NCBI GenBank assembly: GCA_028286545.1
Contig: JAQBRJ010000015.1
Coordinates: 1 to 38,761, forward strand
Source: Parcubacteria group bacterium
Lineage (GTDB): Bacteria; Patescibacteriota; Minisyncoccia; Phycocordibacterales; Phycocordibacteraceae
Length of the DNA: 38,761 nucleotides
Direction of reading: 5' to 3'
The translations under genes were made by a program, and so were the position numbers. Positions 1 through 38,761 of this stretch are shown piece by piece. A model generated the notes under the pieces. It made no database searches and had not been told where the DNA came from. It saw nothing but the letters and a program-made list of their open reading frames with translations. Numbering within the stretch: position 1 is the first letter of the stretch; every line of letters starts with the position of its first letter.

Positions 1-2
1 CT

Positions 3-30
3 TTGACAGGGAATATAGCTGTAGTATCAT
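3..30 (+). promoter_or_regulatory. sigma70-like promoter at left edge
   Basis: A perfect -35 TTGACA (3-8) is followed after 16 bases by TATCAT (25-30), five of six matches to the -10 consensus. A terminator-like hairpin follows within about 15 bases, so the promoter either drives a very short attenuated transcript or the match is fortuitous and the hairpin ends an upstream gene outside the window. Confidence 0.4.
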
Positions 31-42
31 ACAAATACCAAG

Positions 43-60
43 ACCCCGCAGGGGTTTTTT
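43..60 (+). terminator. intrinsic terminator before secE
   Basis: ACCCC-GCA-GGGGT stem-loop followed immediately by a T run. It separates secE from whatever lies to the left. The -10-like TAATAC (75-80) lies after it, exactly 6 nt before the secE ATG, so secE can have its own start site. Confidence 0.6.
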
Positions 61-86
61 AATTGGAAGACCGCTAATACCAAGCC

Positions 87-272
87 ATGAACTCATTCTT
101 CACCTACCTCCGGAACGTTCGCGCAGAGCTCGACCACGTCGTATGGCCAAAGCCGCAGCAGGCGATGACTCACGTTGCTCTCATCGTGCTCATTTCCATC
201 TTCACCGCACTTCTCGTGACGGGTTTGGATTATGTCTTCACTCACGCAGTCGGATATCTTATCAATCGTTAA
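87..272 (+). CDS. secE: preprotein translocase subunit SecE
   Basis: Small single-span subunit of the SecYEG channel in the inner membrane, which clamps SecY during protein export. The 61-residue product has the family layout: an amphipathic N-terminal segment with the conserved VVWPKPQQ motif (about residues 18-25), then one hydrophobic helix (about 29-50). The short form is normal for bacteria outside the enterics. The ATG at 87 lies 6 nt after a weak -10-like TAATAC and has no SD. nusG follows 25 bases later, the usual secE-nusG order. Confidence 0.95.
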   Translation: MNSFFTYLRNVRAELDHVVWPKPQQAMTHVALIVLISIFTALLVTGLDYVFTHAVGYLINR

Positions 273-297
273 TCGTTCGCTGTAACTTTTGCTCATT

Positions 298-867
298 ATG
301 GAACTACGCACCACACCAGATTTCGCAGAGAACCCAGAAAACAGCGAGCCTCGCTGGTACACCATCCACACCTACGCAGGATACGAGAACGCTGTTGAAC
401 GTAACCTCAAGCAGCGCATCGAAAGTCTCGGCATGGAGAACAAGATCTTCGAAGTCGTTGTGCCAACGGAAAAGAAGATTCGCGTAAAGGGTGGCAAGCG
501 CATTACCGAAGAAGAGAAAATTTATCCAGGCTACATTCTCGTGCGCATGATCGTCGACGAAGACTCATGGTTCGTCGTGCGCAACACACCTCGTGTAACA
601 GGTTTCGTTGGTGCAGGAGTTACTCCTGTTCCTATGGATGAACACGAAGTTGCAACACTCATGAAGCGCATGGACGCAGACGCTCCGAAGCATCGCATCG
701 ACCTCATGAAGGACGATCCAATCGTCATCATGGATGGTCCATTTAAGGACCTAGAAGGGAAGATCGGTGAGATCGATGAGGAGCGTGGCAAGGTCAAAGT
801 CATGGTTGCGATGTTCGGTCGCGAAACACCGGTCGAGCTCGATTTTTTGCAAATCCGCAAGCTCTAA
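298..867 (+). CDS. nusG: transcription elongation/antitermination factor NusG
   Basis: NusG binds RNA polymerase through its N-terminal domain and couples it to ribosomal S10 or Rho through its KOW domain. The 189-residue product shows the NGN start (RWYTIHTYAGYENAVERNL, about residues 17-35), the PGYILVRM strand with the G-V-T loop, and a C-terminal KOW motif (GPFKDLEGKIGEIDEERGKV). The ORF track begins at a TTG three codons upstream; ATG 298 is preferred because it fits the family N-terminus. It lies between secE and rplK, as in most bacteria. Confidence 0.97.
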   Translation: MELRTTPDFAENPENSEPRWYTIHTYAGYENAVERNLKQRIESLGMENKIFEVVVPTEKKIRVKGGKRITEEEKIYPGYILVRMIVDEDSWFVVRNTPRVTGFVGAGVTPVPMDEHEVATLMKRMDADAPKHRIDLMKDDPIVIMDGPFKDLEGKIGEIDEERGKVKVMVAMFGRETPVELDFLQIRKL

Positions 868-891
868 GGTACAGTCAGCTAACACATATAT

Positions 892-1311
892 ATGGCAAAA
901 GTAGTAAAAAAGATTAAGCTCCAGATTCCAGGCGGAAAGGCGACCCCTGCGCCTCCTGTTGGTACCGTTCTCGGTCCAGCCGGCGTAAACATTGGCGACT
1001 TCGTTAACAAGTTCAACGAACAGACCAAGGACAAGCCAGGCGTTATTATCCCGGTTGAAATGACCGTGTATGACGACCGCACGTTCACCTTTATCCTTAA
1101 GGTGTCTCCAATGCCTCGTCTCATCCTCAAGGCTCTCGGCGTTGATAAGGGATCAGGCAAGGCTCCTTCAAAGAAGGTGGGCACGCTTACCCGCGCACAG
1201 GTCCGCGAAATCGCTGAGACCAAGATGCCCGACCTTACGGCAGGCTCAATCGAAGCAGCAGAGCGCATGGTAGAAGGTACTGCACGTTCGATGGGTGTTG
1301 AGGTTAAGTAA
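892..1311 (+). CDS. rplK: 50S ribosomal protein L11
   Basis: uL11 binds the GTPase-associated centre of 23S rRNA and forms the stalk base contacted by translational GTPases. At 139 residues it is full length: the N-terminal domain with the proline-rich [16 protein letters not shown] segment (about 22-37) and the C-terminal rRNA-binding domain ending in [18 protein letters not shown]. No SD is visible. In most bacteria rplA follows directly; here a strong terminator follows and the next gene is on the other strand. Confidence 0.97.
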
Positions 1312-1322
1312 AGATACGTCCT

Positions 1323-1365
1323 AAAACGACAAAGCGGACTCCTAGGAGTCCGCTTTGTCGTTTTT
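1323..1365. terminator. bidirectional terminator, perfect 21-bp palindrome
   Basis: Positions 1323-1343 and 1344-1364 are exact reverse complements (centre CCTAGG), with AAAA on the left flank and TTTTT on the right, so the hairpin can stop both rplK and the convergent CofE-like gene. The last codons of the minus-strand gene, whose stop is at 1342-1344, lie inside the right arm, so the palindrome is partly coding. Confidence 0.9.
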
Positions 1366-2070
1366 GTCTTTAAAAAGAGGATAGAACACGTCGTCTTCGG
1401 GACGAATGCGAAGTGTGTCCGAACGGTCCTCGTCCGTGAATTCTACGAAGGGTGCGCTGCGGATGATGCATAGAGGCGTAGATTCGTCCGTCTCGCCCAT
1501 GACAAATCCGGCAGAAATGGCGAGGGCATCGACGACGTTTATATACGTGTACTTAAAGGCTCTCCCAAAGAGATCAGAGATTCCCGTGCGATCATTCACC
1601 GGTGCAAAGCCCGCATGCCCGATAGAAAGCGCAATGACACCTTGCCTGAACGGGAGCGCGCTGGAATCCGTTATAACGATACCAAGACGTTTTATGTGAT
1701 GTTTCGTGCGAAGATAATCTCGGATACGTGCAGCTGATTCTTGTGGATGTTCCGGTAGGAGCACAATAAAGCCTCCCGCATTACTTTCGTCGATCCCACC
1801 CGCAAAGGCGACCATGTCGTTCTTTATGGTGAGATCCCAAGCTCCTGGCGTCGAGGTGGGGATAATGGAGTCGCTCTCTTCTTTTATGAGTCGCTGTCGC
1901 CCTTCCTCGTCCGTGACCTGAACGCAGCGACCTTCGTGGATGGCCACTACTTTTGATGCGATTGCGACAATGTCTTCTTCCTGGAGCGCAGGTAGAGTAG
2001 TGTCGAGAACCTCGAAGAGATCATCTTTGGGTGGCTCGAACCTTCTTGTTTTGATAGGGATGAATTCCAT
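1342..2070 (-). CDS. CofE-like (F420-0:gamma-glutamyl ligase fold) protein, paralog A
   Basis: The 242-residue product matches the CofE family. It has an early VAIASKVVAIHEGR strand (about 35-48), the metal/GTP-site region GGIDESNAGG (91-100), LPEHPQESAARIR (105-117), ITDSS (133-137), RQGVIALSIGHAG (142-154) and DRTGISDLFGR (160-170). CofE adds glutamate to coenzyme F420-0 using GTP. No other F420 gene is visible, and CPR bacteria are not generally known to make F420, so the substrate is unknown and may be another amide-bond acceptor. It is divergent to a paralog across 79 bp. The -10-like TATGCT lies about 20 nt upstream; no SD was found. Confidence 0.75.
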   Translation of the reverse strand: MEFIPIKTRRFEPPKDDLFEVLDTTLPALQEEDIVAIASKVVAIHEGRCVQVTDEEGRQRLIKEESDSIIPTSTPGAWDLTIKNDMVAFAGGIDESNAGGFIVLLPEHPQESAARIRDYLRTKHHIKRLGIVITDSSALPFRQGVIALSIGHAGFAPVNDRTGISDLFGRAFKYTYINVVDALAISAGFVMGETDESTPLCIIRSAPFVEFTDEDRSDTLRIRPEDDVFYPLFKDKNDKADS

Positions 2071-2137
2071 TGAGGGGGTACGGTACTAGCATACCTTGTG
2101 TGAGAGGCTTCCGGAATGCACTTTTCTAGAAGTCGCG

Positions 2138-2143
2138 TAGAAT
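2138..2143 (+). promoter_or_regulatory. -10 element for leaderless CofE-like B
   Basis: TAGAAT followed by exactly 6 nt and then ATG 2150. Transcription starting about 7 nt after the -10 would begin at the start codon. No SD is present. Confidence 0.5.
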
Positions 2144-2149
2144 CACCGG

Positions 2150-2884
2150 ATGGAAATAACTCCGTTCCACATCGATACGCTGGTCCCACCCAAGGACGAT
2201 CTGCTTTCAAAGATACGCGCTTCCGAACTTACACTCGAAGAGCATGACGTCATTGCACTCTCGACAAAGGTGGTGAGTATCGGTCAGGGTCGGTGCGTTC
2301 CTCGAGAGGGAACTGATCGTGATGCGTTGATTGCCAGCGAAGCCGACCAATACCTCGAACGAGACCAGACTCCTGGAGGATTCGTGATGCACACGATAAC
2401 GAACGGCATGCTCATGGTGAATGCAGGCATTGATCCGTTCGCAGGATATTACGTGCTCTGGCCAGAGCATCCGAAGAAAACGGCAGAAGATCTCCTCGCT
2501 TGGTTCAAGAAGGAATATAAGAAAGAACATCTCTATCTCGTTCTCACAGATTCAAGGAGCGTCTTCCTGCGTCGCGGCGTCATCGGTATGGCCGTCGCAT
2601 GGGCTGGATTCGAGCCGATCTATGATAACCGAGCCCAGAACGACCTACTGGGCTTCCCGGGAGGCGGCAGCCAGACGAACGTACCTGATTCACTTGCAGC
2701 GAGTGCCGTGTTTTGTATGGGTGAGGCGAACGAAGGTACTCCACTCGTACGCATGCGAAACGTTCCCTATGTACGAGAGTCGCAAACGGGACGGAAGAAG
2801 AAATTTAATACGTTCGAGTTCGGCATAGAAGAAGACATCTTTGCTCCGTTCCTGAAAAATCTGCCTTGGAAGAAGAGAGGGTAG
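2150..2884 (+). CDS. CofE-like protein, paralog B
   Basis: A 244-residue homolog of the divergent neighbour. The shared framework is VIALSTKVVSIGQGR (about 34-48), NAGIDPFAGY (91-100), LWPEHPKKTAEDL (103-115), LTDSRS (132-137) and RRGVIGMAVAWAGFEPI. It keeps the two aspartates corresponding to D94 and D135 of paralog A. It lacks the SN pair after the first aspartate and has a glycine-rich insertion (FPGGGSQ) where A has FGRAF, so the substrate pocket has probably changed. A two-member family without other F420 genes suggests divergence to different ligase substrates. The function is not established. Confidence 0.7.
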   Translation: MEITPFHIDTLVPPKDDLLSKIRASELTLEEHDVIALSTKVVSIGQGRCVPREGTDRDALIASEADQYLERDQTPGGFVMHTITNGMLMVNAGIDPFAGYYVLWPEHPKKTAEDLLAWFKKEYKKEHLYLVLTDSRSVFLRRGVIGMAVAWAGFEPIYDNRAQNDLLGFPGGGSQTNVPDSLAASAVFCMGEANEGTPLVRMRNVPYVRESQTGRKKKFNTFEFGIEEDIFAPFLKNLPWKKRG

Positions 2885-2919
2885 AATCTAATTTCCTTCA
2901 GGAGCGAATGCGACATTCA

Positions 2920-3435
2920 TTATGATTCTCGTTCAAGTGTTACGAATGAGTATAAGAGACCGTCGTGATCGTGCGCTTCGTCTAGAAGTATGTTTGTAAA
3001 TTCATCTGCGTATTCTGGGAAGTATGCGTCGCCATCTTCGTTGCTGTCGACGATAGTGAGGTAGAGACGGTTGGTTAGAGGAAGTGCTTCTTTATATAAT
3101 TCGCCACCACCAATTATAAAAATCTCATCTGCGCCTGACGCATTTTTTGCTGCAACAAGTGCATCGGTAAGTGAATGGACGACAACGCCGCCTTCGGCGG
3201 CGTACGTTTCATCACGCGTCACAACAACATTTGCACGTCCTGGAAGTGGTCGGAACTTCGCTGGTATCGATTCCCACGTCTTGCGCCCCATGATCACAGG
3301 ATGCCCGCTCGTGAGTGATGTAAATCGAGCCATGTCTTCCGGCAATCGCCACAGAAGCTTATTGTCTCTGCCAATGGCTCGCGTCTCGCGGCTCAGTGCT
3401 GCAATCATCGATATACGCGTTCCTTCTGTCGTCAT
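2920..3435 (-). CDS. folA: dihydrofolate reductase
   Basis: Reduces dihydrofolate, produced by ThyA, to tetrahydrofolate with NADPH. The 171-residue product has the family motifs: MIAALSRETRAIGRDNKLLWRLPEDMARF (family catalytic acid in PEDM), VIMGRKTWESIP, PGRANVVVTRD and the NADPH-binding EIFIIGGGELYKEAL. The ORF track starts 7 codons earlier, but the ATG at 3435 fits the family N-terminus and lies exactly 6 nt after an extended -10. It is divergent from the nucleotidyltransferase gene and belongs functionally with thyA, dut, tmk and glyA downstream. Confidence 0.95.
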   Translation of the reverse strand: MTTEGTRISMIAALSRETRAIGRDNKLLWRLPEDMARFTSLTSGHPVIMGRKTWESIPAKFRPLPGRANVVVTRDETYAAEGGVVVHSLTDALVAAKNASGADEIFIIGGGELYKEALPLTNRLYLTIVDSNEDGDAYFPEYADEFTNILLDEAHDHDGLLYSFVTLERES

Positions 3436-3441
3436 ACACCG

Positions 3442-3450
3442 ACTATAGCA
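3442..3450 (-). promoter_or_regulatory. extended -10 (TGCTATAGT) of leaderless folA
   Basis: On the minus strand TGC-TATAGT is followed by 6 nt and ATG. It has the same geometry as the thyA, dut and argS promoters and fixes the folA start at 3435. Confidence 0.6.
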
Positions 3451-3517
3451 CCCCACACATACGGCAACTTGTCCGGCATATTGATGTGCGTCGTGAGTAG
3501 TATAGACTTAGGCAATC

Positions 3518-4186
3518 ATGGCCATAAACGCAGGCATATTTGGAGACGGAACAAACCTCGATGATCGCTTCATTACCGATCACAAGAAGCTCGGAAATCT
3601 CGTGAAGCACTGGAAGGAGCTAGGGTTGAAAGTAGTGCTTACGTCCGGCACCTACGACCTTTTTCACGTTGGCCACGCAGAATATATTGAGCAAGCAAAA
3701 AAACAGGGAGACTTACTAATTGTTGGGGTTGATAGCGATGCAAAAGTCCGCGACCGCAAAGGACCGCATCGTCCGGTTGTGCCAGAGTTCGAGCGCATAC
3801 AAATTCTTTCGCACCTTCGTCACGTTGATGCTATTACGCTGAAGCCTGCAAAGGAAAAACCAAACGCACTCATTAAACTCATTCGTCCTGATGTCCTCGT
3901 ACTGTCTAAGAGCACGAAGCACAGGAAAGAAGACATCGAAGAAAAGAAGAAATACTGTGGTCGTATCGTCATGCTCCCTCCGCAAGCTGAAACATCAACA
4001 AGTGCAAAGGTTCGCCTACTTCACGTGAGCGGGGCAGGGAGGTTTGCTGAAGAACTTACCCCAAAGCTCTCAGCGATGATCGAAAGCAGGCTCCAAGAAA
4101 GTTCTCGTGAACTCGCACAAGCAATTGCTGCAGACATTCCAAAGCTCATTGAAGACACGCTCCGAAGTTTGGATGGAGGGAAATAG
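3518..4186 (+). CDS. cytidylyltransferase-family nucleotidyltransferase (RfaE-N/TagD-like)
   Basis: A 222-residue protein with an HIGH-superfamily nucleotidyltransferase domain (about residues 37-160): TSGTYDLFHVGHAEYIEQAK carries the HxGH nucleotide-binding motif, followed by GDLLIVGVDSDAKVRDRKG and RPVVPEFERIQIL. Such enzymes transfer AMP or CMP to a phosphorylated sugar, alcohol or cofactor; the substrate is not readable here. The C-terminal 60 residues are predicted helical and have no recognised domain. It is 3 bp from the next gene, whose N-terminus looks like a degenerate relative of this fold. No SD; TATAGA lies 11 nt before ATG. Confidence 0.75.
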   Translation: MAINAGIFGDGTNLDDRFITDHKKLGNLVKHWKELGLKVVLTSGTYDLFHVGHAEYIEQAKKQGDLLIVGVDSDAKVRDRKGPHRPVVPEFERIQILSHLRHVDAITLKPAKEKPNALIKLIRPDVLVLSKSTKHRKEDIEEKKKYCGRIVMLPPQAETSTSAKVRLLHVSGAGRFAEELTPKLSAMIESRLQESSRELAQAIAADIPKLIEDTLRSLDGGK

Positions 4187-4189
4187 CGT

Positions 4190-5020
4190 ATGAAGACGAT
4201 TGTTGCGTACGTACCGGTATTGCACGAAGGGTATCGGCGTTTCTTTGAGACTCATAAGGATGCAGATAAGGTTTTCATATTTGGCTCAGAAATTACTGGA
4301 AAGTTTCCGCAACTCACAAAGGAGATACGCGAGCTCAATCCGGAATTAATGAAAGGAGCAATCGAGTCACTCGGTATATTTGAAAATGTAATGGTGCTCG
4401 ATGAAAACACACTGGATGAATTGAATGATTCTACACACGAAATCTCACTTCCCGATGAAGACGTGTCACGGGAACTTGCAAAGGAATTCCTCCCTAACGC
4501 CAAGATTAGTTTCGACCCAATCTTTCTACGATGGGACAAGCACAATGCGTTGAAAGAAAAGCCTGTTGTTCCCAATGAGCAGATAACCACTGACGAACTC
4601 CATCGTCGCTTTATGGCCCTCGCAGAAAAAGACTCAGAAAAGAGCTCAGATATTTGGCGTCACGTAGGAGCTGCGATTGCGAAGGACGGGGAACTGATTT
4701 CCGTTACCCATAACACACACGTGCCGAGCGAGCATATGCCGTACGTGAATGGCGACCCTCGCAGTAATTTTCATAAAGGTGAATACCTGGAGCTCTCAAC
4801 AGCAATCCATGCTGAAGCCGCACTCATTGCTGAAGCAGCACGGAAGGGAATCTCGCTCGAAGGTACCGACATGTACGTTACGGTTTTTCCATGCCCACCA
4901 TGCGCGAAACTTATTGCATACGCAGGTATTAAAAATCTGTATTGCGGAGGAGGGTACGGTGTACTCGACGGCGAAGATATCTTGAAGAGTAGGGGAGTGA
5001 AGATACTGTTTGTGGAATAA
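4190..5020 (+). CDS. nucleotidyltransferase-like/dCMP deaminase fusion protein
   Basis: The C-terminal half (about residues 150-276) is a zinc-dependent deoxycytidylate deaminase: HAE (207-209) with the proton-shuttle glutamate and PCPPC (234-238) supplying zinc cysteines. It should convert dCMP to dUMP for ThyA. The N-terminal 125 residues begin TIVAYVPVLHEGYRRFF and resemble a nucleotidyltransferase Rossmann fold in which HxGH has become HEGY. That half may be inactive or regulatory. It lies 3 bp behind a nucleotidyltransferase with an intact HVGH, so the two products may interact. The deaminase assignment is strong; the N-terminal assignment is inference. Confidence 0.8.
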   Translation: MKTIVAYVPVLHEGYRRFFETHKDADKVFIFGSEITGKFPQLTKEIRELNPELMKGAIESLGIFENVMVLDENTLDELNDSTHEISLPDEDVSRELAKEFLPNAKISFDPIFLRWDKHNALKEKPVVPNEQITTDELHRRFMALAEKDSEKSSDIWRHVGAAIAKDGELISVTHNTHVPSEHMPYVNGDPRSNFHKGEYLELSTAIHAEAALIAEAARKGISLEGTDMYVTVFPCPPCAKLIAYAGIKNLYCGGGYGVLDGEDILKSRGVKILFVE

Positions 5021-5052
5021 ATAAAGAAATGACCGACGCTTTCGCATCGGCC
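5017..5052 (-). terminator. terminator of the GC-rich HIT gene
   Basis: Read on the minus strand: GGCCGATGC-GAAA-GCGTCGGTC followed by ATTTCTTTATTT. The two non-Watson-Crick positions are G-U only on the minus strand, so the hairpin is built for that direction. GAAA tetraloop. Confidence 0.65.
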
Positions 5053-5077
5053 ACGTAACAGAACGAAAGATCAGGGA

Positions 5078-5665
5078 TCAGGCCAAGGCGACGCTCTCAC
5101 CGCCCTGGTCATTGAACCGCACGCGAAAGCCGAGAAGCCGGCGATAGTTTTCCTCGCGAGCATCATCGTCCTTGGCGAGCGCAACGCGATACTCGACGTT
5201 GCCGGCCGGCCAGATAATGTTCCAGTGCAGATGTGGCACGGTGCCCGAATGGAATTGCGGATCACCGAACCGCATGACGAGCGCACCGCCGGCGATCTTG
5301 AAGTGATTGATTGCGTGCCGGAAGAGCGTCATGATTTCTTGCCCATCATAGGTGGTGAACTCCAACGGATCCGTAATGTGCTTCTTCGGCACGATGAGCA
5401 GCATGAGCTTGGTGCCCTTGGCCGGGAACTCATTGTGCCGTAGCACCCAGTGCATCGTGTCCATGATGTAGGTCTCTTCCTTCTCCTGCCCATCACAGAA
5501 CGGGCAATAGGCGAAGGGCTTTGCGAGAGCCTGGTAGGTCGCGAGGAACTGTTCGAAGTTCCCACAACCCATCAAATACCGGATCTCTCTCGGCAAGGCC
5601 GAGAAGCCCGGGAATTCATCGGGAAGTGCTGCAAGCATCTTCCCCAGGTCTACAGTATCGATCAA
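5078..5665 (-). CDS. HIT-family protein, GC-rich SD-led paralog
   Basis: A 195-residue histidine-triad protein. It has a CPFC pair (YCPFCDGQ, about residue 54) and the HIT active-site strand VPHLHWNII near residue 143, preceded by GGALVMRFGD. HIT enzymes hydrolyse or transfer nucleotide phosphates; the substrate is unknown. Paralogous to the next gene on the same strand, but with GC-rich codons and its own promoter and terminator. The start is a TTG at 5665 placed 5 nt after AGGAGG; no ATG lies near that SD. Its composition suggests a separate origin from the native-style HIT paralog beside it. Confidence 0.75.
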   Translation of the reverse strand: MIDTVDLGKMLAALPDEFPGFSALPREIRYLMGCGNFEQFLATYQALAKPFAYCPFCDGQEKEETYIMDTMHWVLRHNEFPAKGTKLMLLIVPKKHITDPLEFTTYDGQEIMTLFRHAINHFKIAGGALVMRFGDPQFHSGTVPHLHWNIIWPAGNVEYRVALAKDDDAREENYRRLLGFRVRFNDQGGESVALA

Positions 5666-5701
5666 CTCTACCTCCTCTTTTTAAAACTTACGCACGGACT
5701 C

Positions 5702-5729
5702 ACTCTACCTATATTTTATACAAAGTCAA
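5702..5729 (-). promoter_or_regulatory. sigma70 promoter of the GC-rich HIT gene
   Basis: Minus strand TTGACT (5724-5729), 16-bp spacer, TAGAGT (5702-5707). It gives a leader of about 30 nt containing AGGAGG (5671-5676). It starts right at the end of the upstream HIT gene, so this gene can be transcribed independently of thyA. Confidence 0.6.
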
Positions 5730-6176
5730 TTATCCTAACTTCACACGTACTGGCTGGTGACCTGGTGCGTCGACGTCGCCCATGATGAGTTGTCCGTGCA
5801 AGTGTTGAACACTGCTGCCGTTGTAGCGCGTCTCTCCGAAGCGCATAAAGAATGAGCCTCCAGGAATTTTATATTCAGCGATGGCCCAATCGAGCAGAGC
5901 AAATAAATCTGCAGCACCCTCAGGTACAATTTCAGAAGGTGTTCGAATATGGGCTGGTTTATACACCAGTATGAAATGGTACTTCGTCCCCGGATACGGA
6001 CTCATGTTCTCCGTGAGGAACCAATAGTCTGTTTCCTTAATAATGGGCTTCGGATGATACTTCTTAAAATGCTCTGCACAGAACGGACACACTCCATCAG
6101 CGATTATCTGCTCCATGAGCGCCTTTTGTTCAGGCTCGCGTGCGTGGTTCAAATTTAATAAGTCACCATCACTCAT
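5730..6176 (-). CDS. HIT-family protein, thyA-linked
   Basis: A 148-residue histidine-triad protein. CPFC (VCPFCAEHFKKY, about residue 30) and the HIT strand VQHLHGQLI near residue 130 are present, with GGSFFMRFGETRYNG before it, a segment also found in the neighbouring paralog. The expected activity is nucleotide-phosphate hydrolysis or transfer. It begins 5 bp after thyA, so it is probably co-transcribed and may act in nucleotide housekeeping. Codon use is like the housekeeping genes and there is no SD. Confidence 0.8.
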   Translation of the reverse strand: MSDGDLLNLNHAREPEQKALMEQIIADGVCPFCAEHFKKYHPKPIIKETDYWFLTENMSPYPGTKYHFILVYKPAHIRTPSEIVPEGAADLFALLDWAIAEYKIPGGSFFMRFGETRYNGSSVQHLHGQLIMGDVDAPGHQPVRVKLG

Positions 6177-6181
6177 ACGTT

Positions 6182-7066
6182 CTAGATTGCGACAGGAATA
6201 TCACGCATGCCTGGGTGTGGCTCGTAATCAGAAAGTTCGAAGTCGTCCGAACGATACGCAAAGATATCGTCTTTCTTATTGATCATCGTAACGGTCGGGA
6301 GCGCTTTCGGTTCGCGGGCAATCAATTCTTCGACCATAGGGATCTGGTCTACATATATATGAGCATCAGAGAAGCTGTGTACGAATTCATATGGCTCGGT
6401 ACCCGTTGCATGCGCAATCATCATAAGAAGCGCCGTGTACTGAATCATGTTCGAAGGCACGCCCACCGGGAAGTCAGCAGAGCGCTGGAACATATGGAGC
6501 GTGAGCTTGTTGTCGATGATGCGTAGGTGAATCCATCCGTGGCAGGGTACTACTACAACTTTCTGTTGCTTACCGGTGCCGCGAATAATGTACTGCGGAA
6601 TCCACGGAGAGATAAAGTGCGTGCGCAGATGCGGGAACTCAATCATCTGCTCAATAATATTTTTCACTTGGTTGTAGTTTCCACCTTCTGCAGTAGGGAA
6701 GTCATGAAAGGCCGCGCCGTAAGAACCAGGACCAAGGTCGCCTACAGCGAGGCCGCGCTTCGCAGCTTTCTCGGGCGTGCCCCACGGTGTCCAAAACTTG
6801 CAGCCGAATGACTCGAGTTCTTCGAGGGTGCGTGCACCATTTATAAATGCGCAGATTTCACCGATCGATCCTTTCCAAAATCCTTTCACGCTCCGCTCGG
6901 TAATCATCGGGAATCCGTTCTCGATCTTAAAGTGCATCGATGGGGGTGCAATGACTGTAAGTGCATCGACCCCCTGCTGACTTTTCACGCGAACACCGTT
7001 ATCAAGAATGTATTTCAAATTGTCACGATATTGGGTGTCGGGGGTGCGTTCGGCGAAAGGTTTCAT
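6182..7066 (-). CDS. thyA: thymidylate synthase
   Basis: Methylates dUMP to dTMP using methylene-tetrahydrofolate and yields dihydrofolate. The 294-residue product has the catalytic cysteine in VVVPCHGWIHLRI, the dUMP-binding FQRSADFPVGVPSNMIQYTALL and the FVHSFSDAHIYVDQ motif (family: GDxHxY). The usual LPPCH is VVPCH here, a divergent but intact site. The ORF track starts 9 codons earlier; ATG 7066 is chosen because it lies exactly 6 nt after TGCTACTAT. It is divergent from dut and followed by a HIT gene. Confidence 0.95.
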   Translation of the reverse strand: MKPFAERTPDTQYRDNLKYILDNGVRVKSQQGVDALTVIAPPSMHFKIENGFPMITERSVKGFWKGSIGEICAFINGARTLEELESFGCKFWTPWGTPEKAAKRGLAVGDLGPGSYGAAFHDFPTAEGGNYNQVKNIIEQMIEFPHLRTHFISPWIPQYIIRGTGKQQKVVVVPCHGWIHLRIIDNKLTLHMFQRSADFPVGVPSNMIQYTALLMMIAHATGTEPYEFVHSFSDAHIYVDQIPMVEELIAREPKALPTVTMINKKDDIFAYRSDDFELSDYEPHPGMRDIPVAI

Positions 7067-7072
7067 ACGGCA

Positions 7073-7081
7073 ATAGTAGCA
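7073..7081 (-). promoter_or_regulatory. extended -10 (TGCTACTAT) of leaderless thyA
   Basis: Minus strand TGC-TACTAT, 6 nt, ATG. It is back to back with the dut promoter in a 52-bp intergenic region, so thyA and dut have divergent leaderless promoters. Confidence 0.6.
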
Positions 7082-7103
7082 TCCGTACCCCACTAGGCGA
7101 GAG

Positions 7104-7112
7104 TGCTAGAAT
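7104..7112 (+). promoter_or_regulatory. extended -10 (TGCTAGAAT) of leaderless dut
   Basis: TGC-TAGAAT, 6 nt, ATG 7119. No -35 and no SD. Confidence 0.6.
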
Positions 7113-7118
7113 ACGGCC

Positions 7119-7547
7119 ATGGATATAGAAATCAGACGGTTCGATAAAGACCTCCCACTCCCTGAATATAAGACGGCAGGAGCTGCCGCTATGGATTTAT
7201 GCGTCCGCGAAGACGGTGTTGTGCCCCCACACGGCATTACCGTATTTCCCTTGAATATAGCCATTAAGCCACCAGTAGGACACTTTGCGCTTATGGCCGC
7301 TCGCAGCTCACTTCGCAAACGCGGACTCATGCTCGCAAATGGTATTGGTGTGCTCGACGAAGACTACGCCGGCGATGAAGATGAATACCAAGCGGCTTTG
7401 TACAATTTCACCGATGAACCGGTAGAAATTAAAAGGGGAGAGCGCGTGGTGCAAATCATTCTCTTGCCATTCGATAGAGTGAATTGGAAAGAAGTCGACA
7501 CACTCGGCACGCCGAGTCGCGGTGCGTTCGGAACGACCGGTCTGTAA
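7119..7547 (+). CDS. dut: dUTP diphosphatase
   Basis: Hydrolyses dUTP to dUMP and PPi, keeping uracil out of DNA and feeding ThyA. At 142 residues it is a standard trimeric-type dUTPase. All family motifs are visible: AGAAAMDL, AARSSLRKRGL (motif 2), NGIGVLDEDYAGD (motif 3 with the catalytic aspartate region), RGERVVQIILLP (motif 4) and RGAFGTTGL (motif 5, slightly shortened). It is followed 6 bp later by tmk, giving a dut-tmk-glyA run on the plus strand. Confidence 0.96.
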   Translation: MDIEIRRFDKDLPLPEYKTAGAAAMDLCVREDGVVPPHGITVFPLNIAIKPPVGHFALMAARSSLRKRGLMLANGIGVLDEDYAGDEDEYQAALYNFTDEPVEIKRGERVVQIILLPFDRVNWKEVDTLGTPSRGAFGTTGL

Positions 7548-7553
7548 AACGAT

Positions 7554-8240
7554 ATGGCTTTCATCGCGATAGAAGGGATAGATGGTGTCGGGAAAGCAAC
7601 ACAGACCAAGCTGCTTGCTGAGGCGCTACGTCGCGATGGCAAGGTATGTCATACGTATGACTTTCCTGACTACACTAACAATACCTACGGCAAACTGATC
7701 GGCGAATGTTTAGCAGGGAAGCGCGGAGATTTTGTACACATGGACCCGCGTGTCGCCGCAACGCTCTATATGGTCGATCGCTTTGAATCTTCTCCCCGTA
7801 TTCGCGAAGCGCTTGCACGTAGTGAGGTAGTTATTAGCGATCGATATTCTGCATCCAATAAGATTCACCAAGGAGGAAAGATTAAGGATGAGGATGAGCG
7901 AGTTGAACTGGTGGAGTGGTTTGATCACGCTGAGCACGAAATTCTCGGAAACCCACGACCTGACCTGATCATTTATCTAGATGCGCCAGTGAGCGTGAGT
8001 CTTGGTCTTCTCGCCCAGAAGCGCGCAGCGAAGAATGGAAACGTCATCGACGGAGAATCAGATCAAGTTGAGAAAGACCGTGAATATCTCGATAATAGTC
8101 ACGAAATGGCGACATGGTTGGCGGCACGCAATTCCCACTGGCATGGTATTGATTGCATCGACGGAGCAGGGAATATGCGTTCTCGCGAGGATATCCACGC
8201 TGATGTTATGCAGGTCGTGTTAAGCCTCCTTTTGATATAG
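7554..8240 (+). CDS. tmk: dTMP kinase
   Basis: Phosphorylates dTMP to dTDP, the step after ThyA. The 228-residue product opens with the P-loop IEGIDGVGKATQTKLL (the family usually has GKST/GKTT) and has the DRF and ISDRYSASNKIHQG segments that contact the nucleotide, plus the LID-like region LAQKRAAKNGNVIDGESD. It has no SD and sits 6 bp after dut, so it is probably the second gene of that unit. Confidence 0.93.
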   Translation: MAFIAIEGIDGVGKATQTKLLAEALRRDGKVCHTYDFPDYTNNTYGKLIGECLAGKRGDFVHMDPRVAATLYMVDRFESSPRIREALARSEVVISDRYSASNKIHQGGKIKDEDERVELVEWFDHAEHEILGNPRPDLIIYLDAPVSVSLGLLAQKRAAKNGNVIDGESDQVEKDREYLDNSHEMATWLAARNSHWHGIDCIDGAGNMRSREDIHADVMQVVLSLLLI

Positions 8241-8243
8241 GAT
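8238..8243 (+). promoter_or_regulatory. possible -10 for glyA
   Basis: TAGGAT with 6 nt to ATG 8250, overlapping the tmk stop. The geometry fits the leaderless pattern but no TGn extension is at the right spacing, so this is a weaker case. Confidence 0.3.
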
Positions 8244-8249
8244 TAGGGT

Positions 8250-9533
8250 ATGGAGAAGTACGCACACATTGAAAAAGAAGACCCAGAAGTATTTGGCGCA
8301 ATCGTCGGCGAAGAGAAGCGACAGGCCGAAGGGCTGGAACTTATTCCTTCGGAGAACTACGTTTCGAGTGCGGTGCGCGAAGCAATGGCCAGCGGACTCA
8401 CGAATAAATATTCGGAAGGCTATCCAGGCAAACGTTACTATGGCGGACAGGAGTTTACAGACTCAGTAGAAAACATTGCTCGTGATCGTGCCAAAGAGCT
8501 TTTTCATGCGTATGCCGCAAACGTACAGCCACTCGGTGGCGCGAATGCAAACATAGCAGCCTACATGGCACTCTGCGCTCCGGGTGACACCATCCTTGGT
8601 ATGGATCTGTCGCACGGCGGTCACCTCACGCACGGTCACCCGGTAACCTACATTTCAAAAGTATTTAACTTTGTGCGTTACTCAATGAAAGATGTAGAGA
8701 CCGGCGAAATTGACTACGACGCACTCCTGGAAACAGCAAAGAAGGAACGGCCGAAGATTATCCTCGCTGGTTTCTCCGCGTATCCACGAACACTCGACTG
8801 GAAGCGTCTCTCAGATATTGCACGCGAAGTCGACGCATACTCCGTGGCAGACGTTGCGCACATCGCAGGACTCATTGCTGGAGGTGCAGCAACAAGCCCC
8901 TTTGATTACGGCTTCGACGTCATGACAACCACGACCCACAAAACTCTTCGTGGCCCACGTGGCGGCATGATCCTAACCAATGGTGGGGGAGACGCCGAAC
9001 GCGCAGCAGATATCGCAAAGAAGGTGGACAAGGCAGTGTTCCCCGGGCTCCAGGGTGGCCCACACATGCACCAGATTGCCGCAAAGGCCATTTCCTTCAA
9101 GGAGGCACTTCAGCCATCGTTCAAGACGTACGCAAAGAACATTGTTGAAAACGCTGCGGCAATGGCAGAGGTGTTTAAGGCGAGCGGAGCTCGCCTCCTT
9201 ACCGGTGGCACCGACAACCACCTCATCCTCGCAGATGTATGGTCGTCATTCGGTATCTCTGGCGCTGAAGCAGAAACCCTTCTCGACAACGCGGGCATGA
9301 CGCTCAATAAGAACAGCATCGCAAATGATACACGCGGCCCGATGGATCCATCAGGTATTCGTTTTGGTACTCCTGCAATGACGACTCGCGGCTTTGGTAC
9401 GGAAGCAAGCAAAGAAGTCGCCAGTCTTATGTTGAATGTTTTGAAGAATCGCGACGAGGCAAGTGTTGCCGCTGCTCGCGCACGTGTGCACGAACTCGCT
9501 GCTGCGCATCCAATCCCTGAATCGTTCGTTTAA
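8250..9533 (+). CDS. glyA: serine hydroxymethyltransferase
   Basis: A PLP enzyme that converts serine and tetrahydrofolate to glycine and methylene-tetrahydrofolate, the one-carbon donor for ThyA. The 427-residue product is full length. It shows LIPSENYVS, TNKYSEGYPGKRYYGGQE, the PLP-aspartate region SVADVAHIAGLIAGG and the Schiff-base lysine motif TTTTHKTLRGPRGG. It closes the folate cycle with folA and thyA in this neighbourhood and could also supply glycine for the glyS gene further on. Confidence 0.97.
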   Translation: MEKYAHIEKEDPEVFGAIVGEEKRQAEGLELIPSENYVSSAVREAMASGLTNKYSEGYPGKRYYGGQEFTDSVENIARDRAKELFHAYAANVQPLGGANANIAAYMALCAPGDTILGMDLSHGGHLTHGHPVTYISKVFNFVRYSMKDVETGEIDYDALLETAKKERPKIILAGFSAYPRTLDWKRLSDIAREVDAYSVADVAHIAGLIAGGAATSPFDYGFDVMTTTTHKTLRGPRGGMILTNGGGDAERAADIAKKVDKAVFPGLQGGPHMHQIAAKAISFKEALQPSFKTYAKNIVENAAAMAEVFKASGARLLTGGTDNHLILADVWSSFGISGAEAETLLDNAGMTLNKNSIANDTRGPMDPSGIRFGTPAMTTRGFGTEASKEVASLMLNVLKNRDEASVAAARARVHELAAAHPIPESFV

Positions 9534-9543
9534 TCTCTTCGTT

Positions 9544-9831
9544 GTGCCAAGACCTCACGACGACGCCATAGAACAGATGCAAGAACGCATCACCAATGTA
9601 CTCGTTGTACTGAACAAATATCGTGCGCAGAATTTAGAAGATGCGCGTATTGAATCGATCATGACGCAGCTCGAACGCGTGCAGGAAAAGATGGAAGAGA
9701 AAGAGCACTTCACCCATCGCGAAATTCAAGACCTTGATTTCTCACTTACGGAAGGTAGCCCAATCGAGAGCAATGAAAGCCTCGGCCGCGAACTCTACAG
9801 CATTCGCAATTTCATAGATAACTTGCCGTGA
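9544..9831 (+). CDS. small predicted coiled-coil protein, unknown function
   Basis: A short ORF just behind glyA. The track ORF begins inside glyA; the likely start is GTG 9544 (95 aa) or ATG 9577. The product is highly charged and helical (LERVQEKMEEKEHFTHREIQD) and has no transmembrane segment or recognised motif. It was considered as GatC, but lacks the family pattern. Codon use resembles the housekeeping genes. A terminator follows 40 bp later, so it is probably the last gene of the dut-tmk-glyA transcript. Confidence 0.55.
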   Translation: MPRPHDDAIEQMQERITNVLVVLNKYRAQNLEDARIESIMTQLERVQEKMEEKEHFTHREIQDLDFSLTEGSPIESNESLGRELYSIRNFIDNLP

Positions 9832-9870
9832 CGGCGATAAGAAGTCGGATTGGCATCTTTGATAGAAAAT

Positions 9871-9900
9871 AACCCCAATATCTAGGACATTGGGGTTTTC
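9871..9900. terminator. bidirectional terminator
   Basis: AACCCCAAT (9871-9879), 9-nt loop, ATTGGGGTT (9889-9897) then TTTTC. It has an A/T-rich flank on the left as well, so it can end both the glyA unit and the small minus-strand ORF that stops at 9900. Confidence 0.75.
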
Positions 9901-10046
9901 TAAGACTTCGCCGAGCGAGTAAGGTTCAGGCGGGCTATCACTGGCCTGCGGAGCGGGCTGACGCCGAACTTCTCCTTGAAATAGGCAAGTGTGTCGCGAG
10001 CTTGTTGTTCGCGTCGGGCGGCGTATTCGGGCGTCATCATCAGCAC
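9900..10046 (-). CDS. 48-aa SD-led small protein, unknown function
   Basis: The ORF track extends this frame across argS, but only the 3' end makes sense. GTG 10046 (or ATG 10040/10037) is preceded by AAAGGAGA 7 nt away, and the frame ends just before a terminator. The product (MTPEYAARREQQARDTLAYF and on to a basic C-terminus) is a predicted helix followed by a basic tail, with no recognised motif. GC-rich codons plus an SD put it in the same class as the ORFs at 5.1, 11.9, 18.1, 28.2 and 33.5 kb. Small size makes it tentative. Confidence 0.45.
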   Translation of the reverse strand: MLMMTPEYAARREQQARDTLAYFKEKFGVSPLRRPVIARLNLTRSAKS

Positions 10047-10136
10047 GATGATTCTCCTTTCAGAGTCACGGTAGCATATATCTGCATAATGCATAGTTCT
10101 GAGAATAAATATGGAAATGAACAGAGCTCGCGAATC

Positions 10137-10145
10137 TGGTATAGT
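10137..10145 (+). promoter_or_regulatory. extended -10 (TGGTATAGT) of leaderless argS
   Basis: TGG-TATAGT, 6 nt, ATG 10152. It supports the argS start 50 codons inside the track ORF. Confidence 0.6.
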
Positions 10146-10151
10146 CGCCGT

Positions 10152-11846
10152 ATGGAAGACCGGATTAAGGAAATAGTCCAAAAGGAACTTACGAAGCTCG
10201 GTGCAGGCGACGTGAGCTTTGCTGTTGAATGGCCTGCCGATCTGGCACACGGCGATTACGCCGTGAATGCTGCGATGGCGGCGAGCAAGGTGTTGGGGAA
10301 GAGCCCCCGCGATATCGCTGAAGCACTCGTGCCTGCCCTCGTGGAGGGTCTGGGCGAGGACGCTGCGAGCGTTCTGATTGCAGGGCCTGGGTTTATAAAC
10401 ATCACGCTCTCGGAGCGCGCCGTTTCGGCGCGCCTCGCCGAAGCAGGCGAAGAATCGTGGGGTCGCAACGAGGACGAAAACGGTACTCGAATAATGGTTG
10501 AGTACGGCAACCCAAATCCGTTTAAAGAAATGCACATAGGGCACGCAACCGGTGCCGTGATTGGAGAGGCATCCGCGCGCCTCATTGAATACTCTGGAGC
10601 GACGGTATTGCGTGATACGTTTGGTGGCGACGTTGGCCCACAAGTTGCAAAAGCATTGTGGGTCTTTCAGAAAGACGGAGTAACAGACATTGCCTCTGCA
10701 CAGGAGATAGGGAAGGCATACACGCAAGGTGCTACCGCATACGAAGAAAGCGAAGAAGCAAAAGCTGAAATCGATGCTTTGAACACGCGCATATACGATA
10801 TCGTTGGGCGACAAGAAGACCAGGAAGGATTTTCTGAAGAAGACCGTGCGCTTCTCCGCCTTTGGCAGAAAGGTCGCGAAGTTTCGATGGAAGAATTTAA
10901 TCAGTTGTTCGAATTGCTCGGTACGAAATACGACTACACATTTTTTGATAGCGACACGACGAAGCCCGGAATGGACGCAGTGCTAGACGCGGTGGCAAAG
11001 GGAGTACTCGAAGAAAGTGAAGGAGCGATAATCTATCGTGGTGAAAAGAAAGGTCTCCACACTCTCGTCTTCGTCACGAGTCGTGGCACACCAACATACG
11101 AGACTAAGGACATCGGACTCGCATTCCTTAAGGAAATGCGCGCTGCAACTGATCGTGTCCTTATTCTTACCGCAGTAGAGCAGGTAGGACACTTTAAAGT
11201 ATTTCTTGCAGCGCTCGAAGATATCGCGCCGATGCTCGCAAAGAAAACAGAGCACGCAGCTCATGGGCTCCTCCAGCTTACGACGGGCAAGATGTCGTCG
11301 CGTAAAGGAAACGTCATTACTGCGCGCGAACTCATTACCGAGCTTGTGACAGCTGCGACCGAACGTAACTCCGATCCAGTCGTTGCACTCCAAGTCGCCA
11401 TCGGAGCACTCAAGTACATGATTCTACGTAGCGCACCCGGCTCTAATATTATTTTTGATCCAGAAAAGTCACTCTCACTCGATGGTGATTCAGGACCGTA
11501 CCTGCAGTACGCACTCGTGCGCGCACGTTCGATTGTCGAAAAGGCAGGAAAGGGAAGTGCTGCAAAGAATGACACAAGCAGTGAGCGACCAGAAACACCC
11601 TATGTATTGTCGCGCCTCATCACCCGTTTTCCAGAAATCATTCGTAAAGCACAAACGCTTCGCGCTCCACACGTCGTTGCGCAGTACCTTACACAGCTCG
11701 CAAGCGAGTGGAACTCTTTTTATGCAAACGAACGCATCATTGGTGAAGCCGACGAAGCGTACAAACTCGGCATCGCGAACGCTTTTATAAAAACAATGGA
11801 GAACGGTCTCTGGGTGCTTGGTATTCCTGCGCCAGAGAAGATGTAG
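10152..11846 (+). CDS. argS: arginyl-tRNA synthetase
   Basis: A class I synthetase charging tRNA-Arg. The 564-residue product has the N-terminal Add1-like domain, the HIGH motif in NPNPFKEMHIGHATGAVIG, the tRNA/ATP segment DTFGGDVGPQVAK, a KMSKS-equivalent GKMSSRKGNVITA and a C-terminal DALR anticodon-binding domain (LQYALVRARSIVEKAG onward). The ORF track adds 50 residues upstream, but the promoter and family N-terminus fix ATG 10152. It is flanked on both sides by GC-rich SD-led small ORFs. Confidence 0.96.
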   Translation: MEDRIKEIVQKELTKLGAGDVSFAVEWPADLAHGDYAVNAAMAASKVLGKSPRDIAEALVPALVEGLGEDAASVLIAGPGFINITLSERAVSARLAEAGEESWGRNEDENGTRIMVEYGNPNPFKEMHIGHATGAVIGEASARLIEYSGATVLRDTFGGDVGPQVAKALWVFQKDGVTDIASAQEIGKAYTQGATAYEESEEAKAEIDALNTRIYDIVGRQEDQEGFSEEDRALLRLWQKGREVSMEEFNQLFELLGTKYDYTFFDSDTTKPGMDAVLDAVAKGVLEESEGAIIYRGEKKGLHTLVFVTSRGTPTYETKDIGLAFLKEMRAATDRVLILTAVEQVGHFKVFLAALEDIAPMLAKKTEHAAHGLLQLTTGKMSSRKGNVITARELITELVTAATERNSDPVVALQVAIGALKYMILRSAPGSNIIFDPEKSLSLDGDSGPYLQYALVRARSIVEKAGKGSAAKNDTSSERPETPYVLSRLITRFPEIIRKAQTLRAPHVVAQYLTQLASEWNSFYANERIIGEADEAYKLGIANAFIKTMENGLWVLGIPAPEKM

Positions 11847-11855
11847 ATAACTCGC

Positions 11856-11884
11856 TTGCGCACGCACGCATGGCGCGGTATGGT
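11856..11884 (+). promoter_or_regulatory. possible sigma70 promoter of the 102-aa ORF
   Basis: TTGCGC (11856-11861), 17-bp spacer, TATGGT (11879-11884). It predicts a leader of about 50 nt with a CTGTC/GACAG hairpin (11895-11911) and the SD AGGAGA (11926-11931). Confidence 0.45.
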
Positions 11885-11939
11885 GGCTCTCTGGCTGTCT
11901 ATGGGGGACAGTTAGGATTACGTTCAGGAGAGAAAGAAG

Positions 11940-12248
11940 ATGCAAGCATCGGTTTCTGAAGATTCCGCAGATGGTCAACGTCAGCGGTTGGCTCTGGCTC
12001 TGAGCAGGTTCAACCTGCAACAGGACAACCCGAAACACGTGCAGACGTTTTTCAGCGCCTGCGGGGTCATAGCCCAGCGCCATGGCCACCCTGTCCCGCC
12101 TGCGGACTTTTACTATTCTCACGAATATTTCAGTTCTTCTCCCGAACAGCCCATCGAATTTCCGCCGCACATTCAGGCAGGGATCGCTGAAGCGATTGCG
12201 CAGCCTGCCTGCACCCATTACCGTCCATACGGATTGCGTGCCGCCTAA
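11940..12248 (+). CDS. 102-aa SD-led protein, unknown function
   Basis: A GC-rich ORF between argS and ileS with AGGAGA 8 nt before ATG 11940 and a terminator right after its stop. The protein is soluble, Gln- and Pro-rich, with no signal peptide or transmembrane segment. It starts with a predicted helix (QRQRLALALSRFNLQQ) followed by a His/Tyr-rich part (FYYSHEYFSSSPEQP) and PACTHYRPYGLRAA at the end. I do not recognise the family. Codon use (CTG, GCC, CGC) differs from argS and ileS. The coding call rests on SD, promoter, terminator and composition. Confidence 0.55.
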   Translation: MQASVSEDSADGQRQRLALALSRFNLQQDNPKHVQTFFSACGVIAQRHGHPVPPADFYYSHEYFSSSPEQPIEFPPHIQAGIAEAIAQPACTHYRPYGLRAA

Positions 12249-12257
12249 GGCATGCCC

Positions 12258-12296
12258 ACAACCGAACGCCCAGTGCGTCCGGTTGTTTTCCTTTTA
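12258..12296 (+). terminator. terminator of the 102-aa ORF
   Basis: ACAACCGAACGC, loop CCAGT, GCGTCCGGTTGT (one A-C mismatch), followed by TTTCCTTTT. It isolates the small ORF from ileS. Confidence 0.7.
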
Positions 12297-12324
12297 TGCC
12301 CAGAAACGCTAGGATGTATATATT

Positions 12325-15300
12325 ATGAGCGAAAAGGACAAGACTCCGCAGGTGCTAAAGAAATCCGACGCCTCGGCGCGTGAGGAGGTCATACTCGAGT
12401 TTTGGAAGGAGCACGATATCTTCCAAAAGAGCCTTCAAAAGGAAGCGCCCAACGGCGAGTTTGTCTTTTATGATGGTCCGCCATTTGCGACAGGTCTTCC
12501 GCACTCTGGCTCTCTCCTTTCCTCAGTTTCTAAAGATGTATTTCCGCGCTACAAGACAATGCGTGGCTTTAACGTGCGTCGTCGTTGGGGATGGGACACC
12601 CACGGGCTTCCTATTGAATCGCTCGTTGAGAAAAAACTTGGTCTCAAGAATAAGAAAGAGATACTCGAAGTTGGTATTGAAACATTTAATGAAACGGCAC
12701 GCTCAATGGTGCTTGAATATGTAAATGACTGGAAGAAGTACGTCGAACGCGTCGGTCGCTTTGTCGATTTTGATAATTCATACAAGACGCTCGACCCATC
12801 GTTTATGGAATCGGTATGGTGGGCACTCGCCGAGATAAACAAGAAGGGGAACTTGTACGAAGGTCGCAAAGTGCTCATGTATTGTCCGCACTGTGAGACT
12901 CCGCTCGCAAAGGCCGAGATCGCGATGGATAACACCTATAAAGATGTTACCGACGAAACCGCGACTGTTAAATTTAAACTTGTAGACCCAACAAAGTATG
13001 GATTGCCTGAGAATACCTACCTTCTCGCATGGACGACGACACCGTGGACGCTTCCCGGGAACGTCGCACTCGCCGTAGGGAAGGAGATTGCATATGGTCT
13101 GTACGAAAAAGATGGACAGAATGTAGTTGTTGCAAAAGATCTTGCTGAGAAAAATGGTCTCACTGATTTGAAACAAGAACTTTCTGGCGCTGACTTACTC
13201 GAAGCGCAATACGAACCTCTCTACGAACTCCCGAGAGTCGCAGCGCACACCGGCAAGAAGTGGCTCGTGCTACCTGCTGATTTCGTAAACACCGAAGACG
13301 GTACGGGTATCGTACACACCGCTGTCATTTATGGTGAAGATGACTATCAACTTGGTCTTGCGGAAGGGTTGCCAATGGTGCCGATCCTAAATCCAAATGC
13401 GACGTACAACAACGATGCACCAGAGTTTATTCGCGGTCAGTATATTCGCAAAGCGGAGGCGCTCATAAAGAACGATCTCGAAGAACGCGGACTTCTTTTT
13501 GCAAAAGCACCCTATACCCACTCGTACCCGCATTGTTATCGTTGTGGCACAGCACTTATCTTCAACGCGGTCTCGTCGTGGTTCATCAACATTCAGGCAA
13601 TCAAGGAACGCATGCTCGAAGAGAATCAAAAGATCACCTGGACTCCTGAGTACCTCAAAGAGGGAAGGTTCCGTCACAATCTTGAGACAGCACCAGATTG
13701 GACTATTTCTCGTAATCGCTTCTGGGCGACGCCCCTTCCTATTTGGAAAGATGCTCTCGGAAACGTAACCGTTATCGGTTCTATAGAAGAGCTCAAAGCT
13801 CATACAAAAACCAATGGCAATACGTATTATGTGATGCGTCATGGTCAGGCACACTCAAACGTTGAAGAACGTGGAAACTCCGATCCAAAGAAGGAGAATC
13901 CTCTTACAGACCTTGGTCGCAGCCAGGTGAACGAGACGGCAGAGGGTCTTAAGACTGCAGGTATCGAATATATCTATGTATCGCCCATGCCTCGTGCACA
14001 AGAAACGGCACATATTGTCGCGAAGACTCTCGGACTCTCTGAAGATCGCATCGTCACTGAGCCGCGGTTGATCGAAAATGATTTTGGTCAGATGGATGGA
14101 ATACTCATTAGTGAGTATGAGACGCGCTACGCACGACGTGCAGACAAAATGACGCAGTCGCCTGAAGGCGCCGAAGCGTGGCATGACATAAAGACTCGCA
14201 TGGCAGACGCTCTCTACGACATCGAGAGCAAGCACACTGCGAATACTATTCTTATCGTTTCTCACGAAGGACCAATTCAAATGCTCGAAGCAGGAGCTCG
14301 TGGATACGATGATAAGACTTCTGGCGAAGCGATTGAAGATTGGCGTTTCTGTCTCGAAACGGGACATGCGCGAAAGCTTGAGTTCGTGCCGCTTCCGCAC
14401 AATAAGCACTTTGAACTCGATCTGCACTTGCCATATATCGATCGCGTACAGCTTCAGAATGAGAAGGACGAACCGCTCACGCGTATTCCTGAAGTCGTCG
14501 ACTGCTGGGTCGAGTCTGGCTCAATGCCCTTTGCGGAATACCACTACCCGATGGAAGGTCGTGAAGAATTCGAAAAGCGTTCCCATGCAGATTTCATCTC
14601 AGAATATATCGGCCAGACACGCGCCTGGTTCTACTACCTGCACGCGATAAGTTTGTCATTGTTTGATACTGCAGCGTTTAAGAATGTCGTAACGACGGGA
14701 ACGGTGCTTGCTGGTGATGGTGCAAAGCTCTCGAAGAGCAAGATGAACTATACCGATCCGTATCATCTCTTTGATAACTATGGTGCCGATGCCTTCCGTT
14801 ACTACCTGATGTCGTCAGTGGTGATGCAGGCCGAAGACCTTACGTTCCGCGATGATGATGTAAAGGAATCGCACAATCGTGTGGTCGCGATGCTTCGCAA
14901 CGTGATGAGTTTCTATGATATGTATGCGGGTGAGGTGACAGAAAGCACTTCAACAACTGAGCACGTACTTGATCGTTGGATACGGGTTCGTCTTGCCGAC
15001 TTGATACGAAATGCGACAGAGTCGCTTGAGCGCTATGACGTCATCCGTGCAACACGCCCACTCCGTGATTTTATTGACGACCTTTCAACGTGGTATCTTC
15101 GTCGTTCACGCGAACGCATGAAGGGTGAGGATACGGCAGACAAGGCTGCTGCTCTCCAGACCCTCAGCTTCGTGCTTAAGGAACTTTCTCTTGTAATAGC
15201 GCCTGTCATGCCATTTATCGCCGAAGAGATATATCAGAAGCTCCGTACTGAATCTGATCCTGAGTCAGTACACTTGGCTTCGTGGCCAGAAGCAATGGAT

Positions 15301-15705
15301 GCAGCCGACGCAGAGCTTCTTGAGAATATGGCACGCGTTCGCGCGCTGGCATCTGAAGCGCTCATGCTTCGTCAGAAGGCAGACATGAAAGTTCGACAAC
15401 CTCTCGCGAGTCTTTCTATTCCTGAAGCATTGCCTGCAGATCTTTCGAATATTCTTGCCGAAGAAGTGAATGTGAAAAAAATAATCCCTGGTTCTGCAGA
15501 GCTTGTGCTCGATACGGTACTTACGCCTGAGCTAATCGCTGAGGGGGATGAGCGTACGTTTGCACGTGCCGTGGCCGAAGCGCGCAAGACCGAAGGTCTT
15601 GCGCCTCAGGATAAAGTTGAAGCGAAGCGAAGCGATGACGGTATCTACACCGCTGAACTCTCAACGGGCTCGGTGAAATTCTCACTCGTACGCAATGCGA
15701 CATAA
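12325..15705 (+). CDS. ileS: isoleucyl-tRNA synthetase with inserted histidine-phosphatase domain
   Basis: A class I synthetase of 1126 residues, longer than many IleRS. In order: catalytic start with DGPPFATGLPHSGS (53-63 region), where the HIGH motif reads HSGS at 60-63; CP1 editing domain with WTTTPWTLPGN and GTGIVHTAVIYGEDDY; the ISRNRFWATPLPIW segment; a complete histidine-phosphatase (phosphoglycerate-mutase-like) domain at about 498-665; DLHLPYIDRV and PEVVDCWVESGSMPFAEYHYP; KLSKS at 801-805; helical anticodon domain. The insert has RHG (R505-H506-G507), SPMPRAQETA, ENDFGQMDG and VSHEG (H647), so all expected phosphatase catalytic residues are present. recO overlaps its end by 11 bp. 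The role of the insert is unknown. Confidence 0.93.
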   Translation: MSEKDKTPQVLKKSDASAREEVILEFWKEHDIFQKSLQKEAPNGEFVFYDGPPFATGLPHSGSLLSSVSKDVFPRYKTMRGFNVRRRWGWDTHGLPIESLVEKKLGLKNKKEILEVGIETFNETARSMVLEYVNDWKKYVERVGRFVDFDNSYKTLDPSFMESVWWALAEINKKGNLYEGRKVLMYCPHCETPLAKAEIAMDNTYKDVTDETATVKFKLVDPTKYGLPENTYLLAWTTTPWTLPGNVALAVGKEIAYGLYEKDGQNVVVAKDLAEKNGLTDLKQELSGADLLEAQYEPLYELPRVAAHTGKKWLVLPADFVNTEDGTGIVHTAVIYGEDDYQLGLAEGLPMVPILNPNATYNNDAPEFIRGQYIRKAEALIKNDLEERGLLFAKAPYTHSYPHCYRCGTALIFNAVSSWFINIQAIKERMLEENQKITWTPEYLKEGRFRHNLETAPDWTISRNRFWATPLPIWKDALGNVTVIGSIEELKAHTKTNGNTYYVMRHGQAHSNVEERGNSDPKKENPLTDLGRSQVNETAEGLKTAGIEYIYVSPMPRAQETAHIVAKTLGLSEDRIVTEPRLIENDFGQMDGILISEYETRYARRADKMTQSPEGAEAWHDIKTRMADALYDIESKHTANTILIVSHEGPIQMLEAGARGYDDKTSGEAIEDWRFCLETGHARKLEFVPLPHNKHFELDLHLPYIDRVQLQNEKDEPLTRIPEVVDCWVESGSMPFAEYHYPMEGREEFEKRSHADFISEYIGQTRAWFYYLHAISLSLFDTAAFKNVVTTGTVLAGDGAKLSKSKMNYTDPYHLFDNYGADAFRYYLMSSVVMQAEDLTFRDDDVKESHNRVVAMLRNVMSFYDMYAGEVTESTSTTEHVLDRWIRVRLADLIRNATESLERYDVIRATRPLRDFIDDLSTWYLRRSRERMKGEDTADKAAALQTLSFVLKELSLVIAPVMPFIAEEIYQKLRTESDPESVHLASWPEAMDAADAELLENMARVRALASEALMLRQKADMKVRQPLASLSIPEALPADLSNILAEEVNVKKIIPGSAELVLDTVLTPELIAEGDERTFARAVAEARKTEGLAPQDKVEAKRSDDGIYTAELSTGSVKFSLVRNAT

Positions 15706-16264
15706 ATACTCAGCGCGTGCGCTCGTGCTTAGCCGCACGTTGATAGGGGAGGCGAGTGTGTCGGTGTCGATGCTCACGGAAGACTTCGGCATCATACGGG
15801 CGCGCTCCCAAGGAGCGCGCAAGCCGGGCGCCAAAATGGCGCCCGCACTTCAAACTCTCTCGCTCGCCGACGTCACGCTCATCCGCGGCAAAGACGGCTG
15901 GCGTACCGCCGGTGCAATCCTCGAAGAGAACTGGGCGCGACAACTCCCGCCAAAGGCACGCGCACGTGCCGTGCGCGTGACAGAACTTGCCCAACGCCTC
16001 GTTCAAGGAGAGCGCGCAGACCCTGAACTCTTTTCTATACTCTTAGCCTTCGTTCGTGTACTCGGCACGCTCGAAGAACCCGAACAAGAAGCCGCAGAAA
16101 TGATCGCCGCAGTACGCGTTCTTCACGTACTTGGTCTCGATGCGGGCGATACCTTTGGTGCGTCTGACGAATACGCCCGAGAACAACTCGCCGCAGCTAC
16201 CGAAGGCAAGACCGCGCTCATCACCCGTATCAACCACGGCATCGCGAGTTCGGGTCTCTATTAA
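15695..16264 (+). CDS. recO: DNA repair protein RecO (short form)
   Basis: RecO helps RecR load RecA onto SSB-coated DNA. The 189-residue product has the N-terminal OB-fold signature: ARALVLSRTLIGEASVSVSMLTEDFGIIRARSQGARKPGAKMAPAL, then LADVTLIRGKDGWRTAGA. The helical remainder lacks the zinc cysteines of some RecO proteins and is shorter than the usual 230-250 residues. ATG 15695 overlaps the ileS stop (ends 15705), so translation is probably coupled. recA and ssb are also in this window. Confidence 0.8.
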   Translation: MRHKYSARALVLSRTLIGEASVSVSMLTEDFGIIRARSQGARKPGAKMAPALQTLSLADVTLIRGKDGWRTAGAILEENWARQLPPKARARAVRVTELAQRLVQGERADPELFSILLAFVRVLGTLEEPEQEAAEMIAAVRVLHVLGLDAGDTFGASDEYAREQLAAATEGKTALITRINHGIASSGLY

Positions 16265-16294
16265 AGAAATTGGTTCCGTAACATCTAGTAACCG

Positions 16295-16371
16295 AACCAC
16301 TACCTTAGTGGTTATAGTCCGTGGAACAAAGCTCTTTTCTAAGATAAGAGCTACGCAGATTCCTTGAGGAG
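16295..16371 (+). promoter_or_regulatory. glmM leader: -10, hairpins and SD
   Basis: The hairpin AACCACTA-CCT-TAGTGGTT (16295-16313) abuts TATAGT (16313-16318). A second hairpin AGCTCTT/AAGAGCT (16330-16352) lies in the leader, and GAGGAG (16366-16371) is 6 nt before ATG. Unlike most housekeeping genes here, glmM is leadered and SD-driven. Confidence 0.5.
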
Positions 16372-16377
16372 ATAGTT

Positions 16378-17709
16378 ATGACCATAGACCGCACACGTAA
16401 GCTTTTTGGCACTGACGGCATGAGAGGAAAGGCAAACGTTGTACTTACTCCCGATATCGCACTACGTCTTGGCCAAGTCGCTGGTGCAAAATTCAAGACA
16501 AATAAAGAACGTCATACAGTTTTGATCGGAAAGGATACTCGTCGATCAAGCTATATGATCGAAAGCGCTCTTGTTGCTGGATTCACTTCAGCAGGCATGG
16601 ATGTCGAATTGACCGGACCTATTCCAACTCCGGCAGTTGCAATGCTTACCTCAAGCATGCGTGCTGATCTCGGAGTCATGATCTCTGCGTCGCATAATCC
16701 ATTCGAGGATAACGGCATTAAGCTGTTTAATGCGCTTGGCAATAAACTCACTGACCAAGAAGAAATCGAGATTGAGTCTTTGATGGGAATGAAAATAGCC
16801 AATCTCCCAACTGGCGCTGGTCTGGGTAAAGTGAAACGTATTGAGGGAAGTCAGGAGCGATATGTCGAACTAGTCAAACAAACATTTCCAAAAGGATATT
16901 CACTCGACGGACTGCGTATTGTAGTGGATTGCGCACATGGCGCCGCCTACGAAGTTGCACCGAAAGTCCTTAGTGAGCTCGGTGCTGAAGTCATCGCAAT
17001 CGGTGTAAGTCCTAATGGATTGAATATCAATGATAAATGCGGCTCTACTGAACCTGCATCAATTATCCAAAAGGTAAGGGAAGTTCGAGCTGATATTGGT
17101 ATTGCTCTCGATGGAGATGCCGATCGAGTGCTTATCGTTGATGAGACAGGAACGATGATAGATGGAGATCATCTCCTTGCTGCAATCGCGACCTCATGGG
17201 GCAAGGAACGTCTTGGCGGGTCAAAACTGGTAGGTACAGTGCTGTCGAATCTTGCCTTTGAACAGTACCTTGCGCGAATCGGTATAGAACTTATTCGTGC
17301 AAAAGTAGGCGATCGATATGTGCTCGAAGAAATGCGTACAGCGAGTTGCAAGCTTGGTGGAGAGGAGTCTGGTCACATCATACTGTCTGATTACGTAACC
17401 ACGGGTGATGGACTCATCGCGGCCCTTCAACTGCTTGCGATTGCTAGGGAAAGAAAAGAAACCATTTCGCGAGTTACACATCTCTATGAATCCTTTCCTC
17501 AAGCAAAACGCAATATCGTTGCTGATCGTTCACGACTGACTGAAGTGAAAATAATAGAAGCTATTTCAGAAGCTGAAAAGCATCTCGGAACTGACGGCAG
17601 GTTGGTAGTACGTCCTTCTGGCACAGAGTCGGTCATACGTCTTATGGCTGAAGGGAGGGATAGACTTCAAATTGATCAAGTTATAGAAAAACTCGTTCAA
17701 GCATTCTAA
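16378..17709 (+). CDS. glmM: phosphoglucosamine mutase
   Basis: Interconverts glucosamine-6-P and glucosamine-1-P on the way to UDP-GlcNAc for peptidoglycan and surface glycans. At 443 residues it is full length: KLFGTDGMRGKAN at the N-terminus, the phosphoserine loop GVMISASHNPFEDNGIK, the metal-binding loop ALDGDADRVLIVDE, the sugar-binding GGEESGHIILSDY and the phosphate-binding RPSGTESVIRLMAEG. It is more AT-rich in codon use than ileS and is led by a strong SD, so it may have been acquired. It is alone in its unit, with its own leader and terminator. Confidence 0.96.
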   Translation: MTIDRTRKLFGTDGMRGKANVVLTPDIALRLGQVAGAKFKTNKERHTVLIGKDTRRSSYMIESALVAGFTSAGMDVELTGPIPTPAVAMLTSSMRADLGVMISASHNPFEDNGIKLFNALGNKLTDQEEIEIESLMGMKIANLPTGAGLGKVKRIEGSQERYVELVKQTFPKGYSLDGLRIVVDCAHGAAYEVAPKVLSELGAEVIAIGVSPNGLNINDKCGSTEPASIIQKVREVRADIGIALDGDADRVLIVDETGTMIDGDHLLAAIATSWGKERLGGSKLVGTVLSNLAFEQYLARIGIELIRAKVGDRYVLEEMRTASCKLGGEESGHIILSDYVTTGDGLIAALQLLAIARERKETISRVTHLYESFPQAKRNIVADRSRLTEVKIIEAISEAEKHLGTDGRLVVRPSGTESVIRLMAEGRDRLQIDQVIEKLVQAF

Positions 17710-17713
17710 TACG

Positions 17714-17744
17714 CTGGTCACTTCCTATGGGGTGACCAGTTTTT
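17714..17744 (+). terminator. glmM terminator
   Basis: CTGGTCAC, 10-nt loop, GTGACCAG followed by TTTTT. Confidence 0.85.
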
Positions 17745-17745
17745 C

Positions 17746-17792
17746 TTTATTGCAGTTCCAATAGCGTGCATGAGTGCGCGCCAACGTTAGAA
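17746..17792 (+). repeat. direct repeat copy A
   Basis: Shares ATTGCAGTTCCAA plus the following YAGCGTSCAYGAGTKCG-like stretch and a terminal TAGAA with copy B at 19.56 kb, in the same orientation. The two copies flank the 470-aa gene together with its promoter, leader and terminators. Confidence 0.55.
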
Positions 17793-17796
17793 ACAA

Positions 17797-17826
17797 AGAA
17801 AGACCGTCCGAAAGGGCGGTCTTTCT
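17797..17826 (+). terminator. strong GAAA-tetraloop hairpin without a T run
   Basis: A 13-bp stem (AGAAAGACCGTCC paired to GGGCGGTCTTTCT, one G-U) closed by GAAA. There is no clean poly-T after it, so it may be a terminator remnant, a transcript-end stabiliser or part of the cassette boundary. Confidence 0.45.
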
Positions 17827-17842
17827 GGTTCAAACGGATGAG

Positions 17843-17871
17843 TTGACTATATCTACTTTGTATGGTATTTA
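17843..17871 (+). promoter_or_regulatory. promoter of the 470-aa gene leader
   Basis: TTGACT (17843-17848), 17-bp spacer, TATTTA (17866-17871). The predicted start near 17878 gives a leader of about 170 nt before ATG 18051. Confidence 0.5.
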
Positions 17872-17909
17872 TATATTTGGCCATTTGGTCCTTAACAATG
17901 GAGGTTAGC

Positions 17910-17927
17910 ATGCGACGAATATGTTAG
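17910..17927 (+). CDS. candidate leader peptide MRRIC
   Basis: ATG CGA CGA ATA TGT TAG is preceded by a perfect GGAGG (17900-17904) at 5-nt spacing. An in-frame ATG at 17898 would make it MEVSMRRIC. Tandem CGA arginine codons are typically slow to decode. Its stop abuts the GGGC-TGTA-GCCC hairpin. It is too short for any domain; interest comes only from its position in the leader of the 470-aa gene. Confidence 0.5.
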   Translation: MRRIC

Positions 17928-18046
17928 GGCTGTAGCCCCATAACGCACCAGAAGAGATTTGATTCTCCTCAATAATTGGTGCGTCAGCGCACCAATTATT
18001 CCCAATCGGAGCGACCGGTCTTTCGAAGGCCGCCGCGGAGGAGAAT
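17927..18046 (+). promoter_or_regulatory. structured leader with SD sequestration (attenuator-like)
   Basis: ATTCTCCTC (17962-17970) is exactly complementary to GAGGAGAAT (18038-18046), which covers the SD. Between them sit a perfect 13-bp hairpin with TCAG loop (17971-18000) and a second stem (18016-18032, extendable with GCG/CGC at 18011 and 18034), giving a three-way junction. CGCACCA (17944-17950) can instead pair with TGGTGCG (17977-17983), which would break the 13-bp hairpin. This suggests two alternative folds gated by translation of the upstream mini-ORF. Confidence 0.6.
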
Positions 18047-18050
18047 TGCT

Positions 18051-19463
18051 ATGAACACGAATCGCAAGAACGAATCGCCTGTTGGTCTGCCTCGGGAAAT
18101 TGAGGTCACGATTCAACAGGGCAGGCACCCGAAGACGGGTCTGTCGCAGTGGACGGGAAGCTATCAGCTGGAAGCGCCTTACAGCGCCGACAGCGTCAAA
18201 ACTTCCAATCCCTTTGCCGCAGCACTGGGTCACCTTATCGATCCGGAACCGATCACCGTCAAGGTGGTCGTCAACGAGAAAGAGTGGAGTGGCCCGCTTG
18301 CAGAAGGCGAGATCTGGATGGTTCAGCCGAACAATTACCTGCCGGATTCCAAGATCATGTTCGCTGACGCGCTCTATCGGGCAAAAAACTCGCCCGTTGT
18401 GCGCGACTCATCGTGGATGCATCCCATGGTACTCGACATGTTCGAGCGCATGGCATGGGATATCCGCAGCGTCAGCTGTGGAGGACTGATCAAACTCGGC
18501 GCCTGGCGCTGGGAAGATCGGCACGTGTTCGAGAGCGGGCGATCGGTAAAGCCGCATCGTTCATTCAAAGAAACGCGTGAGGGTGGTCTTAAGGCTATTC
18601 GTTCCGAAGCCGGCTGGCTCCATCTCACGATCGAGTTCGGCAAAGAAGCGCCGACCGAAGAAGATTACTACCATTACGAGTATTGGACGGAAGAGTTCGT
18701 TATTCCGCTTCATGAGTGTAAGCCCAACTGGACCTACCTGCATGATTTCTCGGGTCCTTACGAGGTCGGTCATACCATCTACGTCGACAGTGGGGAAGCC
18801 TTCAGCCTCCCGCTCCTTCTCAAGGGAACGGACCGAGGGCTGGCGGGGCCATTCGATCAGAGTATGATCGGACGGCAGTTGGCCCGCGTACCTGGGTCTA
18901 TCGACTATGACGCGCTCATTACGCGCGTTCTTCCCGGATGCATCTTGAAGCTCTCCGACCGTGGAGTTGCCGAACAGGTGCGAGCGTCGAGGTGGGACTT
19001 TATTGGCGTTGTGTCCTCGGTTGCGCGCCGTGCAAACGGCGCGTGGGAAGTGATGTTCGAACAGAACACACTATGGTTCAAGTCCGGGCATGCCTGGCGT
19101 AAGCTTGGCATGCCGCATCAGAAGCGGTCATACCGAGGGGACGCGTGGACTCTGCCGAAAGAGCAGGTGCCATTCCTCGGATTTCGCTCGCTCTTGTTTC
19201 AGTCCCTTGAGTTGCCCGAGCAAACAGGCTTGGTTCCTCAGTATCAGCTCGTCCGAGACTCCGACGGCGACATCGTTGGGTTTGAGGGTGAGATGGAGCT
19301 GCGGGGTCGTCTGTGCAGCGAGCATCTACTTTCTGACGGAACCCATCCGTCCAGGAAGCGGGCTGGATCGACCTACTGCTACATCTACGATCCGTCGTCT
19401 TATGATTTCTATCCGAGCCAGTTTGATTTGCCGGAAGAACTCTGGAGGCGATTTGGACTATGA
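18051..19463 (+). CDS. 470-aa SD-led protein, unknown function
   Basis: A large GC-rich ORF starting at ATG 18051, 7 nt after GGAGGAG; the 25 extra N-terminal residues in the track lie inside the leader hairpins and are rejected. The product is a soluble-looking protein rich in Trp, Tyr and acidic residues, without signal peptide or membrane helix. Notable stretches are EGEIWMVQPNNYLPDSKIMF, EEDYYHYEYWTEEF and a C-terminal YCYIYDPSSYDFYPSQFDLP. I recognise no family. It ends in TGA and is followed by two hairpins. Isolated transcription, different codon use and flanking direct repeats suggest an acquired cassette. Confidence 0.75.
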   Translation: MNTNRKNESPVGLPREIEVTIQQGRHPKTGLSQWTGSYQLEAPYSADSVKTSNPFAAALGHLIDPEPITVKVVVNEKEWSGPLAEGEIWMVQPNNYLPDSKIMFADALYRAKNSPVVRDSSWMHPMVLDMFERMAWDIRSVSCGGLIKLGAWRWEDRHVFESGRSVKPHRSFKETREGGLKAIRSEAGWLHLTIEFGKEAPTEEDYYHYEYWTEEFVIPLHECKPNWTYLHDFSGPYEVGHTIYVDSGEAFSLPLLLKGTDRGLAGPFDQSMIGRQLARVPGSIDYDALITRVLPGCILKLSDRGVAEQVRASRWDFIGVVSSVARRANGAWEVMFEQNTLWFKSGHAWRKLGMPHQKRSYRGDAWTLPKEQVPFLGFRSLLFQSLELPEQTGLVPQYQLVRDSDGDIVGFEGEMELRGRLCSEHLLSDGTHPSRKRAGSTYCYIYDPSSYDFYPSQFDLPEELWRRFGL

Positions 19464-19473
19464 CTAACCTTCT

Positions 19474-19529
19474 GGGGTGCCTTTCGGCACCCCACCCCTG
19501 CTCCGTGGCGAAATCCACGGAGCATTTTT
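19474..19529 (+). terminator. double terminator of the 470-aa gene
   Basis: GGGGTGCC-TTTC-GGCACCCC (19474-19493) is followed by TGCTCCGTGG, 6-nt loop, CCACGGAGCA and TTTTT (19499-19529). The second hairpin is a textbook intrinsic terminator. Confidence 0.9.
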
Positions 19530-19562
19530 GTATTTGGAATAAAGATCGAGTCTCTTTCTTTC

Positions 19563-19611
19563 TGTATTGCAGTTCCAACAGCGTCCACGAGTTCGTGGAA
19601 CCGCAGTAGAA
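19563..19611 (+). repeat. direct repeat copy B
   Basis: Same orientation as copy A; it shares TATTGCAGTTCCAA and most of the next 20 bases. It contains the small palindrome CCACGAGTTCGTGG. It lies just after the 470-aa gene terminators and before the promoter of the surface-protein gene. Confidence 0.55.
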
Positions 19612-19638
19612 CCTGGTCCGTATAGCACGTAAGCACGT

Positions 19639-19644
19639 TATACT
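19639..19644 (+). promoter_or_regulatory. -10 element of the surface-protein gene
   Basis: TATACT with 8 nt to ATG 19653 and no SD, compatible with a near-leaderless mRNA. GCACGT occurs twice just upstream, and GTATA/TATAC form an inverted pair around it. Confidence 0.45.
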
Positions 19645-19652
19645 AGTCGCAT

Positions 19653-21530
19653 ATGCCTCCTGAAGCTGAGAAATCCGCCCTCGACTCCCTTAACGAGCGA
19701 CTATACCGCCCAACCCCGACTGCTGCAGCCGGCGTGCCTGAATATTCTAATCAAGCACAAACCGAACAATACGGTTGGACGCCCCCACCCCCACCCCCTC
19801 CGCCAAAGCCGCATATGTCGTGGACGCTGCGTTTCCTCATTGGTACTGGCATATTTTTCGTACTCGCCGGAGCTGTTGCAGCTGCGCTCGTTATCTATGG
19901 TGGCCGTTCTATTTCAAGTGATCACGTTGTCATAACCATCACGACGCCGTCACCAACGATTGCGAGTGGAGATACGGTACCTATTGTCATCACCGTACAC
20001 AATGGAAACCCAACGGCGATGAACGACGCAAATCTCTATGTAACACTCCCGCCAGGCACGCGCGATGGTACCGATGCGAATACCGCACTTCCTCAATATG
20101 CCGATACCCTTGGCACCGTGGACGCAGGAGGGGATTCAACGAGAACCGTACAAGCGAAACTCTTTGGTACCGAGCACCAGGTGTTACAAATTCCTGTGCG
20201 CGTTGAGTACCATGTGACTGGCTCGAGTGCGTTGTATGTCGCAAACAAACAATACGAAGTGACTGTCTCTACGTCACCGATTAGCGTACAAGTGCAAACA
20301 CTTTCTGAAAGTGCATCGGGTCAGCCACTAACGCTTTCGGTAATCGTGCGCTCGAATGCCACAACACCACTCAATGATCTTTCCGTTGTTGCAGAGTTTC
20401 CGTTTGGATTTTCGCTTACGTCTGCAACACCAAAGCCAGCGCAAGGTTCCTACTTTGTCCTAGGTGCACTTGCTCCTGGCGAAGAGAAGGTCATAAAGAT
20501 AACAGGTGTGCTTACCGGCGAGAGTGCCGACCAGCGTGTTTTCCGCTTTACAGCCGGAAGTGCAAATCCTGACGGCACCAGCACGCTCGGCGTCACGTAT
20601 TCAAATGGCAGCGCTACAGTGTCGCTGACAAAACCATTCCTCGCCACGTCGCTCTCACTTAATGGTCAGGCTGCAGACGCCGCTACCGCAATTCCTGGCG
20701 CCACGTTCTCAGCACTTCTTTCGTGGCAGAACAGTCTCACGGTGCCTCTTACTGACGCAAACATTCAAGTCGCGCTTTCCGGAAATGCACTCGATACGTC
20801 AGCCATTAAAGGTGGTACGGGTTTCTATCGCTCAAGCGACAAGACGGTAATCTTTTCGAAAGATACGAATGGTTCGCTTGCTACGCTACAGGCAGGGGAT
20901 AGCGGTGTCGGGTCGTTCTCATTTGCGGTGAAATCAGAGTCGCAACTCGCTGGTGTTACAAACCCTTCGGTCACTCTCACGGTCTCTGCGACAGGAAAAT
21001 ATTCCCAACAAGGTAATGCTCCTCAGTCATTGACCTCGACACTTACGCGCACGATAAAAATAAATACGAACGTCGCTCTTACGTCTACGCTCTCTCGTAC
21101 GGGCGGAAGCGTTGCAAATACAGGCCCCGTTCCACCAAAGGCAGGCACTGAAACTACATACACGGTTCAGCTGTCGGCACGCAATTCACTTAATTCCGTG
21201 GGTGGTGCGAAAATGACCGCCGTACTGCCGGCGTATGTACGTTTCGTTGCTCCGCAGCTGGCAGCTGGCGCCTCCAACCCTATAACGTATGATGATTCGA
21301 GCCGAACCGTTACCTGGAACGTCGGCGACGTGAACCCAAAGGCCACCGCAACGGCAAGCTTCCAGATCGCATTCTTGCCAAGCACGTCCCAAAACGGTAC
21401 AAGTCCTATAGTGCTTGGAACGCAGACTTTTACCGGAATCGACCGCTTTACGCAGTCGCAGGTAACGTCGACTGCGCCCGCGCTCACGTCTGAGCTTCCA
21501 AACAACGCATCATCTGGCATCGTTCACTAA
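19653..21530 (+). CDS. membrane-anchored surface protein with Ig/DUF11-like repeats
   Basis: 625 residues. The N-terminal 58 are cytoplasmic and include eight consecutive prolines (44-51). One transmembrane helix (about 60-82) follows, then roughly 530 extracellular residues of beta-rich repeats. Repeat starts such as TIASGDTVPIVITVHNGNPTAMNDANLYVTLPPG, PLTLSVIVRSNATTPLNDLSVVAEFPFG and TYTVQLSARNSLNSVGGAKMTAVLPAYV share the DUF11/CARDB-like pattern (about four copies). A role in the cell surface or in attachment to a host is inference. The proline run should need EF-P, which is encoded at 31.9 kb. glyS starts 9 bp later. Confidence 0.75.
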   Translation: MPPEAEKSALDSLNERLYRPTPTAAAGVPEYSNQAQTEQYGWTPPPPPPPPKPHMSWTLRFLIGTGIFFVLAGAVAAALVIYGGRSISSDHVVITITTPSPTIASGDTVPIVITVHNGNPTAMNDANLYVTLPPGTRDGTDANTALPQYADTLGTVDAGGDSTRTVQAKLFGTEHQVLQIPVRVEYHVTGSSALYVANKQYEVTVSTSPISVQVQTLSESASGQPLTLSVIVRSNATTPLNDLSVVAEFPFGFSLTSATPKPAQGSYFVLGALAPGEEKVIKITGVLTGESADQRVFRFTAGSANPDGTSTLGVTYSNGSATVSLTKPFLATSLSLNGQAADAATAIPGATFSALLSWQNSLTVPLTDANIQVALSGNALDTSAIKGGTGFYRSSDKTVIFSKDTNGSLATLQAGDSGVGSFSFAVKSESQLAGVTNPSVTLTVSATGKYSQQGNAPQSLTSTLTRTIKINTNVALTSTLSRTGGSVANTGPVPPKAGTETTYTVQLSARNSLNSVGGAKMTAVLPAYVRFVAPQLAAGASNPITYDDSSRTVTWNVGDVNPKATATASFQIAFLPSTSQNGTSPIVLGTQTFTGIDRFTQSQVTSTAPALTSELPNNASSGIVH

Positions 21531-21539
21531 TTATTTTTT

Positions 21540-22943
21540 ATGGAGAAAAATCCCGTCACCCTTGAAGCTATCGTCTCGCTCTGTAAGCGTCGCGGTTTTG
21601 TCTTTCCTGGCTCTGAGATTTATGGCGGGCTTGCGGGTATCTATGACTTCGGGCCACGAGGAGTCGAGCTTTTAAATAATCTTAAGCGTGAGTGGTGGAA
21701 AGCAAACGTATACGACAACGAAAACTATTTCGGTCTTGACTCTGGTATGTTTAAAAACCCAAAGGTATGGGAAGCTTCGGGCCACACCTCTGGTTTCTCT
21801 GACCCGCTTGCAGAGTGCCGTAACTGCCACGCACGAATTCGTGTTGATAAGGAACTAGGAAAGCTAGGCGTCATTGCCGATGAGAAGATGAGCGAGCAGG
21901 AAATCAATGCGCTCTTCGATGCACATCGCGACGAGATTAAATGTCCTGAATGCGGAAAGAAAGATTTCACTAAGGCGCGCGCGTTCAATCTTCTCGTGCA
22001 GTCTAATCTCGGTGATTTCACGTCCGAAGGTGCTGAGCCTGTGTATCTTCCTGGTGAAGCGTGCCAAGGAATTTATCTTGATTACAAAAACATTGTCGAT
22101 ACGATGCAGCCGAAAGTTCCATTCGGTGTGGCTCAAATAGGGAAGGCCTTTCGTAACGAGATCTCACCGCGTAACTTCCTATTCCGTACGCGCGAACTCG
22201 AACAGGCCGACACGCAGTATTTCGTAAAGCCGAATGAGAATAAAGAGGCGTTTGAGCAGATAAAACAGAATCGTTGGAACTGGTACCTTTCTATGGGAGT
22301 TCGTGAAGAAAATCTCCGTTGGCATCAGCACGAGAACCTCGTCTTCTATGCTTCTGACGCATGGGACATCGAATACAATTTCCCATCGCTTGGATTCGAC
22401 GAGCTCGAAGGTGTTCACGATCGCACCGACTACGATCTTACTCAGCACATGAAATTCTCTGGTGTTGATCTTCGCTACAACGATCCTGAAACGAACGAGA
22501 AATATATTCCATGGATTCTCGAAACATCAGTCGGTATGGGGCGCATGTTCCTTGCCGTGCTTGCCGATGCCTATCGTGAAGATGAATTGGGAGGAGAAAC
22601 ACGTGTGTACCTGGCGCTTCATCCGAAGCTCGCGCCGGTGAAGGTGATGGTCTCGCCGCTCCTCAAGAACAAGCCTGAGCTCGTGGAGAAAGCCCGCGAA
22701 GTCTATACGTCGCTTAAGAAAGTGATCCCGCAGATCGCATGGGACGACAACGGTAACATCGGTAAACGCTATCGCCGCCAAGACGAAATCGGTACACCGT
22801 TCTGCATCACCATCGACTTCGATACCCTCGGTGAGAACCCAGACCTCCTCGACACCGTCACTCTCCGTCACCGTGATACCGGCGAGCAGGAACGTCTTTC
22901 AATTGCAGAGGCTACGGAGCGCATTCGCTCGGCTATCGCTTAG
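21540..22943 (+). CDS. glyS: glycyl-tRNA synthetase (single-chain, alpha2 type)
   Basis: A class II synthetase charging tRNA-Gly. The 467-residue product begins LEAIVSLCKRRGFVFPGSEIYGG, has GIYDFGPRGVELLNN (motif 1 region), a CxxC...CxxC zinc ribbon (CRNCHARI and CPECGKKDF), motif 2 FRNEISPRNFLFRTRELEQ, motif 3 ILETSVGMGRMFLAVL and a C-terminal anticodon domain (PVKVMVSPLLKNKPELVEKA onward). No SD. Only 2 bp separate it from the cyclodipeptide synthase candidate, so Gly-tRNA supply and a Gly-tRNA or other aa-tRNA consumer may be co-expressed. Confidence 0.96.
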   Translation: MEKNPVTLEAIVSLCKRRGFVFPGSEIYGGLAGIYDFGPRGVELLNNLKREWWKANVYDNENYFGLDSGMFKNPKVWEASGHTSGFSDPLAECRNCHARIRVDKELGKLGVIADEKMSEQEINALFDAHRDEIKCPECGKKDFTKARAFNLLVQSNLGDFTSEGAEPVYLPGEACQGIYLDYKNIVDTMQPKVPFGVAQIGKAFRNEISPRNFLFRTRELEQADTQYFVKPNENKEAFEQIKQNRWNWYLSMGVREENLRWHQHENLVFYASDAWDIEYNFPSLGFDELEGVHDRTDYDLTQHMKFSGVDLRYNDPETNEKYIPWILETSVGMGRMFLAVLADAYREDELGGETRVYLALHPKLAPVKVMVSPLLKNKPELVEKAREVYTSLKKVIPQIAWDDNGNIGKRYRRQDEIGTPFCITIDFDTLGENPDLLDTVTLRHRDTGEQERLSIAEATERIRSAIA

Positions 22944-22945
22944 AT

Positions 22946-23692
22946 ATGGCAGATACTCTCCCAAAGAATACGTTCTTTGATATAAACAAACTTCCACCAG
23001 AGAAAGGCTTGCTTTTGTTCGGTCTTTCAATGAACAAACTTTTTCTTCGACAGAGTCCTGAACACTGCGTAGAGGATATCCGTCACTTTCATACTGCTAA
23101 AGTCTCCAAGCCACTTGTTGGCCTCAACTTTATTTACAGCGACTTTCTATACCTTTACAGCGATAAGCCGGCACCCGAGTTGAAAGACTCTTTCATGAAT
23201 CAGATCATCAGTCATAAAAATGGTGTTCAGAATATTCTGGAGAAGAATAATTTGGATTTCCAAATCCAACATGCTTTTAACTACATGGCGTGGGCGCAGC
23301 TGTATGTTGGTACTAAGAATTTCAACGAATTATTCAATTCTTTGAAAAAGATATATGCGGAAGACGAGCTATTTCAGAAATATATTCAAGAGGACTGCGA
23401 CACGTACGGTAGAGAAATGGGAGACAACCAGGTCAACTTCTTCTTGGAGGAAATTCTCATGTTCTATCTCCTCACGAAGAACGAGGTGAAACTACCAAAT
23501 GACTATATTGAAGGACAACAAAAATGGATTCTCTTTTGTTATCCTGGCCGACCACTGAAAAGTACAGTCTATATGTATCAACTCAATCCTTTCAAACTAG
23601 ACTGGAAGGACAACCCGTATCAAAACGCCCATTTTGATCTAGAAGCAAAGCAACTCATTGATTTCAGCAGGGTAGATTTAGAAACGTATTAA
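22946..23692 (+). CDS. tRNA-dependent cyclodipeptide synthase, XYP subfamily (candidate)
   Basis: CDPSs take two aminoacyl-tRNAs and release a cyclic dipeptide; they are structurally related to class I synthetases. The 248-residue product fits the family length. FGLSMNK (25-31) places the nucleophilic serine at S28. FFLEE (165-169) supplies the family catalytic glutamate. FCYPGRP (197-203) carries Y199-P200, the signature of the XYP subfamily, while position 31 is Lys instead of the Asn of NYH enzymes. S28-to-E168/169 spacing (about 140) matches the family; E-to-Y is about 10 residues longer than in AlbC. A tyrosine near the glutamate is Phe here. More AT-rich than its neighbours. It sits between glyS and a DUF427 gene. 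Motif-based call from memory; no alignment was run. Confidence 0.7.
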   Translation: MADTLPKNTFFDINKLPPEKGLLLFGLSMNKLFLRQSPEHCVEDIRHFHTAKVSKPLVGLNFIYSDFLYLYSDKPAPELKDSFMNQIISHKNGVQNILEKNNLDFQIQHAFNYMAWAQLYVGTKNFNELFNSLKKIYAEDELFQKYIQEDCDTYGREMGDNQVNFFLEEILMFYLLTKNEVKLPNDYIEGQQKWILFCYPGRPLKSTVYMYQLNPFKLDWKDNPYQNAHFDLEAKQLIDFSRVDLETY

Positions 23693-23700
23693 AATTAAAC

Positions 23701-23997
23701 ATGAAAGCAACCTGGAACAACAAAGTCATTGCAGAAAGTGACGAGACAATTGAGATTGAAGGCAATCAGTATTTCCCACCTGCATCAGTGAATAGAGAAT
23801 ACCTCGAGGAGAGTGCGACCACGAGCGTGTGTCTATGGAAGGGTCTCGCACATTACTACACCATCGTCGTCGACGGAGAGCGAAACGAAGATGCCGCCTG
23901 GTACTACCCAGAACCCAAAGATGGTTCTGTTGAGAAAGTAGGGAAGAATTTCACGAGTTACGTGGCGTTTTGGAAGGGTGTTCAGATATCATCCTAG
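23701..23997 (+). CDS. DUF427-family protein
   Basis: A 98-residue compact domain with the DUF427 pattern: YFPPASVNREYLEES, VCLWKGLAHYYTIVVDG and AAWYYPEPKDG, then YVAFWKGVQI. The conserved WKG.A.YY and AAWYYP blocks are typical; the molecular role of the family is not established. It lies 8 bp behind the cyclodipeptide synthase candidate, with TAAAAT just upstream, and is probably in the same unit. By position it could modify, bind or export-assist the product, but that is only inference. Confidence 0.8.
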   Translation: MKATWNNKVIAESDETIEIEGNQYFPPASVNREYLEESATTSVCLWKGLAHYYTIVVDGERNEDAAWYYPEPKDGSVEKVGKNFTSYVAFWKGVQISS

Positions 23998-24020
23998 TGC
24001 ACGGAAGACAGCGCGATTTG

Positions 24021-24029
24021 TGCTAAAAT
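24021..24029 (+). promoter_or_regulatory. extended -10 (TGCTAAAAT) of the AI-2E permease gene
   Basis: TGC-TAAAAT, 7 nt, ATG 24037; no SD. Confidence 0.55.
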
Positions 24030-24036
24030 CGCCTAT

Positions 24037-25092
24037 ATGAAGCCAGACTCTTCCATCTCCATCACTTCGGGCACCTTTATACGAGCTATTATTGTTGGCG
24101 CTGTCGCATACGCGCTTTGGACGCTTCGCGGTCTCGTACTCCTTGTACTCACTGCCATTGTGATCGCGTCGGCCATTGAGCCGGGCGTTGCATTCTTGGT
24201 CCGCAATCGCATTCCACGCGTGTTGTCCGTGCTCCTCATGTATCTGACCGTCTTTGGTGCGTTCTTCGGCATCGTATATTTCTTCCTTCCACCAATCCTC
24301 GCTGATGCGCAGGGAATACTCTCAGTCATTCCTCAATATCTTGATTCTCTAAAGTTTCCGCTTAGCAGCATTCCTAATATCGATTCAGGTTCAGCAATTG
24401 CGAACGAAGCACAGTCGGCATTCCATACAGTCCTTGAGTTCCGTGGTGTATTTACGGGAACGTCAGAGAACGTCTTCAATCTCGTCGCGACCGTCTTCGG
24501 CGGAATCTTTGCCTTCGGTCTTGTTATTGTTCTTTCGTTCTACTTTGCCATGCAAGAAACAGGCATTGATGATTTTCTTCGCGTGATTACCCCCGCAGCA
24601 CAGGAAGAATATGTTGTGGGATTGTGGCTTCGTGCGAAAAAGAAGATCGGCCTTTGGATGCAGGGACAAATTCTTTCGTCACTTATTGGCGGAGTGCTTT
24701 CATATCTTGGCCTACTCATCCTCGGCGTACCGTATGCATTCTTGCTTGCGATTTTGACGGCAGCTATGATGCTCATTCCTGTCTTTGGTTCAGTTATTTC
24801 TGCACTCCCGCCTATCATCTTCGCGTATTCAACGGGCGGACTCCCGCTCGCGCTCATCGTTGCTGGCCTCTACGTGATCATTAACCAATTTGAATCGCAT
24901 ATTGTGCACCCGCTTGTGGTGAACAAGGTCGTTGGCATCCCACCGCTACTCGTTATCATCGCGCTCATTGTGGGCGGCGAACTCGCAGGGTTCCTTGGCG
25001 TACTTCTCGCTATCCCGGTCGCGGCTGCACTCCGTGAGTTCTTGAATGACTTTGATAAAGGGAAGCGGGCTGCGACGCAGATAGTTTCGTAA
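24037..25092 (+). CDS. AI-2E family transporter (PerM/YtnA-like permease)
   Basis: A 351-residue inner-membrane protein with about eight hydrophobic segments in the AI-2E family arrangement: an N-terminal pair (IIVGAVAYALWTLRGLVLLVL), a long soluble stretch (about 95-150), then FGLVIVLSFYFAMQETGIDDFL, SLIGGVLSYLGLLILGVPYAFLLAILTAAMMLIPVFGSVISALPPI and PLVVNKVVGIPPLLVIIALIVGGELAGFLGVLLAIPVAAALREF. The family exports small molecules or ions; the substrate is unknown. Because it follows the CDPS-DUF427 pair by 39 bp, export of a cyclic dipeptide is conceivable, although it has its own promoter. It is followed by metG 11 bp later. Confidence 0.85.
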   Translation: MKPDSSISITSGTFIRAIIVGAVAYALWTLRGLVLLVLTAIVIASAIEPGVAFLVRNRIPRVLSVLLMYLTVFGAFFGIVYFFLPPILADAQGILSVIPQYLDSLKFPLSSIPNIDSGSAIANEAQSAFHTVLEFRGVFTGTSENVFNLVATVFGGIFAFGLVIVLSFYFAMQETGIDDFLRVITPAAQEEYVVGLWLRAKKKIGLWMQGQILSSLIGGVLSYLGLLILGVPYAFLLAILTAAMMLIPVFGSVISALPPIIFAYSTGGLPLALIVAGLYVIINQFESHIVHPLVVNKVVGIPPLLVIIALIVGGELAGFLGVLLAIPVAAALREFLNDFDKGKRAATQIVS

Positions 25093-25103
25093 TTACTGTT
25101 GTT

Positions 25104-26540
25104 ATGGCACGATATCTCACCACCACACTGCCATACGTGAATGCCGATCCGCACATCGGTAATGCGCTTGAATTTGTTCAAGCAGATATGCTCGCACGTA
25201 CATGGAGGCTTGCTGGCGAAGATGTATTCTTTTCAAGCGGTACTGATGAGCACGGCCAGAAAATACTCCAGGCTGCAGAGAAGGCAGGGAAAGATGTGCA
25301 TGATTATGTGGATCATTACTCAAATGAGTTTAAGAAACTTGGCGAATCTTTGAATCTTTCATACGACGCCTTCATTCGCACTACTAATCCCGAGCATTAT
25401 GCAGCTGCCCAGGAAATGTGGAGGCGCTGCGACGCCAAAGGAGATATATACAAAAAGACGTATTCAGGTTTGTACTGCGTTGGCTGCGAAGCATACAAGA
25501 CGGAGAAAGAATTAACGGAAGACGGAAAGTGCGTGTTGCACCCGTCGCTTACTCCTGAAGTTATCTCAGAAGAGAATTACTTTTTCCGTTTATCGAAATA
25601 CCAGGATGCGTTGCTTGAGTATCTTTCTCGCGATGGGGTGATAGTGCCTGAGTGGCGTCGCGAAGAGGCAATCAATTTCGTAAAGGGAGGACTGGAAGAC
25701 TTTAGTATTTCACGTGAGAAGATACGACTTTCGTGGGGAGTACCGGTGCCGGGCGATGATACACAAGTTATGTACGTATGGTTCGATGCGCTCACAAACT
25801 ATATCTCTACCCTTGGCTGGCCGGGAGATGCCGACGGCTTATTTAAAAAGTTCTGGGAAGAAGGAACGACGGTGCAGGTGGCAGGAAAGGACCAGGTGCG
25901 TTTCCAGTCACTCATGTGGCAGGCGATGCTTATGTCGGCAGATATCAAGAACACCGATCAAGTTTTCTATCACGGCTTCATAAACTCTGGTGGACAGCGC
26001 ATGAGCAAATCATTGGGGAATGTTATTAGCCCATATGATCTCACTGATAAATACGGCACCGATGCTACGCGCTACCTACTTCTTCGGCATGTACATCCTG
26101 TCGAAGACTCCGACATTACCTGGGAACGCCTCGACGAGTGGTATCTCGCGAACCTTGTGAATGGTTTGGGAAACTTGGTGGCGCGCGTTATGAAACTTGC
26201 AGAGACTCATTTGGAAGAGCCCGTTGCGCGCCCCGAAGCAAGTCCGTTTACCGACGAATACTGGGCTGCTATCAATGCGTTCAATTTCCACCAAGCACTT
26301 GATTTGGTGTGGGCTCGTAATCAAGCGCTCGATGAACGCATTACCCGCGAAGAACCATTCAAATTGGTAAAGATAGACGTAGAGGCGGGGAAGTCACTCA
26401 TTGCTGAACTTGCGGTGGAGCTGTATCAAATCGGACGCCTCCTTAACCCCATCATGCCTGCAACGAATGAATTGATTAAAGCAGCTGTGCTCGCAAACAA
26501 AAAGCCAGAGAATCTATTCCCGCGAATTGAGACTGCGTAG
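25104..26540 (+). CDS. metG: methionyl-tRNA synthetase
   Basis: A class I synthetase charging elongator and initiator tRNA-Met. The 478-residue product is the compact form without a C-terminal tRNA-binding (EMAP-like) domain. LPYVNADPHIGNALEFV carries HIGN in place of HIGH, which is common in MetRS. FFSSGTDEHGQKI, the single zinc knuckle region YCVGCEAYKTEKEL...CVLHP, VMYVWFDALTNYIS and the KMSKS-type GGQRMSKSLGNVISP follow. The helical anticodon domain has the expected NLVNGLGNLVARVM segment. No SD. Probably co-transcribed with the upstream permease. Confidence 0.95.
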   Translation: MARYLTTTLPYVNADPHIGNALEFVQADMLARTWRLAGEDVFFSSGTDEHGQKILQAAEKAGKDVHDYVDHYSNEFKKLGESLNLSYDAFIRTTNPEHYAAAQEMWRRCDAKGDIYKKTYSGLYCVGCEAYKTEKELTEDGKCVLHPSLTPEVISEENYFFRLSKYQDALLEYLSRDGVIVPEWRREEAINFVKGGLEDFSISREKIRLSWGVPVPGDDTQVMYVWFDALTNYISTLGWPGDADGLFKKFWEEGTTVQVAGKDQVRFQSLMWQAMLMSADIKNTDQVFYHGFINSGGQRMSKSLGNVISPYDLTDKYGTDATRYLLLRHVHPVEDSDITWERLDEWYLANLVNGLGNLVARVMKLAETHLEEPVARPEASPFTDEYWAAINAFNFHQALDLVWARNQALDERITREEPFKLVKIDVEAGKSLIAELAVELYQIGRLLNPIMPATNELIKAAVLANKKPENLFPRIETA

Positions 26541-26561
26541 CTTTCTTGCGGTGCGCTTTCA

Positions 26562-26570
26562 TGACATAGT
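26562..26570 (+). promoter_or_regulatory. extended -10 (TGACATAGT) setting a GTG start
   Basis: TGA-CATAGT, 6 nt, GTG 26577. The spacing matches the folA, thyA, dut and argS promoters and supports the unusual start codon. Confidence 0.5.
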
Positions 26571-26576
26571 ATTTGA

Positions 26577-27518
26577 GTGAATATCGAACGCATATTTCTC
26601 CCCACCAGGCCGCAGCCTGACACCATCGTTGCAATCTTTCTCTTGCGCGAATATGGTACCGAACGGTTTCCGGGCGTTGATACTGCGCATATAGAAATAA
26701 AGCATTCCCTTAACGAGGGCGATACGTTTGATTCGTTACTCGAGAAAGGCACCCTCGCGCTTGATGTGGGCGGCGGCTTGTTTGATCATCATGGCAAGAA
26801 TAAGACGGCAACAGAATTAGTTGCTGATGCACTCGGCATTCGTAAGAACCCAGAACTTACGCAACTCATTGGATATGCCGTACGCGATGATACACAAGGG
26901 AAAGGAACCATTTCAAAAGATCCACTTGACCGTGCCTTTGGTCTCTCTGGTATCATCGCTTCGCTTAATAAAATGTACACGGACGATCCACACGCGATCG
27001 TATCTTTTATACTTCCGTTACTTAAGGCGCATCACTTTGTAGCGTGTGAACATACGGTGGGGCTTCCTAACGATATTGAACGCAAAGAGAAGGAGGGAAA
27101 ATATACTGAGTCAGTGGTGAAGCAGGCAGGGAAGGATATAAAGATTAGTTTTGTGATGAGTGATAAGCCATCGATGCCGGGATATTTGCGCTCGCAGGCA
27201 GGACGATTGGCTGACGTGGTGGTGCAACGTTCCGAAGATACTAATCACTATGCGATTCTCACGAAGCAGCATAAGAACGTAAATCTTTCGAAAGCTATGG
27301 CTCTCATACGTTTGCGCGAAGCAGAACTCAAAGGTATTGAACTCGACTACGGACAGATTGAAGCTGTTCGCAGCTTAGAGCAAATACCGTATTGGTACTA
27401 TGATCCAGCGACTAACTCGCTCTTGAATGGTGGTCCGCACAACCGTACCGTTGAGGAATCGCATATTCCGTGGGAAGAGCTACAGAAGATTGTGATTGCG
27501 GGAATTAAACTCGGATAG
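26577..27518 (+). CDS. DHH/MYG1-like putative hydrolase
   Basis: A 313-residue protein starting at GTG. Near residue 65 it has TLALDVGGGLFDHHGKNKTATELV, a DHH motif within the kind of metal site found in MYG1/DHH-type phosphoesterases and exonucleases. The N-terminus RIFLPTRPQPDTIVAIFLL also resembles the first strand of these folds. A single metal motif is not enough to name a substrate; candidates are short oligonucleotides or nucleotides. It forms a two-gene unit (3-bp gap) with a 2H-phosphoesterase-like gene, which hints at RNA end or oligonucleotide processing. Confidence 0.5.
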   Translation: MNIERIFLPTRPQPDTIVAIFLLREYGTERFPGVDTAHIEIKHSLNEGDTFDSLLEKGTLALDVGGGLFDHHGKNKTATELVADALGIRKNPELTQLIGYAVRDDTQGKGTISKDPLDRAFGLSGIIASLNKMYTDDPHAIVSFILPLLKAHHFVACEHTVGLPNDIERKEKEGKYTESVVKQAGKDIKISFVMSDKPSMPGYLRSQAGRLADVVVQRSEDTNHYAILTKQHKNVNLSKAMALIRLREAELKGIELDYGQIEAVRSLEQIPYWYYDPATNSLLNGGPHNRTVEESHIPWEELQKIVIAGIKLG

Positions 27519-27521
27519 CCT

Positions 27522-28046
27522 ATGGAGAAACCAAATTATATTTGTGGAGGCATCACGCATGCGTACGGCCAAGGATACCTAGCACTTCCGATATCTCTCG
27601 AAGGATTGCCCCCACGGCTTCAGGCAGGGAATCTTGATTTGCATGCAAAGGCGACATTTCACGTGAGTTTGATGTGCGTAAAGAATTTGATACGGAAGCA
27701 CGGGAATAATATTGAGGATGAGATTCTGGGACTGTTTTGTTCGTATACGAAAGAGCATGAAGTGAATTTTGTGAAATACACAGGTGAATTTAGATTTGCA
27801 GAAACGATGGAGCGGAAGACCATCATCGCGCTCTGTGAGATATCGAATCTGGATAACTTTTTTAGGTTCGCTGAGCAGCAGCTAAACATTTCGATACCGC
27901 TTCAGCCAACGCACGTCACGCTTTATACGCTCCAGCCTGAAATGGGCATTGGTTTGAATAGCGCGGATGAAATGCAGCAGAAAACGCAGCCTATTGAGGT
28001 GCCGAGGGAGGTGGAGCAGGTGCTAGAAAAGTACAATAGGGAATAA
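27522..28046 (+). CDS. 2H phosphoesterase-like protein
   Basis: 174 residues with two HxS/HxT motifs about 90 residues apart: ATFHVSLMCVK near residue 47 and PTHVTLYTLQ near residue 130. This is the signature of the 2H fold (RNA ligase LigT, cyclic phosphodiesterases), which acts on 2',3'-cyclic or 2'-5' phosphodiester ends. The rest of the sequence does not identify a subfamily. It is 3 bp from the DHH-like gene and probably translated from the same mRNA. Nothing downstream for 180 bp except the promoter of the next cassette. Confidence 0.55.
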   Translation: MEKPNYICGGITHAYGQGYLALPISLEGLPPRLQAGNLDLHAKATFHVSLMCVKNLIRKHGNNIEDEILGLFCSYTKEHEVNFVKYTGEFRFAETMERKTIIALCEISNLDNFFRFAEQQLNISIPLQPTHVTLYTLQPEMGIGLNSADEMQQKTQPIEVPREVEQVLEKYNRE

Positions 28047-28118
28047 GTGCTATATCGCGCCAAAATAGCTAGCAAATAGGCCACTATTGCACGCCTAGGG
28101 GCCAGGTTTTAGCAGGAC

Positions 28119-28147
28119 TTGACAAATATACAATATGGGCTCATAAT
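28119..28147 (+). promoter_or_regulatory. strong sigma70 promoter of the 176-aa ORF
   Basis: TTGACA (28119-28124), 17-bp spacer, CATAAT (28142-28147), close to the full consensus. The leader of about 75 nt contains a direct repeat TGCGAAGA and the SD AAGGAG (28217-28222), 7 nt before ATG. Confidence 0.75.
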
Positions 28148-28229
28148 GTCCTTAGCAGTGCGAAGATCTTACCGCTGCGAAGAACAACCGTTACCACCTC
28201 ATCAACCACTGTCTTGAAGGAGACACTCG

Positions 28230-28760
28230 ATGACTACCCAGACCCCCGCCAAGCGCGCCATTCGTCGTGATCGCGGTGCCGCTGCCAATTCGGCACCGGT
28301 AACCACCACGGACGAAGCGCCGAAGCGGATCCCATCGCTGCGCGAGCCGCTCATCACCTATGAGCAAGGTTTCGTCGCTGCGCTGCCGGTGACCGGCAGG
28401 AAGATCTACAACGCCAAACCGTACCAGGAAGAGGGTGGCGAGCCCAATCCGCCGTATCACCAGTTCTCTCCGGGTATGCCGGGATATCTGGTCCGCGTGC
28501 GCGACGTGCCGGAAGACTTCCCGTTTCCGGCCAATGGTGGGCTCGTCTGCACCTTCAAGGTCATGCGCGTCACGGACTTCAATCCGGACGGGTCGGTCAA
28601 GCGGGTCACGATCGCCGTGACCGGCATGCCGACGGACGCACAGCCCACTCATCGTCTCAAAGCGACGGGCAATGCCTCGGGTGTCGTGCTCGGCGACGGT
28701 GTTCAGCTGTGTCCCATCGACGACAACTCGGCTGTCCTGGTCACCCAGATCACGCAGTAA
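28230..28760 (+). CDS. 176-aa SD-led protein, unknown function
   Basis: A GC-rich ORF with consensus promoter, SD and its own terminator. The product has a basic, low-complexity N-terminus (AKRAIRRDRGAAANSAP) and a probably folded, beta-rich remainder (GMPGYLVRVRDVPEDFPFPANGG, CTFKVMRVTDFNPDGSVKRVTIAVTG, VLGDGVQLCPIDDNSAVLVT). No membrane segment or known motif was found. Codon use (CTG, GCC, CGC, GTC) contrasts with the 2H-like and tatD genes on either side. The strong promoter predicts high expression. Confidence 0.7.
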   Translation: MTTQTPAKRAIRRDRGAAANSAPVTTTDEAPKRIPSLREPLITYEQGFVAALPVTGRKIYNAKPYQEEGGEPNPPYHQFSPGMPGYLVRVRDVPEDFPFPANGGLVCTFKVMRVTDFNPDGSVKRVTIAVTGMPTDAQPTHRLKATGNASGVVLGDGVQLCPIDDNSAVLVTQITQ

Positions 28761-28796
28761 GTCGACGCGGCATAGACCGCGCGACAACAAACTCGG

Positions 28797-28834
28797 ACCA
28801 CTTTCTTGTCTAACAAGGAGGTGGTTCATTTTTT
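28797..28834 (+). terminator. terminator of the 176-aa ORF
   Basis: ACCACTTTCTTGT, 3-nt loop, ACAAGGAGGTGGT (two G-U pairs) then ATTTTTT. The right arm also contains a perfect AAGGAGGT, but no start codon lies at a useful distance. Confidence 0.75.
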
Positions 28835-28899
28835 ATATAACAGGCAGTCATACTGCTGAATTACGCTCTAGTGCTCGTCGTGCTAACCTTTCAATACCT

Positions 28900-29706
28900 A
28901 TGAAGTATTTTGATGCGCACTGCCATGTGCAGTTCCCAGAATTTGAAGAAGATCGTGTCGCGCTTCTATCGTCGATGGAAGAGGCTGAGGTAGGGGGAAT
29001 TGTTGTGGGCGTTGATCATGACTCGTCGCAGCGCGCTCTCGATTTGGTAAAAGATTCATCGACGCTTTTTGCTGCCGCTGGTCTCCACCCAAATTACACG
29101 CAGACAAAGGAATTTGAGGTCGATGCATTTCGCGAACTCTTGAAAGATCCGAAGATGGTTGCAGTAGGGGAGTGCGGTCTCGATTACTTCCGGCCTGAAG
29201 ATGTCGCGGGTGCAGTTGGTCTTCAGAGGGAAGTATTTCTAAAGCATATTGAACTGGCTACAGAATTCCAGAAACCGCTCATGATTCACTCGCGCCCAAG
29301 CAAAGGAACGCAGGACGCATATCGCGACCTTATCGACATGCTTAAAAGTGCAAAGCAGGAATATGGTGATGCACTCAGCGGCAACGTTCATTTCTTTGTG
29401 GGCGGGATAGACGAAGCTCGCGCGCTCTTGGAACTCGATTTCACACTGTCATACACGGCTGTGCTTACATTTACTCATGACTATGACGAGGTCGTGCAGT
29501 TTGCGCCCCTCTCGCACCTCATAACCGAGACTGATTCACCGTATGCGGCTCCGGCTCCGAACAGGGGAAAGAGGAACGATCCGCGAGCGGTAGCGAGCGT
29601 GGTTGAGGCCATTGCCCGTCTAAAAAGCGAGGATTTGGAAAAGGTGCGTGTGGATATCCTCCAGAATGTTCACCGGGTTTTTAAGATTCCTTCAGTTTCT
29701 CTTTAA
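28900..29706 (+). CDS. tatD: TatD-family metal-dependent hydrolase/DNase
   Basis: A TIM-barrel metallo-hydrolase of the amidohydrolase superfamily; family members act as 3'-5' exonucleases or deoxyribonucleases. The 268-residue product has the metal-binding FDAHCHVQF at the start, AVGECGLDYF, the histidine in LMIHSRPSKGTQDA, NVHFFVGG and the final LITETDSPYAAPAPNRGKRN. ATG 28900 begins exactly at the family N-terminus; the 76 extra residues in the track ORF cover the upstream terminator and are rejected. No SD. Confidence 0.92.
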   Translation: MKYFDAHCHVQFPEFEEDRVALLSSMEEAEVGGIVVGVDHDSSQRALDLVKDSSTLFAAAGLHPNYTQTKEFEVDAFRELLKDPKMVAVGECGLDYFRPEDVAGAVGLQREVFLKHIELATEFQKPLMIHSRPSKGTQDAYRDLIDMLKSAKQEYGDALSGNVHFFVGGIDEARALLELDFTLSYTAVLTFTHDYDEVVQFAPLSHLITETDSPYAAPAPNRGKRNDPRAVASVVEAIARLKSEDLEKVRVDILQNVHRVFKIPSVSL

Positions 29707-29707
29707 T

Positions 29708-29767
29708 TTGCAAACACCTTCATTTCGGGGCATACTGCTTCCATTATCAGCCGGGACACTCTGTCCC
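29708..29767 (+). promoter_or_regulatory. rpsF promoter and leader hairpin
   Basis: TTGCAA (29708-29713), 17-bp spacer, CATACT (29731-29736). The predicted 40-nt leader carries CCG directly before GGGACA-CTC-TGTCCC (29753-29767). Leaders of rpsF operons often hold an S6:S18-binding hairpin with a CCG element, so this could be an autoregulatory site. Confidence 0.4.
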
Positions 29768-29786
29768 TACTAATTACTTAGTACCC

Positions 29787-30284
29787 ATGGCAAAAAAAGA
29801 AGTTATTGAAATAGAAGGTCTTGAAGGTGGAGACGCTGAGACTCGTGTATACGAGCTTGGCTTTCACCTTGATCCTGAGCTTCCTCAGGAAGAGGTAAAG
29901 AAGACGTATCAGGCTATCCACGACGCGATTTCGGGTTCAGGCACCGTAATTGCTGAAGGTGAGCCTACGAAGATTCCGCTCGCGTACACCATGTACCGTT
30001 CAGATACGAAGGGCCGTCGTGACTACGACAGTGCGTATTTCTGCTGGATTGCATACGAGGCTGATGGCGCTGCACACGATAAGATCGTTGCAATGGCAGG
30101 CAGCGAGGTCCGCGTAATCCGCTTTATCGATCTTCGCACTACGGTTGAAGGCGCAAAGCACTCTGCAGAGATGCATGAACTCTTCGCGAAGGCAGCGCTC
30201 GAGGACCCATTCCAGGAGGAAATCGCTGAGACCGAGCTCGAAGCAGCTCCTGTACGTGAGGAGGCAAAGGAGGAAGCAGCGTAA
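29787..30284 (+). CDS. rpsF: 30S ribosomal protein S6
   Basis: bS6 forms a heterodimer with S18 on the 30S platform. The 165-residue product is longer than the usual 95-135. The core (YELGFHLDPELPQEEVKK, TKIPLAYTMYRSDTKGRRDYDSAYFCWIAYEA, VRVIRFIDL) is followed by an acidic Ala/Glu-rich tail ending EAKEEAA. First gene of rpsF-ssb-rpsR, the classical order. No SD; a hairpin-bearing leader precedes it. Confidence 0.92.
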   Translation: MAKKEVIEIEGLEGGDAETRVYELGFHLDPELPQEEVKKTYQAIHDAISGSGTVIAEGEPTKIPLAYTMYRSDTKGRRDYDSAYFCWIAYEADGAAHDKIVAMAGSEVRVIRFIDLRTTVEGAKHSAEMHELFAKAALEDPFQEEIAETELEAAPVREEAKEEAA

Positions 30285-30355
30285 TCCAGTTTTTCGAGTG
30301 ATACACTTAATCCTATAAGTGCACCAAAACTTTACGAGCACTAACTTCAAACTTC

Positions 30356-30865
30356 ATGTACCTCAACAAAGCACTCCTTTACGGAAACCTTACTCGCGAC
30401 CCTGAACTGCGCGCATTGCCGTCAGGCCAGCAGGTCGCTAGCTTCTCTATTGCTACAAATCGTACCTTCAAGAATAAGGAAGGACAGACGCAGGACCAGA
30501 CTGAATACCACAACGTGGTTGCATTTGGTCGTCAGGCAGAAGTCATCGGCCAGTACATGAAGAAGGGTCGTCCTATCTTCGTCGAAGGACGCATTCAGAC
30601 TCGTTCATGGGAAGCAGATGGCAAGAAGAACTATCGTACGGAAATCGTTATTGATAGCTTCCAGTTCGGACCACAGGCAGCAGGTGCCGCAGGTATGGGA
30701 GGAGGAGCGCCATCAGGTGCAAGCCGCCCGTCTAATACCAACTCAGCGGAATCTAGTAGCGCACCAGCCGGACCTGATCAGGCAGATGACTTCGGTGGAC
30801 AGGGAGGAGGCGAAGGAATCCAGTACCCAGACGATGAGATCAATCCTGAGGACATTCCATTCTAG
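30356..30865 (+). CDS. ssb: single-stranded DNA-binding protein
   Basis: Binds and protects ssDNA in replication, repair and recombination. The 169-residue product has an N-terminal OB fold (YLNKALLYGNLTRDPELRAL, VASFSIATNRTF, TEYHNVVAFGRQAEVIGQYMKKG, IFVEGRIQTRSWE), a Gly/Ser/Pro-rich linker from about residue 115 and the acidic protein-interaction tip INPEDIPF. It lies between rpsF and rpsR as in many bacteria. It would work with recO and recA encoded elsewhere in the window. Confidence 0.96.
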   Translation: MYLNKALLYGNLTRDPELRALPSGQQVASFSIATNRTFKNKEGQTQDQTEYHNVVAFGRQAEVIGQYMKKGRPIFVEGRIQTRSWEADGKKNYRTEIVIDSFQFGPQAAGAAGMGGGAPSGASRPSNTNSAESSSAPAGPDQADDFGGQGGGEGIQYPDDEINPEDIPF

Positions 30866-30911
30866 TTTCGTTTTTGACCGATTATATTAACTATAGTAAT
30901 TTACTTTCATC

Positions 30912-31118
30912 ATGGCACATCAATCAGAACGCGAGGAACTCGAGCACAAGAAATTCGTCGACTACAAAGACGTACCATACTTGCGCCAGTTCTTGAATCC
31001 GCACGCAAAGATCATGGCTAAGAAGCGCACCGGCATGAGCGCAGGCGCTCAGCGCGAGATCGCTCTTGCTGTGAAGCGCGCCCGCTTCATGGGACTTCTC
31101 CCATATCTAGCTGCGTAA
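30912..31118 (+). CDS. rpsR: 30S ribosomal protein S18
   Basis: bS18 pairs with S6 on the 30S platform. The 68-residue product holds the conserved core DYKDVPYLRQFLNPHAKIMAKKRTGMSAGAQREIALAVKRARFMGLLPY, with a slightly short, charged N-terminus. TATAGT lies 14 nt upstream of ATG, so it may also have a minor promoter. A perfect terminator follows; rplI, which often comes next in bacteria, is absent here. Confidence 0.95.
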   Translation: MAHQSEREELEHKKFVDYKDVPYLRQFLNPHAKIMAKKRTGMSAGAQREIALAVKRARFMGLLPYLAA

Positions 31119-31138
31119 TCAGACTCACGCATACGTAG

Positions 31139-31172
31139 AGAAAAGGCAGTTCCTCACGGAACTGCCTTTTCT
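31139..31172. terminator. terminator after rpsR
   Basis: Perfect 15-bp stem AGAAAAGGCAGTTCC/GGAACTGCCTTTTCT with TCAC loop. The arm ends supply A and T tracts on both sides. Confidence 0.9.
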
Positions 31173-31212
31173 ATTTGGCTCGTTAAAATAGTATAGATAA
31201 CCACCAAGGCCT

Positions 31213-31221
31213 TGATACAAT
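31213..31221 (+). promoter_or_regulatory. extended -10 (TGATACAAT) of the 200-aa membrane protein gene
   Basis: TGA-TACAAT, 6 nt, ATG 31228; no SD. Fits the leaderless pattern exactly. Confidence 0.6.
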
Positions 31222-31227
31222 ATTTAT

Positions 31228-31830
31228 ATGAAAAGGATCCTACTCATAGTTGTGCTTATAGTGATCGTAATCGTCGGAGGAATATATTATTTCACCAGCA
31301 AGCCAGGTGCTGAATCCGTATCTCAGACTAAGCAAAATGCGCAAACCCAAGAAACTACCACGACTTTCAAGACGTATACCGATCAAGAGACTGGGTTCAC
31401 GTTTACCTACCCCTCTCAATACGGTGTAAAGGCGCAATCTGCCCCGACCAGTGAATGGGGGTCAAGACTACTTCTTACACTGGATGATAAGCCAAACATA
31501 GAACCAACCTCACATCCTCGCGGTGTTCCAATGACTGTAGGACTCCAAAAGCAGCCGGTCACAGCAAACGGAAAAATCTACCACACTATCGCCGAATACC
31601 AGCAAAGTGGCATTGCTGCTCAGATGGTTCAAGGCGCAAGCACCCCGAATGGAGAATTAGTTACCATTAACGGAACTCAAGCACTCCTGTATCATTTTCC
31701 ACCATCAGATATGACTGGGATCGCAGCTGATGATTATTTCTTCATCAATAATGATCTCATCTACGAAGTAGGGATAAATCCAAAGGATCCGTACGCAGAC
31801 AAAATTATAAAGAGCGTTAGCTGGAAGTAG
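31228..31830 (+). CDS. membrane-anchored extracytoplasmic protein, unknown
   Basis: 200 residues: KR start, a single hydrophobic helix (about 4-22) acting as signal anchor, a Gln/Thr-rich linker (to about 50), then a globular domain with FKTYTDQETGFTFTYPSQYGV and later NGTQALLYHFPPSD, DDYFFINNDLIYEVGIN. The GFTFTYPS-type entry into a PsbP-like or DUF-type beta domain is common in small Gram-positive and CPR surface proteins, but no function can be assigned. There is no lipobox cysteine. It is convergent with efp. Confidence 0.65.
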   Translation: MKRILLIVVLIVIVIVGGIYYFTSKPGAESVSQTKQNAQTQETTTTFKTYTDQETGFTFTYPSQYGVKAQSAPTSEWGSRLLLTLDDKPNIEPTSHPRGVPMTVGLQKQPVTANGKIYHTIAEYQQSGIAAQMVQGASTPNGELVTINGTQALLYHFPPSDMTGIAADDYFFINNDLIYEVGINPKDPYADKIIKSVSWK

Positions 31831-31854
31831 CAAAGAAATCTAACAAAGCAGTCT

Positions 31855-32430
31855 TTACGACTTCGTAACGCGCTCAACGTATTCGCCGGTATCAGTATTG
31901 ATACGAACAATATCGCCAACGTTGATGAAGAGTGGGGTATTGGTCGTTGCGCCTGATTCGAGCACAACAACTTTATTGCCACCAGTTGCGGTGTCACCCT
32001 TTATTGCAGGCGGTGCTTCGGTAACGGCGAGGTCCATTTTGATTGGGATAGATACGGTGGCGGGAGTGTCCTTGTAGAGCATGATCGACACAGGAGAGTT
32101 TGCTTTTAGCCACTGCACCTTGTCGTGCACGATGTTTTCTGGGAACGAGAAACGATTCTTTGGATTACCTTCTTCGGTAAACCACGATTCACCACGATTA
32201 GTATAGAGGTATACAGCCTGCATATTAGAAATGTCTGCCTCAGGCACGGTCTCGCTTTGGTGGAAAGAAATTTCAGTTACCTTGCCGCTCACAAGGTGGC
32301 GAAGTTTTGTTTGGTTCACTGGCTTGCGCTGCTGCATGCGGAAGACGTGCGAAGAAAGGACTTCGTACGGCTCGCCGTTGTATTCGATTACCTTTTTCTG
32401 GGTAATTTCGTTATAGGAAAGTATTGCCAT
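31855..32430 (-). CDS. efp: elongation factor P with non-canonical tip
   Basis: EF-P rescues ribosomes stalled at consecutive prolines. The 191-residue product has all three beta-barrel domains: YNEITQKKVIEYNGEPYEVL, SGKVTEISFHQSETV, YLYTNRGESWFTEEGNP and the C-terminal TGGNKVVVLESGATTNTPLFINVGDIVRINTDTGEYVERV. The domain I loop that is usually PGKG, with a modifiable Lys, reads FRMQQRKPVNQTKL here: position 34 is Gln followed by Arg. The known lysine modifications are therefore not possible at that site. The same window encodes an eight-proline run (19.7 kb). Confidence 0.92.
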   Translation of the reverse strand: MAILSYNEITQKKVIEYNGEPYEVLSSHVFRMQQRKPVNQTKLRHLVSGKVTEISFHQSETVPEADISNMQAVYLYTNRGESWFTEEGNPKNRFSFPENIVHDKVQWLKANSPVSIMLYKDTPATVSIPIKMDLAVTEAPPAIKGDTATGGNKVVVLESGATTNTPLFINVGDIVRINTDTGEYVERVTKS

Positions 32431-32442
32431 GCCTTAAATCAG

Positions 32443-32448
32443 ATTATA
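32443..32448 (-). promoter_or_regulatory. consensus -10 of efp
   Basis: Perfect TATAAT on the minus strand, 12 nt before ATG 32430. The leader would be only about 5 nt; no SD. Confidence 0.5.
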
Positions 32449-32542
32449 CGTACGGTTAGAAACTACTGCGAGGTAGTGGTGGTTATAAGAAGTGAGTCCC
32501 GTAAAAGGGCTCAAACGCCCTGGTAGGGGTATGATACAGGAT

Positions 32543-33139
32543 ATGATGCTCGACTCAAAGGACGAGGTCCCGCAGGAGCCGGCGGGGTCCGAAATCTACT
32601 CTGATGAGGATATTTTGCGTGCCTCCCATGACCAGCCTGAACTTTTCGGTATTCTGGTAGACCGGTATGAGGCAGCCTTCCTGCGGAAGGCCCAAGGAAT
32701 CCTCTACAGCAAAGAAGACGCAGAGGAAGTCGTGCAGGATACCTTCACTCGTATATATGTCTATGCGAATCGGTATAACCCTCAGGAAGGCGCTCAGTTC
32801 TCATCATGGGCATATTCGATCCTCACACGACTCTGCTTCACGCGGTACTCAAAGCTAAAGAAGGGAAGGGAGCGAAACCTGCAACTCGATCCGGAAACCT
32901 TCGAAAGACTGCCCGATTCTGAAGTTTTCCTGGAGGAATTAACAAGTCGGGATGAAGTTTTGGTAGCGCTATCCACACTGCCAGAATCGTTCTCGAGGGT
33001 TTTGAAGCTCCAATTCCTCGAAGGAAAGTCTCAAGAAGAGATTGCGGCGAGTGAAGGAAGTTCGGTCTCGGCAGTCAAAACGCGCGTGCACCGGGCCAAG
33101 AAATTATTTAAAAAATCATTTACGTATGGAAAAAACTAA
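32543..33139 (+). CDS. ECF-type sigma-70 family factor
   Basis: 198 residues with two sigma regions. Region 2 (about 30-105) has LFGILVDRYEAAFLRKAQGILYSKEDAEEVVQDTFTRIYVYANRY and FSSWAYSILTRLCFTRYSKLKKGRE. Region 4 (about 135-195) has ALSTLPESFSRVLKLQFLEGKSQEEIAASEGSSVSAVKTRVHRAKKLFKK with a clear helix-turn-helix. There is no region 3, as in ECF sigmas. ATG 32543 is chosen because TATGAT lies 7 nt before it, although ATG 32531 is possible. It overlaps the next membrane-protein gene by 14 bp, an arrangement typical of sigma/anti-sigma pairs. Confidence 0.85.
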   Translation: MMLDSKDEVPQEPAGSEIYSDEDILRASHDQPELFGILVDRYEAAFLRKAQGILYSKEDAEEVVQDTFTRIYVYANRYNPQEGAQFSSWAYSILTRLCFTRYSKLKKGRERNLQLDPETFERLPDSEVFLEELTSRDEVLVALSTLPESFSRVLKLQFLEGKSQEEIAASEGSSVSAVKTRVHRAKKLFKKSFTYGKN

Positions 33140-33458
33140 CTCAACGATAAAAGAGAATGTGATGCGCAGAGTGCACGCTGTGCATACGATGCGGCTCATC
33201 GCACGCATGGGACTTTCTCTCGTCGTCTTTGCAGGCTCGCTGTACGCTCTTGGTAGGGAAGTATGGGTTGCACGTATATTTCAAAACATGCCGTCGCTTG
33301 CTGACGCCCCGGCAGCATTCTCATTCTTTCTCTCAGCATTTAGAGAAACGCACGTACTCGTTCAGATAACGATCCTGCTATCTATTGCAGCGATGTTCTG
33401 GCTTGCAAAGGAGGTCTTTGGCGCACTGCGCATTGACACTCCTCGTTTGGCATACTAA
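33126..33458 (+). CDS. two-helix membrane protein, candidate anti-sigma partner
   Basis: The real start is ATG 33126 (110 aa), inside the end of the sigma gene; the track ORF begins too far upstream. It has a short N-terminal cytoplasmic part (NSTIKENVMRRVHAVHTM), then two hydrophobic segments, LIARMGLSLVVFAGSLYAL and VQITILLSIAAMFWLAKEVF, separated by about 45 residues. No zinc anti-sigma motif is seen. Translational coupling and membrane location make it a candidate regulator of the upstream sigma factor. Confidence 0.6.
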   Translation: MEKTNSTIKENVMRRVHAVHTMRLIARMGLSLVVFAGSLYALGREVWVARIFQNMPSLADAPAAFSFFLSAFRETHVLVQITILLSIAAMFWLAKEVFGALRIDTPRLAY

Positions 33459-33461
33459 ACA
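33433..33461 (+). promoter_or_regulatory. promoter of the 59-aa ORF
   Basis: Perfect TTGACA (33433-33438) inside the end of the membrane gene, 17-bp spacer, TAAACA (33456-33461). The -10 is weak. Confidence 0.4.
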
Positions 33462-33494
33462 TACAGGGTGCGATCAGGAAGAGGGAGAATACAC

Positions 33495-33674
33495 ATGACC
33501 ATCGGCAGGATCAATGGTGAGACCGAACACTGCGGTCACTGCGGGCGCGACGTCAAACTCGGCGTAGCCTGCGATGAAGTCGGCGCTACCGACTGCGTAA
33601 ACAATCAGGGCGGCGAATCGCATCGCCACGGCGATCGTATCGACGTCGCCTATGACGAGGAGCGCGGAAGCTAG
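33495..33674 (+). CDS. 59-aa SD-led zinc-ribbon-like protein
   Basis: ATG 33495 is preceded by the purine-rich GGAAGAGGGAGA. The product contains HCGHCGRDV near residue 12 (CxxC), another Cys at about residue 24 (VACDEV) and one at about 33 (TDCVNN), with His-rich SHRHGD. This could hold a zinc ion. GC-rich, unlike its neighbours, and followed by its own terminator. An overlapping minus-strand ORF of 71 codons is hydrophobic but lacks regulatory signals and is considered a shadow. Confidence 0.5.
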   Translation: MTIGRINGETEHCGHCGRDVKLGVACDEVGATDCVNNQGGESHRHGDRIDVAYDEERGS

Positions 33675-33694
33675 TTCGTCACTCACCACAACGC

Positions 33695-33722
33695 AAAAGG
33701 CGCCCTCATGGGACGCCTTTTT
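33695..33722. terminator. terminator between the 59-aa ORF and recA
   Basis: AAAAGGCGCCC-TCAT-GGGACGCCTTTTT with one bulged A. It can serve the plus-strand ORF and, through its A-tract, recA. Confidence 0.75.
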
Positions 33723-33742
33723 ATTTGCCTATGTATTTCTGA

Positions 33743-34846
33743 TTATGTCTTCGCTAGTTCCACGCGAATCTTCTTCAAGATTTCGTTTGCAAGTGTTTTG
33801 TTTTCGCGGAGGAAGGTACGTGTTGCATCGTATCCACGGCCGAGCTTCACAACCTCTGAACCTTCGCCTGGAGTATAGCTGTAGCTTGAACCAGACTTTG
33901 CAATAATGTCGTACTTCTCGCCAAGCGCGATGATTTCACCTTCACGGCTAATACCTTCGTTATACATGAGATCGAATTCCGTTGTTTTAAAAGGCGCTGC
34001 GACCTTATTCTTTACAACCTTCACGCGTACACGACCACCCACAACCTCTTCACCCTTCTTAATCTGCGCGATGCGACGGATATCAAGACGAACTGAAGTA
34101 TAGAACTTAAGTGCCTTACCGCCTGGGGTAGTCTCCGGGTTACCGAACATCACACCAATCTGCATGCGAATCTGATTGATGAAGATAACGGTGGTCTTCG
34201 ACTTCGCGGTGATTGCCGTGAGTTTGCGAAGCGCTTGCGACATAAGTCGTGCCTGCTTACCCACGTGGTGCGCACCCATGTCTCCTTCGATCTCATCCTT
34301 TGGAGTGAGAGCCGCAACAGAGTCGATAACAACGATGTCGACAGAGTTTGCACGCACAAGTGACTCAACAATTTCAAGCGCTTGTTCACCCGTATCTGGC
34401 TGAGAGATAAGAAGCTCAGAGAGCTTCACGCCGATCTTGCGAGCGTACTCAGGATCGAGTGCGTGTTCAGCGTCAACGAATGCACACACACCGCCTTTCT
34501 TCTGCGCTTCTGCAATTGAGTGCAGTGCGAGCGTTGTCTTACCTGAAGACTCCGGACCAAATATCTCGATGATACGTCCGCGGGGAAGTCCGCCGATGCC
34601 AAGTGCAGCGTCGAGGCCAATGGAGCCGGTAGGAATAAAGTCGATTGCCGACGGCTTCGTGCTGCCGTACGTCATGATGGCTTCGTCACCGAACCTCGTC
34701 TTGATCTCCTTGATAGCGAGTTCAATAGACTTACGCTTCGCTTCGGAGTCACTCAGTTTCTCTCCGGTATCTGCGAGATCGATGTCATCTTCCTCGTCAT
34801 CATTTTTCTTTACCGGTGTTTTCTTCAAAGATTTCTTTACAGCCAT
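33743..34846 (-). CDS. recA: recombinase RecA
   Basis: ATP-dependent strand exchange and SOS-type coprotease. The 367-residue product is full length with an acidic, Lys-rich N-terminal extension (to about residue 33). Walker A is [12 protein letters not shown], Walker B is [12 protein letters not shown]; loop L1 [23 protein letters not shown] and L2 [28 protein letters not shown] are intact. It follows ftsK and a small Ig-like gene on the minus strand with 11 bp spacing, so it may be co-transcribed with them. Confidence 0.98.
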
Positions 34847-34857
34847 ATGAATTAAAA

Positions 34858-35187
34858 TTAAGGAATTATCACGTCGCGCCGAGTAGTCTGTTCGCGTCCA
34901 AACCTATCGGTGGCGGTTAATGACAGTATAACGTCTCCGCGGGGCAGGGTGAGGGATTTGGAGAAGGCGTCATTTTCGTCAATAAGTAAAGTCCCGCCGT
35001 TTAAGGTCAGAGTTTTAGTATGAATGGCCGTTCCTGAAAGTATGGTTAAGCCGGTATCAGCGGTCGTGATGGAGTCTATGCGGATAACCGGGCCCCTAAG
35101 AAGGGGCCCGGCCTTCACAAGGCCATATCCGATGATAAGAGCGAGAAGAATGCCTCCGATGATGCTGCCTTGGCGCATATGCTGCAT
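34858..35187 (-). CDS. small membrane-anchored Ig-like domain protein
   Basis: 109 residues. An N-terminal hydrophobic segment ([18 protein letters not shown], about 8-26) is followed by one beta-sandwich: [49 protein letters not shown]. This is the bacterial Ig-like/glucodextranase-B type repeat, where the NG turn, the D.FS strand and LTATDRFG are diagnostic. The domain would face outside the cell. It starts 3 bp after ftsK and ends 11 bp before recA, an unusual place for a surface domain. Confidence 0.65.
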
Positions 35188-35190
35188 ACC

Positions 35191-37401
35191 CTAGTCTTCA
35201 GAGTCGAGATCGTCTGCGTCTGCGCCAGCAGATGGTACTGCGCCGCTAAGGATTTCGCGTGGGCGAGAACCGTCTGCCGGACCGATAACCCCTTTCTCCT
35301 CGAGGATGTCCATAAGGCGAGCGGCACGAGAGTAGCCAATCCGGAGCTTTCGCTGGAGGTATGAGGTAGAAGCTCGACCTGCTTCCTCAACGGCTGCTTT
35401 AGCGTCCATATAAAGATCATCGTCGCTATCGTCATCCATATCGTTTGCGAGCATCATGGTCTCGTTGTTTTCCTGAAGCGAGACGCCCGTGCCGGTAAGG
35501 TCGACCGAAGAGAGGTTGCCAGCATTGTTCTTCTTGATATATTCAGCAACTTTCTTCACTTCTTGCTCTGAGATGTACGCCGTTTGTATACGTACAGGCT
35601 TCTGCATATCTGCACTCATGTAGAGCATGTCTCCGGCACCAAGAAGGGACTCAGCGCCACCTTGGTCAAGAATGGTGCGTGAATCGATCTGAGACGCCAC
35701 CTGGAGCGCCATACGGGTAGGGACGTTGGCCTTGATGAGACCGGTGATGACATTCACGGAAGGGCGCTGAGTAGAGAGGATGAGATGGATACCCACAGCA
35801 CGAGACATTTGAGCGAGACGTACGATTGCAGCCTCGAGTTCGCGAGGGTAGGTCTGCATGATGTCAGCGAGCTCATCGATAACAATAACGATGTATGGCA
35901 TTGCTTCGGGCATTTCTGCAGCGTTCTTCTTGCGCGCTGGTTCGAGAACTGTTTTATGGTACGAGTCGATATCACGAACTTGTTCACCTTCAAGGATGTT
36001 ATAGCGGCGATCCATTTCCTTTGCCGCCCACTTAAGCGCCATGATGCACTTCTTCGGGTCAGTGATGACCGGCGTGAGCAGGTGGGGGATACCGTTATAC
36101 AGCGTGAGCTCAACGCGCTTAGGATCAACCATGATGAAGCGAAGCGCGTTCGGACTATTGCGATACAGAAGGGAGGTGATGACGGCGTGGATAGCCACCG
36201 ATTTTCCAGAGCCCGTAGCACCGGCAATGAGTCCGTGAGGCATCTTCGCGACGTTTACATAGTGCGGCGTGCCGGCGATGTCGCGGCCGATAGCGGCAAG
36301 GATAGGCTTTGTGCTCGTATTCCACTCAGGGGCTGAGAGCACGCCGCCAAGACCAACCATAGCCTTCGATGCATTTGGTACTTCGATACCTACGAGCGAC
36401 TTGCCTGGGATAGGAGCTTCAATGCGAACGGGGTGTGCAGCGAGAGCCAGCTCAAGGTTGGTAACGAGCGATACGATCTTGTTAAGGCGCACACCTTCTG
36501 CTGGTTTGATGGCATAGCGGGTGACGGTAGGACCGACTGAGACTTCATCCATCTCAACGGAAATGCCGAAGTTAATAAAGGTGCGCTTAATGATATTTGC
36601 ATTTGCCTTGATGTCGCCGACACCTGGCTTGCCCTTATCAAGACTTAGGAGCGAAAGGGGAGGGGCATTGTACTCAGCATCGAAGTTCGGGATTGGAGCG
36701 GAACTTGTCTTTGTATTGTCATTGAAAAGAGTGACTGTAGGTTCTCGGTCCGGGTTGTGCGACGTATCTGTAGCCTCCTCTTCGGGGACTTCCTCTTCTT
36801 CTGAATCATCATCTCCCTCTGCGTCCTCAGCCATTTCTTTTGGCGTTCGAGAAGGAAGTTTAATAGAACCAAGCGCATCGGTGGCCCGACCTCCAACGGC
36901 AGTCATGCGCGCGAAAAGTTCCTTGATGTCCGTAACGATGCCTACGCCTACCAATATAAGTGCGCTAAGGAGTACGACTGCTCCAGCGTACCCGAAGCCT
37001 TGGACAGCCTTCATTCCTATAAGTGTGCCAAGCATGCCGCCCGGTCCGAGAGCACCATCTCTGTTTGGGTCGATTGCCCCCAGGAAGGTAAGTGAGGAAA
37101 GAATGATGAGTGCGACACCGAAGCTCGTGAGCGTCGGCATAAAGCTGCTTTCAAGAGCCACGGCGACACCGAGCATAATTATGCCGATAGGAAGAAGGAA
37201 GGCACCGGTACCTATGCCGACGTATGCGGAATGGAAAATAAGTGTGCCAAGGTCACCAGCAAAATTACTATCAAAAAGGTACCCGACGGCGCCGAGTGCA
37301 AGGATGAGTCCGAGGGCAATGCATACGACCGAGGCGGCCCATTTGGTGACCGCCCGGTAATTATCCGCGTCGCGCTTTCTCCTCGATTTTTTCTTAGCCA
37401 T
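35191..37401 (-). CDS. ftsK: DNA translocase FtsK/SpoIIIE
   Basis: Pumps chromosome ends through the closing septum. The 736-residue product has about four N-terminal membrane helices (residues about 20-160), a short acidic linker (EGDDDSEEEEVPEEEATD), the motor with Walker A GATGSGKSVAIHA (about 392-404) and Walker B YIVIVIDELADIM, RPSVNVITGLIKANVPTR, and a C-terminal gamma winged helix (RASTSYLQRKLRIGYSRAARLMDILEEKGVIGP). It is shorter than the E. coli protein mainly in the linker. First gene of the ftsK/Ig-like/recA run. Confidence 0.97.
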   Translation of the reverse strand: MAKKKSRRKRDADNYRAVTKWAASVVCIALGLILALGAVGYLFDSNFAGDLGTLIFHSAYVGIGTGAFLLPIGIIMLGVAVALESSFMPTLTSFGVALIILSSLTFLGAIDPNRDGALGPGGMLGTLIGMKAVQGFGYAGAVVLLSALILVGVGIVTDIKELFARMTAVGGRATDALGSIKLPSRTPKEMAEDAEGDDDSEEEEVPEEEATDTSHNPDREPTVTLFNDNTKTSSAPIPNFDAEYNAPPLSLLSLDKGKPGVGDIKANANIIKRTFINFGISVEMDEVSVGPTVTRYAIKPAEGVRLNKIVSLVTNLELALAAHPVRIEAPIPGKSLVGIEVPNASKAMVGLGGVLSAPEWNTSTKPILAAIGRDIAGTPHYVNVAKMPHGLIAGATGSGKSVAIHAVITSLLYRNSPNALRFIMVDPKRVELTLYNGIPHLLTPVITDPKKCIMALKWAAKEMDRRYNILEGEQVRDIDSYHKTVLEPARKKNAAEMPEAMPYIVIVIDELADIMQTYPRELEAAIVRLAQMSRAVGIHLILSTQRPSVNVITGLIKANVPTRMALQVASQIDSRTILDQGGAESLLGAGDMLYMSADMQKPVRIQTAYISEQEVKKVAEYIKKNNAGNLSSVDLTGTGVSLQENNETMMLANDMDDDSDDDLYMDAKAAVEEAGRASTSYLQRKLRIGYSRAARLMDILEEKGVIGPADGSRPREILSGAVPSAGADADDLDSED

Positions 37402-37408
37402 TCCTTAT

Positions 37409-37417
37409 ATTTTAGCA
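37409..37417 (-). promoter_or_regulatory. extended -10 (TGCTAAAAT) of leaderless ftsK
   Basis: Minus strand TGC-TAAAAT, 7 nt, ATG 37401. It is identical to the element before the AI-2E permease gene. Confidence 0.6.
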
Positions 37418-37500
37418 CTCCAGCACTTCGCTGCACGGGTACTGGAGAGGGGAGTACTGCACTGCGAAAAGGCATCCAGAAAAGCTGTTCACTCTGGTCT

Positions 37501-37528
37501 TTTACAAAAAGGACTGGGTGGGTATACT
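37501..37528 (+). promoter_or_regulatory. promoter of the winged-helix gene
   Basis: TTTACA (37501-37506), 16-bp spacer, TATACT (37523-37528). A second -10-like TATACC lies at 37550-37555, 7 nt before ATG 37563, so there may be both a leadered and a leaderless transcript. Confidence 0.5.
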
Positions 37529-37562
37529 GTCCGTAATAGCTTTATGTCTTATACCTCGCGCC

Positions 37563-38366
37563 ATGGATAGTAAGGGACACCAAAAGGACAGTGGTGTACA
37601 AAAGACTCAGGATACCCGAGCGCAATTTGATGATTTTGTTCTAGAAAAAGGTATATTCTCTAACATATTTGAAAAGGACATACGTCGTGTCTATATCTAT
37701 AAAAAAGCTGAACGTCTCGCAAAAGCGATCCATTTGGTTGCTCCGGCTTTCCGGAATTCGCTCGCCCTTCGGGATCGAATGGACAAAGTTGCGGTTGGTT
37801 TAGTCGACGCGGCCATCCTTCCTCCCGCTGGTGCTCGTGACGCAATGAGCCGGGAACTTCTCGCGCTTTCGAGCGTCCTTTCTATCGCTCGCACGGGTGG
37901 TCTTTTGTCACCCATGAACGCTGACCTCATTGCGCGGGAAGCTCATCAGTTGTTGCAAGAGATAGCTACGTATGAAGAACCGCGACTCTTCCTCGAAGAT
38001 GCTCCTTCGCTTGCAGAACTCGCTCGGGATCTTGGGACTGAACGCAATCAATCAGCGCAGCTTTCTCGAACGCTCTCACTCTCTTCGACACCGTCTCCCA
38101 AGACCCCTCGCTCAACTCTGGCTGCACCCCGCGCGATTAATCCTAAAGGACAATCTATAGGACAAATAAAGGACAAGAACTCTGATCGTCGCGAAGCTAT
38201 TCGCTCAATACTTTCCTCAAAGGGCGCTTCCTATATAAAGGATATTTCTACACTCATTCGCGATGTAAGCGAAAAGACCATTCAGCGCGAACTTCAAGCA
38301 ATGGTTGAAAGTGGGGAACTCACCAAATCCGGTGAACGCCGATGGACCACCTACACGCTCGCGTAG
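37563..38366 (+). CDS. helical-bundle/winged-helix DNA-binding protein
   Basis: 267 residues from ATG 37563; the 15 extra residues in the track fall in the promoter and are rejected. The N-terminal half (about 15-135) is all helical (FDDFVLEKGIFSNIFEKDIRRVYIYKKAERLAKAIHLV and onward) and resembles the four-helix bundle proteins of the S23/Avd type. A low-complexity Ser/Pro linker follows. The C-terminus (about 205-267) is a winged helix: RREAIRSILSSKGASYIKDISTLIRDVSEKTIQRELQAMVESGELTKSGERRWTTY. A transcription or chromosome-associated role is inferred. Divergent from ftsK. Confidence 0.65.
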   Translation: MDSKGHQKDSGVQKTQDTRAQFDDFVLEKGIFSNIFEKDIRRVYIYKKAERLAKAIHLVAPAFRNSLALRDRMDKVAVGLVDAAILPPAGARDAMSRELLALSSVLSIARTGGLLSPMNADLIAREAHQLLQEIATYEEPRLFLEDAPSLAELARDLGTERNQSAQLSRTLSLSSTPSPKTPRSTLAAPRAINPKGQSIGQIKDKNSDRREAIRSILSSKGASYIKDISTLIRDVSEKTIQRELQAMVESGELTKSGERRWTTYTLA

Positions 38367-38391
38367 TGCTTGTATTTCAACAAGTGTTCAA

Positions 38392-38420
38392 TTGACTTTT
38401 TGGCCTAAACAGGCTATCTT
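38392..38420 (+). promoter_or_regulatory. promoter reading out of the window
   Basis: TTGACT (38392-38397), 17-bp spacer, TATCTT (38415-38420). It resembles the promoters of the SD-led cassettes. Confidence 0.5.
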
Positions 38421-38426
38421 CATAGT

Positions 38427-38761
38427 GTGGGTAACAGGCTCGTTTGTACCCCGAGAGCGAGGTGTGAATGAATTCGTTACATCTCCCTCGGGCGAAAACC
38501 TGAATGTTATCCACATTCGCTATACCAGCAATACGCAATCCTGCCCGCTATACTACGTAAGTATTCCGAAACGCAGGGGGCGCATGCTGACACGATAGAG
38601 AGAACATTGACATTCATCCGGGCTTCACGATGCGCATAGCATAGTGACTCGGACCCATAGTGCGCCTAAGAAACGCATGAGAATGTTAGGTCGGAAAGGT
38701 GTAAGCCTTAGCCGGCCAGCCCGTCTTTAGAGTAAGGCGGGCATCAGTACAGAAGCACAGG
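38427..38761 (+). other. promoter-led structured untranslated region
   Basis: About 335 bp with no convincing gene. It holds a long hairpin, CCCGAG...AGGTGT with ACATCT...CTCGGG (about 38450-38492), enclosing a possible 11-codon mini-ORF at ATG 38468 (MNSLHLPRAKT) preceded by GAGGTG. A further stem GCCCGTC/GGCGGGC lies near the edge (about 38718-38741). I looked for RNase P, tmRNA, SRP, 6S, tRNA and rRNA signatures and found none that fit. It is either a noncoding RNA or a long leader of an off-window gene. Confidence 0.4.

Follow-up and report, generated by a model that had tools for sequence, protein, structure and literature searches.

Which reaction is served by two CofE-like ligases that lie side by side in the genome of a Parcubacteria group bacterium? 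In the present study, this question was addressed using a stretch of 38,761 nucleotides (contig JAQBRJ010000015.1; hereafter, the window) from a source genome of 0.67 Mb that is 84% complete. The original prediction described two paralogs with CofE motifs and conserved aspartates facing away from each other across 79 bp, and our results agreed with this description: ORF calling placed paralogs A and B in divergent orientation (Table 1), both matched PF01996 (F420_ligase) well above the Pfam gathering cut-off of 25 (A, 6e-36 and 124 bits; B, 1e-28 and 100 bits), and the metal-site residues D109 and D150 (CofE numbering) are present in each. Alignment of the two proteins over 242 columns gave 36% identity (E 2e-48). 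Their only significant relatives in the PDB are the entries of A. fulgidus CofE (2g9i/2phn/7uld), and CofE was also the sole PDB match of the AlphaFold models (pLDDT 92.6 for A and 93.6 for B), with a TM of about 0.8 for A and about 0.75 for B. A consensus scan of the gap between the genes detected no sigma-70-like promoter. The palindromic stem and T run that extend into the 3' end of the gene for A are likely the terminator of the rplK operon.

Table 1. Positions of the two ligase genes and of the surrounding features in the window.
Feature	Position	Strand	Basis
rplK (ribosomal protein L11), bordering the conserved slot on the left	892..1311	+	Sequence reading alone; same order in related loci
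19-bp palindromic stem and T run	1323..1364		Extends into the 3' end of A
Paralog A, putative canonical FolC2-type gamma-glutamyl ligase, 242 aa	1342..2070	-	PF01996; TIGR04132; residues; tree
A/B intergenic region, 79 bp	2071..2149		ORF borders
Paralog B, derived FolC2 subfamily by sequence, 244 aa	2150..2884	+	Residues; 7-member clade with sister-genus orthologs
Dihydrofolate reductase (folA), convergent with B	2920..3456	-	PF00186, 165 bits
Deoxycytidylate/cytidine-deaminase-like protein, nucleotide cluster	4190..5020	+	PF00383
Thymidylate synthase ThyA	6182..7093	-	PF00303, 210 bits
dUTPase	7119..7547	+	PF00692
Thymidylate kinase	7554..8240	+	PF02223
Serine hydroxymethyltransferase GlyA	8250..9533	+	PF00464, 501 bits

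The relatives of A and B that were retrieved in searches bear names of the Patescibacteria or Candidate Phyla Radiation (CPR), including Kaiserbacteria, Parcubacteria, and others; genomes were scanned for these relatives with a six-row alignment as the query. Four A/B-like sequences labelled Geminicoccaceae, Micrarchaeota, Saprospiraceae, and Alphaproteobacteria (L159, L160, L172, and L183) were found amid the Patescibacteria sequences and are probably mis-binned contigs. Elsewhere in the window, at 12325-15705, the tRNA-synt_1 catalytic region of an isoleucyl-tRNA synthetase-like ORF (1126 aa) is interrupted by an inserted histidine phosphatase domain (residues 502-662; PF00300, 116 bits).

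The CofE fold and the conserved aspartates of A and B are consistent with both acting as CofE in the synthesis of F420 or another deazaflavin, the remaining pathway genes being unrecognized or missing from the assembly. However, no candidate for cofD and no match for cofG, the two genes covered by the search, were found in the 84%-complete source genome, and cofD did not exceed the cut-off in any genome of the 287 sampled from the phylum. To this extent, the lack of F420 genes noted in the original prediction was upheld, and a complete F420 pathway did not emerge. Weak cofD matches below the cut-off occurred in other genomes and in the E. coli control, and probably represent related proteins of the YvcK/YbhK type. 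Against the cofE equivalog model TIGR01916, A scored 140 bits and B 88 bits, both of which are under the cut-off of 180.65. The stretch of CofE that includes C155 contacts the F420 chromophore, and the active site is located at the dimer interface (PMC10861534); the F420-contact residues G153-C155 are replaced in A and B, with Pro at the position of C155 in 125 of 126 family members and in A. Considering also that the pair is situated in a folate cluster, we regard an F420 function as very improbable, and the best explanation is that A and B belong to folate metabolism.

The gene neighborhood points in the same direction. Genes for folate and thymidylate metabolism accompany A and B in the window (Table 1), and the order SecE-NusG-L11-FolC2-DHFR-...-ThyA-Tmk-GlyA, with a single FolC2 gene, was found, complete or partial, both in Kaiserbacteria-like loci (L113, L117, L119, L124-L126, and L181) and among genomes of the order and family to which the window belongs. 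Of the 26 sampled genomes that have both genes, 11 have a DHFR-family gene at a distance of no more than about 5.5 kb from FolC2, against a chance expectation of about 0.3 (relatedness uncorrected). The original prediction, which overlooked the adjacent folate genes and the FolC2 precedent described below, proposed a different amide-ligase job, such as the modification of a cofactor, peptide, or wall precursor. A role outside F420 was borne out, with cofactor modification being the most likely; a peptide or wall-precursor substrate gained no support. Since CofE-fold enzymes make amide bonds, a peptide or cell-wall precursor is chemically possible as the acceptor of an amino acid, but the folate and thymidylate neighbors in many genomes and the presence of the family, which tracks FolP and DHFR and avoids FolC, leave little probability for such an acceptor.

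Two further observations concern this cluster. The deaminase-like protein shows weak similarity to models of anti-phage dCTP deaminases (67 and 78 bits); in this cluster, a role in nucleotide metabolism is more likely. The ThyA of the window scored 430-470 bits against the homologs in L119, L042, and L057 and about 100-140 bits against most of those in its own family, and this closer resemblance suggests that the ThyA-HIT-deaminase block may have arrived by transfer.

Regarding the identity of the ligases, the published precedent is CT611 of Chlamydia trachomatis (COG1478, FolC2). A role as a dihydrofolate/folylpolyglutamate synthase was proposed for this protein, which can stand in for folC in an E. 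coli mutant, as shown by complementation (PMC1971073). TIGR04132 (folate gamma-glutamate ligase) was the best NCBIfam model for both proteins of the window over nearly their full length, with 200 bits for A (140 bits for TIGR01916) and 155 bits for B (88 bits). Paralog A retains GIDESN, TDS...PFR, and FGR, in accordance with the active-site pattern of the family (GIDESN, TDS..xP[LM]R, FGR). The family of A and B shares D109, S111, N112, D150, R157, and D181 with CofE (AfCofE numbering); position 41, a Thr in AfCofE, is an invariant lysine in the family. No FolC was detected in the 84%-complete source genome, the best match to a FolC model scoring 30 bits where the cut-off is 163; at this completeness, a FolC gene could sit in the missing part. 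Dihydropteroate synthase (FolP) and FolD were also not found in searches of this genome. Neither A nor B reaches the TIGR04132 cut-off of 350 bits, and this shortfall, together with the lack of a FolD match, was counted against an assignment to FolC2.

The distribution of these genes across the phylum was informative in this respect. In the sample of 287 genomes, DHFR was present in 139, FolC in 55, and the family of A and B in 36. Within the 139 that carry DHFR, the family was found in 26 and FolC in 39, with no genome carrying the two together (p=1.4e-4, phylogeny uncorrected); FolC and a family member occurred together in two genomes (G020 and G244), in neither of which DHFR was detected. 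As many as 62 of the 139 DHFR-positive genomes have neither FolC, nor the family of A and B, nor a related CofE-like type, so that not all of the DHFR-positive genomes would rely on these enzymes for polyglutamylation. Based on the folate neighbors, the absence of a detected FolC, and the mutual exclusion of FolC and the family, A is best read as FolC2.

A cell that has FolP requires a dihydrofolate synthase. The 27 FolP-positive genomes divide without overlap into 13 with FolC, three with the family of A and B, 10 with another CofE-like type, and one with none of these, and FolP is associated with CofE-like genes among the FolC-negative genomes (p=5e-9, phylogeny uncorrected). In view of the requirement for a dihydrofolate synthase, CofE-like enzymes of FolP-positive genomes very likely perform the job of FolC. 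The other CofE-like type was found in FolP- and DHFR-positive genomes without FolC (L012-L016, L020-L023, L026, and L027), mostly of the GTDB family f77 (L014, f85), and may be an independent FolC2-like dihydrofolate synthase; among carriers of high-scoring CofE-like types, 10 of 16 have FolP. A divergent PF01996 type was also observed (L234 7448-8152, L235-L238, L241, L242, L069, L070, and L063), which scored 36-45 bits in the two members checked, is mostly about 230-245 aa in length, and has the motifs DANxxG and DNPxGQxxExTP. In the 98 sampled genomes of the window's genus, this type is present in 39 and FolC2 in 15, never together (p=3e-4, uncorrected).

Paralog B differs from this canonical pattern. 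Its motifs are GIDPF, in which two residues of GIDESN are deleted, SVFLR, and LLG...GGSQTN, and FGR is gone; the altered metal-site neighborhood that was originally predicted for B is therefore real. By the numbering of A, the residues S96, N97, P140, F168, and R170 are missing (S111, N112, P155, and R185 by that of CofE), and K40, E64, D95, D134, R141, and D165, which are nearly all residues of the catalytic framework, are kept. Orthologs with 56-68% identity to B occupy the same rplK-folA slot in seven sister-genus genomes (G518, G519, G520, a partial one in G521, G522, G523, and G524). GIDP[FL] and the two-residue deletion are common to these orthologs wherever the region is present, LLG/ILG...GG[ST]QTN or a close form occurs in every one (SAGSQTN in G523 and GGSQVN in G521), and the change from P to F is shared by all except those of G524 and G521. 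The B copy of an additional genome, G517 (L243 7690-8489), is split over three frames in the assembly, and is either a pseudogene or the result of sequencing errors. The seven full-length members form one clade (100/100) inside the slot lineage; the other members of that lineage are canonical, and those from the genus of the window are among them. Judged by these sequences, B is a conserved derived FolC2 subfamily of the rplK-folA slot and probably a re-specialized folate ligase; the deletion of SN beside D109 and the changes in the FGR loop suggest that binding on its metal and glutamate side is altered. A decaying pseudogene in the source genome was not favored, because the orthologs carry the same motif changes.

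Phylogenetic analyses separated the histories of the two genes. The original prediction implied a tandem paralogy, and a recent tandem duplication, with A and B as sisters, was rejected (AU p=0.006), the tree giving two old lineages instead; the placement of A inside the clade of B slot genes was also rejected (AU p=0.004). Paralog A groups with folC2 of Kaiserbacteria-like genomes (92/82 and 94/76 in two trees, neither starred). A canonical companion was found in six of the nine genomes with B and in none of the eight with a canonical slot gene (p=0.009, relatedness uncorrected). Besides the window, G519, G520, G521, and G522 carry it outside the slot or on another contig, and in G518 it is represented by a fragment at the end of a contig. 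The companions of the sister genus are of a different lineage from A, and a single companion clade was rejected (AU p=0.0004). The simplest reading is that canonical FolC2 was acquired more than once alongside a B of changed activity, from at least two unrelated lineages. This reading is weakened by G517, G523, and G524, in which no canonical companion was found at 99, 95, and 90% completeness, respectively.

These patterns bear on two other views of B. The first is that the B subfamily is declining and being displaced by canonical FolC2 acquired through transfer, as might be surmised from the frameshifted copy in G517, from the resemblance of A to folC2 of another lineage and its position in the same slot, and from the unrelated single FolC2 genes of several genomes of the genus. 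The unusual motifs and new conserved residues shared by the sister-genus orthologs indicate purifying selection rather than decay, and the reading frame of B in the window is intact; we thus consider displacement to be unlikely. In the second view, B would pair with canonical FolC2 in a mixed dimer, as a regulatory subunit or one without catalytic activity, and could thereby tune A. A dimer-spanning active site such as that of CofE (PMC10861534), the predicted retention of the fold in B, the conservation of its derived motifs at 56-68% identity, and the frequent presence of a canonical copy would all suit such a partner, whereas the unrelated lineages of the companions show no sign of co-evolution, nearly the whole catalytic framework is kept, and three genomes with B show no companion. 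A role solely as a partner is, accordingly, also rather doubtful.

Taken together, we consider it quite probable that A is a FolC2 that acts on salvaged folate and replaces FolC, and that B represents a derived subfamily that likely also works on folates. The present analysis established the family, fold, residues, synteny, phylogeny, and co-occurrence of the two proteins; their substrates and division of labor are inferred. Paralog A is suggested to be a nucleotide- and metal-dependent ligase with a CofE fold that adds gamma-linked glutamates to salvaged folate in place of FolC; since FolP was not detected, its role in this organism would be polyglutamylation. If the mechanism follows that of CofE (PMC10861534), the folate tail would first be phosphorylated at its terminal carboxylate in a nucleotide-dependent step, and the resulting acyl-phosphate would then be attacked by glutamate, the active site being located at the dimer interface and holding two metals. 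The polyglutamylated folate would be retained in the cell and better bound by DHFR, ThyA, and GlyA. In B, the framework of K, D, and R is kept, and the metal and glutamate side, with SN deleted, and the FGR loop are rebuilt; folates are most likely still the substrates of B, although its specificity would differ or its canonical activity would be lower, and the standard reaction would be covered by the canonical copy, namely, A in this organism and the unrelated copies in the sister genus. B may be an active ligase with a different specificity, an enzyme of low activity, or the partner subunit of another protein. We tentatively entertain, as somewhat less than an even chance, that B has been neofunctionalized for a folate-linked step beyond ordinary polyglutamylation, which may differ in the acceptor, in the amino acid added, or in chain length, or may instead be a regulatory role within a mixed dimer; if so, this would explain why canonical FolC2 of unrelated origin is often present in genomes with B.

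FolC2 itself is already known. Our literature search found no report of FolC2 in Patescibacteria or of the B subfamily, and a recent survey of folate genes in CPR bacteria tracked folA, glyA, and folD, its main text being without FolC, F420/CofE, or polyglutamate (PMC11974145). The present results suggest that many CPR cells use a CofE-fold FolC2 instead of FolC, that annotations as F420 ligase in this phylum are to be read as folate genes, and they raise the question of the role of B beside DHFR.

A and B can be compared with three known enzymes. With the Mur-ligase-type folylpolyglutamate synthase FolC, they share the predicted folate reaction; FolC has a non-homologous fold, was not found in the source genome, and alternates with the family of A and B across the phylum sample. 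With A. fulgidus CofE (AF2256; 2phn/7uld), they have in common the fold, the metal-site residues Asp109 and Asp150, the TDS..R.G core, and likely an active site at the dimer interface, and they differ from it in the replaced G153-C155 stretch, in the lack of a detected F420 pathway and, in B, in the loss of S111/N112 and R185. In context, they resemble CT611, which is also a CofE homolog without other cof genes, in a folate neighborhood and in a genome without FolC. The present organism differs in that, with no FolP detected, only salvage and polyglutamylation would be needed, and in that it has two diverged copies, not one.
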